This document shows, piece after piece, positions 1 to 64,000 of a DNA stretch of 64,000 bases. The stretch's first letter is position 1. Every line of letters starts with the position of its first letter. Where the stretch lies: the NCBI GenBank assembly GCA_003557485.1, contig PWOI01000130.1:1-64000 (forward strand), in the 5' to 3' direction. A program made the position numbers and the translations under genes. The notes under the pieces are model-generated. The model was not told the DNA's origin and did not search any database. It was given only the letters and a program-made list of their open reading frames with translations. The stretch comes from Elusimicrobiota bacterium. Its GTDB lineage: Bacteria > CG03 > SLGR01 > PWQF01.

Positions 1-138
1 ATGAGACTACAGGAAATTCATCAGGACTTTTATGCTCAGTAACTACACGGCAGGATATAATTGTCGTAAGAAGTATAAATGAAATAATTAGTTTGTTCAT
101 TCTTACTCCGTTTCAATTAACCAGCTGTTCGTAAAGAA
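1..138. other. sequence left of the tRNA with no recognised feature
   Basis: No convincing coding region or promoter is visible here. The stretch lies downstream of tRNA-Pro on the minus strand. No strong hairpin followed by T on the minus strand was found, so the operon end is not defined. Confidence 0.3.
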
Positions 139-217
139 TGGTCGGGAAGGAGGGATTCGAACCCCCGATCTCGTGCTCCCAAAGCACGCGCGTTAAGCCA
201 AGCTACGCTACTTCCCG
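139..217 (-). tRNA. tRNA-Pro (UGG anticodon), CCA encoded
   Basis: The minus strand folds as a complete cloverleaf. The acceptor strand at 217-211 pairs with 149-143, the discriminator A is at 142, and CCA is encoded at 141-139. The anticodon arm has a 5-bp stem around the 7-base loop TTTGGGA (183-177), giving anticodon TGG at 181-179. The T arm carries GGTTCGAATCC. The D loop is long (11 bases), so the body is 76 nt before CCA. The first 15 bases overlap the 3' end of rdgB, so the tRNA probably has to be cut out of the rdgB mRNA or transcribed from a promoter inside rdgB. Confidence 0.95.
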
Positions 218-802
218 GTTTTTTATCAATTCAGCCATCTTCTTAAAAGCTATGTATCTGTGGCTGATAGAGTTTTTTTCTTCGGCACTCATATCGGCAA
301 ATGTTTTCCCTGTACCATTCACAAGAAAAACGGGGTCGTACCCAAAACCTTCCGTGCCGATTGGCTCTGAAGTTATGCTTCCCGTTACAACCCCTTCTGT
401 AAAATACTTTTTCCCGTCCGGAAAAGCAAGACAGACAACTGTCCGGAATGCAGCAGTGCGTTTGTTCCCGGGTATTCCTTGTAGTTCTTCCAGAAGCTTG
501 CGGACATTATCCTCATACTTTGCCTGCGGGCCCGCATACCGGGCCGAGTGCACCCCCGGAGATCCGTCAAGAGAGTTAACAAAAAGCCCGGTATCGTCTG
601 CAACTGCAGGCTTATTTAAAAAATTTGCCACATATACGGCTTTAATAGCAGCGTTTTCTTCAAGCGTTTCTCCGGTTTCGTCTATTTCTCCTATATCGGG
701 AAACTCACCTGCCCAACGCAGTATTCCGGGAAGGTCTTTAAGTATTTCTTTTATTTCCCTGTATTTATCGGGGTTCTGGGTTGCAAGTATTAATTCTTTC
801 AA
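203..802 (-). CDS. rdgB: XTP/dITP diphosphatase (RdgB/HAM1 family)
   Basis: This house-cleaning pyrophosphatase hydrolyses dITP, XTP and ITP to monophosphates, which keeps deaminated purines out of nucleic acids. The 199-residue length is normal for the family. Visible signatures are the N-terminal ATQNPDKYREI phosphate-binding segment, ADDTGL near residue 68 and GFGYDPVF near residue 152. The start ATG overlaps the rph stop by 4 bases, and the rph-rdgB order is common in bacteria, so the two are co-transcribed. The stop codon (203-205) lies inside the tRNA-Pro gene, giving a 15-base same-strand overlap, which is unusual. Family assignment is firm. Confidence 0.95.
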   Translation of the reverse strand: MKELILATQNPDKYREIKEILKDLPGILRWAGEFPDIGEIDETGETLEENAAIKAVYVANFLNKPAVADDTGLFVNSLDGSPGVHSARYAGPQAKYEDNVRKLLEELQGIPGNKRTAAFRTVVCLAFPDGKKYFTEGVVTGSITSEPIGTEGFGYDPVFLVNGTGKTFADMSAEEKNSISHRYIAFKKMAELIKNREVA

Positions 803-1536
803 ATCAGGCCGAGCGCTTTCTTCTGTTCGCTTATCTGTTCCATTATGCCCTTGCCTGCAAGATCAACCATCTCGTCAAGCTGTGATTTTCTGAATGTGGC
901 TTCCTCCCCGGTTGCCTGAAGTTCGCATATCCTGCCGGTTTCTGTCATAACCAGATTCAGGTCTACCTGCGCCGCCATATCCTCGGAACTGTTGAGATCA
1001 AGCATAACCGCACCTCGGACCACCCCCGCGCTGATGCCGGCTACAAAATCACTTACAGGCATATGATTGATCTGCCCGCGGCTCTGCATATCAGTGAAAA
1101 GAAGATAGAGGGCTATAAAGCCGCCTGTTACGGCAGCAGAACGAGTACCGCCGTCAGCCTGTATGACATCGCAATCAACTATGATGCTTTCATTGGGTAT
1201 AAGTTCAAGGTTGCATACCGACCTTAAAGACCTTGCTATCATTCTTTCTATTTCGCTGGTACGTCCCCTGACCCCTTTTCTTTCCCTGTTCACCCGTGTT
1301 GTACACGAGGAAGGAAGAAGCGAATACTGGGCGCCTACCCAGCCTTTAGGTTCATTCTTTACATGCGGAGGCATCCAGTTACCGGTAGAAGCAGCACACA
1401 GCACTCTTGTTTTTCCCTGTGTTATCAGAACGGAACTGGGGTTAGTATCCAGATAGTTTATATCTATTTTTGTTTTTCTTTTCTGGTTATAATCCCTGTT
1501 TTCATCCCTTATAAATTTTCCCTGTTTATTATTCAA
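799..1536 (-). CDS. rph: RNase PH
   Basis: A phosphorolytic 3'-5' exoribonuclease that trims tRNA precursors, active as a hexameric ring. The 245 residues match the family length. The block GWVGAQYSLLPSSCTTR followed by RERKGVRGRTSEIERMI is the characteristic RNase PH core with the phosphate-binding arginines, and DCDVIQADGG follows. The N-terminus has an extended basic stretch. It sits 10 bases behind the 446-residue membrane protein gene and overlaps rdgB by 4 bases. Since a tRNA-Pro gene ends the same operon, enzyme and substrate may share a transcript, though the encoded CCA limits how much trimming is needed. Confidence 0.95.
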   Translation of the reverse strand: MNNKQGKFIRDENRDYNQKRKTKIDINYLDTNPSSVLITQGKTRVLCAASTGNWMPPHVKNEPKGWVGAQYSLLPSSCTTRVNRERKGVRGRTSEIERMIARSLRSVCNLELIPNESIIVDCDVIQADGGTRSAAVTGGFIALYLLFTDMQSRGQINHMPVSDFVAGISAGVVRGAVMLDLNSSEDMAAQVDLNLVMTETGRICELQATGEEATFRKSQLDEMVDLAGKGIMEQISEQKKALGLI

Positions 1537-1546
1537 ATTTCCTCCT

Positions 1547-2887
1547 TCAGGATCTTATTTCTTTTGTTTTTTTCAAAGCATCGTAAAGTATAAGTACCAG
1601 CAGAACCACAATAAGCCCAACCAGAAGGTATTTAGTGGGCAGTGTCGGCCTGAGCGTTACCGAACGTATTCTGCGCAGGCTTTCTCCGGCCGTGTTATAG
1701 TAAATCCTCATATTTTCGGGTGATATGGCAGCATACCCCAAGTCATCGGGAAGTTCATCGAATGAACTTCCGTACCTTTCATGCAGAAGCCATACCCGGG
1801 GATTTGAATTAAAGGATACTATACCGGATAAACCTTTTTCTTCAAGAGCCGTTTCCGCTGCCGGACCGTAAAGAATAACGGTTATCTTTTCCGGGGTTGC
1901 CCGGTTATGGAGTTCCTCTTCGCCCCAGGAATAATGACCGCGGGGATGGAGAGCAAGCGTCTTATGCCTCACATCTCGCGTGCTGAATCCTTCCGAAAAA
2001 TGGAGTTCTTCATTTTCGGCGTTCCACCATATAATTTCTCCCCCGTGCACACCTGCAAGATAAATTACTTCGGGAGTTGTATATATGTGATCCCACTGCT
2101 TTTTTCCAGGATCATATACAAGTATTGAACGGGCCCCCCTTCTTTCGGTTAAAGCTGCTGTTATTCCCGTATCGGCGCAGGCGGCAACATCAAGAAATCC
2201 GGGGTCTTCTACTGAAAACTGGGGTTCTTTGTCTGTCCTGAAACTGGTTTTGAGTATATACCTGCGTCCTGTCATGTCATGCTCGGCCCGTACCAGTATA
2301 GAAGTTTCGCACAGCCATCTGGCTTCGCTCACTGTATAACCGGACAGGGATTTCACTTCAAGCCAGTCAACTTCGTCAATATACATAAGTTTTCCGAAGC
2401 GGGAGATAATGATATTGTCTCCCTTTTTTCCATGGAATTCAAAGGCTTCATCAACGGGAGAAACTGCAAGGTCACCGTTAAATTCAAGACTCATCTTTCC
2501 GTTTGACCATTTCCTGTAAAAAAGAACCCCTTTGTCGTATGCCGGATCAAACTCCTCTTCGCCGGTTAACTCAATACCCAGTTCCTGTCCGATTAAATCC
2601 AGGCAAAGCTCCTGAACCGTAATATCTGTTTCATGCATAGGAGGAAACGGATGAAGGGCTATTGAGATATCCGCTTCTATGGATTCTGATTCAAGAATAT
2701 TAAATATATGAAACGCTTTTTCCCTTTCCGCGCGCATACGTAGTTCTTCGCCAAGAGGGTGACCGTAATTGCCGTATATACTTAAAACTGCCTTATCTCC
2801 CTGCCACCGCGTCATTATATTGTAGGTCCCTGCTGCCGGTAAAGATAATATGAATAACAAAACAAGCGCTATTCCTGTCTTTTTCAT
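1547..2887 (-). CDS. uncharacterised exported protein anchored at both ends
   Basis: I do not recognise a family. The 446-residue product starts with a hydrophobic signal segment (about residues 5-20) and ends with a strong membrane helix (about 420-438) followed by a short basic tail. The intervening 400 residues are rich in beta strand, Trp and acidic residues, with short repeated strand-turn units (for example GKLMYIDEVDWLEV and GEIIWWNAENEELHF), suggesting a beta-propeller-like periplasmic domain. That fold is inference. The start overlaps the valS stop by 4 bases (ATGA type), so it is translationally coupled in the long minus operon. No catalytic motif is visible. Confidence 0.7.
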   Translation of the reverse strand: MKKTGIALVLLFILSLPAAGTYNIMTRWQGDKAVLSIYGNYGHPLGEELRMRAEREKAFHIFNILESESIEADISIALHPFPPMHETDITVQELCLDLIGQELGIELTGEEEFDPAYDKGVLFYRKWSNGKMSLEFNGDLAVSPVDEAFEFHGKKGDNIIISRFGKLMYIDEVDWLEVKSLSGYTVSEARWLCETSILVRAEHDMTGRRYILKTSFRTDKEPQFSVEDPGFLDVAACADTGITAALTERRGARSILVYDPGKKQWDHIYTTPEVIYLAGVHGGEIIWWNAENEELHFSEGFSTRDVRHKTLALHPRGHYSWGEEELHNRATPEKITVILYGPAAETALEEKGLSGIVSFNSNPRVWLLHERYGSSFDELPDDLGYAAISPENMRIYYNTAGESLRRIRSVTLRPTLPTKYLLVGLIVVLLVLILYDALKKTKEIRS

Positions 2888-5523
2888 TTTTTTATCCCCC
2901 TGATGTTTTTTTCCAGCCTGTCAAGCTCATCCTGATATTCAGAAGCGCGCTCCCTGGTCTGACGCACCACTTCTTCAGGCGCTTTTTCAATGAAGTCCCT
3001 GCTGCCAAGCTTTTTTTTATAACCTGCTATAACTGAATTGATTTCACTGATTCTTTTCTCAATCCGGTTTATCTCGCGGCTTCGCATAGACTCGGAAATT
3101 TCTACAAATACAGCTATTTTACCAACTACTTCAACCGCATCTCCGTCTTTTCTTTTTATTTCAGAACCGACAGTTATCTTTTCAACGCCGGCAAGCTGTT
3201 TGATGTAGTGTTCGTATTTATAGATTAATTCCTTATCATTTGTTTCCGCTTTCACTGAGACATTGAGTTTTTCGGCAGGCTGTATTTTTACTTCCCCCCT
3301 TATGTTTCTTATCGAAGATATTATATCCATTAAAATCCTCATTGCCCCGATATCGCTTTCCGGAATATCAGGTGTCTTTAATTCTTTTCCATTCATATCA
3401 AGCGGAGTTTTTCCGGGAAGCTCGGCATGTATTGATATATATTCCCATATCTGGGATGTTATAAACGGGGTCACCGGATGCATAAGGTTAAGTATGCGGA
3501 CAAGCACGAAAAGAAGCACTTTCTGGACCGTTTGTCTCTGTTGTCCCTCTGAATAAAGACGGAGTTTGGCAAGTTCCAGGTACCAGTCGCAGAAATAGTT
3601 CCATACAAATTCGTATATAAGGCGGCAGGCGCTTGCGTTATTGAATTTCCTGTATGAAGAATATACTCTATCAGTAAATGTTTCAAGCTCACTTAATATC
3701 CATTTGTCGGCAAGTTCCATATCGGCGACTTCCGGAAGCTGCAGGTCTTTAACTTCCATCTCCCCTATGATAAGACGTGCAGCATTATGAAGTTTATTCA
3801 TAAAATTTCTTGCCGCAATGAAGTCGTCATCGGAAAGCTGCAGGTCACGACCCGGAACAGCGCTTTTTGCCAGCGAGAACCTTAGGGCATCCGTACCGTA
3901 CTCTTTTACTATATCCATCGGATCAATTACATTGCCCTTTGATTTAGACATTTTCTCGCCTTTTTCGTCCCTTATCATTCCGTGTATGTTTACTTTCGCA
4001 AAGGGGATATCTCCCCTCAACTTGAGCCCCATCATTATCATTCTCGCAACCCAGAGGTAGAGTATTTCATGGCCTGTAACAAGCACTTTAGTGGGATAGT
4101 AATATTTAAGGTCCTCTGTTTCCTCAGGCCATCCCAAAGTTGAAAAAGGCCACAATGCGGAAGAAAACCAGGTGTCAAGTACATCCTCATCCTGCCTAAC
4201 GGTTCTCCCGCAGTCAGGGCAGCTGTCAGGCTTAGCGCGCAGAGCAAAAGGCCCGCATCCCTTTTCGCAGTAATAAACCGGTATTCGGTGGCCCCACCAT
4301 ATCTGCCTTGATATACACCAGTCATGTATATTTTCAAGCCAATTCAAATAAGGCTTTTCCCAGATTGAAGGAATGAATTTTACTTTTTTCTCTTCCGAAA
4401 CCTTTATAGCCGCGGAAGCAATGTCTTTCATTTTAAGAAACCACTGTTCGGATATTAGAGGCTCTATCAACGTTGAACACCTATAACAAAGGCCCGGCGC
4501 ATGGGTATAATCTTCTGTTTTTTCCAATAATTCCAACTTTTCAAGCTCTTCAAGTATTTTCTTGCGGCATTCGAAGCGGTCCATCCCGGAAAACTTTCCC
4601 GCCTCTTCGGTCATCCTAGCTTCTTCATCAATTACTTTAACAAACTCAAGAGAATGCCTTCTTCCCATATCAAAGTCATTGGGATCGTGAGCAGGCGTTA
4701 CTTTTACTACCCCTGACCCGAAAGCCGGATCGACAAAATCATCCTTTATAACACAGATATCTCTTCCCGTAAGGGGGAGTGATATTTTCTTGCCCTCAAG
4801 GTTTTTATATCTTTTATCCGAAGGATTTACTGCAACAGCCGTATCGCCGAGCATAGTCTCGGGCCGGGTCGTTGCCACGGTTACATAAGAATCCTTTTCT
4901 CCGGCAATAGGGTATTTTATATGCCACAGTTTTGATTGCCGGGGCTCATTCTCAAGCTCTATATCGGATAGAGCAGTGCGGCAGCGCGGGCAGAAATTAA
5001 TCATATATTCCCCCCGGTAAATCAGCCCTTCTTCAAAAAGAGTTACAAATGTCTCAGTTACGGCCTTTGAACATTGCCCGTCCATCGTGAAACGCATCCT
5101 ATCCCAGTCGCAGCCGCAGCCGAGCATTTTCAGCTGGTTTATTATGGTGCCGCCGGATTCCTCTTTCCACTTTTCCATTCTCTCCAAAAACTTTTCTCTG
5201 CCCATTTGAGTCCGCGTCCGGCCGTCCTCTTCAAGAATCAGCCTTTCAACTACATTCTGGGTCGCTATCCCGCCGTGGTCCGTACCGGGCTGCCACATAG
5301 TGTTAAACCCGTTGATCTTGTGGAATCTTATAACAATATCCTGAATAACATTGTTGAGGGCATGCCCCATATGCAGCGCGCCCGTTATATTTGGAGGAGG
5401 AATTACTATAGAGTAAGGTTTTCTATTGTCGGGGGCTGAAGAAAAAGTCTTATTCTCCAGCCAGTATTCTGCCCATTTTTTCTCGTATTCAGCGGGATTG
5501 TTTGTCTTCGAAAGCTGTTTCAT
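2884..5523 (-). CDS. valS: valyl-tRNA synthetase
   Basis: Class I synthetase charging tRNA-Val. The HIGH-type motif is HMGH at residues 51-54 within PPPNITGALHMGHALNN, and KMSKS is at about 524-528. The editing (CP1) domain lies between them, with TTRPETMLGDTAVAV and its threonine-rich pocket. Paired CxxC zinc-binding segments occur (CPRCRTALSD, and a CPDCGR segment near residue 440). The last 65 residues form the coiled-coil arm typical of ValRS. The 879-residue length is normal. It lies 2 bases after the barrel gene and overlaps the following gene, so it is embedded in the operon rather than behind a T-box or its own promoter. Confidence 0.97.
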   Translation of the reverse strand: MKQLSKTNNPAEYEKKWAEYWLENKTFSSAPDNRKPYSIVIPPPNITGALHMGHALNNVIQDIVIRFHKINGFNTMWQPGTDHGGIATQNVVERLILEEDGRTRTQMGREKFLERMEKWKEESGGTIINQLKMLGCGCDWDRMRFTMDGQCSKAVTETFVTLFEEGLIYRGEYMINFCPRCRTALSDIELENEPRQSKLWHIKYPIAGEKDSYVTVATTRPETMLGDTAVAVNPSDKRYKNLEGKKISLPLTGRDICVIKDDFVDPAFGSGVVKVTPAHDPNDFDMGRRHSLEFVKVIDEEARMTEEAGKFSGMDRFECRKKILEELEKLELLEKTEDYTHAPGLCYRCSTLIEPLISEQWFLKMKDIASAAIKVSEEKKVKFIPSIWEKPYLNWLENIHDWCISRQIWWGHRIPVYYCEKGCGPFALRAKPDSCPDCGRTVRQDEDVLDTWFSSALWPFSTLGWPEETEDLKYYYPTKVLVTGHEILYLWVARMIMMGLKLRGDIPFAKVNIHGMIRDEKGEKMSKSKGNVIDPMDIVKEYGTDALRFSLAKSAVPGRDLQLSDDDFIAARNFMNKLHNAARLIIGEMEVKDLQLPEVADMELADKWILSELETFTDRVYSSYRKFNNASACRLIYEFVWNYFCDWYLELAKLRLYSEGQQRQTVQKVLLFVLVRILNLMHPVTPFITSQIWEYISIHAELPGKTPLDMNGKELKTPDIPESDIGAMRILMDIISSIRNIRGEVKIQPAEKLNVSVKAETNDKELIYKYEHYIKQLAGVEKITVGSEIKRKDGDAVEVVGKIAVFVEISESMRSREINRIEKRISEINSVIAGYKKKLGSRDFIEKAPEEVVRQTRERASEYQDELDRLEKNIRGIKK

Positions 5524-5525
5524 AA

Positions 5526-5984
5526 CTAAAAATAGTACCTTAAACCGGTCATTGCAGTAAATTCAAAAGCTGTATCCGGGACAACGCCGACAACCGGGGC
5601 CACTTCCAGAAACGCATCCATAGGGGCCTCGGGGAAAATATAGCTTATTCCTCCGGGAAACCGTAAACCTACTGTGCTCTTGTCAGGGTCGTCGTCCCTG
5701 ATCCTGACTCTTGTCCCAAACCCGTAATATAGCGGGTAAGATTGCTGTCCGTTGTCTATAATGTCAAAAAAATGCTTCAGGAAATTAACAGAAAATTTAA
5801 GCTCTCCACCCCACCAAGAAAGGACAGCGTCTATTGCTGTATCCTCGGCTCGCCATGTTTTAATGCTTATACCGCTCAGGTCTCCAACAGCAATGCCGGT
5901 ACCGATTGTTTTTTCTCGAATGTTTCCCATAACCGGACCGGCTGTTAAAACCAGCGCCATCAGCGCCGGGAGAATGTATCTCAT
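5526..5984 (-). CDS. small exported beta-barrel-like protein
   Basis: The 152-residue product has a signal peptide (about residues 1-20, ending PVMG) and no recognised domain. The mature part alternates hydrophobic and polar residues and ends in RYYF, an aromatic C-terminus typical of outer-membrane barrels. The length would allow about 6-8 strands. It shares this style with several other proteins in the window (for example 46568, 48314 and 52847), so the genome seems to carry a family of diverged small barrels. It overlaps the flavoredoxin stop by 1 base and precedes valS by 2 bases. Function unknown. Confidence 0.6.
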   Translation of the reverse strand: MRYILPALMALVLTAGPVMGNIREKTIGTGIAVGDLSGISIKTWRAEDTAIDAVLSWWGGELKFSVNFLKHFFDIIDNGQQSYPLYYGFGTRVRIRDDDPDKSTVGLRFPGGISYIFPEAPMDAFLEVAPVVGVVPDTAFEFTAMTGLRYYF

Positions 5985-6541
5985 TATTTCTCGTTTACTT
6001 CGGGCGAAAGGATACCGAAAACCCCGCCTCCGAGATGATGTATTGTTCTACCGCTTTCCTTTTCGGGAGAAACCCTGTCGGTAAAACCGTCTTTTGACGC
6101 GCCGGCTTTAAGAGCTTCCCCTATTATCATAGCCACGGAACCTACTTGAAATTCCCCGTCCAGGGCGCACTCTATGTAGCCGGTAAAACCTTCCGGTATA
6201 AGAGCGTCTGCTTTTTCTCCCTTTTCGGTATTTACCGGGAACTTTTTAAACTTGTTTTCATCAGCGCCGGAAACCGAACCGCAGTACCTGACAAATTCTG
6301 CGGAGGAAAGATTCGGAATACAGATTATAAATTTCCCGGTGCTTTTTATGTTTTCATATGTTTTATGGGTTTTCCCAAGTCCTATAAGAATCTTGGATGG
6401 ACTCTTGCGTACAGGACAATTCCATGCCACGGGAGCTATATCGTAAACCCCTTCCGGTGATTTTGTGGAAACCATGACCACTGGGCCGTGATTTACAAGC
6501 CGGTAAGCAATGTCTATGGGTATTTCCTTGTAAGTACTCAT
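5984..6541 (-). CDS. flavoredoxin-type FMN-binding flavin reductase
   Basis: The 185 residues match the flavin reductase-like/flavoredoxin family: a split-barrel FMN protein that passes electrons to partner proteins in anaerobes. Supporting segments are PVVMVSTKSPEGVYDIAPVA at residues 20-39, KILIGLGKTHKTYENI, and GKFIICIPN followed by an aromatic/Cys stretch (FVRYCGSVSG) where the FMN lies in relatives. It follows a cupin and a cyclophilin in the same operon. The physiological partner cannot be read from sequence. The assignment to the family is good; the exact substrate is not known. Confidence 0.8.
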   Translation of the reverse strand: MSTYKEIPIDIAYRLVNHGPVVMVSTKSPEGVYDIAPVAWNCPVRKSPSKILIGLGKTHKTYENIKSTGKFIICIPNLSSAEFVRYCGSVSGADENKFKKFPVNTEKGEKADALIPEGFTGYIECALDGEFQVGSVAMIIGEALKAGASKDGFTDRVSPEKESGRTIHHLGGGVFGILSPEVNEK

Positions 6542-6558
6542 ATTTTATAAACTCCTTT

Positions 6559-6831
6559 TTATCCGAATTTATAGTGCTTTCTTATCTTCTTTGTTATTTT
6601 CCAGGTGCAGTCCATACCTTCCGGAAAAACAACATAATCCCCCTCACTGAATTCAACCGGTTCGCCGCTGGAAGGTTTCACTTCGGCATGGCCCTCAAGT
6701 ATGTAGCAGTGCTCTTCCGATGAATAATGCCAGGGAAATTCTGACTCTTCTTTTTCCCAGATATCCCATCTGAAAACACCCAGATCCTCCAGTTCCTGTT
6801 TTGAAGGCTTACTGATTTCTATCTGTGCCAT
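6559..6831 (-). CDS. single-domain cupin protein
   Basis: The 90 residues form one small cupin barrel of the cupin_3 (DUF861) type, with EESEFPWHYSSEEHCYILEG then VEFSEGDYVVFPEGMDCTWKI, which is the usual pair of cupin motifs. His 40 (in HYSSEEHCY), Glu and His residues could hold a metal. Homologues are found as stand-alone proteins of unclear role and as part of ureidoglycine aminohydrolase; no purine degradation genes are here, so I assign no substrate. It lies between flavoredoxin (17-base gap) and the cyclophilin (9-base gap), in the same operon. Confidence 0.8.
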   Translation of the reverse strand: MAQIEISKPSKQELEDLGVFRWDIWEKEESEFPWHYSSEEHCYILEGHAEVKPSSGEPVEFSEGDYVVFPEGMDCTWKITKKIRKHYKFG

Positions 6832-6840
6832 AAATTCACC

Positions 6841-7509
6841 TTACTTTTCAATTATTTCAACCCGTTCCATAACAACCGGTTGAGCAGGCCTGTCACCCGG
6901 ACCGGTAGGGGTACGGGCAATTTCATAAACATAATCCATTCCCTCAGTAACTTCTCCAAATATTGTATGCCTTCCGTCTAACCATGGCGTAGGGGAAACG
7001 GTAATAAAAAACTGGCTCCCGTTTGTATTGGGACCGGCGTTTGCCATTGCAAGGATTCCTGGACGGTCGAAACTCAATCCTTCAACTATTTCGCAGTCAA
7101 ACTGGTAGCCCGGCCCGCCTCGCCCTGTTCCAAGCGGGTCGCCTCCCTGGATCATAAATCCATCGATAACCCTGTGAAAAATTAATCCATCGTAGAATCT
7201 TCCTGTTGTTAATTCTCCAGTTTGAGGATCCCGGTACTCCCTGGTTCCGGAAGCAAGTCCCGTAAAGTTTTCCACCGTCTCGGGAGTTTTGTCGGAAAAC
7301 AGTTTTATAACAATTTCACCGAGTTCTTCCCCCCCAACGGAAACTTCTATACGCGCACCTGTGACCCCGGTTTTTTCTTCTAAATGTTCTTTATCCAAAG
7401 GAGCCTCCTCTTTAATTGAGATATCTTCCTTTAATAACGACTCATCTTTCGAACAGCCGCCAACAACCAGTATGCCCGAAAGGCATATAACCGTAATAAC
7501 TTTTTTCAT
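6841..7509 (-). CDS. cyclophilin-type peptidyl-prolyl isomerase, lipoprotein
   Basis: The N-terminus is a lipoprotein signal ending VVGGC, so Cys 19 would be lipidated and the enzyme exported. After a 30-residue acidic linker comes a complete cyclophilin domain: [20 protein letters not shown] with the catalytic FHRV arginine, GSQFFIT and [12 protein letters not shown]. It should speed proline isomerisation during folding of envelope proteins. The stop codon is 2 bases from the preceding CxxCxxCC gene, so it is the second gene of the operon. A second, FKBP-type isomerase (slyD) is found at 62971. Confidence 0.93.
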
Positions 7510-7511
7510 GC

Positions 7512-7856
7512 TTAAACCACCTCTTTCGCCACTTTTATTCCCCTGCAGAAAGATTTTATTTTATCCAGTTGTCCGCTGTACCTGAAATTTTCATCCCAGA
7601 AGGGGAATGTCCTGCACTGGGAAGGCCTCTCCTTGTATATAACACAACGGGAATCTTCAAGAAAAATACACGGCTTTTCGTAGTTTCCCTTCAACCTGAG
7701 GCTTCCCTGGAACCGTTCTGAATACCGCTGCAGAAAGTCTTCTTCCTTCATCCCCAGAAGCGCCGCCATAGAACGGGCCTCTCCGGAATCAATAAAAACA
7801 TATCCATCCTGACAGCAGCATTGGCCGCAGGCCGTGCATTTAAAATCTATTTTCAT
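7512..7856 (-). CDS. YkgJ-type cysteine-cluster protein (zinc or iron-sulfur binding)
   Basis: The protein begins [14 protein letters not shown] and carries the CxxCxxCC signature plus [19 protein letters not shown] further on, the layout of the YkgJ/UPF0153 family thought to bind a metal or Fe-S cluster. About 114 residues, the usual length. I chose the ATG at 7856 rather than the one two codons earlier (7862), because a TATTAT -10 hexamer at 7863-7868 sits exactly 6 bases before it and there is no Shine-Dalgarno sequence, so the mRNA probably begins at this ATG. First gene of the long minus operon. Function in the cell is unknown for the whole family. Confidence 0.8.
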
Positions 7857-7862
7857 TTTCAT

Positions 7863-7890
7863 ATAATATCATTTAGAGCTTAAAAATCAA
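7863..7890 (-). promoter_or_regulatory. sigma-70-type promoter of the long minus operon, leaderless
   Basis: On the minus strand TTGATT (7890-7885), a 16-base spacer and TATTAT (7868-7863) precede an ATG at 7856 by 6 bases. The predicted start of transcription falls on the A of that ATG. Confidence 0.5.
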
Positions 7891-7904
7891 CCGGAAAGAG
7901 GGAA

Positions 7905-9419
7905 TCAGTAGCTGAAGCCGCTGTCTCCTATGAATTCTCTAAGTATGGAAGTCTGCGGCACCTCGTCCGGCGCCAGGGGAAGAAAAAACTCCAGGTAGTT
8001 CAGCAGCCGGCACGCCTCATAATACTTGCCGGAACCGTCCGGCTCAATATCCTTGAGGAGTTTTTCTATCATAGGTTTCAGTACAGCCTGCTCATATATT
8101 ATGGAAGAATTGAAAAAAATATTTGCCCGTTCCTGGAAAGGAAAAACATATTTTTCCTCACCGCTTCTTACTTTGGGAAACATCTTAAGCGTATCGCCGG
8201 CCTTATGGCTGCGGAACATGGAATCTCTCACTATTCTTCGCATAAGCCTGGAATCAGAAGTAAATATTCTTGAACTGTGATCTATACATAGCTGTGTCAG
8301 GGCGCTGACAAAAATCCTTACCTGGCCGCTGCATCCAGGACAATCCGTAAGCTGCGTATTAAGCCCGTGTATACCTTCAACAAGAAAAACAGTTTCCGGA
8401 ACTTTCTTGATTAAGCGGCCGGATGTTCTCCGCTGTCCGGTTTTAAAATCAAAATCCGGCAGCTCCACAGCTTCCCCGGCAAGACAGGATTTCATATTAC
8501 AGCGGAAAAGGTCCAAATCCATTGCCCTGATGCTTTCAAAGTCAGGTTCGCCTTCGGGAGTAAGAGGTGTCTTGTCCCGGGGCAGAAAATAATCGTCCAG
8601 GTGGATCATTTCCGGCATAAGCCCGTTGGCCCTAAGCTGTATGGCAAGCCTTTTTACAAATGTTGTTTTTCCCGAAGAAGAAGGCCCGGCTATGAAAACA
8701 AAATTGTTTCCGGGATGTTTTTCCGTTATCCCGTCAGCAATGCGTGCTATCTTTTTTTCATGAAAAGCTTCCTGTATTTTAATGAGCGTCGAGATTTCTC
8801 CGCTATCAATAGCGCTGTTGAGATCAGGCACGTGGTGTATTCCGAGTATGGCATTCCAATTTTTTGTCTCCTCATATACGCTGAAGAGTTTTTCCTGCCT
8901 GTCGGCATTTTTAGGAACAGATGAAATTTTACTTCCCGGATACTGAAGGACAAAACCGTGCCTGTACTGCATAAGCCGGAAGGAAGACAATATACCTGCG
9001 CTGGCTACGCAGTCAAGAAACATAAAATCAAAAAAATCCCTTAGGAAGACAAGACCTATACGGGGTTTTTTAAGCCATCCGGCCGCAGCAACTTTATCGT
9101 ACCTCTCTTCATTTTTGAACATCCCAATGGCTTTTTCCCGAAAGACCTTTGTAACTTTGAATTCAGCATCGCTTTTTACTATCTGGCGCATTCTTTTTTC
9201 AAGGTTTTTTACAATACCTGCAGGAAGGGGAGCGCGGCCGGCAGACTCAAAAAAGTATCCGTGCATAATAGACTGGCCCACCTGAAGTTTTAAGGTTGGA
9301 TAAAGCTCCTTCTGGGCGCATTTCAGAAGAATAACAAGACTGCGACGGTAAATCTCCACACCGTGTTTTGTCCCGTAATCTGCTTCTTTTTTAAAAGCTG
9401 TTTTGAATACCGGTTTCAT
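7905..9419 (-). CDS. uridine kinase-like nucleoside kinase with ThrRS-type N-terminal domain
   Basis: The C-terminal half is a phosphoribulokinase/uridine kinase P-loop domain: Walker A GPSSSGKT at residues 245-252, HLDDYF, then DLDLF and VFLVEGIHGLN. The N-terminal 200 residues contain MHGYFFES near 52, resembling the second additional domain of ThrRS, an arrangement known from a family of about 500-residue nucleoside kinases in many anaerobes (sometimes called Udk-like). It should phosphorylate a nucleoside with a nucleoside triphosphate; the substrate is not certain. No Shine-Dalgarno is seen before the ATG and a weak TAATAT lies 6 bases upstream. It ends 49 bases before the next start and is probably its own transcript. 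Confidence 0.85.
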   Translation of the reverse strand: MKPVFKTAFKKEADYGTKHGVEIYRRSLVILLKCAQKELYPTLKLQVGQSIMHGYFFESAGRAPLPAGIVKNLEKRMRQIVKSDAEFKVTKVFREKAIGMFKNEERYDKVAAAGWLKKPRIGLVFLRDFFDFMFLDCVASAGILSSFRLMQYRHGFVLQYPGSKISSVPKNADRQEKLFSVYEETKNWNAILGIHHVPDLNSAIDSGEISTLIKIQEAFHEKKIARIADGITEKHPGNNFVFIAGPSSSGKTTFVKRLAIQLRANGLMPEMIHLDDYFLPRDKTPLTPEGEPDFESIRAMDLDLFRCNMKSCLAGEAVELPDFDFKTGQRRTSGRLIKKVPETVFLVEGIHGLNTQLTDCPGCSGQVRIFVSALTQLCIDHSSRIFTSDSRLMRRIVRDSMFRSHKAGDTLKMFPKVRSGEEKYVFPFQERANIFFNSSIIYEQAVLKPMIEKLLKDIEPDGSGKYYEACRLLNYLEFFLPLAPDEVPQTSILREFIGDSGFSY

Positions 9420-9492
9420 AATTACATATTACTTATTACAGATTATTGATTTAATTTCAACTTTCAAGGTTGCAGTTTCTCTAAAAGTGTAA

Positions 9493-9521
9493 TTGCTTTT
9501 TGACAATTATTAATATATAAT
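9493..9521 (+). promoter_or_regulatory. probable promoter of the RRM protein gene
   Basis: A perfect TATAAT (9516-9521) has TTGCTT (9493-9498) 17 bases upstream. A better looking TTGACA (9500-9505) is only 10 bases away, too close to act with this -10. The leader would be about 60 bases. Confidence 0.5.
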
Positions 9522-9589
9522 TTCTCCGGATGATGGAACAGGCGGAAAAAACTGCCTGTGTCGTATTTAGTTTAACAGGAGTCATTAGA

Positions 9590-9856
9590 ATGCAAGGAAG
9601 CAAGTTGTATGTCGGAAACCTTAATTTCGACGTAAAGGAAGACCAGCTTAAAGAACTTTTTGCCTCACACGGTGAGATTAAAGACCTTATAATAATCAAG
9701 GACAAGTTCAGCGGCAGGTCAAAAGGTTTCGGGTTTGTTGAGTTTGCAAGTCCCGAGGAAGCAAAGAAAGCCGCTGATGCGCTTAACGACCAGGAGTTCG
9801 AGGGAAGAGGCCTAAGGATAGCCGAAGCCCAACCGAAAAGAGACGACAGAAGATAA
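9590..9856 (+). CDS. single-RRM RNA-binding protein
   Basis: The 88-residue protein is one RNA recognition motif: RNP2 is LYVGNL (residues 6-11) and RNP1 is KGFGFVEF (about 44-51), with a short basic tail PKRDDRR. These small glycine-poor RRM proteins occur in cyanobacteria and several other bacterial phyla and often respond to cold. The start at 9590 follows AACAGGAG at a normal distance; a longer upstream reading exists but it would translate through the promoter. It is monocistronic, between its own promoter and a strong terminator, in keeping with an abundant RNA chaperone. A CspA-type protein at 45823 may share that role. Confidence 0.92.
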   Translation: MQGSKLYVGNLNFDVKEDQLKELFASHGEIKDLIIIKDKFSGRSKGFGFVEFASPEEAKKAADALNDQEFEGRGLRIAEAQPKRDDRR

Positions 9857-9879
9857 GTATAAATACACAAGTACTTAGA

Positions 9880-9917
9880 CGCCGCGCTTTACTAATACTT
9901 TAGCGCGGCGTTTTTTT
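9880..9917 (+). terminator. rho-independent terminator of the RRM gene
   Basis: CGCCGCGCT (9880-9888) pairs perfectly with AGCGCGGCG (9902-9910) across a 13-base loop and is followed by seven T. This is the clearest terminator in the window. Confidence 0.92.
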
Positions 9918-9931
9918 ATATCTTAAATTAT

Positions 9932-9968
9932 TTGACAAATTTTAAAATTTTTAGTAATTAAATATTAC
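9932..9968 (+). promoter_or_regulatory. promoter and inverted repeat upstream of the flavodiiron gene
   Basis: A consensus TTGACA (9932-9937) is followed 17 bases later by the weak TAATTA (9955-9960). The inverted repeat GTAAT-N5-ATTAC (9954-9968) lies over the -10 position and could be an operator. The gene is an oxygen-defence gene, so a redox regulator is plausible but not shown. Confidence 0.4.
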
Positions 9969-10003
9969 CGAAAAGTTAATATATTATTTAAGGAGCAGTT
10001 ATC

Positions 10004-11191
10004 ATGACTAAAAAAATTACCGAAAGCGTACAGTGGGTGGGTAAAACCGACTGGGAACTCAGAAAATTTCATGGAAATGAATATTCAACGCACCGGGGAA
10101 GCACCTATAATTCCTATCTTGTTCGGGATGAAAAAACAGCTCTTATTGATACTGTATGGAAACCCTTTGCCGGTGAATTTGTCAACAATCTCAAAAAAGA
10201 AATAGACCTAAAAGATATAGATTTCGTTGTAGCCAATCACGCGGAAATTGATCACAGCGGCGCGCTTCCGGAACTTATCAGGGAAATACCGGACGTACCT
10301 GTCTACTGCACTAAAAACGGCATTGCTTCCCTGAAGGGGCATTATCATGGAGACTGGAACTTCAATCCCGTAAAAACGGGTGACCGCATCAGCCTAGGAT
10401 CAAAGGAACTCATATTTGTAGAGGCCAAAATGCTCCACTGGCCCGACAGCATGTTCTGCTATCTGACCGAAGAGAATATACTTTTTTCAAACGATGCTTT
10501 CGGTCAGCATTATGCTACCGAAGAACTTTTTAACGACCGGGTAGATAGATGCGAACTTTACCAGGAAGCAGTTAAGTATTATGCAAATATCCTGACTCCT
10601 TTCAGCGCACTGGTTACAAGGAAAATTGACGAGCTTCTGTCTCTGAAGCTTCCCGTAGATATAATATGCCCGAGCCATGGAGTAATATGGAGAGACAATC
10701 CGCTGCAGATAGTAGAGCAGTACAAAAAATGGGCGGACTCATATAAAGAGGACCAGGTATCTATAATTTATGATACTATGTGGAACGCTACCAAAAGAAT
10801 AGCTGAGGCAGTCGCGGCAGGTATAAAAAAAACAAATCCACAGACGCGCATAAAGCTTTTTAAAGTATCAGAATCTGACAGCAATGACGTAATCACCGAG
10901 GTATTCAAATCTAAGGCCGTTATAGCAGGTTCCCCTACCATAAACAGGGGTATACTTACTTCAATGGCTGCGATACTTGAAGAAATAAGGGGCCTGGGTT
11001 TTAAAGGCAAAAAAGCTGCCGCTTTCGGCAGCTACGGCTGGAGCGGGGAATCTCCCGGATTAATTGATTCAAGGCTCAAGGATGCCGGTTTTCAAATGAT
11101 GGGCGAGCCTTTGAAAATCTCCTGGAACCCGGACGAATCACAGCTGCAGGAATCTTTAAAATGGGGAGAAACCCTTAAGATTAAGGATTAA
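10004..11191 (+). CDS. fprA: flavodiiron protein (oxygen or NO reductase)
   Basis: A-type flavodiiron protein of 395 residues. The metallo-beta-lactamase half shows HAEIDHSG (His79, Glu81, Asp83, His84), LHWPDSMF and SNDAFGQH, supplying the diiron ligands. The flavodoxin half shows IIYDTMWNATKRIAEAV (FMN phosphate loop) and GSPTINRG. It reduces O2 to water or NO to N2O with electrons from rubredoxin or a flavoprotein, protecting anaerobes. AAGGAG precedes the ATG. The stop overlaps the stop of the convergent barrel gene by 3 bases. The redox partners in this window could be the rubredoxin-like domains fused at 25978 and 53417. Confidence 0.96.
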   Translation: MTKKITESVQWVGKTDWELRKFHGNEYSTHRGSTYNSYLVRDEKTALIDTVWKPFAGEFVNNLKKEIDLKDIDFVVANHAEIDHSGALPELIREIPDVPVYCTKNGIASLKGHYHGDWNFNPVKTGDRISLGSKELIFVEAKMLHWPDSMFCYLTEENILFSNDAFGQHYATEELFNDRVDRCELYQEAVKYYANILTPFSALVTRKIDELLSLKLPVDIICPSHGVIWRDNPLQIVEQYKKWADSYKEDQVSIIYDTMWNATKRIAEAVAAGIKKTNPQTRIKLFKVSESDSNDVITEVFKSKAVIAGSPTINRGILTSMAAILEEIRGLGFKGKKAAAFGSYGWSGESPGLIDSRLKDAGFQMMGEPLKISWNPDESQLQESLKWGETLKIKD

Positions 11192-12387
11192 TACTCCATC
11201 TGGAATCTGAGGCCCATCGATAACCCGCTGTAATTATAGGGCAGGTAGCTTTCAAATTCCATATTGGATGACTGTGTCTGGTAAGTAAAAAACAGAGAAG
11301 TCGCAGAACTTTCCCCGGTCTGTTTCCTGAATCCCATTGTGTTTACAAACAAGGTCCGGCGCTGGTTTTCATCTTTAATAAATTTTCCGTCACTGTCCCT
11401 GGGTTCCCTGCTTGTATAAAATCTCCAGCTTATCCGCGGAGAAAGAAAGAATGTCCAGTCCCTGCCTATATAGGTTGACATAGGCATAGTAAGAGAGGGT
11501 TCTATGTAATTAAAGAAACCCTCGTGAAAAGACATCGGCGCAGTTGAAGTAAGGAACTCAAAGTGCTGGTAGTTCTGGTTTGAGGACCGGAAAGAGATTT
11601 CAGCCCCGGGTTCTGAAACTATTCTGTCTGTAAGCATCATAGAACGGCTTCCGTAAGCGCTTATTACAATATCCCTCTGGAGCGTATCGGAATAAAAACT
11701 GCCGTCCTTCTGCGCCTTGTCTACCGCAACTTTCTGGCGGGTATAGAATATAGGATTAAGTGAAAGCCCGAATCTTGTTCCTGATATATTTCCCGAATAG
11801 GCCAGCCTTATGCTGTGGTGGTTCTGAGTCCCCTCGGTATCGCTTGCGTCTGCACCGGCCCTGATCTCGGCAAGCAGGTCGCTGTAATTCGGAAAAGTGA
11901 CATAATTATACCCTAAAGTAACTGCGGAACCTATACCCAGCAGTTTTCTCTCCATTGTTGTGCTTCCGCCGTAACGGTTAAAATTGTAAAGGCCGCTATC
12001 CCATGTTTCATTGGTCCCTGCGCGGCGGCGCTCCATCATGACGCTGAATTGAGATTTAAGGACCATATCTCTCATATACCAGTGGTGGCGCCCCACAAAA
12101 ATATGGTTAAGGTACCTTTCGCGAAACTCCCTTCCCTCCTGATGCTTGAGGCCCGGCCCCTGGTAGCTTAGCGAGTAGTAACCGATAACACTGTGATCGT
12201 CAATCGGACGGGCTATTACACCTATCTCGTTGGAAAGATTTGCCAAAAAACCCCAGTCCCCGTCCGGAGAGAGAGAGACTCCCTGCCCCAGCTGGTAGTT
12301 ATAATAAGGTGCTAGCTCCAGGGATGCAGCGGGCAGCGCTAAACATAGGCAGAAAAATAAAATTAATATTACTGTTTTTTTACTCAT
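11188..12387 (-). CDS. outer-membrane beta-barrel-like protein, third gene of the FecR operon
   Basis: The product has a signal peptide (ending PAASLEL) and about 375 mature residues with dense amphipathic strands, many Tyr and Ser, and a C-terminus of GLRFQMEY. This fits a 14- to 18-strand outer-membrane barrel; the family is not recognised. I chose the ATG at 12387, 2 bases after the stop of the preceding gene, because it gives a proper signal peptide beginning MSKKTVIL; an in-frame ATG at 12408 would add seven residues. It converges on the flavodiiron gene with overlapping stops. Together with the two genes upstream it forms a compact envelope operon. Confidence 0.7.
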   Translation of the reverse strand: MSKKTVILILFFCLCLALPAASLELAPYYNYQLGQGVSLSPDGDWGFLANLSNEIGVIARPIDDHSVIGYYSLSYQGPGLKHQEGREFRERYLNHIFVGRHHWYMRDMVLKSQFSVMMERRRAGTNETWDSGLYNFNRYGGSTTMERKLLGIGSAVTLGYNYVTFPNYSDLLAEIRAGADASDTEGTQNHHSIRLAYSGNISGTRFGLSLNPIFYTRQKVAVDKAQKDGSFYSDTLQRDIVISAYGSRSMMLTDRIVSEPGAEISFRSSNQNYQHFEFLTSTAPMSFHEGFFNYIEPSLTMPMSTYIGRDWTFFLSPRISWRFYTSREPRDSDGKFIKDENQRRTLFVNTMGFRKQTGESSATSLFFTYQTQSSNMEFESYLPYNYSGLSMGLRFQMEY

Positions 12388-12389
12388 TT

Positions 12390-13154
12390 TCAGAAGTTCC
12401 ATTTCCATCCTAGGAAGGGATGAACAACCAGAAGCCCTTCCGGATATATGTTGAAGCCCATTTCAAGATGTTTTCTTTTCCAGGCAATACGGGAAAAGAT
12501 TTTGTTGTAATTAAAGCCATACCCCAGGTAGGCTGTTATAGCCCTGTTTTCACCGGTAATATTTGATATGCCGGTAATGAGAATGTTGTCCTTTCTTCTA
12601 ATTACCAGCTCACCAAGCGTTTCGTCATCGGTGATTTTTATTACGTCTGCTTCCGGCAAAACAATATCCAGAGAAACTACCGAATGGTGAAACCCGGCAA
12701 AAAGCGAAGTTTCATCCGAAACAGCTTTTGCAAGGGTCATACCAAAACTGTAGTTTGTCATAGAAGGTTCCGGAGCGTCATCATCCTCATCATCCATAAA
12801 CGAGGGAAGCAGATCCAGCATCAGTATTCTCCCGTAAGCGCCGGTAAAGTCAACCTGCGGGACCCAGGGACTAAGGCCCCCGTCACCCAAAACTCTCACT
12901 TTAGCATTAAGGTTAAGCCAGGTAAGAGGCAATGTAGTAGGAAGGAAATTTGTCCTGAACTCCACTCTTTTATCGGCCCTACACGGGGAATAATCAACAT
13001 TGTCAAGATGGAGATTATAGAAAAAATCATCCGGGTTGCTTATAAACCTAAGAGCCGTAGGGACAACCCAGGAAGGCACATCCGCACAGAGTCGGGCCGA
13101 AGCCGAAAAAACAATACATACAGCAATTAGTTTTTTTACTGTTTTAATCATCAT
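12390..13154 (-). CDS. exported protein of unknown function, second gene of the FecR operon
   Basis: About 254 residues with a signal peptide (ending LCADVPSW) and an aromatic C-terminus (FLGWKWNF). The mature part has several strand-like stretches and an Asp/Glu run (about residue 122) that could be a surface or calcium-binding loop. It is probably an outer-membrane or periplasmic barrel-like protein; I recognise no family. Starts ATG ATG at 13154 lie inside the last codons of the FecR gene, whose stop is at 13144-13146, so translation is coupled. A TTG six bases further upstream is a less likely start. Confidence 0.65.
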   Translation of the reverse strand: MMIKTVKKLIAVCIVFSASARLCADVPSWVVPTALRFISNPDDFFYNLHLDNVDYSPCRADKRVEFRTNFLPTTLPLTWLNLNAKVRVLGDGGLSPWVPQVDFTGAYGRILMLDLLPSFMDDEDDDAPEPSMTNYSFGMTLAKAVSDETSLFAGFHHSVVSLDIVLPEADVIKITDDETLGELVIRRKDNILITGISNITGENRAITAYLGYGFNYNKIFSRIAWKRKHLEMGFNIYPEGLLVVHPFLGWKWNF

Positions 13155-14850
13155 CGTCAATTGAACTCAGATCAACATTCTTTGCAATCTCTTCCAGCAC
13201 ATTAAACATAACGTCAGGAGTCGCAACAATGTCTATATTGTTGGAAAAGAAATCGGTTGCCTTGTTAAAGCCCTCAAGGGCCAGTCGCCTGTTCTTGGGA
13301 TTATCACTGTCTATAGAAATCTCTTCATCAGGAGAAATATCATCACCTCCAAGAATGTAATCCTCAGTAAAACCGTAACGCGGCATAAAAGAGAGCTGGA
13401 AGGCAATTCTTCTCATAGCCTGGAAAGGGTTAATGTCTCCTGTTTCAATATCTTTTACGGAAAAAAGCCTTCCCTCGTTGTTTATCAGCCAGCCTTCCAT
13501 TCCCAGTCGTATTATTTTTTCTTTACCGCCCTGCACAATAGTTAATCCGGGAGAAATCGACCAGAAGGAAATCCTGTCATCTTCAGGATCTCTGAATATG
13601 CCGTCTCCGATTTCTATCGTTTCACCTTCGGGATCCTTTTTAGGTTTCCACTCTCCGTACTTGCGGCTTATAAAGGTTATATCGGGCTCTGCCATATCGT
13701 CTTCCTTATAGTCCCACTCGGATTCCATAACTATGCTGTCTTCGCGGTTTGAAAACCTTATGGTCTGTTTTGTGGGATGGAAATCCTTTTCGTCGCTGTC
13801 GGATATTTTATCAATAAATTTGAACCATCCGGACATTCTCTCGGGAATACGACGATTGAACTCTATTTTAGTTTCAACGTAGTCAAGCCGGCTGCCGGAA
13901 GACTCTACACCGAAATTACCCCGCCTGTACCTATAGTTATCCCTCTTTGTTATATTTATAAAATGAAGGGTATTAGATGCCGGGCGCATAAGGTGCTGCT
14001 CTACCCTGACGAGGTTTCCGTGATAGTCCCTGAGGGTCCTGCCGGTGCTGGTATCGGTTTCCCTTTTCTGTTCTACCGTATCCTGGGCCTGGCGAACATC
14101 AACCCTTATATCGGAAACTGCGGACCTTATCTCACTTCTCAGGTCCTGTTTTACTTCTGCTGCTTCATCAATAGTATCTTCCGGCTCATCAACAGGATCC
14201 TCATATTCATCATCTTCATAATCATTTTCTACCATTGATTCGTCAAGATCACTGTCCCGTAACGTCTCGTCCGGATCGTCAAAATCTTCCGGATAAGAAG
14301 GGGCAACGTTTTTAAGTATCTTAGAAAACTGGCCGGCGCTGATTGATACTTCCTCTCCGGTTTCAAGTCCCAGTGCGGTTACAAGGCCGGAAAAAACCTT
14401 GACAAGGGTCTCGTTAAGCGATTCATCTACAGCAACCGAGAACTCCGTTCCTTTTACAGAAATAACAGACTCGGGAGTAGTTATATTATAGCTTTCGTTA
14501 GAGGTGAGCCTTCTTACCCTGGAAAAAAGTTCGCCGTTAAAAAGTTCTATATTGGTTTCCTCGTCAAGGGCGGCTATTTTCATATGGCTCCCCGGTCCGA
14601 GACGGGTCATATGTCCCTGGCTGAAACTGACCTCCGCCCAGGAATCCGGCTCTGTCCTGACCTTATCACCGGCTGAAAGAGATATCCCTTCTTCGGCTTT
14701 TTCCCATATATCCTGACCGGAAACCCGGTAAACGACCTCCCCCTCAAGAGCGCTTATTTTTGCCGTAAAGGCAAAAGCCCTTCCGGAAAAAACAAGAACT
14801 ATCATCAGGGCAGTTGCTGCGCTGCTTATTAATATTTTTCTTAGCTTCAT
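13144..14850 (-). CDS. FecR-domain exported protein
   Basis: A signal peptide (about residues 1-27) is followed by a FecR/PF04773-type domain at roughly 30-175: GEVVYRVSGQDIWEKAEEG, LSAGDKVRTEPDSWAEVSF, RLGPGSHMKI and ISVKGTEFSV. Next come a very acidic linker (about 185-240), a helical stretch, and a C-terminal 300 residues with no recognised domain that ends in DDDD. Stand-alone FecR proteins of this type are usually surface or periplasmic and are not linked to a sigma factor; none is nearby. It leads an operon with two barrel-like genes and lies downstream of a CRP-type palindrome placed for activation. Confidence 0.8.
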   Translation of the reverse strand: MKLRKILISSAATALMIVLVFSGRAFAFTAKISALEGEVVYRVSGQDIWEKAEEGISLSAGDKVRTEPDSWAEVSFSQGHMTRLGPGSHMKIAALDEETNIELFNGELFSRVRRLTSNESYNITTPESVISVKGTEFSVAVDESLNETLVKVFSGLVTALGLETGEEVSISAGQFSKILKNVAPSYPEDFDDPDETLRDSDLDESMVENDYEDDEYEDPVDEPEDTIDEAAEVKQDLRSEIRSAVSDIRVDVRQAQDTVEQKRETDTSTGRTLRDYHGNLVRVEQHLMRPASNTLHFINITKRDNYRYRRGNFGVESSGSRLDYVETKIEFNRRIPERMSGWFKFIDKISDSDEKDFHPTKQTIRFSNREDSIVMESEWDYKEDDMAEPDITFISRKYGEWKPKKDPEGETIEIGDGIFRDPEDDRISFWSISPGLTIVQGGKEKIIRLGMEGWLINNEGRLFSVKDIETGDINPFQAMRRIAFQLSFMPRYGFTEDYILGGDDISPDEEISIDSDNPKNRRLALEGFNKATDFFSNNIDIVATPDVMFNVLEEIAKNVDLSSIDDDD

Positions 14851-14886
14851 AAATTTTCTCCTCCCCCCTTATACTGCACCTCGTTT

Positions 14887-14928
14887 ATCTTAGAATAAAA
14901 CAGTGATGCAGTCAGTGACTTAAGTCAC
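14887..14928 (-). promoter_or_regulatory. CRP/FNR-family site with downstream -10, FecR operon
   Basis: The 14-base perfect palindrome GTGACTTAAGTCAC (14915-14928) reads TTGTGA-N6-TCACT on the minus strand, nine of ten bases of the CRP consensus TGTGA-N6-TCACA. A TAAGAT -10 (14892-14887) would start transcription near 14880, putting the palindrome centre at -41.5, the class II activator position. No -35 hexamer is needed there. GGGGAGGAG is a strong Shine-Dalgarno before the gene. Confidence 0.65.
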
Positions 14929-14977
14929 AAGTATTTTCATTATATATTATTTTTAAATACCCTTCAATTAAATAATA

Positions 14978-15541
14978 TTAACCTGGAATACGGCTTGCCG
15001 CCTCTTTAAGGCTTTTAACCCTGACAATACCGCCATTCAGCGGGAAACTTTTGTTCCAGGGCTGGTCAACCAGAAAAACAGTTGTTCCGGACCCGGCTAT
15101 TTCACTGGCAAATTCCCACCGGTCTTCTATGAAATAATCAAGATTGATTTTTTTCTTCTCCAAAGGAAGTAGCTTTGACTGCATATCAGTGAATACAACT
15201 TCCTTTGCGGGTATTGAACAGTCACTGATCCATTTACGGGTAGCTGAAACTGCCTTTGGGGGACGGGAAGTTACAATATAAAGGTTGTGCTTTTCTCCTA
15301 TTTTCATAAGACTTTCAAGCGCTCCTTCATAGAAAGGTATATCTTCCCAAATGCAGTCCCCGATCATTTTTTCCATTGCAAGAGAGGCCTGCTGCGGGGT
15401 TACTTCTATGCAGTCCTCAAAAAAATAAGAAGTCACCTGTTCCGGAACGAACGTTTTTCCGCATAACTCTTCCAGGTACCCCAGGTACACACGTACGGTA
15501 TCTACAATGACACCGTCTATATCAACGCCTATGTTCTTCAA
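14978..15541 (-). CDS. HAD-superfamily 5'-nucleotidase-like hydrolase
   Basis: A 187-residue HAD phosphatase of the YqfW / 5'(3')-deoxyribonucleotidase type. Motif I is VDIDGVIVDT at residues 5-14 (nucleophile Asp6 or 7, then Asp+2), motif II is IVTSRPP and motif IV is FIEDRWEFA. These enzymes remove phosphate from small substrates, possibly nucleotides; the substrate is not defined. The start overlaps the end of the preceding SOR-like/PrcB gene by 20 bases, so it is the last gene of the ptsI operon. The following 127 bases hold the FecR operon control region. Confidence 0.8.
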   Translation of the reverse strand: MKNIGVDIDGVIVDTVRVYLGYLEELCGKTFVPEQVTSYFFEDCIEVTPQQASLAMEKMIGDCIWEDIPFYEGALESLMKIGEKHNLYIVTSRPPKAVSATRKWISDCSIPAKEVVFTDMQSKLLPLEKKKINLDYFIEDRWEFASEIAGSGTTVFLVDQPWNKSFPLNGGIVRVKSLKEAASRIPG

Positions 15542-16268
15542 AAACAGTTTCCTTTATATCATGCAATACCGGGAACATTACTATATGAAACGGGCTTGTT
15601 ATCGCCTGGGTAACTATGCTGTCGGGGGACGGCTCTGAAAAACTATATAAAACATGCAAACGGCCGTTTTTTAAATAAATATTATCTATATTTACGGAAT
15701 ATCCTCCCGTAGATTTCTCGCCCATGAACACAGCAGCCAGAATTGTATTCTCAAAATCTATTTCAGGAATATCAGGAACAGGATAGTGGTGACTGTACAT
15801 CATACCCCAAAGATCTTCCAATTCGTTGTGGTTGCTTACTATAATAAAATGTTCTCTGTTGATTCCGCTGTAGGACCCTCTTTCAAAGGTGCTAAATTCA
15901 ATTTCCGTCTTTTTCTCAGGGAGTTCTACCACGATAGCCTCCTCTTTGATACCCCAGATGCTGCACTCGGCCCTTATTCCTATTACCGTCCCCGTTGCCA
16001 TGCCGGGAAAATAAAAAGAAGTTCTCTGTACTTTTTCATCTCCCTGTTTTGAAAACTCCTGCATAGCCCTTGTCTCTCCGGAAAAAGCCGTAATCCACTT
16101 TATATAGTGAGAGCCGGAACGTTCAGTTTCATGAAAGACGGAAACATCCAGAATTCCTCCGTAAATATTATATGAAGCTATTATTTCCTGAGGCGGATGC
16201 GCCGCTGCAAAGGAAAAAGAAAAAAAACAAACTAACGCCGCACTTACGGATAGTTTCAATTTATTCAT
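15522..16268 (-). CDS. exported protein: degenerate superoxide reductase-like domain plus PrcB C-terminal domain
   Basis: A signal peptide (residues 1-23) is followed by two parts. Residues 24-115 resemble the desulfoferrodoxin/superoxide reductase fold: H24, H46 and H54 in HYIKWI, and C102 in ECSIWGIK, match four of the five iron ligands of the enzyme at 25978 (H52, H80, H87, C132), but the fifth, His in CNLHG, is Trp105. Residues about 130-235 look like a PrcB_C domain (ILAAVFMGEKSTGGYSVNI, then TSPFHIVMFP). PrcB domains were described in a Treponema protease complex. The fusion is inferred from alignment by eye. It overlaps both neighbours (8 and 20 bases). Confidence 0.6.
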   Translation of the reverse strand: MNKLKLSVSAALVCFFSFSFAAAHPPQEIIASYNIYGGILDVSVFHETERSGSHYIKWITAFSGETRAMQEFSKQGDEKVQRTSFYFPGMATGTVIGIRAECSIWGIKEEAIVVELPEKKTEIEFSTFERGSYSGINREHFIIVSNHNELEDLWGMMYSHHYPVPDIPEIDFENTILAAVFMGEKSTGGYSVNIDNIYLKNGRLHVLYSFSEPSPDSIVTQAITSPFHIVMFPVLHDIKETVFEEHRR

Positions 16269-16767
16269 TTACTGAATCCTTACCCCCCGACACTACCACA
16301 ACATAAACATCCTCACCTGCCTCAAATGAAGTAAGCAGAAGCGTTTTTCCGTTACGGTTAAAGAAAGCTATCTCTTTTGGTATCCCCGGAACTCCGGCCG
16401 CAATATCTTTTATCCTCTCCATATTAAAATCTGAAAGAGCTTCGGAAACTTTTTCGGGACGCCATCCGGAAGAAACAGCGCCAAGAGAAACCCTGTCCAT
16501 TATTTCTTCCGAGTTACCCGTAGCGCTTATTACAGAAAACTTAATGCCAGTTACGCCAGGTACCATGGGGACCCTTCTGGAAGTTACTTCTTCGGGAAGT
16601 GAAAACCCGAATAGATCAGGATCAAAATGAGCTGTTTTTTCAAAGGCCAGAGGGCCAAGCCAACGGTGTCCTATATAAACAGCCCCGGCAAGAAGAAATA
16701 TAAAGAACAGCATGGCTGAAAAAAACTTGAGACACCCGCTTTTATTTTTCTCTTTTTTTTCTTTCAC
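16261..16767 (-). CDS. small membrane-anchored protein of unknown function
   Basis: The 168-residue product has a very basic start (KEKKEKNKSG), one membrane helix (about residues 13-32) and an extracytoplasmic domain of about 130 residues. That part contains a proline-rich segment (SRRVPMVPGVTG) and ends VYVVVVSGGKD; no family is recognised. It lies 6 bases behind ptsI and overlaps the next start by 8 bases. The position in the ptsI operon is the only clue to role. Confidence 0.65.
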   Translation of the reverse strand: MKEKKEKNKSGCLKFFSAMLFFIFLLAGAVYIGHRWLGPLAFEKTAHFDPDLFGFSLPEEVTSRRVPMVPGVTGIKFSVISATGNSEEIMDRVSLGAVSSGWRPEKVSEALSDFNMERIKDIAAGVPGIPKEIAFFNRNGKTLLLTSFEAGEDVYVVVVSGGKDSVNE

Positions 16768-16773
16768 CCTTTA

Positions 16774-18429
16774 TTACTTGTTATTGAGCCGGCCTGAAGC
16801 ATTTTTTCTTACTTCAGGAATAAACCTGGGGCTAACGCTTACGGTGTTAATGCCGGTTGCAAGAATCTTCTTTAAAAACTCCATTTCCGCCGCCATCTCC
16901 CCGCATATTGAAATAGGCCTTTTATGTTTGGCTGCGGCATCGGCTATATTCTTCAGAAGAGCCCAGAAAACTTCCCGGTCCGGGTCATAGTCATAGGAAA
17001 CCGAGTCATTGTTCCTGTCAACGGCAAAGAGGTACTGCACAAGGTCGTTGCTGCCTATGCTCGAAAAATCGGCTTCTTTTAGGATGCTGTCAGCCTGAAG
17101 ACACGCAGCGGGCACCTCAAACATTGCGCCGAACCTGATATCTCCGGTTTTCATATCCTTTACGGCTTTATTGAATTTTTTTCTTATGCTGAGAAACTGT
17201 TTGGTATCAATAACCATAGGCACCATAACATGAACGTCTCCGTGAAGAGATGCGCCCGCCAAGGCTCTCGCCTGGGCATTAAGCAGTTCTTCATTTGCTT
17301 CCAACAGCCTTGCCCCTCTCAACCCGAGCGCCGGATTTTCTTCTCTTATATACTTCAGGCCGGGCGACGGTTTATCGCTTCCAAGGTCAAGCATCCTGAA
17401 ATAAACAGGTCTATCTTTCATTTCCTTTACGGCTTTTACATAGTGCTGATACTGTTCATCTTCGGAGAGCATCTTGCCTTCTCTCATAAATTCAAATTCC
17501 GTTCTGTAAAGCCCTATTCCCTCGGCCTCCATTTCAACTGCCTCGGCTATATCAGAGGTTGTGTTTACATTGGCCAGCACCTTAACATTTTTTACCGGGC
17601 TTACTTTCTGTACCTTTCTTAAGCTTTTTGCGTTTATCTCCTTTACCTGGGTAACGGCTTCTTCCGAAGGGTTAACAACAACCTTTCCTTCATTGCCGTC
17701 AACGATAACCTCCATACCGCAGTTAAGGAAACTGTGTATCCCGTTAAGCCCGCTGACTGCGGGTATTCCAAGGGCGCGGGCAAGAATGGCGGCATGAGAA
17801 CCCGGGCCGCCTTTCTCGGTAATAAAACCTGATACACTGGCAGTATTCATATCCATTGTAAGGTGGGGAGTAAGCTCTTCGGCTACAATTATCCTGTTCT
17901 GTCCGCGCACACAGAATCTCTGGTCCTGGCAGTTAAATGCCGGATCCGTTTCCCCGAGCCTGGCAAGAATCCTGGATTTTATCTCGGCTATATCCGAACT
18001 TCTCTGTTTAAGATACTCATCATCAATTGAAGCTATCCTGTTTTCGTAATCCTCAAAAACTTCAGTGACGGCAGCTTCGGCGTTAAGGTGTTTCTGTTCA
18101 ACGGCCGTGTTTATTTTGCGCCTGACGGAGCGGTCTTTCAGTATCATCAGATGTGCCTCAAAGATACCGGCTTCATTTTCACCGACCTTCTCTGCCGTCT
18201 CTTTTTTTATGGCTCCGGTTTTCTCTATTGCTTCATTAAAGGCTCTTTCTATGCGCTTCTTTTCGTTTTCTATATTATCTACATTAATTTTATAGAAGGC
18301 TGGCTGTCTGTGTACGGTGTCGTTGAAGAGACATATCCTGGCCACTGCAACGCCCCTGCTAATGGAGCGGCCGTTCAGTGTAAATTCTCTTTTTGATTTT
18401 ATTTTTTTAGTGGTTTTTTCTACTGCCAT
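16774..18429 (-). CDS. ptsI: phosphoenolpyruvate-protein phosphotransferase (PTS enzyme I)
   Basis: Enzyme I takes phosphate from PEP onto a histidine and passes it to HPr. The N-terminal swivelling domain has the active His at about 212 in GGPGSHAAILARALGIPA; the usual GGRTSH arginine-threonine is Pro-Gly here, which is a deviation. The C-terminal PEP-binding barrel has GLYRTEFEFM, FRMLDLGSDK, GSNDLVQYLFAVDRNND and CGEMA. Length 551 is close to normal. No HPr, HPr kinase or EII gene is in the window, so its role may be regulatory. A TATAAT lies 13 bases before the ATG with no Shine-Dalgarno, so the leader would be about 7 bases. Confidence 0.9.
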   Translation of the reverse strand: MAVEKTTKKIKSKREFTLNGRSISRGVAVARICLFNDTVHRQPAFYKINVDNIENEKKRIERAFNEAIEKTGAIKKETAEKVGENEAGIFEAHLMILKDRSVRRKINTAVEQKHLNAEAAVTEVFEDYENRIASIDDEYLKQRSSDIAEIKSRILARLGETDPAFNCQDQRFCVRGQNRIIVAEELTPHLTMDMNTASVSGFITEKGGPGSHAAILARALGIPAVSGLNGIHSFLNCGMEVIVDGNEGKVVVNPSEEAVTQVKEINAKSLRKVQKVSPVKNVKVLANVNTTSDIAEAVEMEAEGIGLYRTEFEFMREGKMLSEDEQYQHYVKAVKEMKDRPVYFRMLDLGSDKPSPGLKYIREENPALGLRGARLLEANEELLNAQARALAGASLHGDVHVMVPMVIDTKQFLSIRKKFNKAVKDMKTGDIRFGAMFEVPAACLQADSILKEADFSSIGSNDLVQYLFAVDRNNDSVSYDYDPDREVFWALLKNIADAAAKHKRPISICGEMAAEMEFLKKILATGINTVSVSPRFIPEVRKNASGRLNNK

Positions 18430-18442
18430 TTTCGTTGTGCTT

Positions 18443-18471
18443 ATTATAGCAAAATTCCTTTAATTGTTTAA
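18443..18471 (-). promoter_or_regulatory. probable ptsI promoter with very short leader
   Basis: Minus-strand TATAAT (18448-18443) has the weak TTAAAC (18471-18466) 17 bases upstream, overlapping the stop codon of the preceding gene. Predicted transcript start is near 18436. Confidence 0.4.
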
Positions 18472-18836
18472 TTCAAATCAGGCCGGTCAATTATCCCCCG
18501 GCAGGCAGGGAATCTTCTGCATCCCATAAATTTTTTTCCTTTATATCTACCGGTTTTTGCAGCCCTGACAACCATTCCGGAACCGCATTCAGGGCATATA
18601 TTAGTTGCTTTTTGTCTTTTTCTTTCTGAAAACTTCTTTCTTCCGAAAGGACGCATAAAGCCATTTACTTTATTTTTTGACAAAACACCTTTAATCATAT
18701 CAAACGCCGCAAAGATCATTAAACCTGCGGCAAGTATAATAAAAAGAGGGGCAACCCGGCCGGCTAAAGTAATCAGCAAGTAGAGCAAACCGCATACAAT
18801 TAATAATTTTAAAATGGCAATATTATATCTGCGCAT
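18468..18836 (-). CDS. membrane protein with topoisomerase-type zinc ribbon
   Basis: The N-terminal 45 residues contain two closely spaced membrane helices (about 9-24 and 26-45). A basic stretch leads to a C-terminal zinc ribbon at about 78-115: CPECGSGMVVR, then GKKFMGCRRFPACRG, the four-cysteine pattern seen in the C-terminal repeats of type IA topoisomerases. It likely holds zinc and may touch nucleic acid on the cytoplasmic face. Proteins like this are common and uncharacterised. It lies 24 bases behind the YhaN-like gene and is probably co-transcribed with it. Confidence 0.75.
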   Translation of the reverse strand: MRRYNIAILKLLIVCGLLYLLITLAGRVAPLFIILAAGLMIFAAFDMIKGVLSKNKVNGFMRPFGRKKFSERKRQKATNICPECGSGMVVRAAKTGRYKGKKFMGCRRFPACRGIIDRPDLN

Positions 18837-18860
18837 AATTTTTACCTTTAATATATTGTA

Positions 18861-20930
18861 TCAGCCGATTTCGCTTAATGAGAATCCGCAGGAAGATTTG
18901 GCCGCGTACTTCTTAAAGAGATCTCTTATATGATCATCCATTGTGAAATAAAACACCTGCCATCCTGATTCGGAAAGTGCAACAGCCCTGTCAACCATTT
19001 TTTCCCGACGTTTCCAGTCGGAATACTGAAAGGCGTCGTCCAGTATAAAAAACATCCTGTTTTTTCCTAAAAGCCGGGCTGCCATTCCTATACGCAGGCC
19101 AAGGAAAATCTGCTCGCGGGCGCCGTCACTGACTTCGTCAAGGCCGTACTCTGCGTAACCGTCCGACAGGTACAGCTTGTTCTCTTTTAGTTTAAAAGAC
19201 TTATATTTCGCAGTAAACTTCTCAACGGGTTCTTTCAGTTCCTGATTTTCAAGCGCCATACGAACCTTTTCTTCTTCTCTTCCAGACATTTCATCAATAA
19301 CACTTGCAAGGCAGGCGGTTCCTATTATTCCGGCTGTTGTCTGTCTGTATTCCTGCTGCACAATGCGGCGAGTTTGAAGAAGACTGTCTATAAGTTTTTC
19401 ATCATCAACGGCATCAGAACCTGTAATACGGACTATTCGTGTTCTAATATCATCCAACGGTTCCCTTAGTTTCTGAAGTATTTCCTGCTGTTTCTGAAGT
19501 TCTTCAATGGTTTTTTCTTCTTTTTTCTCATCATAATCGGAGGGTTCTTCACTTTTTATAAAGTCCTCTTCTTTTACTTTAAGTGACGCCAGCTCGCTGC
19601 TGCACTGGTTAATTTTTTTCTCTGTTTCCTTCCTTGTATTTTCCTGCTGTTTTATTGTTTCTTCCCAGTCTTTTTCATCCGGAAGAGGCTTTGTAATATC
19701 AAGGAGCCACTTTTCTATTTTCGAGCCAGCATCCGTTATCCTATCCTCAATATTCAAAAGGTTTTCCCGGACAGCTTCCAGTTTATGACTGATTTCTGTC
19801 AGTTGAGAAATTTTACTTTTGATTGTTGAAAAATCCTTTAATTCTTCTGCAAAATGCTCCCGGTAAGTATCTTTTATATTATCAACCTCCCGGTCGGAAC
19901 TTATGCTGCGCGGTTTCATGAGCAGAACTGCTGCCGCTGAAGCAAGCATCGCAGCCAGCGCTGCCGGAGGATAAATAAAGACAAGAAGCGCAGATGCAGC
20001 TATTAAGGTTATTATGAGGCCACGGTAAAAACCGGGAGAGGCACCATCGCTTATTATAGATTCGTATGTTTCACGGGCTTCTTCAAGCCAGGGGAGATAT
20101 TTAATCTGTTCTTCTTTGTATTTTATTTCAACTCTTTTTTCAGATGCTTCACGCTTAAGGTTTTTCCTGGCGGAAACTTCCAGGGAAAGCTTTTTGAGGT
20201 GTTCCTCTCCCGGCATATCCTGCAGGCGTTTTCGGAGCTGTTCTATTGTACTGCTTAACTTAAACGCATAGCGCCTTCTTGATTCCTCGTGCTGTTTTTT
20301 TTCCTTTTCAAGTTTTTCTATATACCTCTTACAGTCAACAAGAGGCCCGAGACTGTACCTGCTGTTTAAATCCTCTTTAAGCTTGTCTATCTGTTGCAGC
20401 TTTTCGGCAGCGTTTTCCCTGCTTTTAACAATACCAAGTCCCCCGGGTATATTAATGGCGTTTTCTTCAATTACTGCCTTTCTGAGAGTTTTCCCTATTT
20501 TTCCGTCTATTTCCGAAAGAATCTTTTTCCCGGAAAGATAGGCTTTCAATACTTCCATGTGATTGTCAGCACTTATTTCTTTTGTTGATATCTCGCTGTG
20601 GGCACCTTTTATTATCATAAGTTTGTCTATCTCAGCAGGGAGGCCCGGGAGACCCTCCTGAAGGTAGTCGTTAAGGCTTTCAGGCGAAGACGGAGTAAAA
20701 GCCGTTCCTTTTTTATCCGCCCCTTCTATAATTATCTTCCCTTCCGGTGAAATTTCCCTTAAATCCCAGTTTTTCCCGAAAAGACAGCTGATTATGAATT
20801 CCACAAGGAAGGTCTTGCCTGATTCATTTTTTCCGTAAACAAGATTAAGGTCTTCCGCTTTCAGGGAGAACCTGTCAACGGGTCCGAGTTTTCTTACATT
20901 TATCTCTTTTATTCTTATGCTTGAACTCAT
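18861..20930 (-). CDS. YhaN-type SMC-like AAA ATPase
   Basis: An ATPase of the RecF/SbcC/YhaN type, 689 residues. Walker A is YGKNESGKT near 32-40 and the C-terminal half supplies the signature (DEVSDGAREQIFLGLRIG) and Walker B (FFILDDAF), with a long coiled coil between (about 170-560). A hydrophobic hairpin (about 300-335) interrupts the coiled coil, as in Bacillus YhaN, suggesting membrane attachment. It pairs with the nuclease encoded just upstream (overlap 4 bases). Like SbcCD or Rad50-Mre11, the pair should act on DNA ends or hairpins. The pair is found in many bacteria but its job is little studied. Confidence 0.85.
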   Translation of the reverse strand: MSSSIRIKEINVRKLGPVDRFSLKAEDLNLVYGKNESGKTFLVEFIISCLFGKNWDLREISPEGKIIIEGADKKGTAFTPSSPESLNDYLQEGLPGLPAEIDKLMIIKGAHSEISTKEISADNHMEVLKAYLSGKKILSEIDGKIGKTLRKAVIEENAINIPGGLGIVKSRENAAEKLQQIDKLKEDLNSRYSLGPLVDCKRYIEKLEKEKKQHEESRRRYAFKLSSTIEQLRKRLQDMPGEEHLKKLSLEVSARKNLKREASEKRVEIKYKEEQIKYLPWLEEARETYESIISDGASPGFYRGLIITLIAASALLVFIYPPAALAAMLASAAAVLLMKPRSISSDREVDNIKDTYREHFAEELKDFSTIKSKISQLTEISHKLEAVRENLLNIEDRITDAGSKIEKWLLDITKPLPDEKDWEETIKQQENTRKETEKKINQCSSELASLKVKEEDFIKSEEPSDYDEKKEEKTIEELQKQQEILQKLREPLDDIRTRIVRITGSDAVDDEKLIDSLLQTRRIVQQEYRQTTAGIIGTACLASVIDEMSGREEEKVRMALENQELKEPVEKFTAKYKSFKLKENKLYLSDGYAEYGLDEVSDGAREQIFLGLRIGMAARLLGKNRMFFILDDAFQYSDWKRREKMVDRAVALSESGWQVFYFTMDDHIRDLFKKYAAKSSCGFSLSEIG

Positions 20931-21988
20931 TTTTCGTATATCATCTTCAGTGACTCTTTTATCACATCCTCTTTTGAAGGTGACTCAGACTGAGAAAAAT
21001 CCCACGGCAGTTCTTTATCTATATATTCCAGGCTCTTCAGCGCAAGTTCCATTCTTTCCGGATCCTCGGAAGCGGATATAAGCCGGGATATATCAGGTTC
21101 TTTATCGTAAAAGCAGTATCCGCTGAATTCGTCTTTCAAAGCAAGCCTTGCCTTTTCCCTGTCAGAAGTATAGCCGGAAGCTTTTATTCTTATAAGGCTT
21201 TTTTTCTTTTCCTTATCGGAAAGGCACCACTCTTCTTTCACTTTGCGAGCCTGATCCTTTATGGACTTAATCTCATTCTTAAGCGGGAGAATTAATATGT
21301 CAGCGCTGAAATAAAGCTGCTCCGTTTCAACCGGCAGGCGGCTTACCTCGCCTCCGGAGGTATCAAGAATAATAAAGCTCCTTCGGCCTGTCTCATTTAT
21401 GTGCAGGGGAAATGGGGAACCGGGATAAAAAACCCTTTCGGAATCCATAGGTTTGTGAATATGGCCCAGTATAACTTTAAGGGGGTTAAAACGGGTTATG
21501 TCGGCTCTTGTAAGCGGCATATAAGTCCCTTCCTCAAGCGGATTAATTTCGGTCCGCCCGCCCAGCCAGTCTCCATGACCGGTTATACAGAAAGGTTTTT
21601 CCTTATCAAGTTGCGGCCGGGCCTGTTCTATACTTTCTCCCATTGATTTTCCGGCAGCGTACGGTATAAACATAATCTGCATCCCGCTGAACTCTTTTAC
21701 TGAAGGAGTGCAATAGACATTTACATTGTCCCCAAGAATTTTTCCCGTATCAAGTATTGGGTCGTGATTCCCCGGAATTATATGGAAGTTTATGGCTGGT
21801 TCTGAAATGCAGAGCCTTTCAAAATCGTTGGAGGGAGAACCTTCACTGTCAAAAACATCCCCGGCCAGAACAAGTTCGGTGATTTTTTCCTTTTTAATAT
21901 TAGCGAGTATATTTTCAAAAGCCCTGAAGCGACCGGGTGCTTCACGGGAACTTTTTAAATGGAGGTCCGCTGTGAAAGCTATTTTCAT
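20927..21988 (-). CDS. YhaO-type DNA repair metallophosphoesterase (SbcD/Mre11-like)
   Basis: A calcineurin-like phosphoesterase: ADLHLKSS (residue 7 on), VLAGDVFDSEG, IPGNHDP, CITGHGDWLGG and ILGHIHKPM are the five metal-binding motifs in order. The 353 residues include a C-terminal capping region (about 235-350) as in SbcD. It should be the nuclease partner of the ATPase encoded next. The gene opens with TTGACT-17-TAAAAT placed 6 bases before the ATG, so the mRNA is probably leaderless. The divergent zinc-ribbon/OB-fold operon starts 135 bases away on the other strand. Confidence 0.88.
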   Translation of the reverse strand: MKIAFTADLHLKSSREAPGRFRAFENILANIKKEKITELVLAGDVFDSEGSPSNDFERLCISEPAINFHIIPGNHDPILDTGKILGDNVNVYCTPSVKEFSGMQIMFIPYAAGKSMGESIEQARPQLDKEKPFCITGHGDWLGGRTEINPLEEGTYMPLTRADITRFNPLKVILGHIHKPMDSERVFYPGSPFPLHINETGRRSFIILDTSGGEVSRLPVETEQLYFSADILILPLKNEIKSIKDQARKVKEEWCLSDKEKKKSLIRIKASGYTSDREKARLALKDEFSGYCFYDKEPDISRLISASEDPERMELALKSLEYIDKELPWDFSQSESPSKEDVIKESLKMIYEK

Positions 21989-21994
21989 AAATGC

Positions 21995-22023
21995 ATTTTA
22001 AAACATACGGACTTTAAAGTCAA
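21995..22023 (-). promoter_or_regulatory. promoter of the YhaO/YhaN operon, leaderless
   Basis: TTGACT (22023-22018), exactly 17 bases, then TAAAAT (22000-21995); the ATG at 21988 begins 6 bases later, where transcription should start. There is no Shine-Dalgarno. Confidence 0.7.
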
Positions 22024-22050
22024 AAAAACACGCCCATCCTTTTTTCCCGG

Positions 22051-22079
22051 TTGACGAAAAGTAAGGCAGAAGTTATAAT
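22051..22079 (+). promoter_or_regulatory. sigma-70-type promoter of the OB-fold/TctA/hydrolase operon
   Basis: TTGACG (22051-22056), 17 bases, TATAAT (22074-22079). Transcription should start near 22086, giving a 37-base leader with AGGAG before the ATG at 22123. Confidence 0.75.
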
Positions 22080-22122
22080 TTTTATAGTACGCTCAGGCAA
22101 AGCTAAACAGGAGTATAAAAAA

Positions 22123-23379
22123 ATGACTCAGGAAAACATTAACCCTCCCAAAGACAAGTCCGGTGAAATAAAGGGCTCCGGATCTTACGAGTCCAACTGC
22201 CAGGTCTGCGGATATTATGTAGGGGCATCTTCAGTGTGCCACCGGTGCGGCGCCGGAACTAAGACAAGAACATCCATAAGAACGGTAAGGCTTGTTGCTC
22301 TTATCGGCTCCATAATCGGAGTAATTCTTCTCTGGGTGGCCGCATTTATTAAACAGCCTGATTTTATAAATATAGGTGATATCACGCCTACCATGAATAA
22401 TGCGCTGGTAGTAATTGAAGGAAGTGTTGTAGAATCAATACAGGATACCGAAACAAATACCTTCCGTATGACTGTATCAGACAATACCGGCAATATACGC
22501 ATAAACGCCTTCAACCATCTTGAAAGTTTCCGCAGACATTTTGACGGCCGCCTTCCTTCTGTCGGTGATACTGTCAGCGTAACGGGTGCCCTCAATATTA
22601 CCCAGGCCTGGGGAGCGGCTATGTTTCTCAGTATACCGGAAAGAGTGCGCGTCATTGAAAAATTTGAAATGAAGGAAATCCCGATAGGAGATATAACAGT
22701 TGGCCATTCGGGACAGCTGTTCCGCATTTCCGCTGAAGTGGCTGATTATGAACCGGGTCAAACCCGCGCCGGAGATCCGATGCACAGGATAACATTCCGC
22801 GACAATACGGGAAGAATATCTATGGTCCTCTGGGACAACCAGTTTCAAGCTCTTTCCGAAGAAGCCCGGAAAGCAATCTCAAGGCCTGGAAGCAGGCTTA
22901 AACTTGCTGTCCGAGGAAGCGCTTTCCGGGACGAACCCCAGATTGAATTAATTGATCCGGAATCCCCGGATATGGCAGAGGTAGTAAGCATATCCGATAC
23001 TGAGCTGCCGGCTCCAAGTCGCGTCTCTCCCCTCGACCGGCTTAACTCAATGAAAATAGGCGACATAACAACCGCCCACGCGGGCAGAACTTTTAAGATA
23101 ACGGTGACTGTAGAAGAGTACGAACTGGGACAGACCCGGGCCGGGGACCCGATGCACAGGGTAACGCTGGGAGATGAAACGGATATTATATCAATGGTTA
23201 TATGGGCAACCCAGTTTGACTCCCTGCCCGGCAATGCCCGGGGAGCTTTTACAACCAAGGGCAGCAAGCTCACAATAGCTGTAGAGGGAGGTGAATTCAG
23301 GGGGCAGCCTCAGGTCTCTCTTATGGACGCTTCTGATCCGGAAACGATAAAAGTCCTGAGTGTAGGAGAGGGACGCTGA
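22123..23379 (+). CDS. membrane protein with zinc ribbon and three OB-fold domains
   Basis: The 418-residue protein starts with a four-cysteine ribbon (CQVCG at 26-30, CHRCG at 39-43), then one membrane helix (about 57-77), then three domains of about 100 residues each that look like OB folds of the tRNA-anti/RPA type. Domains two and three are close copies: both contain GQTRAGDPMHR followed by a matching strand and SMV-W segment. A reading from 22051 exists but would start inside the -35 box. OB folds facing outside, if topology is N-in, could bind oligosaccharide or nucleic acid. It starts an operon with the permease (1-base gap). Function unknown. Confidence 0.75.
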   Translation: MTQENINPPKDKSGEIKGSGSYESNCQVCGYYVGASSVCHRCGAGTKTRTSIRTVRLVALIGSIIGVILLWVAAFIKQPDFINIGDITPTMNNALVVIEGSVVESIQDTETNTFRMTVSDNTGNIRINAFNHLESFRRHFDGRLPSVGDTVSVTGALNITQAWGAAMFLSIPERVRVIEKFEMKEIPIGDITVGHSGQLFRISAEVADYEPGQTRAGDPMHRITFRDNTGRISMVLWDNQFQALSEEARKAISRPGSRLKLAVRGSAFRDEPQIELIDPESPDMAEVVSISDTELPAPSRVSPLDRLNSMKIGDITTAHAGRTFKITVTVEEYELGQTRAGDPMHRVTLGDETDIISMVIWATQFDSLPGNARGAFTTKGSKLTIAVEGGEFRGQPQVSLMDASDPETIKVLSVGEGR

Positions 23380-23380
23380 A

Positions 23381-24802
23381 ATGATCTATTATTATATACC
23401 GGTTATTACATTCTATGTACTGCTGGGAACTCTGGCCGGGGCAATACTCTGTTTTATTCCCGCACTTCATATATATAACGTAGCGGGAATCGCGATAGTT
23501 GCATGGCTGACCGCCCGGCACCTGGTTCCTTATTACGCAGTAGCTCCGTTTTTCATGTCTCTTGTCGTAGCGTTTTCCTTTATGAATACCATACCGATGA
23601 CTTTTTTCAATACTGTAGACGAATCAGCCGGAGCAACTCTGCTGCCTTCAAATGCAATGGTAATGAGGGGAAGGGGAACAGAAGCGGCCATAATGAGCGG
23701 ACTGGGAACTTTAATGGGAGCTTTTCTTCTAATCGCCCTTACTCCTTTCTTTTTTTATATATGGCCTTACCTCGCTGTTATTTTCGGAGGACACCTTCAC
23801 TGGATACTGGGCCTTGTGATAGTACACTATATAATGAGCGAATGGCCCAAAGGCGCGGGACGCGGCAAGACGCCTTTCAAAAGATGGGCGGAAGCCTGCA
23901 GGAACTGCTTTGCCGGAATGCTGACCTTTTTTCTTGCTGCGGTTTTCGGGCTTATATTTTTAACCAAACCTATTCTTCCCCCTGAACTTGCTTTTCAGAA
24001 TATTATGCCGGTTTTTGTCGGTTTTTTTGCTGTACCTTCAATAATCCAGTCTCTTCTTTCAAAGTTTAAGCCCCCACAACAGTACAAACCAAAAAGCATA
24101 AACGCAGACTGGAAGGATTTTTCTTACGGACTTCTGCCCGGTTTTGTAGGAGGAATGCTTGCGGCTTACCTTCCGGCTGTAACAGCCGGCATAGGAGCAA
24201 TGCTGGCCGGACATACAACCAATCACCGCAACCTGGACAGGGCAAGGTTCCGGGCGCCGCTGGAAGAAGGTGAAATAATACACCTTGAAACCCCCGAAAT
24301 GTATTACAGGCAGGAGCGCAACTTCTTAATTGCAGGAGGAGTCGGAAAAATACTTTATTATGTCGGCGCTTTTCTTCTGCTGTTTACCATAACAGAGCTT
24401 ACTCCCTACGGAACCGGCCGGGGCGGCCTTGCTTTCATACTAAGGCCGGTCTTTTCAGCCGAGCCCGGTGACTTCTTTGTGATGGCATCTACAATAGTAT
24501 TCAGCGGCTCCATTGCCTTCCTGATGCTAATTAAAGGTTCTCGCATAGCAGCTGAAATATCCCCTAAAATAAATATTACGGTTATGTATTCGCTGGTTTT
24601 GATAGCACTTTCTGCAATAGTTTATTTCATTGCAGGAGGATGGATAGGAATAGCGATTATGGCTGCCACAACCTGTATAGGAATGATACCGGTTTTCTAC
24701 GGCTGCCGCAGGAGCCACTGTATGGCGGTGCTTCTGGTTCCTATAGCTCTCAATATGGCCGGTTACGGCGAAAGCATAGCCCGGCTGCTGGGACTGGTAT
24801 AA
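23381..24802 (+). CDS. TctA-family permease of the archaeal (COG1784) type
   Basis: The 473 residues form about 11-12 membrane helices. The segment NTIPMTFFNTVDESAGATLL, then LPSNAMVMRGRGTEAAIMSG (about 68-105), fits the TctA/DUF112 signature, especially the shorter archaeal COG1784 form. A second half repeats the glycine-rich motif (LLPGFVGGMLAAYLP near 250). Classical TctA works with a small TctB and a periplasmic TctC to import tricarboxylates. Neither is here; instead it is flanked by an OB-fold membrane protein and a membrane hydrolase, so a different substrate or mechanism is possible. The start is 1 base after the upstream stop. Confidence 0.75.
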   Translation: MIYYYIPVITFYVLLGTLAGAILCFIPALHIYNVAGIAIVAWLTARHLVPYYAVAPFFMSLVVAFSFMNTIPMTFFNTVDESAGATLLPSNAMVMRGRGTEAAIMSGLGTLMGAFLLIALTPFFFYIWPYLAVIFGGHLHWILGLVIVHYIMSEWPKGAGRGKTPFKRWAEACRNCFAGMLTFFLAAVFGLIFLTKPILPPELAFQNIMPVFVGFFAVPSIIQSLLSKFKPPQQYKPKSINADWKDFSYGLLPGFVGGMLAAYLPAVTAGIGAMLAGHTTNHRNLDRARFRAPLEEGEIIHLETPEMYYRQERNFLIAGGVGKILYYVGAFLLLFTITELTPYGTGRGGLAFILRPVFSAEPGDFFVMASTIVFSGSIAFLMLIKGSRIAAEISPKINITVMYSLVLIALSAIVYFIAGGWIGIAIMAATTCIGMIPVFYGCRRSHCMAVLLVPIALNMAGYGESIARLLGLV

Positions 24803-24805
24803 GCC

Positions 24806-25960
24806 GTGAAGGGGTTAACCCATTTTGTTTCCGGAGTTGCGGCGGCAACATTTATTCCGCAGGTTGTCAGGATGTCTGCAGCGGGAAGAATGGATGTCAC
24901 CGGCGCGGCGTCAAGTTTTATAATAGTCCTGGCGGGAATGTACGGCATAATGCCCGACACACTTGATTTTAAAGTCGGTCAATTTTTTGACAAACCAGAC
25001 ATAATTGTCGACCCCGACCCTCTTGATCCCGACCCAAAGGAGATGGCCCAAAAGTTTGCAGAAGCCGTAAGCCGTTCGGCGCGTGAAGGACGTATGATAA
25101 AAATACAGTATATGCCTATACAGCTAGGGGCCAACCGCTGGAGACAGTATCTCATCATATTCGGTGAAAAAGAAGTCAGCGTTCAGATTAACGAGGTTGT
25201 CAGCACTTCACAGATACCATACCAGGGAACTGCGCCTGACCCGGAAAAACGTTCCGCCACAGTTCCTCTAAGTCACAGGATAAAACCAACATCCTGTGAT
25301 ACCGACACCCTTAACAGGCTGGTCAGGAAAACCAGAAGATTTCTCAAGGGGGGAGAAAAAGAAAAAACTACCGTAAAGCCCTCTACTATAGATATCCTTT
25401 CCGGCACCACTTTCGGACTAAAAATGGAGTCAGACGGTGATATTTATTTTGACTGGCTTCCGTGGCACCGGACCTGGAGCCACAGTTATATACTGGGTCT
25501 GATGCTTGCCGCGCCCTGGGCGCTGGCGGCCTACCTTTTTAAACTTGATATGTGGTGGATGTACGGAGTTGTGGCATTCCTGGGTTTTGCAGTGCACATT
25601 ACAGAGGATATGACCGGCCACATAGGGGGATCGCTTCTATGGCCCTTTTTAAAACCCAGGACGGAAGGTTTTGAAATGTTTAAGGCATCGGACCCCAGAA
25701 CCAATTTCAGCATTATATACGCAGGTTTCATTCTTATAGTTTTCAACCTCGACAGGTTCACTACAAACCTACTTACCGGGGGACCTGAATCGATATGGAG
25801 CTGGTGGTCCTTCCTCCTGGTTTTTCTTATTCTTCCTCTTGCCGTTTATTTTAAAATAGCAGCAAGAATATTAAAAAGGATAAAAAAAAGGGAAGCCGGA
25901 CTCAAATTTACCCGCGAGGAAGAAGAACCTGACGGGACAGGGGATCCTGTCATAGACTGA
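24806..25960 (+). CDS. membrane-bound metal-dependent hydrolase (DUF457/YdjM type)
   Basis: A 384-residue membrane protein starting GTG, 3 bases after the permease stop. MKGLTHFVSGVAAA at the start, MPDTLDF (about 52), WHRTWSHSYILG (about 222) and ITEDMTGHIGGSLLWPF (about 265) give the histidine/aspartate set of the DUF457/COG1988 family of putative integral-membrane hydrolases. Between the first and second halves there is a soluble insert (about 65-200) with no recognised domain, larger than in YdjM. A hydrophobic C-terminus and charged tail follow. Substrate unknown; E. coli YdjM is SOS-induced, but no LexA-like site was seen here. Confidence 0.75.
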   Translation: MKGLTHFVSGVAAATFIPQVVRMSAAGRMDVTGAASSFIIVLAGMYGIMPDTLDFKVGQFFDKPDIIVDPDPLDPDPKEMAQKFAEAVSRSAREGRMIKIQYMPIQLGANRWRQYLIIFGEKEVSVQINEVVSTSQIPYQGTAPDPEKRSATVPLSHRIKPTSCDTDTLNRLVRKTRRFLKGGEKEKTTVKPSTIDILSGTTFGLKMESDGDIYFDWLPWHRTWSHSYILGLMLAAPWALAAYLFKLDMWWMYGVVAFLGFAVHITEDMTGHIGGSLLWPFLKPRTEGFEMFKASDPRTNFSIIYAGFILIVFNLDRFTTNLLTGGPESIWSWWSFLLVFLILPLAVYFKIAARILKRIKKREAGLKFTREEEEPDGTGDPVID

Positions 25961-25970
25961 TCCCCTGTCC
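25935..25970. terminator. bidirectional hairpin between converging genes
   Basis: GGACAGGGGATC (25935-25946) pairs perfectly with GATCCCCTGTCC (25959-25970), 12 bp with a 12-base loop. It spans the hydrolase stop codon and lies 8 bases from the end of the superoxide reductase gene. There is no T-run on either side, so it may block or protect transcripts rather than act alone. Confidence 0.6.
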
Positions 25971-25977
25971 GGTTAAT

Positions 25978-26418
25978 TTACCGGGCCAGATTCTGCCGGC
26001 CTATATAGTTGCCGTGCAGGTTGCAGTGTGAAACAACAGCCAGTTCTCCTTCTGAAGTCTTGAGATGAAGGGATACTGCCGGATTCATATGTGCCGGATC
26101 AAATTTAATCCGGGATATGAACTCATTGTCCAGATACAGATCAACAAACATAATCCAGTGTTTGTCCGGCTCCATAGGATGGAGTGTGCTTCCCACTTTT
26201 ATATGGGCGTCAACACAGCCTTCAGCCATAGAACAATCACCGCTTAAGGTAATCTCCGGGACATGTTTCTCTTTTAGTCCGGATTCGTCAGCATCCGTTT
26301 TTAAGGCGTCTTCCTGTTCTTCAAACTGGCTTGCCGGCGCGCCGCACTGTGGGCACTTTTCCGGAGGAGCATCTTTGAGCTCAACATATCCGCACATTTT
26401 GCATACAAATTTTTTCAT
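25978..26418 (-). CDS. superoxide reductase with N-terminal rubredoxin-like domain
   Basis: Residues 1-35 are a rubredoxin-type knuckle pair (CKMCG and CPQCG). Residues 48-146 are the superoxide reductase domain with all five iron ligands visible: H52 in EKHVPEI, H80 in LHPM, H87 in KHWIMF, C132 and H135 in HCNLHG. A glutamate (E50) next to the first His is also kept. It reduces superoxide to peroxide without making O2. The desulforedoxin part of classical desulfoferrodoxin is replaced by a rubredoxin-like one. It follows rubrerythrin by 17 bases in a peroxide/superoxide defence operon with perR. Confidence 0.92.
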   Translation of the reverse strand: MKKFVCKMCGYVELKDAPPEKCPQCGAPASQFEEQEDALKTDADESGLKEKHVPEITLSGDCSMAEGCVDAHIKVGSTLHPMEPDKHWIMFVDLYLDNEFISRIKFDPAHMNPAVSLHLKTSEGELAVVSHCNLHGNYIGRQNLAR

Positions 26419-26435
26419 TTTGTTTCTCCTAATTT

Positions 26436-27011
26436 TTACCAGTTTTCGCAGAGCGCTTCAAAATGGGCCTGGGGATGTGCGCAAGCGGGACATTTCTGGA
26501 CAGCTTCATCTCCTTCGTGAACATATCCGCAGTTAAGGCATCTCCATGTTAAGCTCTGGTCTTTTTTGAAAACTTTTCCGTTTTCAATATTTGCCGCAAG
26601 CGCCCTGTATCGTTTTTCGTGCTGTTTTTCGGCAACGGCTATTGATTCCATCGCAGACGCTATTTCTTCAAAACCCTCTTCCCTTGCTGTGTCTGCAAAA
26701 GAGGGGTACATTTCAGTCCACTCATGATTTTCTCCATCTGCAGCGGCCTTAAGATTTTCAACGGTGCTTTTAATTTCACCTGCAGGAAATCCGGCCGTTA
26801 TTTCAACTTCTCCGCCTTTGAGAAACTTGAAGAGCCTTTTGGCGTGTTCTCTCTCCTGGTTGGCAGTCTCCTCAAAAATTTCAGACATCTGCCTGTATCC
26901 TTCCTTTCTAGCTACAGATGAATAATAGGTGTAGCGGTTACGCGCCTGTGACTCACCTGAGAATGCTTTCAGCAGGTTTTTTTCCGTTTCGGTTCCTTTT
27001 AATGAACTCAT
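26436..27011 (-). CDS. rbr: rubrerythrin
   Basis: Classical rubrerythrin, 191 residues. The ferritin-like diiron domain comes first ([33 protein letters not shown], then [15 protein letters not shown], carrying the ExxH motifs), then a rubredoxin domain ([12 protein letters not shown] and [14 protein letters not shown]). It reduces hydrogen peroxide to water with electrons from rubredoxin or NAD(P)H oxidoreductases. GGAGGA precedes the ATG. It lies 50 bases after perR and 17 bases before the superoxide reductase. A reverse rubrerythrin, with the rubredoxin domain first, is at 54178. Confidence 0.95.
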
Positions 27012-27061
27012 TTCAGTCCTCCTTCTTTCTTTTTAACTTCTTCCGTCATAACCTTAAGTTC

Positions 27062-27484
27062 CTATTTTTCACTTTCTCTGCAATTGCGGCACTGCCCCCT
27101 GAAATAACCCTGAATACTGTCTATGGCATGCCCTTCTATATCCTTTTTTCTGAAGAAAGATGGCATTATATCCAGATCATAAACTATGCCGCATATATCA
27201 CATACAAAATGAAAATGAGGATCAGGGTTTGAATCAAAACCGGCCAATCCCTCAGAAACCGTTAACTTCATAGCAAGTCCTTTTTCGGCAAATAGGTTAA
27301 GTGTATTATATACTGATGTTTTTGAAAGAACCGGAAGTTCTTCCTTTAAATCTCTGTATACAGTATCCACCCCGGGATGATCAGTATTATTTTCAAGGTA
27401 CTCAAGGATCTTAAGCCTTATGAGAGTTGGGGATATGTCCCTGTTTTTAAGTTTTTCTTTAAATCTTTCCATTTTTGTATTCAT
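27062..27484 (-). CDS. perR: Fur-family repressor, PerR-like
   Basis: The 140-residue product has a winged helix N-terminus (PTLIRLKILEYLENNTDHPG, YNTLNLFAEKGL) and the dimerisation domain with DPHFHFVCDICG and CRNCRE, the paired CxxC structural zinc site. Its place ahead of rbr and the superoxide reductase points to PerR rather than Fur: it would sense peroxide through metal-catalysed oxidation of His residues. The promoter carries a 7-bp inverted repeat, so autoregulation is likely. The ATG at 27484 coincides with the predicted transcript start, so the mRNA would be leaderless; a second ATG four codons in (27472) has no Shine-Dalgarno either. Confidence 0.9.
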   Translation of the reverse strand: MNTKMERFKEKLKNRDISPTLIRLKILEYLENNTDHPGVDTVYRDLKEELPVLSKTSVYNTLNLFAEKGLAMKLTVSEGLAGFDSNPDPHFHFVCDICGIVYDLDIMPSFFRKKDIEGHAIDSIQGYFRGQCRNCRESEK

Positions 27485-27491
27485 TACAGTT

Positions 27492-27520
27492 TTATATACA
27501 AAACTCCCGTTGTTTTGTCA
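27492..27520 (-). promoter_or_regulatory. perR promoter with inverted repeat in the spacer
   Basis: TTGACA (27520-27515), 17 bases, TATATA (27497-27492); transcription would start at about 27485. ACAAAAC-N7-GTTTTGT, a perfect 7-bp inverted repeat, overlaps the -35 and runs to the -10, a place where a bound repressor would block RNA polymerase. Confidence 0.75.
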
Positions 27521-27545
27521 AGCGCATTGCATAAAGAATCAGGAT

Positions 27546-28712
27546 TCAGGAAAGAATTTCTTCGGCGCAGGACTTATAAAATGCATCCCTCTCCGAGGGA
27601 TCCGGTAATTCTTTTCTTTCAACTACCGTAACATTCGGGCCCTCGGGCCTGTCAAAGGACTGTTCAACAAAAAGTTTAACAACTCCGGCCGGAACAGCAT
27701 AAAGTATGTCAAAAGGATCCTGCTGTTTTTTTCCGGATGAAATTTCTTTTGTTCTTTCAAGGGTGCGCAGATAGTTGTTTTTTATCATTTCAAGTATTCC
27801 GGCAACCTTAACGGAGTATTTTGAAAGATCCATTTCCTTTATATCGTTTTCCCAGAGATTTACTGATTTAAGTTCTTCGAGCTCTTCCCTGTTAAGATCA
27901 AACGGCGGCTCGAAATAAACTATCCTGATATCGTAAGGTATTCCCTGAAAGAGCGGGTCGTTATCCTCCATAGTAATAGGAGAACGATATTCAAGATCCG
28001 TATTAACGCCGTTATAAAAAACGCTGTATCCCCGGGAAATGTAAAGGTCAACCAGCCTGTTCACTACCCACCAGGAAAGACAGCTTTCCCAGGATGTAAA
28101 ACACGGCCCGAATTCTTTGAAAAGCAGGTAGCGTATATTATCGCAGGATATATTAACGACATTCGGAAGCTGGCGGTAGAGAGTTGATTTTCCGCAGCCG
28201 GCAGCGCCTACCGGCATAATCAATACAGGATTGTCCGAAGTAAGAGTCTCTTTATCCCAAGCAGGATTGGTTTTGAGAGACATTCTTATCAGATCTTTTA
28301 TATGTTTTTCCCCTTTCTTAATCAGGTTTTTAAGTTTAAATCCTGTGACCTGGGCCTCTACAACAGCAAGATAGGTATTTATTATATGGTATGGACTCAG
28401 CTTAAAGCAGAAGTCATATTTTTTCATTTCTTTAAGGGCGCTGTCGAAATCCGGCTCATTTTTTATCAGGTATCTGCCTTCCGGCTCATTAACGGCAAAA
28501 ACAGGTGAGCCGTAAACATTCTTTGCTTCTTTAAGTTTCTCAAGCGTATTCCCTTCACTGTAAAAAGCAGCAGTAATTTCTTTCAGGGATATATAAATAT
28601 CGCTTTTAAAAAGCTTAGAGTTTCCGTCGGCCAGAACGCTTTTTAATTTATCAAGCCCATAAACTTCGGCAAGTTTTTTCAGTATTCCGGTTGTTCTTTC
28701 ATCTGTTTCCAT
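27546..28712 (-). CDS. P-loop ATPase/kinase of unknown role
   Basis: The 388-residue protein has an N-terminal helical region of about 160 residues without recognised motifs, then a P-loop NTPase: VGAAGCGKST at about 168-177, NISCDNIRYLLFKEFG, YNGVNTDLEYRS, and a late segment similar to AAA_33/polynucleotide kinase-type folds that phosphorylate small molecules or nucleic acid ends. I chose the ATG at 28712 because GGAGG lies 6 bases upstream; a TTG at 28736 is in frame but lacks a site. No partner gene is evident; it lies behind a small hairpin and ahead of perR. Confidence 0.7.
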   Translation of the reverse strand: METDERTTGILKKLAEVYGLDKLKSVLADGNSKLFKSDIYISLKEITAAFYSEGNTLEKLKEAKNVYGSPVFAVNEPEGRYLIKNEPDFDSALKEMKKYDFCFKLSPYHIINTYLAVVEAQVTGFKLKNLIKKGEKHIKDLIRMSLKTNPAWDKETLTSDNPVLIMPVGAAGCGKSTLYRQLPNVVNISCDNIRYLLFKEFGPCFTSWESCLSWWVVNRLVDLYISRGYSVFYNGVNTDLEYRSPITMEDNDPLFQGIPYDIRIVYFEPPFDLNREELEELKSVNLWENDIKEMDLSKYSVKVAGILEMIKNNYLRTLERTKEISSGKKQQDPFDILYAVPAGVVKLFVEQSFDRPEGPNVTVVERKELPDPSERDAFYKSCAEEILS

Positions 28713-28743
28713 GTTAACCTCCGGTTTCCATAACAATAAAACA

Positions 28744-28776
28744 CCCCTTAGGGGAGGCAGCTAAAAAGCCTCTTTT
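28744..28776 (-). terminator. probable terminator after the DUF4870 gene
   Basis: On the minus strand GAGGC-N9-GCCTC is followed by CCCC-TAA-GGGG and TGTTTTATT. The short loops and T-rich 3' side suggest termination of the DUF4870 gene, which ends 35 bases upstream. Confidence 0.5.
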
Positions 28777-28810
28777 AAAAAATAACAGTGATTTGAATTG
28801 GGCCTGATTT

Positions 28811-29281
28811 TTAAATCTGAGGCGAAGAGGTATCTTCTTCCTTCTTTTCTTCTCCGGACTGTTCTGCTGCCGGTTCAACAGCGGGAGTAGCGGGTGTTTC
28901 TTCCGCCGAAGGTTTCTGCGGTTCTGATGCCTGCGAAGCTATCTCATCGGCTTTTGACATTAAAGTTCCCTCAACGAAATCTCCTGCAACGGGAACCATA
29001 TATTTTTCACCCTTGAAGGCTTTTATCATTAAAAATATCCATAAAAACAGTGAGAGGAACATAATAAGAAGAGCTATAAGGCCCCCTATTATCGGAACTA
29101 ATCCTATAAATATACTTATAATCCACAGTCCCAGGAAAACAACAAGCGACTGCAATGCATGAAACTTAACAAACTTGTTATCTCTTTCAATAGCAAACAT
29201 TATTATGCCGCTAAAAAAACCGAAAACGTAACAAAGAAGTCCCGCTACATTTTCTTCAAGACCAATTTTTGTTTTAGCCAT
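28811..29281 (-). CDS. DUF4870-family membrane protein
   Basis: The 156-residue protein starts with LEENVAGLLCYVFGFFSGII and continues FVKFHALQSLVVFLGLWII, the usual DUF4870 pattern with three to four membrane helices. A C-terminal tail of about 40 residues is rich in Glu, Pro and Ala (low complexity) and ends SSPQI. DUF4870 proteins are widespread; their function is unknown. GGGAGGAAGG is a strong Shine-Dalgarno. It is a single gene divergent from the MEDS protein gene. Confidence 0.88.
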   Translation of the reverse strand: MAKTKIGLEENVAGLLCYVFGFFSGIIMFAIERDNKFVKFHALQSLVVFLGLWIISIFIGLVPIIGGLIALLIMFLSLFLWIFLMIKAFKGEKYMVPVAGDFVEGTLMSKADEIASQASEPQKPSAEETPATPAVEPAAEQSGEEKKEEDTSSPQI

Positions 29282-29333
29282 TACCTTCCTCCCTTTTCAA
29301 AAACGCTTCCATTAAACTGCTAATACCTGTTTT

Positions 29334-29362
29334 TTAATACTATATTTACACTGAAAAATCAA
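29334..29362 (-). promoter_or_regulatory. probable promoter of the DUF4870 gene
   Basis: TTGATT (29362-29357), 17 bases, TATTAA (29339-29334) on the minus strand, giving a leader of about 46 bases. The remainder of the 200-base divergent gap to 29483 holds a TATAAT at 29440-29445 for the opposite gene, but I see no good -35 for it. Confidence 0.45.
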
Positions 29363-29482
29363 GTTGTTGTCAGCGCAAAGCCGGTTTGAGCAAAATAGAA
29401 ATGTCCGGTCTTGAAGAATTTTTTAAATTTGATATTATTTATAATAGGATAAATAGACAAGTATGGGGGGAAGGAGTTCCTA

Positions 29483-30064
29483 TTGGACCTTTGTCCTGAA
29501 GAACAATTCGAACATATAGAGTCCGACAAGCATTCAGCGGTATTCTATAAAAATCAGAGAGAACAGCTTGCCGTTGCCGTACCTTTTATAGTCAGGGGCC
29601 TTGAAGGGGGCGAAAAATGCATCTATATCACGTCTGAAAACACGGTAACCAAAATAGTGGAATCTATCCGCAGATCCTACAAAAAAGCCTCGGAAGCCCT
29701 TGAATCGAAACAGCTCAGCGTGGTTCTTGCAAGAGATTCGTATCTCAGAAAAGGAAATTTCGATCCTCAGACCTGCTATGATGATATCGAAGAATTTTAC
29801 AATACGATGGAAAAAGAGAATTACCGCGGGCTCAGGTGCACGGGTGATATGGACTGGATATTTAAAAATTTTGAATTCCTCGGATCCCTGAGAGAATACG
29901 AAATAGGTTTAAATTCTCAGCTCGAAAAATATAAAAACATTACCCTTCTTTGCCAATATAATATGAAAGCCTACACAAACGAATACCTTAAAGACATGAT
30001 CATGGTCCACTCATCTGTAATAAGCGGAGACTTCAGGGGAGGAATGTTTCCTTATCACTCGTAA
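29483..30064 (+). CDS. MEDS-domain (DcmR-like sensory) protein
   Basis: The 193 residues match the MEDS domain, first described in the dichloromethane regulator DcmR and in methanogens and methylotrophs: HSAVFYKNQREQLAVAVPFI, GLEGGEKCIYITSENTV, then CTGDMDWIFKNFEFLGSLREYE and LLCQYNMKAY. It has a RecA-like fold without a full Walker A. It stands alone with no output domain, so it may sense a small ligand or regulate a partner kinase. The start is TTG, preceded by GGAAGGAG. It is the only clear sensory protein here apart from the response regulator at 46107, with no histidine kinase in the window. Confidence 0.85.
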   Translation: MDLCPEEQFEHIESDKHSAVFYKNQREQLAVAVPFIVRGLEGGEKCIYITSENTVTKIVESIRRSYKKASEALESKQLSVVLARDSYLRKGNFDPQTCYDDIEEFYNTMEKENYRGLRCTGDMDWIFKNFEFLGSLREYEIGLNSQLEKYKNITLLCQYNMKAYTNEYLKDMIMVHSSVISGDFRGGMFPYHS

Positions 30065-30099
30065 CTTTCTCTTACCTCCCTATCCTTTCATTTATATTT

Positions 30100-30300
30100 T
30101 TATTCTTCTTCTTTTTTTTCTGCGCCGGGTTCTGTTTTGACTTCACTTGGGTTCAAAAAACGGGTAGCCACAAAATTGATCTGAAGCCCGGCGCTGTTGA
30201 ATTCTTTTGTTTCTCCCGTAAGGGAATCTGTAACAGTTCCCCTGTACTCCGGCTTTACTTCCTCAATCTCAAGGATGAATTTTCTTTTTTCTTCTGCCAT
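30100..30300 (-). CDS. small acidic protein of unknown function
   Basis: A 66-residue protein, soluble, with four beta-strand-like stretches and an acidic C-terminus (EPGAEKKEEE). An AAGGAG Shine-Dalgarno and a TTGAAC-17-TATAGT promoter support the gene. No family recognised. The 193 bases up to 30494 contain its promoter; I see no clear -35/-10 pair for the plus-strand gene there. Confidence 0.6.
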   Translation of the reverse strand: MAEEKRKFILEIEEVKPEYRGTVTDSLTGETKEFNSAGLQINFVATRFLNPSEVKTEPGAEKKEEE

Positions 30301-30383
30301 TTTTCAGCTCCTTTTAGTTTTCACCTTTTCTCCTGCCGAAAAACTGCCTCTTTTAATTAAAAGACCTTTGTTATGCTGTTTTT

Positions 30384-30412
30384 ACTATAGCAAATCAGAG
30401 GGTGGGGTTCAA
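30384..30412 (-). promoter_or_regulatory. promoter of the small acidic protein gene
   Basis: TTGAAC (30412-30407), a 17-base spacer and TATAGT (30389-30384) on the minus strand, about 84 bases before the start codon. Confidence 0.5.
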
Positions 30413-30493
30413 ATTTTTTGCATTAACCGCTAATATTTGTTAAGTATAAAGATGGGTAACTAAAGATGAAGTAGGAGATTAAATGGAGGTTCT

Positions 30494-31090
30494 ATGTTTT
30501 TAAAGACAATTGCAGCAGGATTTATTGCAGTAATTTCTGCATCTTTTCCGCTGCAGGCCCAGGAAATGCAGATGATGCCGGCACAACAGCAGCCGGCGGA
30601 TGAAGTTGTTGCAACAGTTGACGGGGAAGAAATATATATGAGCGAGCTTGAAAATGCCGCTCAGACCCAGATGCTTGCTCTGCAGATGATGCAGATAGTC
30701 CCCCAATTCGGACAGTTTCTTCAAAGCGAATCCGGGCAGCATACGCTTGATGAGTACAGGAGATTTGTACTTGACAATGTAATTGACGAAAAGCTCCTGG
30801 CCCAGAAGGCCGGCCGAGAAGGAATAGAAGTATCGGAAGCTGAAATAGACGAACACTTTGACCGCCATATAAACAACATTAAAACACAGCACGGACTCAC
30901 CGAAGAAGAACTTGCAAGCACGCTTCAGCAGCAGGGAATTTCATCCCTTGACGAGTATAAGGATATCTTTGTCGAACATTCTAATCTTGAAGAACAGAAG
31001 CTTCTTGAAGAAGCCGGTATCGAAGCTGACGGACTGGAAGAATATGTTCATCAACTGCGGCAGGAAGCCGAAATAGAAATACGGCTTTAA
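30494..31090 (+). CDS. exported SurA-N-like chaperone domain protein
   Basis: A signal peptide ends LQAQ at about 23. VVATVDGEEIYMSELE (about 34-49) and DNVIDEKLLAQKAGREGIEVSEAEIDE (split across 94-120, quoted here only by its ends) give the SurA/PrsA N-terminal chaperone fold, but there is no parvulin PPIase domain and the protein ends at 198. An N-terminal glutamine/methionine-rich stretch (QEMQMMPAQQQ) precedes the domain. It probably holds unfolded outer-membrane proteins in the periplasm, consistent with the tamB/tamA genes 99 bases downstream. GGAGG precedes the ATG. Confidence 0.75.
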   Translation: MFLKTIAAGFIAVISASFPLQAQEMQMMPAQQQPADEVVATVDGEEIYMSELENAAQTQMLALQMMQIVPQFGQFLQSESGQHTLDEYRRFVLDNVIDEKLLAQKAGREGIEVSEAEIDEHFDRHINNIKTQHGLTEEELASTLQQQGISSLDEYKDIFVEHSNLEEQKLLEEAGIEADGLEEYVHQLRQEAEIEIRL

Positions 31091-31151
31091 CCCTAAAAAA
31101 ACATACGACTGAAACTATAAAAACAGCCGGAGCGCAAAACAGCCTTTATTG

Positions 31152-31185
31152 TTAACATTTAGGCTCTTTTGAGCTATAATATAAT
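31152..31185 (+). promoter_or_regulatory. tamB promoter, leaderless
   Basis: TTAACA (31152-31157), 17 bases, then TATAAT (31175-31180), which overlaps a second TATAAT (31180-31185). The ATG at 31189 is 8 bases after the first, so transcription begins at or within 2-3 bases of the start codon. Confidence 0.65.
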
Positions 31186-31188
31186 AGT

Positions 31189-34100
31189 ATGGCTAAAAAA
31201 AGAAAACTACTTTTTCTATGCGTTCTCTTGCTTGTTTTAATACTGCTGCCGGCAATTTTATTTAGAGCTGCCGCTCCTTTTGTAAAGGAAGTATTTATAG
31301 AAGAGACCCGGAAGGCTACCGGACTGCAGCTTGATATTGAAACACTGAGGCTGCAGTTCCCCGGCCTTATACAGGCTGAAGGAGTTAACCTGTCAGACAG
31401 AAACGGAGCTTCTCTTATTTCTGCAGGGACTATAAGAGCCAGTATATCACTTCCGGCTCTCGCCAGAAAGAATATCACGGTGACCCGCCTTTCTATTGAC
31501 TCTCTTTTCCTGCATGATTCTCTTGCGGATTCTTTAACTGCCCCTGATAATGAAAAAGATGCTTCCAAAGCAGGCCCCTTTATTTCTATAAACAATATTT
31601 CCCTGACAAATTCTGCCTTTTTTATAAGCGGCCGTAAAACGGAAATAGAAATAGGAAGGGGTAACTTGACTTACAACCCTGACAGCAATATGGATATTTT
31701 TCTGGATTCCGTATCTCTGTCAGGGGCCGGGAGTAAAGCCGAAGTTCAGACCCTTAAAGCCTCACTGAATATGTCCGGAAACTTTCCCGGAATCAGGAAC
31801 CTTCTGGTTGAAACTGAAGGGCTCAAGGCTTCAGGAAGTCTTTACTCTGAAACGGAAAAAGGTGAAATGAACGGTTATTTTGAAGCCGGTGGACGCCTTG
31901 AAACTCTGAGGGACCTGGCTATTTCCGTTGCGCATATTAATCTGCCGGAACTTAAAGGCAACTTCAAACTGCTTTCAGATATATCCGGGACCCTTCAGTT
32001 GCCATATGCAACCGCTGAGCTCTACTTTGAAGAATTTTCGTCTGGAGGCAGGCTGTTTTCTGCACTTGAAATTAATGCGTTAGCGGATGGGTCTCATATA
32101 AATCTTGAGAAGGCGGAAATCACCGGAATCCATGGAGAAAAAGCCTTTCTTTCCGGGAAATATGATCTTTATTCTCATTTGGCAGATAATTTTCAACTAA
32201 AAATATATCAAGCTCCGGCAGACGGTTCGTTCAGGATCCCGGGTTCTCCCGAAGAAATTGAGGGGGGATTAATAAACGCCTCTCTTGTTTTTTCCGGACC
32301 GGCAGGAGAACCGCAGCTTTGGGATTCGGCAGGAAATTTCAGCTTAACCGCCGCCCGTTTAAGCGGAAAGGAGCTTCCCGGAGTAACCGGAGATTTCCTG
32401 TTCAGGGAATCAGCCGGAAACCTGAAAATTAAATCTGATTACGCCTTTATCGACGCCCGGGTCAAATACGGCAATCCTGTATTTGAAGGCGGTTATAACC
32501 TTAAAGTTGAGGAAATAGAAAGCCTTCTCATTTACGCGGGTATTGAAGATATTTCCGGAAGTTTGGATATTTCCGGCAGTTTTAATTACTCCCGGGGAGA
32601 CTTCCGGGCCACCTCCGAAATAGAAAAGGCGCAACTCCTTTACAGTTCCATTCCCCTTAATATTGAAAGCGGGAAAATATTCCTGGACAGAAGCGGTGTT
32701 TCATTCAGAGATATTACCGGTAGGGGAAAATTTATCATTGAGGACTCCCCTTTTCTATCAGAGACCGAACCGCGGCTTGGCGGCTATATGTCATATGTCT
32801 TTACGGCCCATGGCAGCACCGATGACCCGAAAGCAGAATTTGAAATAATACTGGCGGACCCTCTCTTTGATACTTTTAATGCAGACGAATTTTACTTCTC
32901 CGGTAGTTACGGAAACGCATTACTTGAAATTTCCTCATTTTACTTGAAAAAGGGGCGTTTTCTTGTACTCTCTGAAAGTTCCTTTCACCCCATCTCTATG
33001 AAAGGAAATATGGAAATGCTTACATTTAGAACGCCTATTGCGGATTTACCCGAAGGCCAAGAACTTTTTGATAAAGCTATCAGAGATTTTGAAAGAGCCG
33101 GAAAATCTTCATTTTCTTTTGATTTACAACGTGAAGAGGATATTTTTCTACATTATTCAGAAGAATCATTTGATATTGAAACCGGCGCCGAGTTATTAGA
33201 ACTACCCTATCCGCTGGAGGGCAAGTTAAGTGCAGATATTCTTTTCAGGGGCAGCGCCTACGACCCTGAAATAAAGGCCACTGTCTCCATTGAAGACTCA
33301 ACCATCAACGGAACAGCTATAACAAACGCTTTTATTGACGCACAACTACGGGAAGGAATTGTATCGGTAAAAGAATTTAATCTTGCAGGCCCGCGGTCGG
33401 GAAAAGTGCAGGGAAAATTTTCATTTAAGGCCCGGGATATTGCAGGCGGTGTTTTTTTCCCGGATATAAACCATTACTCCGAGGGGACACTTTTAATAGA
33501 ACAGCTGGATGCTACTCTTCTGAATTTTTTTACCAGGGAAGATGCTGTTGCTTCCGGTTCAGTCTCTGCAACCCTTGAGTGGCGCGGCCTGCCGGTAAGC
33601 CCGGCAGCGGAAGGTTTTATACGACTTGAAGATTTCACCGTAATAGCCGGAGACGAAAAAATTCCGGATATCAGCCTGTATGCTTATTTCAGTGAGCGCA
33701 AGCTTTTACTTGAAAATTTTTCAGCTACTCTAAATAATAATCCGCTTACCGCGGCCGGTACTGTGGAATACCCCTCAAGAGACCGTTATTTATGGGACCT
33801 TGCCATTAAAATCGCAGGAGAAGAGAGAGCTCTTCTTACCGGTACAATAGAAAATAGCCGAATAGAGGCTCTATGCAGAATAATGTCACTTAATCTTGCA
33901 GATTTTTCCGGGTATCTTCCCGTTGAAAAACCGGAAGGCAGAGTGAGTGCGGATATAAAGATTGAAGGTTTTCAGGAGTCTCCCGAAATTTACGGTAATC
34001 TTAGGGCCACCAGGCTGGCCGGAAATATAGAGGCCCTAAAACATCCTATTTCCGGCGGCGCTGCTGACATATTATTTAACAGGAATGAAATTGAAATAAG

Positions 34101-35202
34101 AAGAATTTTTGCGCGCTCCGGACGAGGGGTAATAAATGCCTCCGGCCGAATAACACATAAAAATGCTTCGCCCCAGAGCTCAGACATATCACTAAACGCA
34201 TCCGCTCTGGAAGTAGAATTAGATAATATAGGAAATGGGATTGTAAGTCTTGCCGATCTAGGTTTCAAAGGAGAAGAAGGCCTTTTTGTTTTAAACGGGG
34301 AAGTTCATATGTCGGAGTTTTTTGTTACTGCCGACGAACATTCAGCCGCTAGGAGAGAAGTTTCGGACGGATTCACGGAACAAATACAACTTGCCCTGGC
34401 CCTGCACACCGGCCGCAATATGTGGGTATATAACCAGGCAGGAAGAATTCGCCTTGACGGACAGCTTAGGGCGGCAGGTACTGCAGCAAGGCCTGTTCTT
34501 ACGGGAAGAATAGAAACAAAAGAAGGATATGTAATGTACCTGGACAGAAAATTCAACATAGCCGACGGATATGTTGATTTTGACGGAAGGCCTGAAAATA
34601 TTCCATATATAGATGTCAGCGCCCGGACAAGGGTCAGGAGCCTGCGGCAGGTTGAAGACCGCCCTTACGATATTACTTTAAGGGCCACCGGCTATGTAAA
34701 TGACATACAGATATATCTGACTTCGAGACCGCATCTGGAGTTTGCAGACATCGTTTCCCTTCTGACTTTCGGAGCAACCAGAACCCAGATGACTGAAAGC
34801 GAAAGACTGCTTACCCTTAGGGCCGAAGAACTTGCAAGCGTAAGGGTTGCCGGCTATATCTCCGCTTATGCAGGGAATATGCTTAACCTTGATGTAGTCG
34901 TTATTGATGGTAATGTATTCAGGGCAGGTTCTCCGCACGGACCACGGATACAGGCGCAGAAAGGAATTTCAGAGAATATAGCGCTGGCATACGTAGGGAA
35001 CCTCAGCCCCGAGGACAGCGCGCTGGTTGCAAGGCGGGCAGCAGGACGTACGGAAATAATCTACACCGAAGGAATAGGCCGCACCGAGCAGCAGAAACTT
35101 CAGCTGAGATACAGCCTGACTCCGTCCCTTGCAGCCGAAGCTCTCACCGATCACACCGGCCGGTCTAACATCGGGCTTAAATACAGCATATGGATACCGT
35201 GA
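31189..35202 (+). CDS. tamB: translocation and assembly module protein TamB
   Basis: A 1337-residue AsmA/TamB-type protein: an N-terminal membrane anchor (about residues 7-27), then a very long repetitive beta-rich body with alternating hydrophobic residues, and a C-terminal DUF490 domain (about 1000-1337: YVMYLDRKFNIADGYVDFDG, HLEFADIVSLLTFGATRTQM). It should form a hydrophobic groove across the periplasm, carrying lipid or helping barrel insertion with TamA. The gene overlaps tamA by 13 bases. The reverse order (tamA then tamB) is usual in enterobacteria; here tamB comes first. Start codon carries no Shine-Dalgarno. Confidence 0.9.
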   Translation: MAKKRKLLFLCVLLLVLILLPAILFRAAAPFVKEVFIEETRKATGLQLDIETLRLQFPGLIQAEGVNLSDRNGASLISAGTIRASISLPALARKNITVTRLSIDSLFLHDSLADSLTAPDNEKDASKAGPFISINNISLTNSAFFISGRKTEIEIGRGNLTYNPDSNMDIFLDSVSLSGAGSKAEVQTLKASLNMSGNFPGIRNLLVETEGLKASGSLYSETEKGEMNGYFEAGGRLETLRDLAISVAHINLPELKGNFKLLSDISGTLQLPYATAELYFEEFSSGGRLFSALEINALADGSHINLEKAEITGIHGEKAFLSGKYDLYSHLADNFQLKIYQAPADGSFRIPGSPEEIEGGLINASLVFSGPAGEPQLWDSAGNFSLTAARLSGKELPGVTGDFLFRESAGNLKIKSDYAFIDARVKYGNPVFEGGYNLKVEEIESLLIYAGIEDISGSLDISGSFNYSRGDFRATSEIEKAQLLYSSIPLNIESGKIFLDRSGVSFRDITGRGKFIIEDSPFLSETEPRLGGYMSYVFTAHGSTDDPKAEFEIILADPLFDTFNADEFYFSGSYGNALLEISSFYLKKGRFLVLSESSFHPISMKGNMEMLTFRTPIADLPEGQELFDKAIRDFERAGKSSFSFDLQREEDIFLHYSEESFDIETGAELLELPYPLEGKLSADILFRGSAYDPEIKATVSIEDSTINGTAITNAFIDAQLREGIVSVKEFNLAGPRSGKVQGKFSFKARDIAGGVFFPDINHYSEGTLLIEQLDATLLNFFTREDAVASGSVSATLEWRGLPVSPAAEGFIRLEDFTVIAGDEKIPDISLYAYFSERKLLLENFSATLNNNPLTAAGTVEYPSRDRYLWDLAIKIAGEERALLTGTIENSRIEALCRIMSLNLADFSGYLPVEKPEGRVSADIKIEGFQESPEIYGNLRATRLAGNIEALKHPISGGAADILFNRNEIEIRRIFARSGRGVINASGRITHKNASPQSSDISLNASALEVELDNIGNGIVSLADLGFKGEEGLFVLNGEVHMSEFFVTADEHSAARREVSDGFTEQIQLALALHTGRNMWVYNQAGRIRLDGQLRAAGTAARPVLTGRIETKEGYVMYLDRKFNIADGYVDFDGRPENIPYIDVSARTRVRSLRQVEDRPYDITLRATGYVNDIQIYLTSRPHLEFADIVSLLTFGATRTQMTESERLLTLRAEELASVRVAGYISAYAGNMLNLDVVVIDGNVFRAGSPHGPRIQAQKGISENIALAYVGNLSPEDSALVARRAAGRTEIIYTEGIGRTEQQKLQLRYSLTPSLAAEALTDHTGRSNIGLKYSIWIP

Positions 35203-36965
35203 AGACTTTTTTAATTTTTATTATCATTACAGCGTTTTTTGCATCAACTCCGGCAAAAAGTTATGCCGCAAGGCCTAAAATTACCCGGGTTTCTTTTGAG
35301 GGAAACGAAGTCTATTCCGATCGCGCATTACGCCGTATGATAGTCACGAGAAAATCTTCTCTATTTAAAACAAGACGCCTTTTCCGTGAAGTGCTTAAAG
35401 AAGATATTAGAAAAATACTCACTTTTTACCAGAACAACGGATACCTGGCATCTGAAGTCCGCGAAGAAACTTCGATTGAACCGGAGAAAAATGAGGCAAA
35501 CGTAACTATAAAAATAAATGAAGGAGAACGTTTTACTGTTTCAACAGTAATGACCCTGGGAAACGAGTTTTATTCTGATAGTAAACTCTTTGAAAAAGCA
35601 GGTATCAACCCTGGTGATTACTTTACAAAAAGTAAACTTGACGCAGCAACTTCGCGCATACTTTCAACCTACTCGGATAACGGCTTCAGTGATGTTGAAC
35701 TCAATACCGATCTCAATGTAAACCATCTGCACAATACGGTATCGGTGGATTTTTTCATTATTGAAAGAGACCGTTACCGCATATCGGATGTATTAATACG
35801 GGGCAATATTAAAACACGTCCCTCGGTACTGAAACGCGAATTAACTTTCAGGAAGGGAGAGTATGTAAATTTTTCGAGAATATTCAGATCAAGGCAGAAT
35901 CTTTTGAGAACAGGGCTTTTCAGGTCGGTTTTCATTAACCATATCCCGGCAATCTCGGAGCACGAAAGCCCCAAAAAAGATATAGTTGTGCAGGTCGAGG
36001 AAAGAGACTCCATAGAACTGGCGGCTTCGGCGGGATATGACACTCGGGAGCATTTCTGGCAGCAGGCGGAAATAACCAACCGGAATCTTTACGGAACAGC
36101 GCGCAGGGGGGGGATTGTCCTGCGGAGAAGCTCTATCGAAAAAAAAGCAGAGGCTTCCTTAAGCTCTCCCTGGACATTCGGCATGCCATTGCTTCTGGAC
36201 CTTAATTTATTTTATGGATATACAAAGGAACCGGGATTTGAGGTTGTTGAGGCCGGAGGCGGCGCTGCACTGAGCAGAGCATTCATGGAAACTGTCCGGG
36301 TTATGCTGTCTTATGATCACAAGGTATCAGAGTTCCGCAGAATAGAAAGAGACGCCTTCACCAAAAAAAGAGTCTCAAAAAATATAATAACCCTGCAGGG
36401 CACCCATGACACACGCGACAGCCTTTTTTATCCCGGCAAAGGAACTTATGCTAGACTTAAGAACGAACTTATGTTCGGGGAAATATCATTTCTCAGGACC
36501 TCCGCGGACGCAAGGATTTTTCATCCCGTAACACCGTCTATTGTAGGCGGATCGGCCCTCAGATACTCGGTAATATTCAGCAATCTCGAATCGCGGGAGA
36601 TCCCTCCCGATGAACGCCTTTATACCGGCGGGCCTTATTCGGTAAGAGGGTTTAAATATCATTCGCTGGGCCCGCTTGACTACAGGTCAAAACCTGTCGG
36701 GGGAAAAGCCAGCCTGGTATGGAATATAGCCGAAGCCCGGATGAACCTCTACAAGAGCTTGGGCCTGACGGCATTTGCCGACGCTGGCAATGTCTGGCAG
36801 ACTATCGAAGAAACAGACCTTACTGACTTAAGAACCTCCGCGGGAGGCGGCTTACTTTTGACTCTTCCCTTCGGAGTTTTCCGTCTTGAATATTCACTTA
36901 ACCTTGACAGAAAAAAAGGGGAAACCCCCGGCATTTTGTTTTTCGGCTCAGGAATGGTCTTCTAA
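35190..36965 (+). CDS. tamA: Omp85-family outer-membrane protein (TamA/BamA-like)
   Basis: A signal peptide is followed by three POTRA-like domains (about 27-290: ITRVSFEGNEVYSDRALRRM, FTVSTVMTLGNEFYSD, RISDVLIRGNIKTRP) and a 16-strand barrel (about 300-591: LYGTARRGGIVLRRS, THDTRDSLFYPGKGTY, GGPYSVRGFKYHSLGP), with the conserved VRGF loop that enters the barrel lumen. The last residue is Phe. Three POTRAs and pairing with tamB support TamA rather than BamA, although BamA cannot be excluded without the rest of the genome. It overlaps tamB by 13 bases, so the two are translationally coupled. Confidence 0.88.
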   Translation: MDTVKTFLIFIIITAFFASTPAKSYAARPKITRVSFEGNEVYSDRALRRMIVTRKSSLFKTRRLFREVLKEDIRKILTFYQNNGYLASEVREETSIEPEKNEANVTIKINEGERFTVSTVMTLGNEFYSDSKLFEKAGINPGDYFTKSKLDAATSRILSTYSDNGFSDVELNTDLNVNHLHNTVSVDFFIIERDRYRISDVLIRGNIKTRPSVLKRELTFRKGEYVNFSRIFRSRQNLLRTGLFRSVFINHIPAISEHESPKKDIVVQVEERDSIELAASAGYDTREHFWQQAEITNRNLYGTARRGGIVLRRSSIEKKAEASLSSPWTFGMPLLLDLNLFYGYTKEPGFEVVEAGGGAALSRAFMETVRVMLSYDHKVSEFRRIERDAFTKKRVSKNIITLQGTHDTRDSLFYPGKGTYARLKNELMFGEISFLRTSADARIFHPVTPSIVGGSALRYSVIFSNLESREIPPDERLYTGGPYSVRGFKYHSLGPLDYRSKPVGGKASLVWNIAEARMNLYKSLGLTAFADAGNVWQTIEETDLTDLRTSAGGGLLLTLPFGVFRLEYSLNLDRKKGETPGILFFGSGMVF

Positions 36966-37016
36966 ATTATTTAACAAGTTAAACTCAGAGGTGATTTTTT
37001 TATTGTTTTATATTAT

Positions 37017-37022
37017 TATAAT
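37017..37022 (+). promoter_or_regulatory. -10 hexamer of the diadenylate cyclase gene, leaderless
   Basis: A perfect TATAAT ends 6 bases before the ATG at 37029. A matching -35 is weak (ATTTTT, 36994-36999). The layout is the same as the other leaderless starts. Confidence 0.5.
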
Positions 37023-37028
37023 ATCGTT

Positions 37029-37616
37029 ATGGACAAAGTAAATAGCTTATTTCAGGATATATGCACAGATAAGAGACATGTAAACCCGCGGACTCTCAAC
37101 CATGTCATAGAGCTTGCGGTGGAAATAGCAAGAGAAGGCCGGGAGGGACGCAAGGTTGGAACCATATTTCTTGTCGGAGACACTGAGAATACAATTAAAA
37201 GGTCAAGATGCCTGATACTTGACCCGCTCAAAGGACATCCCCCAGCTTCAAAGAAAATAAGTGATCCCAATATGCGGGAAACCCTTAAAGAACTTGCGCA
37301 GCTAGATGGCTCTTTTATAATATCAGACGACGGCATTGTTCTATCAGCAGCGCGCTATATCAATGCCTCTTTCGAGGGAATAAACCTTCCGCTAGGGCTG
37401 GGAGGCAGACACCTGGCCGGGGCATCCATATCCAGGGAAACCGGGTGCGTTGCAATTGTGGTTTCGGAAAGTTCCATAGTCCGGATAATAGATGACGGGG
37501 AAATCGTTTCCGAAATAATACCCGAACTCTGGATGCTTAAGGATACCAGCCTGCATATGAAGGGGCCGCTTAAGCACAGGACCAAAGACAACGTAAGGGT
37601 AATCAGCAGGAAATAG
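37029..37616 (+). CDS. diadenylate cyclase (DAC/DisA_N domain), c-di-AMP synthesis
   Basis: A 195-residue soluble protein formed almost only of a DAC domain. The catalytic DGA motif is LDGSFIISDDGIVL (93-106), so Ala is replaced by Ser, and the RHR motif is GGRHLAGASIS (126-136). There is no DisA DNA-binding domain and no CdaA membrane helices; this stand-alone form is closest in layout to archaeal and minor bacterial cyclases. It would make c-di-AMP from two ATP. No phosphodiesterase or c-di-AMP riboswitch is seen nearby. It runs into the next gene by a TAGTG overlap. Confidence 0.82.
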   Translation: MDKVNSLFQDICTDKRHVNPRTLNHVIELAVEIAREGREGRKVGTIFLVGDTENTIKRSRCLILDPLKGHPPASKKISDPNMRETLKELAQLDGSFIISDDGIVLSAARYINASFEGINLPLGLGGRHLAGASISRETGCVAIVVSESSIVRIIDDGEIVSEIIPELWMLKDTSLHMKGPLKHRTKDNVRVISRK

Positions 37617-37984
37617 TGTATTTTGAAGACTTCGAGAAGGAAGTATCTCTTGCCGTAAAACGGTTGCCTTCCAAGTACCGGGCCATTCTTGACAGAGAAG
37701 AGATAAAAATAATACCCAGGGAAAAAGTGCCCCTCAAAATCCGGGAAGCCTATCCCGGAAGTATTGTTTTCGGCGTTTTTACCGGCACTTCATTAAAGGA
37801 CCGCAGCGTAAATTACGCTTATCCCGAACCTACAAGAATAGAGATTTACATGGAAAGTTTCGAAAACGCCTATGGAAACGAGTTGTCGGACAAAGTCAGA
37901 GAGAGAATATACAGGACCGTAATTCACGAGATTGCCCATTACTTCGGATTTGACGAAGACGAGGTCCGGGCCCGCGGCTACTGA
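37616..37984 (+). CDS. small zincin-like metallopeptidase (COG3824 type)
   Basis: A 122-residue protein starting GTG, overlapping the cyclase stop by 1 base. VIHEIAHYFGFDEDEVRARGY at the end (HExxH at about 103, in HEIAH) with YAYPEPTRIEIYMESFE before it fits the predicted small metallopeptidase family with a minimal zincin fold. It may bind one metal through His-Glu-His. Members are widespread and their substrate is unknown. Coupling with diadenylate cyclase might mean only co-expression. Confidence 0.8.
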   Translation: MYFEDFEKEVSLAVKRLPSKYRAILDREEIKIIPREKVPLKIREAYPGSIVFGVFTGTSLKDRSVNYAYPEPTRIEIYMESFENAYGNELSDKVRERIYRTVIHEIAHYFGFDEDEVRARGY

Positions 37985-37988
37985 ACTG

Positions 37989-38747
37989 TCAGTGGTGAGT
38001 CAGCAGGTCTACCAGAAACATTGCAACTATACCCAACAGGAAAACTCCCAGGGTTATAAGACTTTTATGCATCTTCCCGCATCTTTGTATTTCAGGTATA
38101 AGGTCGGCAGCGCCTATGTAGATAAAGCCACCCGCTGCAAACGGTACTACGTAAGCGGGATTTAAGATACCCGCGCTGAAGTATGCAGTAATGCCTCCGG
38201 CAACGATAATCAGGGAAACCCCGAAATTTACCGTAAGAGCCTTCATTCTCTCCCACCCGCCGTATACGAGTATGCCGTAATTTCCAAGTTCCTGCGGAAG
38301 TTCATGCGCGGCAACCGCTATGGAGGTAGTTATTCCCAGGGGTATATTTACAAGAAATGCAGCTCCGACAAGGATGCCGTCTACAAAATTATGTATACCG
38401 TTGGCAACAAGTATCATTATTGAAAAAGGCGTTTTAGTATGTTCTGAAGGAGTCCTGTGACAGTGGTGCCAGTGCAGATACTGCTCCAGTATGAAAAAAA
38501 AGACAAACCCTGCCAGTATTAAAAGCGGTCCCGCGGAACTGTGCCCGTGTCCGCACGTCGTATTGTGCAGGGCCTCCGGTATAAGATGAATAAAGGAAAC
38601 CCCTATCAGGGTTCCTGCAGCAAATGCAACAAGCAGGTTAAGAAGCTTTTTGAAAGATTCTTCCTTAAGGGCAAAAGTAAATATACCTACCCAGGCCAGT
38701 ATCGCAATTAAAAACGTTGATCCTGTAATCCAAAGCAGTTCTTTCAT
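37989..38747 (-). CDS. ZIP-family metal transporter
   Basis: Eight membrane helices in 252 residues. Helix IV-like segment [16 protein letters not shown] and helix V segment [15 protein letters not shown] give the His, Asn, Asp and Glu metal-site pattern of ZIP proteins (about 136-180). A histidine-rich loop ([21 protein letters not shown]) before it fits the zinc or iron binding loop. It should carry Zn or other divalent ions into the cytoplasm. It has its own strong promoter (TTGACA-17-TAGAAT) and converges on the metallopeptidase gene with a 4-base gap. Confidence 0.93.
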
Positions 38748-38791
38748 ATTCGGCCTCCATTTACGTTAACCATTCCTGACGGGATGCATAT

Positions 38792-38820
38792 ATTCTATAC
38801 GCGGAGAGCGACTCTGTCAA
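38792..38820 (-). promoter_or_regulatory. ZIP transporter promoter
   Basis: TTGACA (38820-38815), 17 bases, TAGAAT (38797-38792) on the minus strand; leader about 37 bases with GGAGG. Confidence 0.75.
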
Positions 38821-38885
38821 ATCCACGGTCTTGCAGGAAACGCTTCAATTAATTAAAATAATATAAGTAAAAGGAGATTATTCAC

Positions 38886-39131
38886 ATGCAGTACATAATA
38901 ATATTCATATTACTGTTGCTTATAGGAGCAGCTGCGGCATATTTTCTGGCCTCTTCCCCTAACAAGGAAACGCGCCTGAGAAACAGGTATATCTGTCTTT
39001 CCAGCCAGCCTCCCAATATAGCGCAGGAAACTCTCAATGAAGAAATCAAAAGACTGAGAAAAAAACATCCGGGTAGAGGTATTAACTGGTACCTGGAAAA
39101 AATCATATACGATATGCAGAAGGACAGGTAA
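38886..39131 (+). CDS. small single-helix membrane protein
   Basis: An 81-residue protein with one N-terminal membrane helix (about 3-20) and a soluble basic tail containing KETRLRNRYICLS, then an amphipathic helix (LNEEIKRLRKKHPGR). AAAAGGAG lies before the ATG. It abuts the nitroreductase start (no gap), so the two are translated together. No family recognised. Confidence 0.65.
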   Translation: MQYIIIFILLLLIGAAAAYFLASSPNKETRLRNRYICLSSQPPNIAQETLNEEIKRLRKKHPGRGINWYLEKIIYDMQKDR

Positions 39132-39713
39132 ATGGATTTCAGCAGGCTTGTAGAGCAGCGCCGCAGCTGCAGAAAATATTTACCCTCTCCGGTTGAAAGA
39201 GAAAAACTCCAAAGGTGTCTTCAGGCGGCGCGCCTCTCTCCTTCGGCATGCAACGCTCAGCCCTGGCGTTTTATTGTCCTTGATGAAAAAGATGCCAGGG
39301 AAAATCTTGCAGAGGCCGCCTGTTCGGGAATATACCGTATGAGCAAGTTTATAAAATCCGCACCTGTAATTATAGCTGTATGCGCGGACGTGAAAAGTTT
39401 TGCCTCAAAAGCCGGGTCGTTTGTAAGAGGTACCAATTTTTACCTTATTGATATCGGCATAGCCTGCCAGAATCTTGTTCTTCAGTCCACCGAAGATGGC
39501 CTCGGCACCTGTTATATAGGCTGGTTCAATGAAAGGAAAGTCAAAAAAGCGCTAGGCCTGGGCAAGAAAATAAAAATCCCGCTCCTCATATCAATGGGTT
39601 ACCCGGAAGACCGGCATACCGAAAAAGATCCCATAAGGCGCCGCGCCGGAGGAGATAAAAGAAAACCCATCGAGGAAATTGTAAGTTACAACCCCCCGGC
39701 CGAAGATTTTTAG
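39132..39713 (+). CDS. nitroreductase-family FMN oxidoreductase
   Basis: 193 residues: [19 protein letters not shown] at the start holds the FMN-phosphate arginines, [20 protein letters not shown] follows with the usual NAQPW, and [11 protein letters not shown] and [12 protein letters not shown] close the fold. It should be a dimeric NAD(P)H-dependent flavoenzyme; the substrate is not definable. It follows a membrane-anchored small protein without a gap. The stop overlaps the end of the glnS gene on the other strand by 4 bases. Confidence 0.9.
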
Positions 39714-41377
39714 GCTCCCTCTTTTTTAACTATCTTTGCCCAGGTGTCTTTCAGGGAAACTATACGGTTGAATACAGGACGGCCTTTCACTGAATCCTTT
39801 ATGTCGGCAATGTAGTAGCCGTGCCGGAAAAACTGGACCCTTTTTCCAGGGTCAATATCCTTAAGCGAGCACTCCGCCATGCATTTATCGTTTACGGTAA
39901 GAGAATCCGGATTTATGCATTCGCGAAAATCATCCGCTCCATCCGGGTTTTCCCGGTTGAAAAGCCTGTCGTACTGTCGCACGGTAACATTGAGAGCGCT
40001 CCCGGCGTATATCCAGTGCAGTGTTCCGCTTACTTTCCTTCTGTCGGCGGTATCTCCTCCTCTGGACTCGGGGTCATATGTGCAGTGCAGCTCTTCTATG
40101 ATCCCATTTGAATCTTTAATAACTTCATTGCAGGTAATGTAGTATGCGCTCTTAAGCCGGCTTTCCCTTCCGGGAGCAAGGCGGAAGAATTTTTTTGGCG
40201 GGGTTTCCATAAAATCTTCCCGTTCTATATACAATTCTCTGCCGAACTGCAGCTTTCTTGTACCGGAAGCCGGGTCTTCGGGATTGTTTTCAACCTCAAA
40301 ATACTCGGTTTTATCTTCAGGATAGTTGGTTATTACAACTTTCAGCGGGTCAAGAACGGCAAAGACCCTGTCGGCGGTTTTATTAAGCTCTTCCCGTACG
40401 CAGTGCTCAAGCAGCGCAGCGTCTACTGTGCTGTTTGCCTTGGCCACACCAATTCTTAAAGCAAAATCCCTTATTGATGCAGCTGTATAACCCCTTCTGC
40501 GCAGCCCCGATATCGTAGGCATTCTAGGATCATCCCATCCGTCAACCATATTTTCACTTACAAGGATTCCCAGTCTTCTTTTACTCAGAACGCTATAGGA
40601 TATATTAAGCCTGGCAAATTCTATCTGCTGCGGATGATGAAGGCCAAGCTCCTCAAGAAACCAATCGTAAAGAGGCCTGTGGTCTTCAAACTCCAGTGTG
40701 CATATTGAATGTGTTATCTTTTCTATCGAATCTTCAAGGCAGTGGGCAAAATCATACATAGGATATATGCACCACTCATCACCCGTCCTGGGATGAGAAG
40801 CGTGCAGTATCCGGTAGATAACGGGATCGCGCATATTTAAATTTGGTGAAGCCATATCTATCTTTGCTCTAAGGACTTTTTCACCGTCATTAAACTCCCC
40901 ATTTTTCATTCTTTCAAAAAGATCAAGATTCTCTTCAATTACGCGGTCCCTGCAAGGGCTTTCCTTTCCGGGTTCAGTAAAAGTACCCCGGTATTCTTTT
41001 ATCTTCTCCTGGCTGATATCATCTACATACGCTTTGCCTTTTTTAATCAGCTCAACAGCGCACTGGTACATCCGCCCGAAATAATCCGAAGCGTAGTATT
41101 CCCTGTCCTGCCAGTCAAAACCGAGCCAGGCCACATCTTCCTTTATGGAGTCTATGTACTGCTGCTCTTCTTTAACGGGGTTGGTATCATCAAACCTGAG
41201 GTTGCATGTTCCGGAATACTGTTCTGCAAGAGAGAAGTTAAGGCATATTGATTTGGCATGGCCTATATGAAGAAAACCGTTGGGTTCGGGAGGGAACCTT
41301 GTAGCAACCCTGCCGGACCATTTGCCGGTTCTGTTATCCTGATCTATTATATCTTTTATAAAATTCCCTGTACTCAT
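39710..41377 (-). CDS. glnS: glutaminyl-tRNA synthetase
   Basis: Class Ic synthetase. [18 protein letters not shown] (HIGH at 37-40) and the KMSKS equivalent [11 protein letters not shown], followed by [17 protein letters not shown], separate GlnRS from GluRS, as does the C-terminal anticodon-binding double barrel (to residue 555). GlnRS arose in eukaryotes and spread to some bacteria; many others use GatCAB instead, so its presence suggests past transfer. The promoter TTGAAA-17-TATATT ends 8 bases before the ATG, so the mRNA is nearly leaderless. Its -35 overlaps that of tauE on the other strand. Confidence 0.96.
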
Positions 41378-41385
41378 TGCCTGCT

Positions 41386-41436
41386 AATATACAAATTTAT
41401 GGAAATGTTTTCAAAACGGGATTTTTCCGTTATAAT
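41386..41436. promoter_or_regulatory. divergent glnS/tauE promoters with overlapping -35 boxes
   Basis: Minus: TTGAAA (41414-41409), 17 bases, TATATT (41391-41386). Plus: TTTTCA (41408-41413), 17 bases, TATAAT (41431-41436). The two -35 boxes share five bases on opposite strands. Both predicted starts fall 2-3 bases before the start codons. Confidence 0.65.
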
Positions 41437-41445
41437 AATTTTGTT

Positions 41446-42192
41446 ATGGATATATTACTTTTAAGCCTTCTCTTTTTCCCTATAAGTATGGTCGGGGTAT
41501 CCACCGGAGGGCTATCCCTTGTCACTGTTCCGCTTCTGATATTTTCCGGACTTTCTCCCCACAATGCAGTTGCTACAAATATGTTCGGCCTGATCTTTAT
41601 GAGCCTCAGCGGGGCTGCCGGATTTGCTCCGGAAATCAAAAAAACACCGGTTTCTCTTACATTAAAACTATCGGTTATTACCGCTGTCGCTTCGTTTGCC
41701 GGAGCAGGGATAGTGCTTGCCGTTGACGAAAAAGCCCTGCGCAGCGTGATTGCAGTAGTTATACTTGCAGTAACTGTCATAGTTTTTTTCAACAGGCGGG
41801 CAGGACTGAATGAAAGGACTGATTCCCCCAGACGCGGCAGGACTGCCGGCTGGATAGCCGTTTTCGTACTAGGTATTTACGGAGGGTTTTTCAGCGGCGC
41901 CTATATAACTATACTTACATACGTTTTCATACTTCTGTGGGGTATGAGTTTTCTGAGAGCCGCCGGACTTACAAAAGTTCTTAATACTTTCTCCTCGGCG
42001 GCGGCCTGTGCCTATTTTATCTATTACGGCGCAGTAGATTTCAGTTACGCCCTGCCTATATCGGCAGCAATGTTTGCCGGCGGATATGCCGGAGCCCGGA
42101 TTGCGGTACTGAAGGGAAACCGTTGGCTGAGAAATATATTTATGGCAGCGGCGGCGGCGATGAGCATTCTGCTTCTTTCCGGACGGTTTTAG
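41446..42192 (+). CDS. TauE/SafE-family membrane transporter
   Basis: About 248 residues with seven to eight membrane helices in two halves: MVGVSTGGLSLVTVPLLIFSG near the start and GIYGGFFSGAYITILTYVFI in the middle, the repeat signature of the sulfite exporter TauE/SafE family. Possible substrates are sulfite, sulfoacetate or other organic anions. The start at 41446 is preferred to an upstream in-frame ATG (41377), because the upstream part would translate across the promoter, and a TATAAT lies 9 bases before 41446. It is followed by pcm after 54 bases. Confidence 0.85.
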   Translation: MDILLLSLLFFPISMVGVSTGGLSLVTVPLLIFSGLSPHNAVATNMFGLIFMSLSGAAGFAPEIKKTPVSLTLKLSVITAVASFAGAGIVLAVDEKALRSVIAVVILAVTVIVFFNRRAGLNERTDSPRRGRTAGWIAVFVLGIYGGFFSGAYITILTYVFILLWGMSFLRAAGLTKVLNTFSSAAACAYFIYYGAVDFSYALPISAAMFAGGYAGARIAVLKGNRWLRNIFMAAAAAMSILLLSGRF

Positions 42193-42218
42193 GGCTTTAA
42201 CGAGTCAGGTATTTTTGT

Positions 42219-42224
42219 TATAAT
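42219..42224 (+). promoter_or_regulatory. -10 hexamer of the pcm gene
   Basis: TATAAT (42219-42224) with a poor -35 (TTTAAC, 42196-42201). The leader of about 16 bases contains AAAGGAACAG, a conventional Shine-Dalgarno. Confidence 0.4.
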
Positions 42225-42246
42225 TACATTAAAGGAACAGAAACCA

Positions 42247-43008
42247 ATGAAATATTTTTACTCTGCAGCATTGTTTTTCATCTTACTTTACTGCGCACCT
42301 TATGCCGGCGCGGCTGCATCCAGGCCGCCTGAGACTTCCGGTGAAGAGGAACCTGCCTCGCACCAGGACGGCACTGGGACCATTCATCCTGATGCGGAAC
42401 GAATGGTAGAAAATCAGATTAAAAACAGAGGCATTGAGGACCCCGCGGTATTAAATGCCATGCTTCGGGTCCCCAGGCACCGTCTCGTACCGGAGCGAAT
42501 GGTTTCTTCCGCATACGATGACAGGCCCCTGCCCATAGGATGGGGACAGACTATATCCCAGCCCTACATAGTTGCCTATATGACTGAAATTGTTAATCCG
42601 CTTCCTAATCACAGAGCGTTGGAAATAGGTACCGGATCAGGATACCAGGCGGCAGTCCTGGCAGAAATAGTTGAAGATGTCTATACCATTGAAATAATCG
42701 AACCTCTGGGAACCAGGGCAAAGAATGACCTCAAGGAACTTGAATATAAAAACATTGAGGTAAAACTTGCCGACGGATACTGGGGATGGGAGGAAAAAGC
42801 CCCCTTTGACTGCATAATTGTAACAGCAGCGGCAGAATACATACCGCCTCCGCTGGTAAGACAGCTTGCCGATGGCGGCAGTATGATTATACCGGTCGGG
42901 CATCCATACCAGACACAGTATCTTGTTCTGGTAGAAAAAAACGGCGAAGAAATAACCACACGCCGCCTGATGCCGGTAAGGTTCGTTCCGTTTACCCGCA
43001 GCCAGTAA
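42247..43008 (+). CDS. pcm: exported protein-L-isoaspartate O-methyltransferase
   Basis: Residues about 45-253 are a complete PCMT: QIKNRGIEDPAVLNAMLRVP, the SAM motif ALEIGTGSGYQAAVLAEI and DCIIVTAAAEYIPPPL. The enzyme methylates isoaspartate so damaged proteins can be repaired. Unusually for a cytoplasmic repair enzyme, the first 25 residues are a signal peptide (YCAPYAGAAA), followed by a Pro/Glu-rich linker, so this form would act in the periplasm, where SAM supply is unclear; similar exported forms are known in some Gram-negatives. The gene lies 7 bases before the spermidine synthase-like gene. Confidence 0.9.
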   Translation: MKYFYSAALFFILLYCAPYAGAAASRPPETSGEEEPASHQDGTGTIHPDAERMVENQIKNRGIEDPAVLNAMLRVPRHRLVPERMVSSAYDDRPLPIGWGQTISQPYIVAYMTEIVNPLPNHRALEIGTGSGYQAAVLAEIVEDVYTIEIIEPLGTRAKNDLKELEYKNIEVKLADGYWGWEEKAPFDCIIVTAAAEYIPPPLVRQLADGGSMIIPVGHPYQTQYLVLVEKNGEEITTRRLMPVRFVPFTRSQ

Positions 43009-43015
43009 TTTTTCA

Positions 43016-45361
43016 ATGAAAAAAAGCCTGTACCTGACAGTCGCCCTGCTTTCGGCGGCCCTCATATCCTACCAGGTCATCCTGATGCACATCCTTTCTA
43101 TAGTTCAGTGGCACCATTTTGCCTACATGATTATTTCAGCAGCTATGCTGGGCTTCGGGGCTAGCGGAACCATTTTGGCTCTCTTTAAAGAAAGAAAGTT
43201 TTTCCAGTCCGATTCAGTTGTTTTTATACTTTTAATTCTTACAAGCGCAGCAATCCTTATATCTCCGCTTCTTACCTCTCTGCCACTACTCAGCTTTGAC
43301 AGCTATCTTGTATTGAGCAGGACTGCCCATATGTTCAGGCTTATCCTGAACTACGCAGTATTTTTTATTCCGTTCCTTACAGGAGCGCTTGTAATGGCCC
43401 TTCTTTTTACCCGGCATATCGTTTCAACTGCTAAACTTTATTTCTCCAACCTGCTGGGCTCCGCCGCGGGGGCGATAATCCCCCTTTTAATGATAAGAAC
43501 CTTCGCCCCCGAAAGCCTTATCCCTATTGCAGCCCTTATCCCCCTGACCGGAGCGCTTGCCGCTTTCCCGGAAAAAAGAAAAAAATTCAACTGTATTATT
43601 ATCGGCTTAGCGGCAGGGCTTGCCTTAATTCTGGTGTTTTCCCCGCCGCCTTTTCATATCTCTCAGTATAAGTCCATAAGCTACGCAATGAACCAGCCGG
43701 GAGCAAGAATACTCGAAAGAAAGCTCAGCGTTCACGGGCTTATTGAGTACGCAGAAACTCCCGCAAGCAGGTTCGCTCCGGGGTTGAGCCTTGCTTATGA
43801 AGGAGAAATTCCGGTATCCGATACCATATTCCTAAACGGGGACGAACTGGGGCCGGTTTTCAGTTCAGAAGAAAGTTATTCCGTACTTTCGCATACGCCA
43901 AAGGCAATCCCGTTCAGAATATCATCCATAGACAGAGTACTCTCTCTTGAAGCCGGCACTTTCCACAGCGCTTTTTATGCAGCACATGAAGGAGCATCCT
44001 ATATAACAGCAGCCGACCCTGCTGCAGAAGAAACAGCGCAACTCATAAGCAAAAATGCAGGCCTGGACATGTCAGGAATCAACCCCAAAGCCGTTGACCC
44101 GAGAACTTTCCTTTTCATAACGGAAGACAAATACGACCTCATAACTCTTCCGGCTGCTAATACCTTCCGCGGGACAGCGGGCCTATACGCGCTGAGAGAA
44201 AAATATATACTTACTCTTGAATCCCTGGATAGAATGATGGACCTGCTTTCAGATAAAGGGATTCTTTACATACCGGCCTGGACAGACTATCCTTATAGAA
44301 CATCACTCAAGCTGCTGGCGTCGCTTGCCCAAACTCTTGAAGAAAGGGGAATGGACCCTAAAACCCATATAACCGCCGTGCGGGACTGGAATATGATACA
44401 TTTCATGGTGTCGGCTTCTCCGCTAACGGATACGCAGATATATATATTAAGCGAGTTCTGCGAGAAAAAACTTTTTGACGCAGCAATACCTGAAGGACTT
44501 CAAGATCATTTCTACCACTCACTTCCCGATGATGACTACTCAGTCTATATAAGCAGAATACTCTCACCTGACCGGGAAAGTTTTTACCGGGATTACAAGT
44601 TCAACATAAGGCCGGCAACGGACAACAGGCCCTTTTTCCTGAATTTCATAACCTTTAGAAGCGCCAGGCATATGATAAAAGAGGGATCTTTCAGAGACTT
44701 CTCTTTTATGGAACTGGGCTATCTGATACTTGCCTTTACCTTCATACAAGTCTCACTGGCCGCCTTTATACTTATAATCCTGCCTCTTTTTAAATTAAAA
44801 AATAAGCTTACCAATAAACTTTTTTCTATTTCCTACTTCAGCTGCCTGGGGCTTGGGTTCATATTTTTAGAAATGGTGCTAATACAGAAATTTACATTCT
44901 ACTTCGGCAGCCCGGTCTATTCTGCCGCCTTTGTAATTGCTTTTATGTTGCTGGCGGCGGGTATAGGAAGCCGTGTATCTCACGGATTTGAGGCCTCGCG
45001 TATAAATATTGCAAAGGTGTGCGTCGCCGTTGCGGCTTTTGTTCTATTATATTTACTGTTTTTGGAAAGGTTATTCTACGCTACGGTACATTTTGATACT
45101 TTTTTAAAGGTCCTTATCTCATTTGTCATTATCTTTCCGGCTGGATTTCTGATGGGTATGCCGTTCCCGCTTGGCCTGGGCAGCATTGGAAGAGAAAACC
45201 CCTCCAATGTTCCCTGGTGCTGGGGTATTGACGGCTGTTTTTCGGTTATAGCAGCCTCCCTTGCCACTTTAATTTCACTTAATGGAGGCTTTACTGTTAT
45301 ACTTTTATGTGTTTCGGTTCTTTACCTGACAGCAGCAATATCGGCTGCCGCCCTTGATTAA
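43016..45361 (+). CDS. spermidine synthase-like integral membrane protein
   Basis: 781 residues in three parts: five or six helices at the start (LLSAALISYQVILMHILSI, AAMLGFGASGTIL, GALVMALLFTRHI), a soluble middle (about 210-550) with a weak methyltransferase/spermidine synthase-like fold (a degraded EAGTFHSAFYAA and DLITLPAANTFRGTAGLYALREKY segment by ends only), and six C-terminal helices (LGLGFIFLEMVLIQKFTFYFG, MGMPFPLGL). This matches the family of membrane-fused spermidine synthase-like proteins, whose function is not known. The SAM loop is too eroded to be sure of catalysis. It ends 4 bases into the convergent GDT1 gene. Confidence 0.8.
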   Translation: MKKSLYLTVALLSAALISYQVILMHILSIVQWHHFAYMIISAAMLGFGASGTILALFKERKFFQSDSVVFILLILTSAAILISPLLTSLPLLSFDSYLVLSRTAHMFRLILNYAVFFIPFLTGALVMALLFTRHIVSTAKLYFSNLLGSAAGAIIPLLMIRTFAPESLIPIAALIPLTGALAAFPEKRKKFNCIIIGLAAGLALILVFSPPPFHISQYKSISYAMNQPGARILERKLSVHGLIEYAETPASRFAPGLSLAYEGEIPVSDTIFLNGDELGPVFSSEESYSVLSHTPKAIPFRISSIDRVLSLEAGTFHSAFYAAHEGASYITAADPAAEETAQLISKNAGLDMSGINPKAVDPRTFLFITEDKYDLITLPAANTFRGTAGLYALREKYILTLESLDRMMDLLSDKGILYIPAWTDYPYRTSLKLLASLAQTLEERGMDPKTHITAVRDWNMIHFMVSASPLTDTQIYILSEFCEKKLFDAAIPEGLQDHFYHSLPDDDYSVYISRILSPDRESFYRDYKFNIRPATDNRPFFLNFITFRSARHMIKEGSFRDFSFMELGYLILAFTFIQVSLAAFILIILPLFKLKNKLTNKLFSISYFSCLGLGFIFLEMVLIQKFTFYFGSPVYSAAFVIAFMLLAAGIGSRVSHGFEASRINIAKVCVAVAAFVLLYLLFLERLFYATVHFDTFLKVLISFVIIFPAGFLMGMPFPLGLGSIGRENPSNVPWCWGIDGCFSVIAASLATLISLNGGFTVILLCVSVLYLTAAISAAALD

Positions 45362-45633
45362 CCGAACCTCCCCGCAACCATAAGGACCCCTATTATAACA
45401 AACAACGCGCCGCCTCCTATCCTTATGGCCTGTGGCGGCAGATACCTGCTTATATAGGCACCAAGGGTAACACTGACAGCTGTCACTATCATAAATGCTG
45501 TTACAGACCCCAGCCATACGCTGAAAGGCCTTCCGGATTTTCCGGCCAGCGTTATTCCCATAAGCTGGGTTTTGTCTGCAAGTTCGGCAACCAGTATGGC
45601 CATAAAAGTAGTCAGAAATATTCTAAAATCCAA
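45358..45633 (-). CDS. half-size GDT1/UPF0016-type cation transporter
   Basis: A 91-residue protein with three membrane helices. VAELADKTQLMGITLAG (residues 15-31) is the ExGD(K/R)-type signature of the GDT1/TMEM165 Mn/Ca exporter family, with Glu16 and Asp19. The usual protein has two such halves in about 200 residues; here one is present, so two copies must assemble, as in other single-domain bacterial forms, or a second gene lies elsewhere. No yybP-ykoY-type riboswitch is recognised in the 190-base upstream gap, though the leader can form an 8-bp stem (GTTTCCAT with ATGGGAAC). Confidence 0.8.
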   Translation of the reverse strand: MDFRIFLTTFMAILVAELADKTQLMGITLAGKSGRPFSVWLGSVTAFMIVTAVSVTLGAYISRYLPPQAIRIGGGALFVIIGVLMVAGRFG

Positions 45634-45758
45634 TAATATGTCCTCCTTCTCTCTTTAGTTCCCATCCGGCAGAAAGATACACCTCACCATAGGCATGGAA
45701 ACCATACTTTACAACCTGGAAATATTTAAATATTTCAATTGGGTTAGGTATAGGAAAG

Positions 45759-45781
45759 CCGTCCGGCTAATTGCCGGACGG
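45759..45781 (-). terminator. terminator hairpin of the cold-shock protein gene
   Basis: CCGTCCGGC-TAATT-GCCGGACGG, a 9-bp perfect stem with a 5-base loop, lies 41 bases after the csp stop. On the minus strand it is followed by CTTTCCTAT, a weak T-tract. Confidence 0.65.
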
Positions 45782-45822
45782 TATAGCCTGAGCAGGTCCG
45801 AATAATGATAATTAAATAATAT

Positions 45823-46017
45823 TTAATCTATCTTTTTTACGTTTACCGCTTTAGGTCCTTTCTGTCCGTCTTCAGCTTCAAATTCCACCCTGTCTCCTTC
45901 ATTCAGAGAATCTCCCTGAACATCATTGCGATGTACGAAAAGGTCTTTTCCGCCTTCGTCGGGTTTAATGAAACCAAAATTTTTCAGATCATTGAAAAAT
46001 TGCACTGTTCCTTTCAT
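45823..46017 (-). CDS. CspA-family cold-shock protein
   Basis: A 64-residue single-stranded nucleic-acid-binding protein: GTVQFFNDLKNFGFIKPD has RNP1 (NFGFIKP) and DLFVHRNDVQG has RNP2. It likely melts RNA secondary structure. The perfect Shine-Dalgarno AAAGGAGGTGA lies before the ATG, in contrast to the leaderless genes. The promoter TTGATG-18-TATAAG overlaps the stop of the response regulator, giving a leader of about 56 bases, shorter than that of E. coli cspA. Confidence 0.95.
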   Translation of the reverse strand: MKGTVQFFNDLKNFGFIKPDEGGKDLFVHRNDVQGDSLNEGDRVEFEAEDGQKGPKAVNVKKID

Positions 46018-46080
46018 GTTTTTTCACCTCCTTTCTTTTTTGAATTTTTCCTTAAAGGGATTCTAATGTAATGGTATGTC

Positions 46081-46110
46081 CTTATAATCTTTCTGTACTG
46101 CTTTCATCAA
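46081..46110 (-). promoter_or_regulatory. csp promoter
   Basis: TTGATG (46110-46105), 18 bases, TATAAG (46086-46081) on the minus strand; the -35 covers the response regulator stop codon. Confidence 0.5.
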
Positions 46111-46514
46111 TTGTCATTTGATTCGATGTCACAACTTCTCTGTATTAATCCGTACTTCTTAAGTACCTCATCAATTTTATCCATAAGAAAACTGGTTTTA
46201 AATGGTTTTGCCACATAGCGATCGGCTTTTTTATTGACCGCTCTTTCAAAAGAATCGGCGTCCGTATTTGCGGTAAGCATTATAACGGGAATTCCGGCCG
46301 TGGAAGGATTTTCTTTTACTCTCTCCAAAACCTCAAGGCCATTCATCTCAGGCATATCTATATCAAGAAGTATCAAATCCGGCTTGTTAAGAATTATTTT
46401 CTCCAGGGCATAAGATCCGTCGCTTGCAGTATCTATTTCGTATCCCCGGCTCTTAAGAAGAACGCTCAGCAATCTGACAATATCCTTATCATCGTCTACT
46501 ATCAGGACCTTTAT
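46107..46514 (-). CDS. CheY-like response regulator receiver protein, start codon unclear
   Basis: A stand-alone receiver domain. The acidic pair DDD is encoded upstream of the first standard start codon (KVLIVDDDKDIVRLL), the phosphoacceptor Asp is in LILLDIDMPEMNG, and Thr and Lys follow in IMLTANTD and YVAKPFK. Reading from 46472 (a TTG) would delete strand one and the acidic pair, so the gene must begin earlier. No ATG, GTG or TTG is in frame upstream; the best in-frame codons are ATA at 46514 or a non-standard one near GGAGGAACAG. It follows a barrel gene and precedes csp; the partner kinase is not here. Confidence 0.75.
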   Translation of the reverse strand: MKVLIVDDDKDIVRLLSVLLKSRGYEIDTASDGSYALEKIILNKPDLILLDIDMPEMNGLEVLERVKENPSTAGIPVIMLTANTDADSFERAVNKKADRYVAKPFKTSFLMDKIDEVLKKYGLIQRSCDIESNDN

Positions 46515-46567
46515 TTTATTTTCCGTGTCGACCTGTTCCTCCTGTTCGCGGACTGCGCGTCTCCTGC

Positions 46568-47077
46568 CTAAAACCTTATGCCCAGCCCAAATCCAATATG
46601 GAGCATTATCAGCATGTTGTCATCGAACTCTTTATCATAAACAAAAGTCCCTCTCAGCAGTGCATCAGCAAAAATAGGATTTCTTGCCGAAGCCAGGCGG
46701 GCGCCAAGTCCCATTGAGGCTCCAAAATTACTGCTTTCGTATGTTTTGGCTTCTGTGTAGTAAACTCCGGCTGTTGTCTGTATGTAGGGTTTTATATCTC
46801 CCAGAGTGAAAAAGTTGTAACGTATTACAGCTGTTATGGGTATGGTGTCCACATTTTTTGCAATAGGGAGCTGTCCGCTCTCAAACCCGACTTCATAATC
46901 AGAAAACATACTGCCTGCTATTAAAATCCGCGCTGTATAACCAAGTCCGCCCGTATCACCGGATATATCCGGATGAAGAACTGTTCCAAAATTCGGCGCA
47001 ATGGTAATTTCCACAGCTTCGGCAGGCACATAAAGGCATAAGGAAAGCAGACCGGCAATAACAATAAACTTTTTCAT
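46568..47077 (-). CDS. small exported outer-membrane beta-barrel-like protein
   Basis: A signal peptide (ending VPAEA at about 21) is followed by about 148 residues rich in Gly and aromatic residues: IRYNFFTLGDIKPYIQTTAG, LGARLASARNPIFADALLRG and an end of GLGIRF. This looks like an 8-strand barrel with the usual C-terminal Phe. It belongs to the same general type as those at 5526, 48314 and 52847. No function can be assigned. Confidence 0.7.
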   Translation of the reverse strand: MKKFIVIAGLLSLCLYVPAEAVEITIAPNFGTVLHPDISGDTGGLGYTARILIAGSMFSDYEVGFESGQLPIAKNVDTIPITAVIRYNFFTLGDIKPYIQTTAGVYYTEAKTYESSNFGASMGLGARLASARNPIFADALLRGTFVYDKEFDDNMLIMLHIGFGLGIRF

Positions 47078-47118
47078 TTAACTAAACTCCCTGAACCAAA
47101 TAAACGTTTTCTCAAATC

Positions 47119-47150
47119 GGGCCGGCGGCCCGTATATGTTCTTATATACG
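47119..47150. repeat. two adjacent inverted repeats in the divergent gap
   Basis: GGGCC-GGC-GGCCC (47119-47131) and CGTATAT-GTTCTT-ATATACG (47131-47150) lie side by side. On the plus strand the second is followed by TGTTTTT. They fall in the leader of the minus barrel gene and could be an RNA control element or operator. Confidence 0.5.
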
Positions 47151-47208
47151 TGTTTTTAACATATTATTGAGGCTGTTGTCAACAACCTGCCTCTTTTTAA
47201 CTTTTCGA

Positions 47209-47237
47209 TTGCATATCACCGGGGGCTTTAGTAAGAT
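47209..47237 (+). promoter_or_regulatory. rlmN promoter
   Basis: TTGCAT (47209-47214), 17 bases, TAAGAT (47232-47237); leader of about 34 bases. Confidence 0.55.
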
Positions 47238-47276
47238 ACCAGGGGCATAATAAATTAATAAACACAGAGAGACAAA

Positions 47277-48311
47277 ATGAAGGAAAAAATAAATCTTCTA
47301 GATAAGGATTTCAAAGAGATGCAAGCCCTGATGAAGCAGTTCAAACTGCCTCCATTCAGGGCACGGCAGCTTTTTAACTGGATATACTCCCATAGGGTTT
47401 CTTCATTCAGCAGTATGGTTAACCTGCCGAAATCAATGATAGCTATGCTTGAGGAAAAAGCCCGTTTTGACCCTCTTGAAATTATCTCGCTTCAGCGTTC
47501 AAAAGACGGGACAAGAAAATTCCTATTTGCCCTTGAAGACAAAAAACAGGTAGAAGCTGTTTACCTTCCTTATAAAGGAACCAGAACAAGCGTATGCCTT
47601 TCAACGCAGGCTGGCTGTTCAATGGGGTGCAGCTTCTGCGCCACTGCAAAGCTCCCACTTGGGCGAAACCTGAGCTGCGGCGAGATAATAAATCAGCTCC
47701 TGACAATAGAAAAGAAAGTTTCGCGAAGGATAAGCAACGTCGTATTAATGGGAATGGGAGAACCCCTTGCCAACTACAGCAACGTACTTAAAGCAGTATC
47801 TATTATAAACCATAGCGATGGACTTGATGTGGCAATGAGAAAGATAACACTGTCAACCTGCGGGCTTGTAAAGGAAATATACAGACTCGCCGAGGAGAAG
47901 CTTCAGCTTACACTGGCCATATCGCTTAACGCTGCAACCGATTCTCTAAGAGACACCCTTATGCCTGTAAATAAAAAATACCCATTAAGTGAGCTTATGA
48001 AAGCCTGCAGGCATTATGCTTCTGTTACCGGGAGAAGAGTCACATTTGAATATGTTATGATTGACGGAGTAAATGATTCAAGGGACCAGGCTATTGCTCT
48101 TGCCGGCCTGCTTAAAGGATTCCTGTCTCATGTTAACCTTATACCGCTGAACCCTGTTCAATCGATAAGAATGAAGCCGGCTTCCATCGGCGCCATTGAT
48201 ATGTTCAAGGCAATACTTGAAATCAGAACAATACCGGTATCAATAAGGCAGGAAAGAGGAAAAGACATAGATGCGGCCTGCGGCCAGCTGACCGGCAGAA
48301 ATAGAAACTAA
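47277..48311 (+). CDS. rlmN: 23S rRNA/tRNA (adenine C2) methyltransferase RlmN
   Basis: Radical SAM enzyme that methylates C2 of A2503 in 23S rRNA and A37 of some tRNAs. The Fe-S triad is C114, C118, C121 in CSMGCSFCATAKLPLGRNLS; VVLMGMGEPLANYSNV, ITLSTCGLV and LAISLNAATDSLR are further RlmN motifs. The catalytic Cys expected near the end is in DIDAACGQLTG. Length 344 is normal. It starts after its own promoter and ends 2 bases before the opposite barrel gene. Confidence 0.96.
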   Translation: MKEKINLLDKDFKEMQALMKQFKLPPFRARQLFNWIYSHRVSSFSSMVNLPKSMIAMLEEKARFDPLEIISLQRSKDGTRKFLFALEDKKQVEAVYLPYKGTRTSVCLSTQAGCSMGCSFCATAKLPLGRNLSCGEIINQLLTIEKKVSRRISNVVLMGMGEPLANYSNVLKAVSIINHSDGLDVAMRKITLSTCGLVKEIYRLAEEKLQLTLAISLNAATDSLRDTLMPVNKKYPLSELMKACRHYASVTGRRVTFEYVMIDGVNDSRDQAIALAGLLKGFLSHVNLIPLNPVQSIRMKPASIGAIDMFKAILEIRTIPVSIRQERGKDIDAACGQLTGRNRN

Positions 48312-48313
48312 AT

Positions 48314-48922
48314 TTAAAAAGACCCCCTGATTCCCAGTCCCACAATATTTGACCCCTGCGCATCCTGAAATAAGCCGAATACTCCGGACCGGTGGTGAAC
48401 CCTTAAAAAAAGGCTCCATCCGTCAAGACCCGGCAGGATAGCTTCTTTTTCAATCATCATATATTTAAGCGGCCTTACAGGATCGGAAGTTTTCCGGCGG
48501 CGCTCTATTGAAGGCGTTCCGCCGGCATAGGAGATACCGCTACCGAAAGCAAGAGAGGTGTTGAGGTGTCTATCCCACGGGAACTTTTTCCACCGCAAAG
48601 AAAGAAGAGCGTTTATCTCGGGATGAGTCTGCTTTCCGCAATGTTTACCTGCATTAATCTCACCTTCCGCCTGAAGATTTTTTCCAAAAGAAAATATGTC
48701 CTTTCCAATCCCGGCTGCTGTTATCCAGCTATCGCGGAAATCAGTTTCCAGCCTGAATACAATTCTTACAAATATGGTTTTGCTCCACCTGCCGCGATAG
48801 GCGTAAAACCTCCATCCCTGAAAAGGATCCGTTTCGGCGCAATAAATCCGGACCGGTAAGGCTAATATTATAACAGCTGTCAGTAAAGCAGATGCATATC
48901 TTTTTACAAAAATTATACCCAT
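48314..48922 (-). CDS. exported beta-barrel-like protein
   Basis: The 202-residue product has a signal peptide (about 8-28, ending RIYCAETD) and a mature part with a Trp/Arg-rich start, amphipathic strands and an end of GLGIRGSF. It resembles small outer-membrane barrels; no family is recognised. It converges on rlmN with a 2-base gap. The 53 bases between it and the helicase carry no clear signal. Confidence 0.6.
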   Translation of the reverse strand: MGIIFVKRYASALLTAVIILALPVRIYCAETDPFQGWRFYAYRGRWSKTIFVRIVFRLETDFRDSWITAAGIGKDIFSFGKNLQAEGEINAGKHCGKQTHPEINALLSLRWKKFPWDRHLNTSLAFGSGISYAGGTPSIERRRKTSDPVRPLKYMMIEKEAILPGLDGWSLFLRVHHRSGVFGLFQDAQGSNIVGLGIRGSF

Positions 48923-48975
48923 TTAATAATGCTAATAGTTGGAAAGGATAAAAATCAACTGCAATAGAAGGAGTA

Positions 48976-50121
48976 TCAGAGGCGGGGCTTTTTGCGGGAA
49001 GGCCGGTATTTTATCTTTTTGAAATTATCTTTATTCATATCCGACACTTTTTTTATTTCCTCAAACTTTTCTTTTTCACCGGATGAGACAAAAGAAACTG
49101 ATACTCCCTCTTCCCCCATACGGGCAGTACGGCCGCTCCTGTGTATATAAATTTCCGCGTTCTGCGACACTTCGTAGTTTATGATATGGCTGACATTTTG
49201 AACATCTATACCCCTTGCCATTACATCCGTTGTTATAATAAATTTTATCTTTCTGTTGCGGAAACTTCTCAATATTTTTTCGCGCTGATGCTGTTTTAAT
49301 CCTCCGTGAAGAAAATCTGTTCCGCCAACAAATTCTTTAATTTTTTTTGCCAGCTGTTCGGCCCTGCGGCGCGTATTGCAGAAAATAATTGCCTGGGATA
49401 TATCCTCCTGAGCAAGAAACTCCCTAAGTGCCTTTTCCTTGTCCCTGCTGCTAACACTTACCATACAGTGGTTGAGGTTTTCGGGCTGGGCCCGCCTGCC
49501 GGTAAGCTTTACGTGTTCGGCTTCTTTAAGGTACTTTCTGGCAAGTTTTTTTATGGGAGGAGGCATTGTAGCTGAAAAAAACAGGGTCTGATGCCGGTGT
49601 ATCATACACTTTCTTATAAAATCAATGTCCTCAATAAACCCCATTTTCATCATTTCATCGGCTTCATCTATGACAAAGGTTTTTACGCTGTCCAGCGGGA
49701 ACTGCCTGTTATACATAATATCGGTCAGTCTGCCGGGTGTAGCAACAAGTATATGGACTCCGTCTCTCAGCTTTGCCATCTGTATGTCTATGTCAAATCC
49801 GCCGTAAACGACAAAAGCCTTAACTCCGTAAGGTTTTCCTATAGAGGAAACCTCATTAAGATACTGTATGGCCAGCTCACGAGTCGGTGTAAGAATAAGC
49901 GCCTGAATATCGTTTACTTTTCTGTCCACCAACTGGACCAGCGGTACCGCACAGGCGGCGGTTTTACCCGAACCGGTTTCCGCCTGCCCTATAAGATCCT
50001 TTCCTTCAAGTATGAAGGGGATTGTTTTTTCCTGAATGGGCGTAGGAGTAACATACCCGATACTTTTCAGTATAGAGTCTATTTCATCATTTATTCCGAG
50101 TTTTTTAAAACTGTCATTCAT
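48976..50121 (-). CDS. DEAD-box RNA helicase
   Basis: About 381 residues with the full motif set: Q motif (PTPIQEKTIP), motif I (AETGSGKT), PTRELA, VATPGR, motif II DEAD, motif III SAT, and motif VI (HRSGRTARMG). The C-terminal extension is only about 25 residues and basic (KKIKYRPSRKKP), resembling short RhlE/CshB-like helicases. The ATG at 50121 is preferred over a TTG at 50133, which lies 2 bases after AGGAG. It may remodel RNA at low temperature with Csp and the RRM protein. The 245-base gap upstream carries the plus-strand promoter noted separately and no strong promoter for this gene. Confidence 0.94.
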   Translation of the reverse strand: MNDSFKKLGINDEIDSILKSIGYVTPTPIQEKTIPFILEGKDLIGQAETGSGKTAACAVPLVQLVDRKVNDIQALILTPTRELAIQYLNEVSSIGKPYGVKAFVVYGGFDIDIQMAKLRDGVHILVATPGRLTDIMYNRQFPLDSVKTFVIDEADEMMKMGFIEDIDFIRKCMIHRHQTLFFSATMPPPIKKLARKYLKEAEHVKLTGRRAQPENLNHCMVSVSSRDKEKALREFLAQEDISQAIIFCNTRRRAEQLAKKIKEFVGGTDFLHGGLKQHQREKILRSFRNRKIKFIITTDVMARGIDVQNVSHIINYEVSQNAEIYIHRSGRTARMGEEGVSVSFVSSGEKEKFEEIKKVSDMNKDNFKKIKYRPSRKKPRL

Positions 50122-50242
50122 CTTTTGATACAATACTCCTGATTAATATTTTGATTATTCCGTCCGATACGGCCGGGGGGATATCAGGCGGTATAAGTAA
50201 TAATAACAAAATTGAAGGCTTTACGCAATGAGATACGTCAAT

Positions 50243-50272
50243 TTGACAACTCTTTCGCATATCATTTACTAT
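50243..50272 (+). promoter_or_regulatory. promoter upstream of the release-factor-like gene
   Basis: TTGACA (50243-50248), 18 bases, TACTAT (50267-50272). The leader of about 88 bases contains a GC-rich CCGGGCCGG repeat near 50312. Confidence 0.5.
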
Positions 50273-50366
50273 ATCTATATGAATCCTTCTTTTTTAAAAA
50301 AATTTAATTCGCCGGGCCGGCAAAAAAGCACTAAATCCCAAGCAAGCGTAACGGATCCGCATTAAA

Positions 50367-50792
50367 ATGGGCAAATTCGGAGTCAGCCAGGCAAAAGAGA
50401 AGAAACTTCTTGAAAAAATGCGCCGTTACAAAATACGGGAGAAAGATCTGAAGGAGAATTTTATATCCGCTGCAAAAAAAGGCGGGACAAAAACCAATAA
50501 AACCTCCAGCGGAGTCTACTTGAAGCATCTGCCTACCGGCACGGAGGTCAAATGTTCCTCCAGCCGGTCCAGGCCTGTAAACAGGTTCCTTGCCAGGAGA
50601 CGCCTTGCCGATAAGATAGAAAACGCGGTAGAAGGCAGAAAATCACGGCTACAGAAAAAAATTGAAAAGATACGGAGACAAAAAAGAAAACGATCCAAAC
50701 GGGCAAAAGAAAAAATCCTTCGCGAAAAAAAAATAAACGCGGAGAAGAAATCTCTGAGAGGAAAAGTTAAATATGATGAAAATAAAACTTAA
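50367..50792 (+). CDS. release-factor-like protein lacking the GGQ motif
   Basis: The first 90 residues follow the RF-1 catalytic domain of the small peptide-chain-release-factor-like family: IREKDLKENFISAAKKGG, then TKTNKTSSGVYLKHLPTG and RPVNRFLARRRLADKIE. The normal GGQ is G39-G40-T41, so the catalytic glutamine is absent. The last 50 residues are extremely Lys/Arg-rich, suggesting rRNA binding. There are no codon-recognition domains. It could be a ribosome rescue factor that no longer hydrolyses or one acting in another way. Its stop lies inside the tspO start region (20-base overlap). Confidence 0.75.
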   Translation: MGKFGVSQAKEKKLLEKMRRYKIREKDLKENFISAAKKGGTKTNKTSSGVYLKHLPTGTEVKCSSSRSRPVNRFLARRRLADKIENAVEGRKSRLQKKIEKIRRQKRKRSKRAKEKILREKKINAEKKSLRGKVKYDENKT

Positions 50793-51246
50793 CTATTTTA
50801 CTGTCCCGCTTGTAACAATTGCCGTAGCGGTATCGGGAAGCTACTTCACGTCACTGGGCCTCAACGGGTGGTATGATCAGCTTTCTAAGCCCGGGTGGAC
50901 GCCCGGAGGAGGATTTATAGGCGCAATGTGGACCTTCCTTTATATTCTTGTAACAATAGTAGTCCTAGGTTTTGTTAACCGTCACCGGCAGGCAGGCCGC
51001 TACAGTATAATAATAGCTTTTTTCATAGTAAACGCCGTTCTCAACGCTACCTGGTCCCTTATATTCTTCTCAATGAATCTAACGGGCCTGGCACTACTGT
51101 GGATAATACTGCTTAACCTGACAATAATATACCTTATAATACTTATATGGCCATATTCTAAACTTCTCGCTGCGGGTCTTATTCCCTATGCCGCCTGGGT
51201 ATCGGTTGCGGGAACCCTCAACTATATGATCTGGGTAATGAACTGA
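50773..51246 (+). CDS. tspO: TspO/MBR-family membrane protein
   Basis: A 157-residue, five-helix membrane protein: GLNGWYDQLSKPGWTPGG (29-46), then FIGAMWTFLYILV and an NAVLNATWSLIFF helix, and WVSVAGTLNYMIWVMN at the end fit the TspO family, including the tryptophan-rich helix. It binds porphyrins and other hydrophobic ligands and may degrade or transport them. Starts ATG ATG. It overlaps the release-factor-like gene by 20 bases, so translation is linked. The FAD oxidoreductase follows after 7 bases. Confidence 0.92.
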   Translation: MMKIKLNYFTVPLVTIAVAVSGSYFTSLGLNGWYDQLSKPGWTPGGGFIGAMWTFLYILVTIVVLGFVNRHRQAGRYSIIIAFFIVNAVLNATWSLIFFSMNLTGLALLWIILLNLTIIYLIILIWPYSKLLAAGLIPYAAWVSVAGTLNYMIWVMN

Positions 51247-51253
51247 TAATTAG

Positions 51254-52777
51254 ATGGAAAAAGTAATAGACATTACCGTAGCTCCGGAACGTATTAACGA
51301 CTACGGTTACATAAAAAAAATTGCCCTTGAAAAGGCGGGCTTACCGAACGGCCGTATAAAAATTCTTAAGAGATCCGTAGACGCAAGGCACAAACCCGTA
51401 TACCGTATTAAAGCAGCCATCTATACCGGAAAGCTTCCGGAACCAGAACCGCCCGCTGTATTTAAAAATACAGAGGATGCGAAACCTGTCTTTATAGCGG
51501 GCGCCGGACCGGCAGGCCTTTTTGCGGCGCTTCAGCTGCTTATACTGGGAGTAAAGCCCGTAATATTTGAGAGGGGCAAAGATGTGGATTCAAGAAAAAA
51601 AGACATAAAAGACCTTGAACTCTCCAACAGCCTCAAGGCCGATTCCAATTACTGTTTCGGTGAGGGCGGTGCGGGGGCCTTCAGCGACGGCAAACTCTAT
51701 ACAAGAGCGGTAAAGCGCGGCAGCCCCCGACAGGTTCTTGACCTGCTGGTAAAGCACGGAGCTTCTCCGGAAATACTGATAGACTCCAGGCCCCATATCG
51801 GCTCAGACGCCCTACCGGAAGTAATAAAATCAATAAGGAAAACAATTATAGGCCACGGCGGAGAGATAAACTTCAATTCATATATATCTTCACTGACTGT
51901 AAAAGAAGAAAAACTTGTCTCGGTAACTATAAACGAAAAAGAAAAAATCCCCTGCAGCGCCCTAATACTTGCAACCGGACATTCTGCCGCCTCGACTTAC
52001 AGGATGCTCCACAATCAGGGTATAACTCTTGAATCCAAGCCGTTTGCAGTAGGTGTAAGGGTAGAGCACAGACAGCAGGTTATAGATTCTATACAGTACG
52101 GCTCTTCTCCCAGGCCGGAAGGGTTGCCCCCCGCCTCCTATGTGCTCAAAAGTTCTTTTAAGGGAAGGGGCGTATATTCCTTCTGTATGTGCCCGGGCGG
52201 AATGATCATCCCGTCTTCTACATCAGAAAGAGAGCTGGTTTTAAACGGCATGTCTCCTTCAGGAAGAAATCTACCTTTTGCCAATGCGGCAATAGTAACC
52301 CAGGTATCGGCAGAAGATTTCGGCAACGGTGTATTTGCGGGCCTTGAGTTCCGGGAAAAACTTGAGAGCGACGCTTTTAATATAACAGAGAGCCTTACCG
52401 CGCCGGCGCAGAGACTTGCAGATTTTGTAAACGGGAAAAAATCAGAAACACTGCCGGAATCCTCTTATCCACCGGGGATAACAAGTTTTCCCCTGGCCGA
52501 ACTCTTTCCCGGATACGTCACCCAGGCGTTGATAAAAGGATTTAAAGACTTTTCGAGCAAAATGAAAGGATTTCTTACACAGGAAGCAGTTCTTCTTGCC
52601 CCGGAGACCAGAACAAGCTCGCCGGTCAGGATTCCCAGAAACAAAACTACGTTGATGCATCCCGTGGCAGAAGGGCTCTTTCCCTGCGGCGAGGGGGCGG
52701 GGTATTCAGGCGGAATACTTTCGTCTGCGCTGGACGGAATAAAATGCGCCCTTGCCGCGCAAGCTTTTATCCAATAA
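51254..52777 (+). CDS. FAD-dependent oxidoreductase of the COG2509 type
   Basis: 507 residues with an N-terminal domain of about 75 residues (MEKVIDITVAPERIND), then the Rossmann motif FIAGAGPAGLFAALQLLILG at about 76-95, a conserved NYCFGEGGAGAFSDGKLYTR, LILATGHSAASTY and the C-terminal VAEGLFPCGEGAGYSGGIL. This is the COG2509 family of predicted flavoprotein dehydrogenases, present across anaerobes. Its substrate is unknown. It ends the operon that begins with the release-factor-like gene and tspO. Confidence 0.88.
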   Translation: MEKVIDITVAPERINDYGYIKKIALEKAGLPNGRIKILKRSVDARHKPVYRIKAAIYTGKLPEPEPPAVFKNTEDAKPVFIAGAGPAGLFAALQLLILGVKPVIFERGKDVDSRKKDIKDLELSNSLKADSNYCFGEGGAGAFSDGKLYTRAVKRGSPRQVLDLLVKHGASPEILIDSRPHIGSDALPEVIKSIRKTIIGHGGEINFNSYISSLTVKEEKLVSVTINEKEKIPCSALILATGHSAASTYRMLHNQGITLESKPFAVGVRVEHRQQVIDSIQYGSSPRPEGLPPASYVLKSSFKGRGVYSFCMCPGGMIIPSSTSERELVLNGMSPSGRNLPFANAAIVTQVSAEDFGNGVFAGLEFREKLESDAFNITESLTAPAQRLADFVNGKKSETLPESSYPPGITSFPLAELFPGYVTQALIKGFKDFSSKMKGFLTQEAVLLAPETRTSSPVRIPRNKTTLMHPVAEGLFPCGEGAGYSGGILSSALDGIKCALAAQAFIQ

Positions 52778-52846
52778 CCTCTCCTGAAATTAACCGATAA
52801 TAACCAATGCCAGCCAGGGTATAAAATCTCTCCCGTTTTTAACTGA

Positions 52847-53326
52847 TTAGAACCTGCGCGTGACCCCTGCCCTGAAAATAGGATTCCTTGCCGGAGAATT
52901 TTTGTCAATAGCAAGGTCGTAAAGGATCATTGCGTAAGCCTGTGTTTTAGGATCAAGGTTCTGCCTGTAGCCCGCGCCGACAGGAAACGATACCACCCAT
53001 CTGCGGTCATCCTGGTCGGCGGGCCTGCCTATATTTGTAAGCTGCACCTCGCTGTGCGCATAGACATTCCTGAGCAGGGTAACCTGAAGGTAAGTCCTGC
53101 CGCCATATGTGTACCTAACGCGGTCATACCTGTCAGTATAGGAGTAAAAAGCGCCTACTCCAACGTCAAGGATATTGTAACGGTAACCTATAACCGGTGA
53201 AACCTCAGCGTAAAAACCCCTGTCGTCCACATGTCCGCTTATAGACCCTCCGGTATAAACATACCCGTGGACAGCAGACGCTGCAAAAAGACAGCCGCCA
53301 ATAACCAGTAAAGTAATTTTCTTCAT
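52847..53326 (-). CDS. small exported beta-barrel-like protein
   Basis: A signal peptide (ending AVHG) and 138 mature residues with strong strand periodicity: GFYAEVSPVIGYRYNILDVG, VRYTYGGRTYLQVTLLR, and an end of RAGVTRRF. It is probably an 8-strand outer-membrane barrel. No function can be assigned. It lies downstream of the thiol/rubredoxin operon (90-base gap) and faces the end of the FAD oxidoreductase gene. It has CAGGAGG before its ATG. Confidence 0.65.
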   Translation of the reverse strand: MKKITLLVIGGCLFAASAVHGYVYTGGSISGHVDDRGFYAEVSPVIGYRYNILDVGVGAFYSYTDRYDRVRYTYGGRTYLQVTLLRNVYAHSEVQLTNIGRPADQDDRRWVVSFPVGAGYRQNLDPKTQAYAMILYDLAIDKNSPARNPIFRAGVTRRF

Positions 53327-53416
53327 AAAACAACCTCCTGAAAAACAACCGGTCCCGGTTTCAATATACTATATTTCCTCTCCGGCGCGCAAACATTATA
53401 AACATTTTCGGAAGTT

Positions 53417-53914
53417 TTAAGATTTAATGAAAATTTCGAATCTTTCCTTTTTTGCTTTACATACAGGACAGACATCCGGCGGAGTTTTCCTTGCGCATAG
53501 ATAACCGCACACCTTACATCTCCACACATCTATAGAAACTCCTGATACTTTGTTTGCTTTAAGTTCCTTTTTATGTCCTCTCCGCTCCGGAACAGGTTTT
53601 AGCTCCTTTTTACCGTTAACCACTTCTTCTGACACATAAAGGGCGCAGTAGCAGGCCCCGTATTGAGAAATATCGTCATCCCGGTAATCACAGGGACATA
53701 TTATATCAATATCTTTTTCCCTGGAACCTCCGGAGAGGCGGCAGGGGCAGGAACTGTAGCCATAACGTTTGCTGTTTACAATAAGTCCTTCAACTAGATT
53801 ATCGGTAAACTCACTGTCAGGGTTTAAGTAATACCCTGATTTATCCGCGTCTCGATGAAGTTGTTTTCTGTATTGTTTTATTTCGCTTCCAGATACTTCT
53901 ATCGAAGGTTTCAT
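53417..53914 (-). CDS. ferredoxin:thioredoxin reductase catalytic subunit fused to a rubredoxin domain
   Basis: Residues about 1-95 are the FTR beta subunit: SKRYGYSSCPCR, ICPCDYRD and GACYCALYV give the six Cys of the 4Fe-4S and disulfide site. Residues about 125-165 are a rubredoxin-like domain (WRCKVCGYLCARKTPPDVCP then CKAK). FTR reduces thioredoxin with ferredoxin electrons; the fused rubredoxin may be the electron donor or acceptor. No FTR alpha subunit is present, as in other non-photosynthetic forms. It follows a glutaredoxin-like gene with a 4-base overlap, so the two proteins may be partners. Confidence 0.88.
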   Translation of the reverse strand: MKPSIEVSGSEIKQYRKQLHRDADKSGYYLNPDSEFTDNLVEGLIVNSKRYGYSSCPCRLSGGSREKDIDIICPCDYRDDDISQYGACYCALYVSEEVVNGKKELKPVPERRGHKKELKANKVSGVSIDVWRCKVCGYLCARKTPPDVCPVCKAKKERFEIFIKS

Positions 53915-54165
53915 TTTGAAAGTTCGCGCTCAAATCCATCGGTATCAAAACCCATAACTACAACACCATCAATAACAACCATAGGGAACCCTTTCTGAGT
54001 ACTATGCTGCTTCATCTCTGCCTTTGCCTTTGAAGATTCCGGATCTTCAAGAAGATCTACAAATACATGATCAAATTCACATTCTTTCTCTTTAAAGTAG
54101 TCAAGCGTTTTTTTACACCAGATACACGTGCTGAGGGCATATATTTTTATCTCTTTATTCTTCAT
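53911..54165 (-). CDS. glutaredoxin-like protein
   Basis: An 84-residue thioredoxin fold with the redox site STCIWCKK (Cys-Ile-Trp-Cys) near residue 13 and a cis-proline segment GFPMVVIDG. GGGAGG lies 4 bases before the ATG at 54165, so a longer TTG reading from 54177 is rejected. It overlaps the FTR gene and follows the reverse rubrerythrin by 12 bases. It likely takes electrons from the FTR-type reductase beside it. Confidence 0.88.
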   Translation of the reverse strand: MKNKEIKIYALSTCIWCKKTLDYFKEKECEFDHVFVDLLEDPESSKAKAEMKQHSTQKGFPMVVIDGVVVMGFDTDGFERELSK

Positions 54166-54177
54166 ATTACCTCCCAA

Positions 54178-54687
54178 TCAATCTTTTGAAAAATCAAGAT
54201 GGTCTATCTCAATTTCCACAAGGGCTTCAAATATCTCTTTTACCCTGGGGTCGGCTGCCTCGCCGGCTGCTTTTTTGTAAAACTCTATAGCCCTTGTTTC
54301 CCTATCATGGGATTCTTTTAGGTTTTCAGCCTTACTTGAGTGGCAGCTTTCTTTTACTTCCGGCACTTCTTTAAGTTTAAGTATTTTTCTCCATATACTC
54401 GCATGCTCGGCTTCCACTTTACCGAGAGCCTTAAAAAGCAGTTTCATTTCAGTTTCTTCCGAGGCCCCGGATGCGCAGGAATAAAACGCAGCGTTACTGA
54501 GTTCTACCTGCAGCGCGCGCTCGGCGTTTGCCCTGTCGGTATCATTGAGATCAACATCAAACTCGGCAACTGCAGATGAAGCTTCCTTTATATAATTTAT
54601 GTGGGCGCCGCAGAACGGGCAGTTAGCAGGCGCAGACTCGCCTATATAAGGATCACCGCAAATTTCACATCTGAACAACTTAACCAT
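54178..54687 (-). CDS. reverse rubrerythrin (rubredoxin domain first)
   Basis: Residues 1-35 are a rubredoxin-type domain (FRCEICGDPYIGESAPANCP then FCGA). Residues 50-169 are a ferritin-like diiron domain with ERALQVELSNAAFY, KVEAEHASIWR, ESHDRETRAIEFY and VEIEIDHLDF, including EAEH and EIDH. The domain order is reverse to classical rubrerythrin at 26436. It should reduce peroxide or oxygen. AAAGGAG precedes the ATG and a good promoter is present. It leads the operon with the Grx and FTR fusion proteins, which may feed electrons to it. Confidence 0.88.
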   Translation of the reverse strand: MVKLFRCEICGDPYIGESAPANCPFCGAHINYIKEASSAVAEFDVDLNDTDRANAERALQVELSNAAFYSCASGASEETEMKLLFKALGKVEAEHASIWRKILKLKEVPEVKESCHSSKAENLKESHDRETRAIEFYKKAAGEAADPRVKEIFEALVEIEIDHLDFSKD

Positions 54688-54724
54688 ATTCTTCTCCTTT
54701 CATTACAACAACTACAACGATATT

Positions 54725-54753
54725 TTTATATATAATTTTACCCTTGCGGGCAA
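54725..54753 (-). promoter_or_regulatory. promoter of the reverse rubrerythrin operon
   Basis: TTGCCC (54753-54748), 17 bases, TATAAA (54730-54725) on the minus strand. The end of the prenyl synthase gene is 5 bases upstream. Confidence 0.65.
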
Positions 54754-54757
54754 ATAC

Positions 54758-55792
54758 TCATAGAAACGATCTGCAGAAAGAAATTACAGTTCCGTACCTG
54801 TTTTTATCCGGCATTATTGATGACAGAATTTCTTTAGCCTTGCCGGATAGATCTTTAATCTCTTTTTCAGCGCGTTCGATACTGCCTGATTTTATATATA
54901 GACGCACCATATTGCGGCAGTCTTCAACTGAAGGGTTTTCAAGCGACAAAAACTTACGGACACCCTCTTTGGCCCCGCTGTATCCGGACACATAGGTATA
55001 ATGCATAAGCATTGTTTTCTTTTTACTCATGAGGTCCTCGTAAGGCTCACGGCCCTTTATGTTTTCGGTTATGTCTATTATATCGTCTCTAATCTGAAAA
55101 GCTGTTCCCATAAGGCGGCCCCCGGTAAAAATCTCTTCCCTGTCATTTTCAGGGGCTCCTGCCAGAATTGCGCCCGCCAGCATAGGGCAGGCAAAAGTAT
55201 ACCTTGCAGACTTGTAATCATATATTTTTAAAATATCCTCTCTATTTAAATCCTCAATTTTTTCGCTCTCATAAACAAGTTCGCTGAATTCTCCAATCCC
55301 GGTTAAGAAGGCCGCTTTCATAACTTCATCGGCAGCAAGACATTTAAGCGAAGGGTTAGCCCCGGCTTCCATAAAAAGTTTTAAACCCATACCGTACAGA
55401 ATATCTCCGGCTACAATTGCGAGATCTTTTCCTTTTTGACTGTCTCTCTTTCCGGAAACTTTATTAAGAAGGAGATGCATCGCCTTACCTCCCCGCCGGC
55501 AATCGGCTTTATCAACTATGTCGTCGTGTATAAGGGCGCATGCGTGAAGAAGTTCAAGCCCTGCAGCAGCAGGAATAACTTTTTCTATAGAATCTGAAGA
55601 ATATGCCTGCCAGGAGAGAATAAGAAGTATGGAGCGTATCATTTTGCTTTCCCTGCTCAAAAAATCTTCAATGGCGCCATATAGTTTTTCTATGTGTTTA
55701 TCTTTTCCGTGCACGGCGCGGGTTTCATCAAGAAAATCAAAAATATTTTCCCTGATTAACGCTGACAGTTTTATATAGTAATTACTATTCAC
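54758..55792 (-). CDS. long-chain polyprenyl diphosphate synthase
   Basis: A trans-isoprenyl diphosphate synthase, 344 residues. The first Asp-rich motif is IHDDIVDKADCRRGG near residue 90, and the second is FQIRDDIIDI near 233. It should add isopentenyl units to make a C30-C40 tail. It lies immediately after menA (GTGA overlap), so a menaquinone side chain is the most likely product. The start is GTG. The prenyl synthase heterodimer partner was not seen. Confidence 0.92.
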   Translation of the reverse strand: MNSNYYIKLSALIRENIFDFLDETRAVHGKDKHIEKLYGAIEDFLSRESKMIRSILLILSWQAYSSDSIEKVIPAAAGLELLHACALIHDDIVDKADCRRGGKAMHLLLNKVSGKRDSQKGKDLAIVAGDILYGMGLKLFMEAGANPSLKCLAADEVMKAAFLTGIGEFSELVYESEKIEDLNREDILKIYDYKSARYTFACPMLAGAILAGAPENDREEIFTGGRLMGTAFQIRDDIIDITENIKGREPYEDLMSKKKTMLMHYTYVSGYSGAKEGVRKFLSLENPSVEDCRNMVRLYIKSGSIERAEKEIKDLSGKAKEILSSIMPDKNRYGTVISFCRSFL

Positions 55793-56688
55793 ATTAAGGC
55801 ACCAAGGAAAAAAGAAAAAGCGATAATAGTGTTGACCCCGGCATATATTTGAAGTGTTTTTAAATCTATGGTATCAAGATGTTTTTCTCTCTTTTTCAAT
55901 ATCTTTGAATATTTCACGGCAGCCGGAATAAAAATTAATGATATAAGGGAAAGTAGAGGATAGTATCCCAGCACTGCCATAATAATTATCCATATAAACA
56001 CTGAAAAAAGAACAGATGCATAAATATAAGAAGCTTTTTCTAAACCGGTTCTAATCGGCATCGTTTTTATCCCGGCCGCCCGGTCTTTGTCAATATCCCT
56101 TATATTATTGGATATAAGAACCGCTGTTATAAGCAGGCCCGGAGGCAAAGATGCGGCAATGGCGACAAATGAAAGTTCTCCGGTAAGAGCAAGGTAAATA
56201 CCTGACCCCAGAAGAGGCCCCATAAAAAGAAGTATCATTATTTCACCTGCACCCCGGTATTTATAGGCAAGAGGCGGACCTGTATATGAATATCCTCCGG
56301 CAAAACCCAAAACACCCAGCACAAAAAGTAAAAATCCTCTGTAAAATGAAAGTATAACAAGGCACCCGAAACCCAAGGCAAATGTTAAAATCATAAAAAT
56401 TAAAACTTGGCCGGCGGATACCTCCCCGGATGCCAGTGGATGTACTCTGTCATACTTTGCAGGCAGATCAACCCCTCTTCTGAAATCAAAGTATTCATTT
56501 ACAAGATTTACAAAAAAATGAAGACAGGCTACCCCAAAAAGTATAACCGGAAAAAGAACCCAAGCCGCAGCTGCGTTCAGGTAAGCAGCAACACCTGCAG
56601 CTATAGCGGCAGGAATAAGAGAGGAAATAAGAAAGTTAGCCCTGGCGGCTTTAAAAAAAACAGGTAACCGCAAGGTTCTAGTTTTCAT
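55789..56688 (-). CDS. menA: UbiA-family prenyltransferase, likely MenA
   Basis: A UbiA-type membrane enzyme of about 299 residues with eight to nine helices. NEYFDFRRGVDLPAKYDRVH is the first Asp motif (N-D-x-x-x-D type) and ISNNIRDIDKDRAAGIKTMP the second. The sequence is of the 1,4-dihydroxy-2-naphthoate prenyltransferase type, and the gene next to it makes long prenyl diphosphates. It implies menaquinone. Other men genes are not in the window. I chose the ATG at 56688 behind AAGGGTG; an in-frame GTG is at 56697. It overlaps the TPR gene by 11 bases. Confidence 0.85.
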   Translation of the reverse strand: MKTRTLRLPVFFKAARANFLISSLIPAAIAAGVAAYLNAAAAWVLFPVILFGVACLHFFVNLVNEYFDFRRGVDLPAKYDRVHPLASGEVSAGQVLIFMILTFALGFGCLVILSFYRGFLLFVLGVLGFAGGYSYTGPPLAYKYRGAGEIMILLFMGPLLGSGIYLALTGELSFVAIAASLPPGLLITAVLISNNIRDIDKDRAAGIKTMPIRTGLEKASYIYASVLFSVFIWIIIMAVLGYYPLLSLISLIFIPAAVKYSKILKKREKHLDTIDLKTLQIYAGVNTIIAFSFFLGALM

Positions 56689-57547
56689 TTCTTTCACCCT
56701 TAAGTATATTTATTTCTTTTATTATACGGTTCCCGGGGTCAAGAATCTCGGCTTGGGCAGCATATTTCTCATACAATTCAAAATTCCCTTTGATAAAATA
56801 TAATTTGGCAATTGTGGCATGAATATCGGCGAAACCAGGATCTTTTGCCAAAGCATCGTAAAGATATTTTTTAGCTTTAGTTATATCCCTTCCGGCTAAA
56901 CGCGGGGCCATCAAATAATAACTGCCCCAGGCAAACAACACCCCCGGATAGTCAGGATCCAGTTCTCTGGCCTGACGCAGATGGCTGCGGGCGGCAAGTC
57001 CTCTTGAAATTCTTCCGAAAACAAAAGATTCCATAGCTGCAGACCCCATTGCTCCACCGGCAATCAGGTGGGCCCTTATCAGGTTTGCCCTGTCTGTTTT
57101 CTCTTCCATAGATATAATCCGACGGGCAAGGCGTACCGCCTGCGTATAATTGCCTTTCTCGAAGTGTATGTATGCCTTAGTTACCAGGGCGGGTGCAAAA
57201 TCAGGTTTTTTTTCCAGAACATCTTCCAGAAGAGCAATGCTTTCAGAAAAAAGCCTGCGGCGCCTGTATATTTCTGCAATTCCCCATTGCGTTTCAGGTG
57301 AATTTTCTGTGAGTTCTGCCGTTATCCTAAACCATTTTTCGGCTTCATCATCAAGCCGCCTGGTCAGAAGGTTCACTGCAAGCATATATGCGGCCGGCGC
57401 AGAATAAGGATAAGTTGAAATATTGAGTTCAGCATCCTGATACTTATACACATGGTTATGTATTTCAATCCATTCAAAGTTCCCGGCCAATGCCCCAGAA
57501 ACAAAAATTGAGCTGCAAAAAATGAAAAAAAACAGGAACTTTTTTAT
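56678..57547 (-). CDS. exported TPR-repeat protein with apparent ATA start codon
   Basis: About six TPR units (W..AL..A type: AEKWFRITAELTENSPETQW, ALVTKAYIHFEKGNYTQAVR, AKKYLYDALAKDPGFADIHA). The first ATG in frame is nowhere near the signal peptide, but the codons just upstream read IKKFLFFFIFCSSIFVSG then ALAG, a perfect signal peptide. These begin at ATA (57547), one base after the rhodanese stop, with GGAG 7 bases upstream. A start at 57490 would lose the signal peptide. ATA is rarely used, so either it is a true non-standard start or translation is coupled to the preceding gene. Confidence 0.75.
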   Translation of the reverse strand: MKKFLFFFIFCSSIFVSGALAGNFEWIEIHNHVYKYQDAELNISTYPYSAPAAYMLAVNLLTRRLDDEAEKWFRITAELTENSPETQWGIAEIYRRRRLFSESIALLEDVLEKKPDFAPALVTKAYIHFEKGNYTQAVRLARRIISMEEKTDRANLIRAHLIAGGAMGSAAMESFVFGRISRGLAARSHLRQARELDPDYPGVLFAWGSYYLMAPRLAGRDITKAKKYLYDALAKDPGFADIHATIAKLYFIKGNFELYEKYAAQAEILDPGNRIIKEINILKGERNEN

Positions 57548-57548
57548 A

Positions 57549-57977
57549 TTAATTCTCCAGGTTAAATCCTTCTCTGCGCCAGCTATTGACCCCTCCGGAC
57601 ATATTATAAACCCGGGAGAACCCTTTTCCTTCCATTATCCTCATTGCGCTTCTGCTTCTGCCTCCAACTGCGCAATAAACAAGGTAGGTCTTTTCCCTGT
57701 GGAGTCCGTCAATCTCTTTATTGAAATCAGCACCCCCGATGTCAATAAGCAATGAATTTTCTATATGACCGGCTTCGTATTCCCTTTTTGTTCTGACATC
57801 TATTATGACAAAACCGGAATTGTCATGGTTTTGGTTTATAAGTTCATAAGCTTCTGAAGAAGAAATGTTTTCTGCAGCAGGAACTTCCTGTAAGTCATTA
57901 TTAATTTCTATCTTTTCCCTGGCGCAACCGTATAAAGAAAAAAAGCTTAACAGGGCTGCAAAAATGAATTTATTCAT
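57549..57977 (-). CDS. rhodanese-domain lipoprotein
   Basis: A lipobox LYGC at about residues 15-18 would anchor it in the envelope. A single rhodanese domain follows: FVIIDVRTKREYEAGHIENS, the active-site loop YCAVGGRSRS (Cys near 110) and VYNMSGGVNSWRREGF. It may transfer or bind sulfur in the periplasm. The ATG at 57977 overlaps the upstream stop and is preferred to a TTG one codon earlier. The TPR gene follows. Confidence 0.88.
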   Translation of the reverse strand: MNKFIFAALLSFFSLYGCAREKIEINNDLQEVPAAENISSSEAYELINQNHDNSGFVIIDVRTKREYEAGHIENSLLIDIGGADFNKEIDGLHREKTYLVYCAVGGRSRSAMRIMEGKGFSRVYNMSGGVNSWRREGFNLEN

Positions 57978-58227
57978 CAAATATCATTTTCCCTATCTTA
58001 ACACCTTCAATACTCCTGAGTTCCTTTTCAAGATTATTTTTCTCTTCGGGACTGCCGCATAGTTCAAGAATAATTATTCCGCTGGCGCTGCAGCTCTCGC
58101 TACCCGCCTCGTGAAGGCCTATCCTGGCCTTTATGCTGCATCCATATTTTGTAAGAACTTCCTGAACCTTTCCGGCCTCTTTGACCCTGTTTTCAATACA
58201 GACTCCCATGATTTTTTTACAGCTCAT
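57970..58227 (-). CDS. small ACT-like regulator (TM1266 / hydrogenase-regulator type)
   Basis: 85 residues with MGVCIENRVKEAGKVQEVL and a GIIILELCGSPEEKNNLEKE segment, and an end of VKIGKMIFDE, like the TM1266-type iron-only hydrogenase system regulators, which have an ACT/NikR-C-like ferredoxin fold. No hydrogenase gene is in the window. It has four Cys (SCKK, GVC, GCS, ESCS), more than usual. It overlaps both neighbours. Confidence 0.7.
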   Translation of the reverse strand: MSCKKIMGVCIENRVKEAGKVQEVLTKYGCSIKARIGLHEAGSESCSASGIIILELCGSPEEKNNLEKELRSIEGVKIGKMIFDE

Positions 58228-58405
58228 TTAGCGGACTCCTTTTTTTAAATAAACACGGCGCATTCTTTGCAACTATTCTGCCTGACTTCCCGCAGTACAG
58301 CGCAACAAAAGTCCTGCAGGACTTTGCCCCGTCCAGAGCCTCCTCTTCAGGCCACCGGGCATACCGGCACTTGAGGTCGCACCACTTACTTCTGAAATTA
58401 TTCAT
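58217..58405 (-). CDS. small cysteine-rich protein, likely metal-binding
   Basis: 62 residues with five Cys in KWCDLKCRYARWPEEEALDG, KSCRTFVALYC and KNAPC. The spacing C-x3-C-...-C-x7-C is suggestive of an iron-sulfur or zinc site. I cannot name the family. It starts an operon with a TM1266-type regulator, rhodanese and TPR genes. Promoter TTGCAT-17-CATAAT; leader of about 10 bases without Shine-Dalgarno. Confidence 0.65.
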   Translation of the reverse strand: MNNFRSKWCDLKCRYARWPEEEALDGAKSCRTFVALYCGKSGRIVAKNAPCLFKKRSPLNEL

Positions 58406-58421
58406 AAACTATATAATTTAT

Positions 58422-58450
58422 ATTATGTAAATTTAAAACACTATATGCAA
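58422..58450 (-). promoter_or_regulatory. promoter of the 58.4-54.8 kb operon
   Basis: TTGCAT (58450-58445), 17 bases, CATAAT (58427-58422) on the minus strand. Transcription should start near 58415, 10 bases before the ATG. Confidence 0.65.
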
Positions 58451-58461
58451 TATTTATCATA

Positions 58462-59274
58462 TCACCCCTTGATCCCGCCTATAGATATTCCCTGTATGAG
58501 TTTTTTCTGCCCTACAAGGAAAAGAACGAATGTAGGGATGGTTATTATAACCACTGCTGCCATAAGACGGACATAATCTGTAGCAAACTGTTCCTGAAAG
58601 ACGCTTAGTCCCAGCTGAACATTTCGCATATCACTGGAATGTGTGAATATCAGCCACCTGAACAGGTCGTTCCATTCAGCCACAAAAGTGAATATAAAAA
58701 GAGTCCCGGCGGCCGGAAGCGCCTGTGGAAAAACCACTTTCCACAGTGTAGTCCACCTTGAAGCTCCGTCCACAGCGGCGGCCTCTTCAAGTTCTACGGG
58801 AACTTTTTTGAAAAACTGCCGGAAAAGATATATGCCGAATCCGTTGGCAAGCATAGGTATTATCATTCCGCGGTATGTGTTTATCCAGCCGAACCGTGAG
58901 AGCATTACAAAAAGAGGAACAATCAGAATATGATACGGGATTATAAGTGTAGCAAGAACCGACATAAATATAACTTTTTTACCTTTGAACTCCATACGGG
59001 CCAGTGCGTAGCCGGCCAGGGCAGATGTCAAAATCTGACCGAGTGTGACTGATACGGCTACGGTAAACGAATTAAAGAACTGGCGCGGAAAGTTTGTTGC
59101 CTGCCAGGCCGATACATAGTTTTCCCAGTTAAACTGCCTTATTATAAGAGAATATTCGCTAAGTACTTCAAGCCGTCCTCTGAGAGATGTAATTACTATC
59201 CATATAAACGGAAATATGAAAACAAGGCTGACTGCTATTAGCAGTATATGGGTAATTGCGCGGGAAACTTTCAT
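58462..59274 (-). CDS. carbohydrate ABC transporter permease (MalG-like)
   Basis: A 270-residue CUT1-type permease with six helices. The EAA loop is EEAAAVDGASRWTTLWKVVF (about 183-202), contacting the ATPase. It ends with VGQKKLIQGISIGGIKG. It lies immediately after the MalF-like permease with no gap. It forms the inner-membrane channel for a sugar or related solute. The ATPase gene is not adjacent, so a shared MsmK-type ATPase elsewhere is likely. Confidence 0.93.
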   Translation of the reverse strand: MKVSRAITHILLIAVSLVFIFPFIWIVITSLRGRLEVLSEYSLIIRQFNWENYVSAWQATNFPRQFFNSFTVAVSVTLGQILTSALAGYALARMEFKGKKVIFMSVLATLIIPYHILIVPLFVMLSRFGWINTYRGMIIPMLANGFGIYLFRQFFKKVPVELEEAAAVDGASRWTTLWKVVFPQALPAAGTLFIFTFVAEWNDLFRWLIFTHSSDMRNVQLGLSVFQEQFATDYVRLMAAVVIITIPTFVLFLVGQKKLIQGISIGGIKG

Positions 59275-60135
59275 TTATTCTTTCTCACCGAAAAATCTCA
59301 GGTAGAACCAGGTTGCCGCCATGACTATAGAAAAAAGAACCATTGTAGCGGCAGCTGCCATTCCAATATTAAACTCTGAAAAAGCCGTCTCGTATATGTG
59401 ATAGACCAGCGTAGTGGTGGCTCTCATCGGCCCCCCCCTCGTCATAACGTATATCTGGTCAAAGTCCCGAAATGCGAATATGAGATTTATAACAAGCACG
59501 AACGAAGTAGTGGGCAGAAGGTTTGGCCAGGTTACGTATCTGAACCTTTTCAGACCGTTCGCGCCGTCAATCATAGCCGCTTCGTAAAGATTGCGGGGAA
59601 TTACCTGCAGTCCCGCAAAAAAGATAACCATATTATAACCTATTCTTTGCCATAGTGTTACGATTATAACTGATAGAAGCGCCGTATCAGGGCTACCCAG
59701 CCAGTTTATCCTTGATATTCCAGCTCCTGCAAGAATGTGGTTAAGTATCCCGCTTCGGTAGTCGTATATCCACAGCCATATTACTCCGCTTGCCGCAAGG
59801 GAAACTATTACGGGTATAAATACCGAACTTCTGTAGATGGAGAATATCTTAATTTTTTCATTTACAAGCGCGGCAATAATCAATCCTATAGCCATTGACA
59901 GGGGGACAACTCCGGCCGCATAGACAGCTGTATTGCGGGCTGCCTGGAAAAAGACCGGGTCGGAGAGCATTTCAATATAGTTTTTAAGGCCTGCGAATGA
60001 GTAAACCCCTGATATCATATCCCAATTAAAAAAAGAAAGTAACAGCAGAAATATTATAGGTATTACAATAAAAATTATCAGGCACACCAGGCCCGGAGAA
60101 AGATAGAGATAGGGTTCCAGGGGCTTATGCCTCAA
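59275..60135 (-). CDS. carbohydrate ABC transporter permease (MalF/UgpA-like)
   Basis: 286 residues, six helices. The EAA loop is YEAAMIDGANGLKRFRYVTW (about 185-204). Short MalF/UgpA type without the large periplasmic insert. It overlaps the binding protein gene by 4 bases and abuts the MalG-like gene. Partner of the latter in the channel. Confidence 0.93.
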   Translation of the reverse strand: MRHKPLEPYLYLSPGLVCLIIFIVIPIIFLLLLSFFNWDMISGVYSFAGLKNYIEMLSDPVFFQAARNTAVYAAGVVPLSMAIGLIIAALVNEKIKIFSIYRSSVFIPVIVSLAASGVIWLWIYDYRSGILNHILAGAGISRINWLGSPDTALLSVIIVTLWQRIGYNMVIFFAGLQVIPRNLYEAAMIDGANGLKRFRYVTWPNLLPTTSFVLVINLIFAFRDFDQIYVMTRGGPMRATTTLVYHIYETAFSEFNIGMAAAATMVLFSIVMAATWFYLRFFGEKE

Positions 60136-61394
60136 AGAAGATCCCCGGCCTCCTGTGCCGCTTTACGGAGCGCTTCTACGGGAGAAACCCTTAGATAGAG
60201 GGCGCTTTCAATTGCCCTTCCTATCCTGTCAGATATGCGGGAATATTCCTTTACAGGAGGCCTCGCCCTTCCAAACTCCATTGAATCCACAAAAGTTTTT
60301 ATGAAAGGATTTTCTTCAAGAAACTGCCGGTATTCCGCGGATTCGGCAGCAAGGCGGTTTACAGGAAGATAGCCTGTATTAATTGCCCACTCTACCTGAA
60401 ATTCTTCTGACATTATGAATTTTGCGAATTCCCAGGCTGCCGCTTCCTTGGGTGCAGTAGACCTGAAGATATAGAGGTTCTCTCCTCCTATGTTGGTAGC
60501 TTGTTTTTTATCTCCCGGAAGAGGAAAAGAACCATAGTTTACTGTATCCTGCTGCTGAAGTACGGGATAGTTCCAGGGGCCGTTAATCATCATTGACACA
60601 CGGCCGGCAAGAAAAGGATCCAGTTTGTATCCGGCGTTTCTTTCGGAAAAAACCGCGCATTCATACTTATGTATAAGATCTATCCAGTACTGCAGGGCCC
60701 TTATGCCTTCCTGACTGTCGAACCTGGGCACTGTCATCGTATCGTCCAGGATATCACCGCCGGCCTGCCACAGGAAGGTCTGCCAGGTCCACACTGTCCA
60801 TTCTTCTGTGCCCAGGGGGATCAGCATTCCGAATCGTTCTATAAGGTCGCTTTCGGCAGAATGCTCTGTAATTTTGATGGCTGTATCACGCAAATCTTCC
60901 CAGGTGCGGGGCAATTCAGTTATACCTGCCTCCTGGAAATGGTCCTTGTTGTAGTATACGGCAAGACAGTTTGTTTCAAACGGCACTGTATAGATAACAC
61001 CGTTATAGCGGCCGGTATCAAGTATCCCTTCATATATTTTAGACGGGTCAAAACCGGTATCTTTTTCGATGAATTTTTCCGCCGGAAAAAGTTTTCCGCT
61101 TTCGGCAATCCTGCCTGTATAGACGGGCGCGAACCAGAGAAGGTCGGGCTGGCGGCCGGCGCTGAGAGCAGTCATTATGCGGGGCATAGCCCGGTCCTGA
61201 GCGCCTATGTTTTCAAGCTCTATTTTTATATCAGGGTTTCTTTCTTCAAAGAGCCGAACCTTCTTCTCAAGGAGCCGGTTGTTTTCAGGGCTTTCTATGC
61301 CGTGCCAGAACCTCAGCACAACCCTGTCGGAAAGACCCCTTCCGCATCCTGATATAAAAACAAGAGATAAGACTGCAAAAAGTTTTACCATCAT
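60132..61394 (-). CDS. sugar-binding lipoprotein of a CUT1 ABC transporter
   Basis: 420 residues. The signal ends FISGCGRG (Cys at about 17), so it is a lipoprotein. The mature protein is a SBP_bac_1-type bilobed binding protein: VVLRFWHGIESPEN, LSAGRQPDLLWFAPVY, VPFETNCLAVYYNKD, and MINGPWNYPVLQ. It captures an oligosaccharide or glycerol phosphate-like solute and delivers it to the two permeases that follow. The substrate cannot be told. GGAGG precedes the ATG. Confidence 0.93.
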   Translation of the reverse strand: MMVKLFAVLSLVFISGCGRGLSDRVVLRFWHGIESPENNRLLEKKVRLFEERNPDIKIELENIGAQDRAMPRIMTALSAGRQPDLLWFAPVYTGRIAESGKLFPAEKFIEKDTGFDPSKIYEGILDTGRYNGVIYTVPFETNCLAVYYNKDHFQEAGITELPRTWEDLRDTAIKITEHSAESDLIERFGMLIPLGTEEWTVWTWQTFLWQAGGDILDDTMTVPRFDSQEGIRALQYWIDLIHKYECAVFSERNAGYKLDPFLAGRVSMMINGPWNYPVLQQQDTVNYGSFPLPGDKKQATNIGGENLYIFRSTAPKEAAAWEFAKFIMSEEFQVEWAINTGYLPVNRLAAESAEYRQFLEENPFIKTFVDSMEFGRARPPVKEYSRISDRIGRAIESALYLRVSPVEALRKAAQEAGDLL

Positions 61395-61489
61395 GGAAAC
61401 CTCCTATGGTATTCTTCAGCATTCTACTGTTAAAAACATATTAACTAATAATTTTTAAATATCAAAATTAAAAGCGCATAACTGTCAAT

Positions 61490-61521
61490 TTGCCTTTGAC
61501 CTATATTTTTTGCTATATAAA
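61490..61521 (+). promoter_or_regulatory. candidate promoter of the flavodoxin gene
   Basis: TATATA (61514-61519) with TTGCCT (61490-61495) 18 bases upstream. The opposite strand has TTGACA in the same region (61489-61484), a possible -35 for the ABC operon, so the two may compete. Confidence 0.4.
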
Positions 61522-61584
61522 GGCACCTTAGAGGTTAATTTTGTAGCTTTCTTATGGAGGCGGATTCGTAAAAGGGAGGAAAGA

Positions 61585-62061
61585 ATGGCTAAAGTACTGA
61601 TTGTGTATTTCTCAAAAACAGGCAATACCCGAAAAATGGCGGAATACGTTGAAGAGGGTGCCCGGCAGGCAGGCGCGGAAACGGAACTTAAAGATGTAAA
61701 TGACACATCACCGGAAGATTTAGTTGAAGCCGACGGCATAATAATCGGTTCACCTACTTATTACGGTCTTCCATCTTACGAAATCAAAGAACTTATTGAT
61801 GAAAGCGTGAAATTTCACGGCAAACTGGAAGGCAAGGCTGGAGGCGCCTTTTCCTCTGCCGCAAATACCGGGGGCGGCAACGAAACTACAATAATGGCTA
61901 TAATACAGGCTTTGCTGATTCACGGTATGGTTGTGGCAGGAACATCCAAAGGAGACCATTACGGTCCGGTATCACTCGGCTCCCCTGACGAAAGAGTAAA
62001 ATCCCAATGTATCTCTCTTGGAAAAAGGGTGGCTCTACTGGCAGAAAAATTAACTTGCTGA
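61585..62061 (+). CDS. flavodoxin-fold NAD(P)H-quinone/flavodoxin family protein (WrbA-like)
   Basis: 158 residues. VLIVYFSKTGNTRKMAEYVE (4-23) binds the FMN phosphate, and IIIGSPTYYGLPSYEIKELI and GGAFSSAANTGGGNETT complete the FMN site. It may act as a flavodoxin or an NAD(P)H:quinone oxidoreductase. GGGAGG precedes the ATG at 61585; a longer reading from 61510 lacks a site. It overlaps the next gene. Confidence 0.88.
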   Translation: MAKVLIVYFSKTGNTRKMAEYVEEGARQAGAETELKDVNDTSPEDLVEADGIIIGSPTYYGLPSYEIKELIDESVKFHGKLEGKAGGAFSSAANTGGGNETTIMAIIQALLIHGMVVAGTSKGDHYGPVSLGSPDERVKSQCISLGKRVALLAEKLTC

Positions 62062-62960
62062 AAATTCTCTTAAACAGAAATTTTATTTTTTCCGCAAGCG
62101 TAATCATCGGGCTTGCTGCAGGTGATGTTATGGGAAAACTTTCCTTTCTCAATATGCCTATTCTTATGATTATAATGACTATTTCCTTAACGGAAACCGA
62201 TTTTTCAGCATTCAGGGATATTAAAAAATCCGCAAGTCCGGTTGCGGCAGGCATTGTTTTTAACTATATCCTGACATTTTTTGCAGTTATAGCTGTAGGT
62301 AAACTTTTTCCTCTGGGAGAATCCGTATGGGCAGGACTTGTCCTTGCCGCCGCTACGCCGCCGGGCCTGGCAATAGTTCCTTTTACAGCACTTCTGGGCG
62401 GAAACCTGTTTTATGCCTCCACCGCCACTCTTTCGGCTTTTCTTGCAACTCTTTTCCTGATGCCGTGGCTGACCGCTTCCTTTACCGGCAGCAAGGCGGT
62501 AAGCTTTTTATCCATACTCAACCTTATGATACTGCTTGTTATCATACCTCTCATTCTGGGAGTAATATTCCGGCGAATAGGGTTTGCTGATATCGCAAAA
62601 AAAATACACGGCCCGGCCGTAAACCTGGGATTCGGAATAATATTTATAGTTATATTCGGCGTAAACAGGATTTTTCTTGTAACCGAGCCGGGTTATATCA
62701 TAAAGCTTCTTATAATTTTCACAATTGTTGTTTTCGGCATCGCCTACGGGATGAAATATGCCCTGAAGAATAAAAACATCAGCAGGGAAGACAAGATAAG
62801 CATCATAATAGTATCCACAATAAAGAACTCTGTATTCGGAGCTACTGCGGGACTTTCGCTTCTGGGGCCTGAGGGAGCTCTACCCGGAACAGTTATGTCC
62901 TTTGTTATACTGGTTTACCTTATATTTATAGATAAGATAATCAGGCCTGAAACACTTTAA
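62007..62960 (+). CDS. BASS/bile acid:Na+ symporter-like membrane transporter
   Basis: 317 residues with nine to ten helices. VLAAATPPGLAIVPFTALLGG (about 110-130) and SIIIVSTIKNSVFGATAGLS resemble the bile acid:sodium symporter (BASS/SBF) superfamily, with a conserved Pro-Gly in a broken helix. Substrate unknown. The ATG at 62007 overlaps the flavodoxin gene by 55 bases; a TTG at 62055, which overlaps the flavodoxin stop more closely, is an alternative. The second start would remove 16 residues without touching the first helix. Confidence 0.75.
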   Translation: MYLSWKKGGSTGRKINLLKILLNRNFIFSASVIIGLAAGDVMGKLSFLNMPILMIIMTISLTETDFSAFRDIKKSASPVAAGIVFNYILTFFAVIAVGKLFPLGESVWAGLVLAAATPPGLAIVPFTALLGGNLFYASTATLSAFLATLFLMPWLTASFTGSKAVSFLSILNLMILLVIIPLILGVIFRRIGFADIAKKIHGPAVNLGFGIIFIVIFGVNRIFLVTEPGYIIKLLIIFTIVVFGIAYGMKYALKNKNISREDKISIIIVSTIKNSVFGATAGLSLLGPEGALPGTVMSFVILVYLIFIDKIIRPETL

Positions 62961-62970
62961 AACAAGATTA

Positions 62971-63402
62971 TTAGCCTTCGTTTATTTCAAGGACTTTAAC
63001 GTTAAACAGAAGGTTCTCTCCGGCAAGGGGATGATTGAAATCGATTTTTATATCTTCTTCCTCTACCTCTACAACTTTTACCGGCATCACCTGACCGGAA
63101 GGATTCTGGGTCTGAAGCATCATCCCTTCTTTGGGTTCCAGTCCTTCGGGAAGCTGAGAACGGGGAACTGTTTTTACCAGTTCTTCGTTTCTTGAACCAT
63201 ACGCGTTATCAGAGTCTATCTTAAATTCTTTTTCCTCGCCGATTTCCATTCCCATTACCGCATGGTCAAACCCCGGGATAACCTGTCCGGCCCCGGCAGT
63301 AAATTCCAGGGGCTTATCATCCTGAGATTTATCAAATACCTGGCCGCTTTCAAGTTTGCCTTCGTACTGAATTTTAACCTTATTCCCTTTTTCTACAGCC
63401 AT
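62971..63402 (-). CDS. slyD: FKBP-type peptidyl-prolyl isomerase SlyD
   Basis: 143 residues: KVKIQYEGKLESGQVFDKS (about 7-25), PLEFTAGAGQVIPGFDHAVM and the insert-in-flap domain around 75-125 give the SlyD layout. The metal-binding His-rich tail of E. coli SlyD is missing; the protein ends LEINEG. It is a folding helper. AAGGAGG precedes the ATG. It converges on the transporter gene with a 10-base gap. Confidence 0.95.
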   Translation of the reverse strand: MAVEKGNKVKIQYEGKLESGQVFDKSQDDKPLEFTAGAGQVIPGFDHAVMGMEIGEEKEFKIDSDNAYGSRNEELVKTVPRSQLPEGLEPKEGMMLQTQNPSGQVMPVKVVEVEEEDIKIDFNHPLAGENLLFNVKVLEINEG

Positions 63403-63515
63403 TTTTCCTCCTTAAGCTGGTTCTTTTTACTTCCTGAAACTGTAAGAACCTAACAAATATGGAAGTATAATGCAAATAACCTCTTTTTGATTATGTATGT
63501 AGAATTGCAGGTATG

Positions 63516-64000
63516 TTACCTGGATATGGAGTATTTTCTGTATTTGCCGGTTTTCAGGTTGATGATAGCGTAATCAAAGTTTCCCCCCTGTCCCGGTTGT
63601 ATACATACGGTTTTTCCAAGTTTGGCTGTCCATTTTTCAGAGACATAAGGCGATTCGTGTATATGCCCGTGAAGAGAGAACCGGGGCTGTTTTTCTTTTA
63701 TGAAATTATATACTGCCTTTGAACCTACCCTGTCTCCCGTAAGGCAATGGTCAAGCCCAAGCCGGACGGGAGGCATGTGAATAATATATATTGCTTTTCG
63801 TGTATCTTTCGGGACCGGCAGTTTCTTAAGCTCTTCATCAAGAGTGGGCAGTTCTGATGCGCGTTTCATCCAGTTAATGTATTTAAACCCTTTTTTTGTG
63901 GAAACAACTCCTTTCATTCTATCTTCTTTAAGCCTGTATTTATCGGTGTCTCTTCTGCACCTGTCCTTGAGCAGAAAGGGATAGTCTGCGACAAGGTTCA
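63516..64000 (-). CDS. metallophosphoesterase, 3' part only
   Basis: The reading frame stays open to the right edge of the window, so the gene begins outside. The visible part has IIHMPPVRLGLDHC, GSKAVYNFIKEKQPRFSLHG and GHIHESPY (HGHIH at about the 110th visible residue), the C-terminal metal motifs of a calcineurin-like phosphoesterase. The N-terminal DxH and GNH motifs would lie off the window. An internal ATG at 63917 is not the start because the family needs the upstream motifs. Confidence 0.8.
   Translation of the reverse strand, partial: NLVADYPFLLKDRCRRDTDKYRLKEDRMKGVVSTKKGFKYINWMKRASELPTLDEELKKLPVPKDTRKAIYIIHMPPVRLGLDHCLTGDRVGSKAVYNFIKEKQPRFSLHGHIHESPYVSEKWTAKLGKTVCIQPGQGGNFDYAIINLKTGKYRKYSISR

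Follow-up and report, generated by a model that had tools for sequence, protein, structure and literature searches.

An OB-fold, TctA-type permease, and DUF457 gene trio in Elusimicrobiota related to an archaeal transformation pair

To our knowledge, ComEC is the only accepted channel for DNA uptake in bacteria. How DNA passes the cytoplasmic membrane of archaea is an open question, on which the gene trio described here bears. In ComEC, channel, OB fold, and metal nuclease are parts of a single protein (PMC12455585). In Methanococcus maripaludis, natural transformation strictly requires an OB-TctA gene pair (COG1784/arCOG04469). Strains deleted for the one-TM OB gene MMJJ_13020 or for the TctA gene MMJJ_13030 are no longer transformable, and both defects can be complemented; the TctA homolog is likewise required in Methanoculleus thermophilus (PMC10133366). 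Predating these transformation data, archaeal arCOG04469 was suggested to be a carboxylate transporter working without TctB and TctC (PMC5898192). Shorter OB-TctA pairs that lack DUF457 are widespread in archaea, and MMJJ_13030 is presumably a TctA of this short type.

A conserved three-gene operon

The window, a 64,000-nucleotide stretch of an Elusimicrobiota genome, contains three genes separated by gaps of 1 base (position 23380) and 3 bases (positions 24803 to 24805). Their tight packing behind a promoter was described correctly in an earlier note on this DNA (Table 1). The promoter matches 11 of 12 consensus positions, with the limit that sites of such quality are not rare by chance (10 found versus 5.7 +/- 2.3 expected). 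At a second locus from the same genus (L013), the promoter hexamers (TTGACG-17-TATACT) and ribosome binding site are kept and the spacer has diverged. Because the ribosome binding site and start are conserved in L013, gene 1 begins at ATG 22123; the TTG at 22051 previously proposed as its start falls within the promoter. Ratios of dN/dS between the two loci were 0.12 for the OB gene, 0.04 for TctA, and 0.04 for DUF457. The operon is real and under purifying selection.

Table 1. Positions of the operon, its promoter, and its encoded domains
Feature	Position	Strand	Remarks
Three-gene operon	22123-25960	+	Genes 1 to 3 tightly packed
Sigma-70-like promoter, TTGACG-17-TATAAT	22051..22079	+	44 bases 5' of gene 1 ATG
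Gene 1, zinc ribbon, one TM helix, three OB-fold domains	22123..23379	+	PF01336, E 5.6e-12
Gene 1 zinc ribbon	Cys 26/29/39/42		Four Cys invariant in 16 homologs
Gene 1 TM helix	Residues about 58-76
Gene 1 OB domains	Residues about 80-182, 185-292, 306-418		Predicted extracytoplasmic
Gene 2, long archaeal-type TctA permease, 473 aa	23381..24802	+	PF01970, 7e-33, full length
Gene 3, DUF457/YdjM membrane protein, 384 aa, GTG start	24806..25960	+	PF04307, 9.6e-13

The OB-TctA-DUF457 trio recurs as a conserved island, not only in Elusimicrobiota but also in about a dozen further bacterial families and in a few archaea. In every case where the contig permits (about 35 loci), the three genes lie side by side, and no other widely recurrent neighbor was found across these loci. 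The proposal that the genes form one conserved system, with the OB protein and DUF457 as constant partners of TctA, therefore survived comparison with other genomes: homologs adjoin one another elsewhere, relatives have the OB protein, and the genome carries no TctC at another site. SbcCD-like neighbors were dismissed as part of the system, being seen solely in the window's genus. A phage or defense island was also rejected, as PADLOC gave no match, the PHROG match was only weak, and phages held no DUF457 relative. A correlation with type IV pili was not discriminating, with PilT in 19 of 20 hosts and in 317 of 386 background genomes.

Encoded proteins and their relatives

Gene 1 has the architecture first read from it, a CxxC/CxxC ribbon followed by a membrane helix and three OB domains; the ribbon cysteines are invariant, and the AlphaFold model (pLDDT 83) contains one helix and three OB domains. 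Near duplication of two of these domains was also borne out, as OB2 and OB3 are 47% identical and have GQTRAGDPMHR in common. Among the homologs compared, this duplication is confined to the window's own genus. An N-in topology was predicted for 46 of 55 OB proteins, and in gene 1 the zinc ribbon is predicted to be cytoplasmic, with the OB domains facing outward.

Structures matching the OB model were tandem-OB DNA-binding proteins, including RPA (1e-11 to 1e-8), Teb1 (4e-10), and HIN-dsDNA (2e-12). The OB profile also matches RPA32, single OB domains gave their best matches to tRNA-synthetase anticodon domains, and all OB matches above or near the cutoff were to nucleic-acid-binding families (PF01336, RPA, RecG, and PolIII). 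On the evidence of the model, the gene 1 OB folds are of the kind that binds single-stranded DNA. OB folds of some families bind oligosaccharides, proteins, or other ligands, and the operon could accordingly move a polymer or amphiphile of another kind (an oligosaccharide, lipid-linked sugar, or envelope polymer), its OB protein serving as receptor for sugars or proteins and DUF457, a group of uncharacterized membrane proteins, as a lipid or phosphodiester hydrolase. The sporadic distribution and coexistence with ComEC would fit such a role. We consider it unlikely, since the OB matches are to nucleic-acid-binding families, the archaeal relatives are required for transformation (PMC10133366), and no glycan or lipid genes recur nearby.

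The permease encoded by gene 2 does not keep the canonical TctA hairpins (PG(L/I/M)-x without His, and PGxG in the second hairpin). Its first hairpin is PALHIYN, of the P-x-x-H-x-x-N type with H30 and N33 as its His and Asn, and a further motif reads LPAVTAG. A P(G/A/S)xHxxN hairpin is common to the short and long archaeal-type TctA proteins and is missing from citrate-type TctA. In the TctA tree, short and long types both branch apart from the citrate type, yet they form separate branches. The earlier note had remarked on the missing partners. The TctC solute-binding protein was found in 0 of 27 host genomes, including the window's own (86.6% complete), using a search that gave matches in 5 of 14 control genomes, and no TctB adjoined the operon loci. 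With no TctC in any of the 27 hosts, the operon does not encode a citrate system, and a citrate transporter with a receptor encoded elsewhere was likewise rejected. An ordinary TTT-class carboxylate transporter that works without TctB and TctC would agree with membership in the Pfam TctA family and with the older arCOG04469 prediction (PMC5898192). That reading is very improbable in light of the altered hairpins, the separate clade, the lack of TctC in every host, the constant partnership with an OB protein of DNA-binding type, and the transformation phenotype of the relatives.

Genes 1 and 2 are homologous to the archaeal OB-TctA pair. As in that pair, a one-TM OB gene lies directly upstream of TctA, and gene 1 aligns with the short archaeal OB set over the TM helix, OB1, and OB2 (hhalign probability 98.9%, E 1.2e-17). 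The statement that no described system has this set must therefore be revised, given that an OB-TctA pair is known in archaea and is needed for natural transformation of M. maripaludis (PMC10133366). Only DUF457 as an added partner, the zinc ribbon, and the occurrence in bacteria lack a description that we could find in the literature.

E. coli YdjM, a namesake of the gene 3 family, is a member of the LexA regulon. Two predicted LexA boxes are listed for Salmonella ydjM (PMC8072944). Gene 3 scored 48.4 bits against PF04307 (cutoff, 29), and residues H6, D51, D54, H221, H226, H264, and D268 are invariant in 13 homologs. Judged from sequence, these histidines and aspartates resemble metal ligands; like an inserted extramembrane domain of roughly 150 aa, they are predicted to lie on the cytoplasmic side. 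The earlier assignment of gene 3 to DUF457 is confirmed; cleavage, implied by the label "membrane hydrolase", is suggested solely by the conserved metal-ligand-like residues. No fold or sequence relatives of DUF457 were found in the PDB with a model of pLDDT 75 and a weak catalytic loop, and because no fold relative was found, nuclease activity stays putative. The comparison with known nuclease and phospholipase folds likewise gave no match, a result that neither shows nor excludes such a fold.

A possible route for nucleic acids

We propose with moderate confidence that the operon encodes a nucleic-acid translocation complex of the cytoplasmic membrane, most likely serving DNA uptake and sharing ancestry with the archaeal OB-TctA transformation pair. 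Its substrate, its direction of transport, the assembly of the three proteins into a complex, and catalysis by gene 3 are our inference, as follows. Gene 1 would be anchored by its single helix with the ribbon inside, and its OB array, displayed at the outer surface of the cytoplasmic membrane, would bind single-stranded (or opened) nucleic acid and stand in for the TctC receptor. The TctA-type protein could then form the path through the membrane, DNA conduction by archaeal TctA being itself putative, and the DUF457 protein may hydrolyze or trim the arriving strand on the cytoplasmic side. Of the three substrates guessed at when a system that "cleaves and moves" something was first suggested, nucleic acid is the best supported; cleavage by gene 3 remains a putative step.

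ComEC is kept in every bacterial host tested, and in the window's host it is encoded away from the operon. A simple replacement of ComEC was rejected on this ground. Archaeal hosts of the long trio carry a second, short-type TctA as well. With ComEC kept in the bacterial hosts and short-type TctA carried by the archaeal ones, the long system is not their only channel for DNA and may have another substrate. An alternative built from the same parts would be nutritional or salvage import of oligonucleotides or nucleic-acid fragments, in which DUF457 degrades the strand as food and transformation is left to ComEC or the short OB-TctA pair. The presence of those systems in the respective hosts, the predicted cytoplasmic metal site of DUF457, and the fact that the trio departs from the transformation pair mainly by its additional hydrolase all favor salvage. 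We nonetheless find it doubtful, as nucleotide-salvage genes do not accompany the operon and DUF457 activity is putative. Export of nucleic acid or another polymer (for example, DNA release), with cytoplasmic trimming by DUF457 beforehand, would be compatible with coexisting importers and with a sequence that does not reveal direction. It is the least probable reading, because the only experimentally studied relatives work in uptake (PMC10133366) and the island has no ATPase or relaxase partner.

In genus g104 (genomes G371 and G638), and in that genus only, the operon is linked to competence genes: it adjoins the genes of a ComEA-like HhH protein and of a secreted fusion in which the nuclease part of ComEC (TIGR00361 positions 441 to 663, 6.5e-45) is joined to an OB domain and a ComEA HhH domain (9.9e-25). 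In G005, a genome of the same order (97% complete), the operon, ComEC, and ComEA-like HhH are all missing together, which counts as one event. The ComEC of the window's host lacks the HxHxDH motif. Loss of this nuclease motif does not explain the operon, as it is also missing in all 7 genomes of the phylum that were tested and have no operon; outside the phylum, ComEC lacks the motif in 11 of 17 hosts versus 3 of 13 nonhosts, a weak difference confounded by descent.

Returning to the proposed translocation complex, we tentatively extend it to a second, ComEC-independent nucleic-acid channel in bacteria and some archaea, in which an archaeal-type TctA permease, an outward OB-array receptor, and a DUF457 nuclease at the cytoplasmic face would divide the three jobs of ComEC among three unrelated proteins.

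Comparison with described systems

Through the conserved trio, the archaeal transformation pair gains a bacterial extension and, with DUF457, a candidate third component; residues for mutation are also defined. Archaeal-type TctA is not confined to archaea, and the annotation "tricarboxylate transporter" should no longer be used for such genes.

With the archaeal pair, the window's system shares OB/TctA adjacency, a homologous OB protein, the TctA hairpin motif, and the lack of TctC. It differs in several respects: its TctA is longer (440 to 475 versus about 400 aa) and falls in a separate clade, gene 1 has a zinc ribbon and several OB domains, DUF457 is always present as a third gene, and the system occurs in bacteria that have ComEC. 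Its likeness to the tripartite tricarboxylate transporter TctABC lies in the PF01970 permease subunit, whereas TctC is absent, the hairpin motifs are changed, the partners are others, and the clade is separate. Gene 3 resembles YdjM/DUF457 proteins in its conserved H/D residues and membrane helices and differs from them in its inserted domain and in being locked to OB-TctA. Compared with ComEC/ComEA, the likeness is one of working, with an outer-face one-TM DNA binder, an OB fold, a channel, and a metal hydrolase, all predicted here. The two have no sequence relation, and a Pfam profile search found no Competence domain (PF03772) in the operon. The hydrolase of ComEC is a metallo-beta-lactamase located outside, whereas that of the trio would be DUF457, on the predicted cytoplasmic side.

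Conservation of the three-gene unit

The operon comprises an OB gene (gene 1), a TctA gene (gene 2) and a DUF457/YdjM gene (gene 3), separated by gaps of 1 and 3 bases. An earlier note had started gene 1 at 22051, a position that proved to be the TTG within the −35 box. Translation in fact begins at the ATG at 22123, behind an AGGAG. This AGGAG, the ATG and the −35 and −10 hexamers are kept in L013, a locus from the window's own genus, with a changed promoter spacer. Between window and L013, dN/dS was 0.12, 0.04 and 0.04 for genes 1 to 3, so each of the three encodes a functional, constrained protein. Gene 1 homologues differ in how many OB domains they have, and the tandem duplication in the window's gene 1 was observed only within the genus of the window.

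Features of the operon, its surroundings and competence-related loci
Feature	Location	Strand	Description
Gene 1	22123-23379	+	PF01336 OB domains, E 5.6e-12
Gene 2	23381-24802	+	PF01970 TctA, 7e-33
Gene 3	24806-25960	+	PF04307 YdjM/DUF457, 1e-12
OB duplication in gene 1	22670-23370		OB2/OB3, 47% identical, GQTRAGDPMHR repeat
SbcD/SbcC-like pair	18861-21988	-	metallophosphoesterase and coiled-coil ATPase
Small membrane protein	18468-18836	-	topoisomerase-type zinc ribbon (PF01396)
Oxygen-stress cluster	25978-27484	-	desulfoferrodoxin carrying a rubredoxin-like domain (by Pfam), followed by genes resembling rubrerythrin and Fur/PerR (by sequence)
ComEC-part/OB/ComEA fusion and ComEA-like gene, genus g104 (G638)	L073:622-2355, L073:3581-4123		adjoin operon
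Matching genes, genus g104 (G371)	contig C44 (L071, L103, L104)		
Host ComEC (G000, contig C88)	L120:1186-3306		706 aa

A search for gene 2 relatives across 84,980 species genomes found 18 loci, labeled Elusimicrobia, Lindowbacteria, Muiribacteriota, Ozemobacteraceae, CSSED10-310, Sumerlaeota, other bacteria and one Hodarchaeaceae archaeon, and every one with a long enough contig had an OB gene upstream and a DUF457 gene downstream. An independent search with a DUF457 profile matched 20 of 386 bacterial genomes; wherever the contig sufficed, a TctA gene adjoined, with an OB gene beyond. Long TctA was also present in 9 of 247 archaeal genomes, all 9 keeping the same three-gene order, with two OB genes at some loci. 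When all neighbors at 38 loci were clustered, OB (35 loci), TctA (38) and DUF457 (35) were joined by no fourth widely recurring family, the next cluster reaching 4 loci. The three-gene system is genuine and widely scattered, and no description of this set was found in the literature. Two genomes of genus g104 (G371 and G638) each carry two copies of the whole operon (L071/L072 and L073/L074).

The SbcCD-like pair runs divergently from the operon, 62 bases from the promoter, and holds this position in the window's own genus only; the small membrane protein lies behind this pair. Downstream, the oxygen-stress cluster is kept in L013.

Relation to the archaeal transformation pair

The operon is a new version of the archaeal OB-TctA transformation pair, distinguished by its DUF457 gene. 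A TctA relative (any match) occurred in 169 of 247 archaea sampled, in most of them in a shorter form, about 400 aa long. In many of these archaea the gene directly upstream encodes a PF01336 protein with one transmembrane helix, and no DUF457 gene comes after. When profiles of gene 1 homologues and of the short OB proteins were compared, the alignment took in the membrane helix plus two OB domains, at 98.9% probability. Short and long TctA share the motif P(G/A/S)-x-H-x-x-N in their first hairpin, whereas citrate-type TctA has PG-x without the His. In a TctA tree, citrate proteins stand apart from both, and long and short forms are separate branches of the archaeal-type group. TctC was found in 0 of 27 operon hosts searched, which weighs strongly against a citrate reading.

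In Methanococcus maripaludis, transposon screening and clean gene deletions found MMJJ_13020 (OB fold, one transmembrane helix) and MMJJ_13030 (TctA-like, 11 transmembrane helices) each essential for natural transformation, as is a TctA homologue in Methanoculleus thermophilus (PMC10133366). MMJJ_13030 appears from its description to be a short-type TctA.

Competence genes accompany the operon in one lineage only, g104. There, a gene for a ComEA-like HhH protein (170-181 aa), a CorA-like gene and a gene for a secreted 578-aa fusion lie ahead of the operon; the fusion combines the beta-lactamase nuclease part of ComEC (TIGR00361 positions 441-663, E 6.5e-45) with a PF01336 OB domain and ComEA HhH repeats. 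In G371, more secreted HhH/OB proteins lie about 15 kb from this region. The same-order genome G005, 97% complete, has no operon, ComEC or ComEA-like HhH and keeps PilT; this joint absence is a single co-loss. The ComEA-like HhH is also absent from the window's own genus. PilT in 19 of 20 operon hosts says little, since it is common overall (317/386 genomes).

Predicted anatomy and comparison with ComEC

Judged by the positive-inside rule, the N-terminus is inside in 46 of 55 OB proteins, an orientation with a cytoplasmic zinc ribbon and external OB domains. Three OB domains appear in the AlphaFold model of gene 1 (pLDDT 83), which resembles DNA-binding proteins with tandem OB folds, among them RPA, Teb1 and HIN domains; profile searches hit RPA32, and OB domains taken singly match tRNA-synthetase anticodon domains as well. 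No match to a known fold was found for DUF457. Its invariant ligand-like residues (H6, D51, D54, H221, H226, H264 and D268) all sit on the N-terminus side of the membrane, and most homologues, but not every one, have positive charge in the tail beyond the last helix, so the predicted site probably faces the cytoplasm. The operon is most likely a nucleic-acid translocator, in which the outer OB array would bind nucleic acid, TctA would form a path through the membrane and DUF457 would process the strand at the inner exit. DNA uptake is its leading but unproven function.

The host's own ComEC retains DUF4131 and Competence domains and has lost the HxHxDH nuclease motif of its C-terminal domain, as has ComEC in all 7 operon-free genomes of the same phylum that were tested.

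ComEC was present in every bacterial operon host tested, and archaeal hosts show an additional TctA match, of the short type. The long unit is therefore an addition rather than a replacement, and may have a different substrate (RNA, short oligonucleotides or nutritional DNA). ComEC is a single protein that has OB-fold, channel and metal-nuclease parts (PMC12455585); the operon offers a possible functional counterpart for each of them, without sequence kinship.
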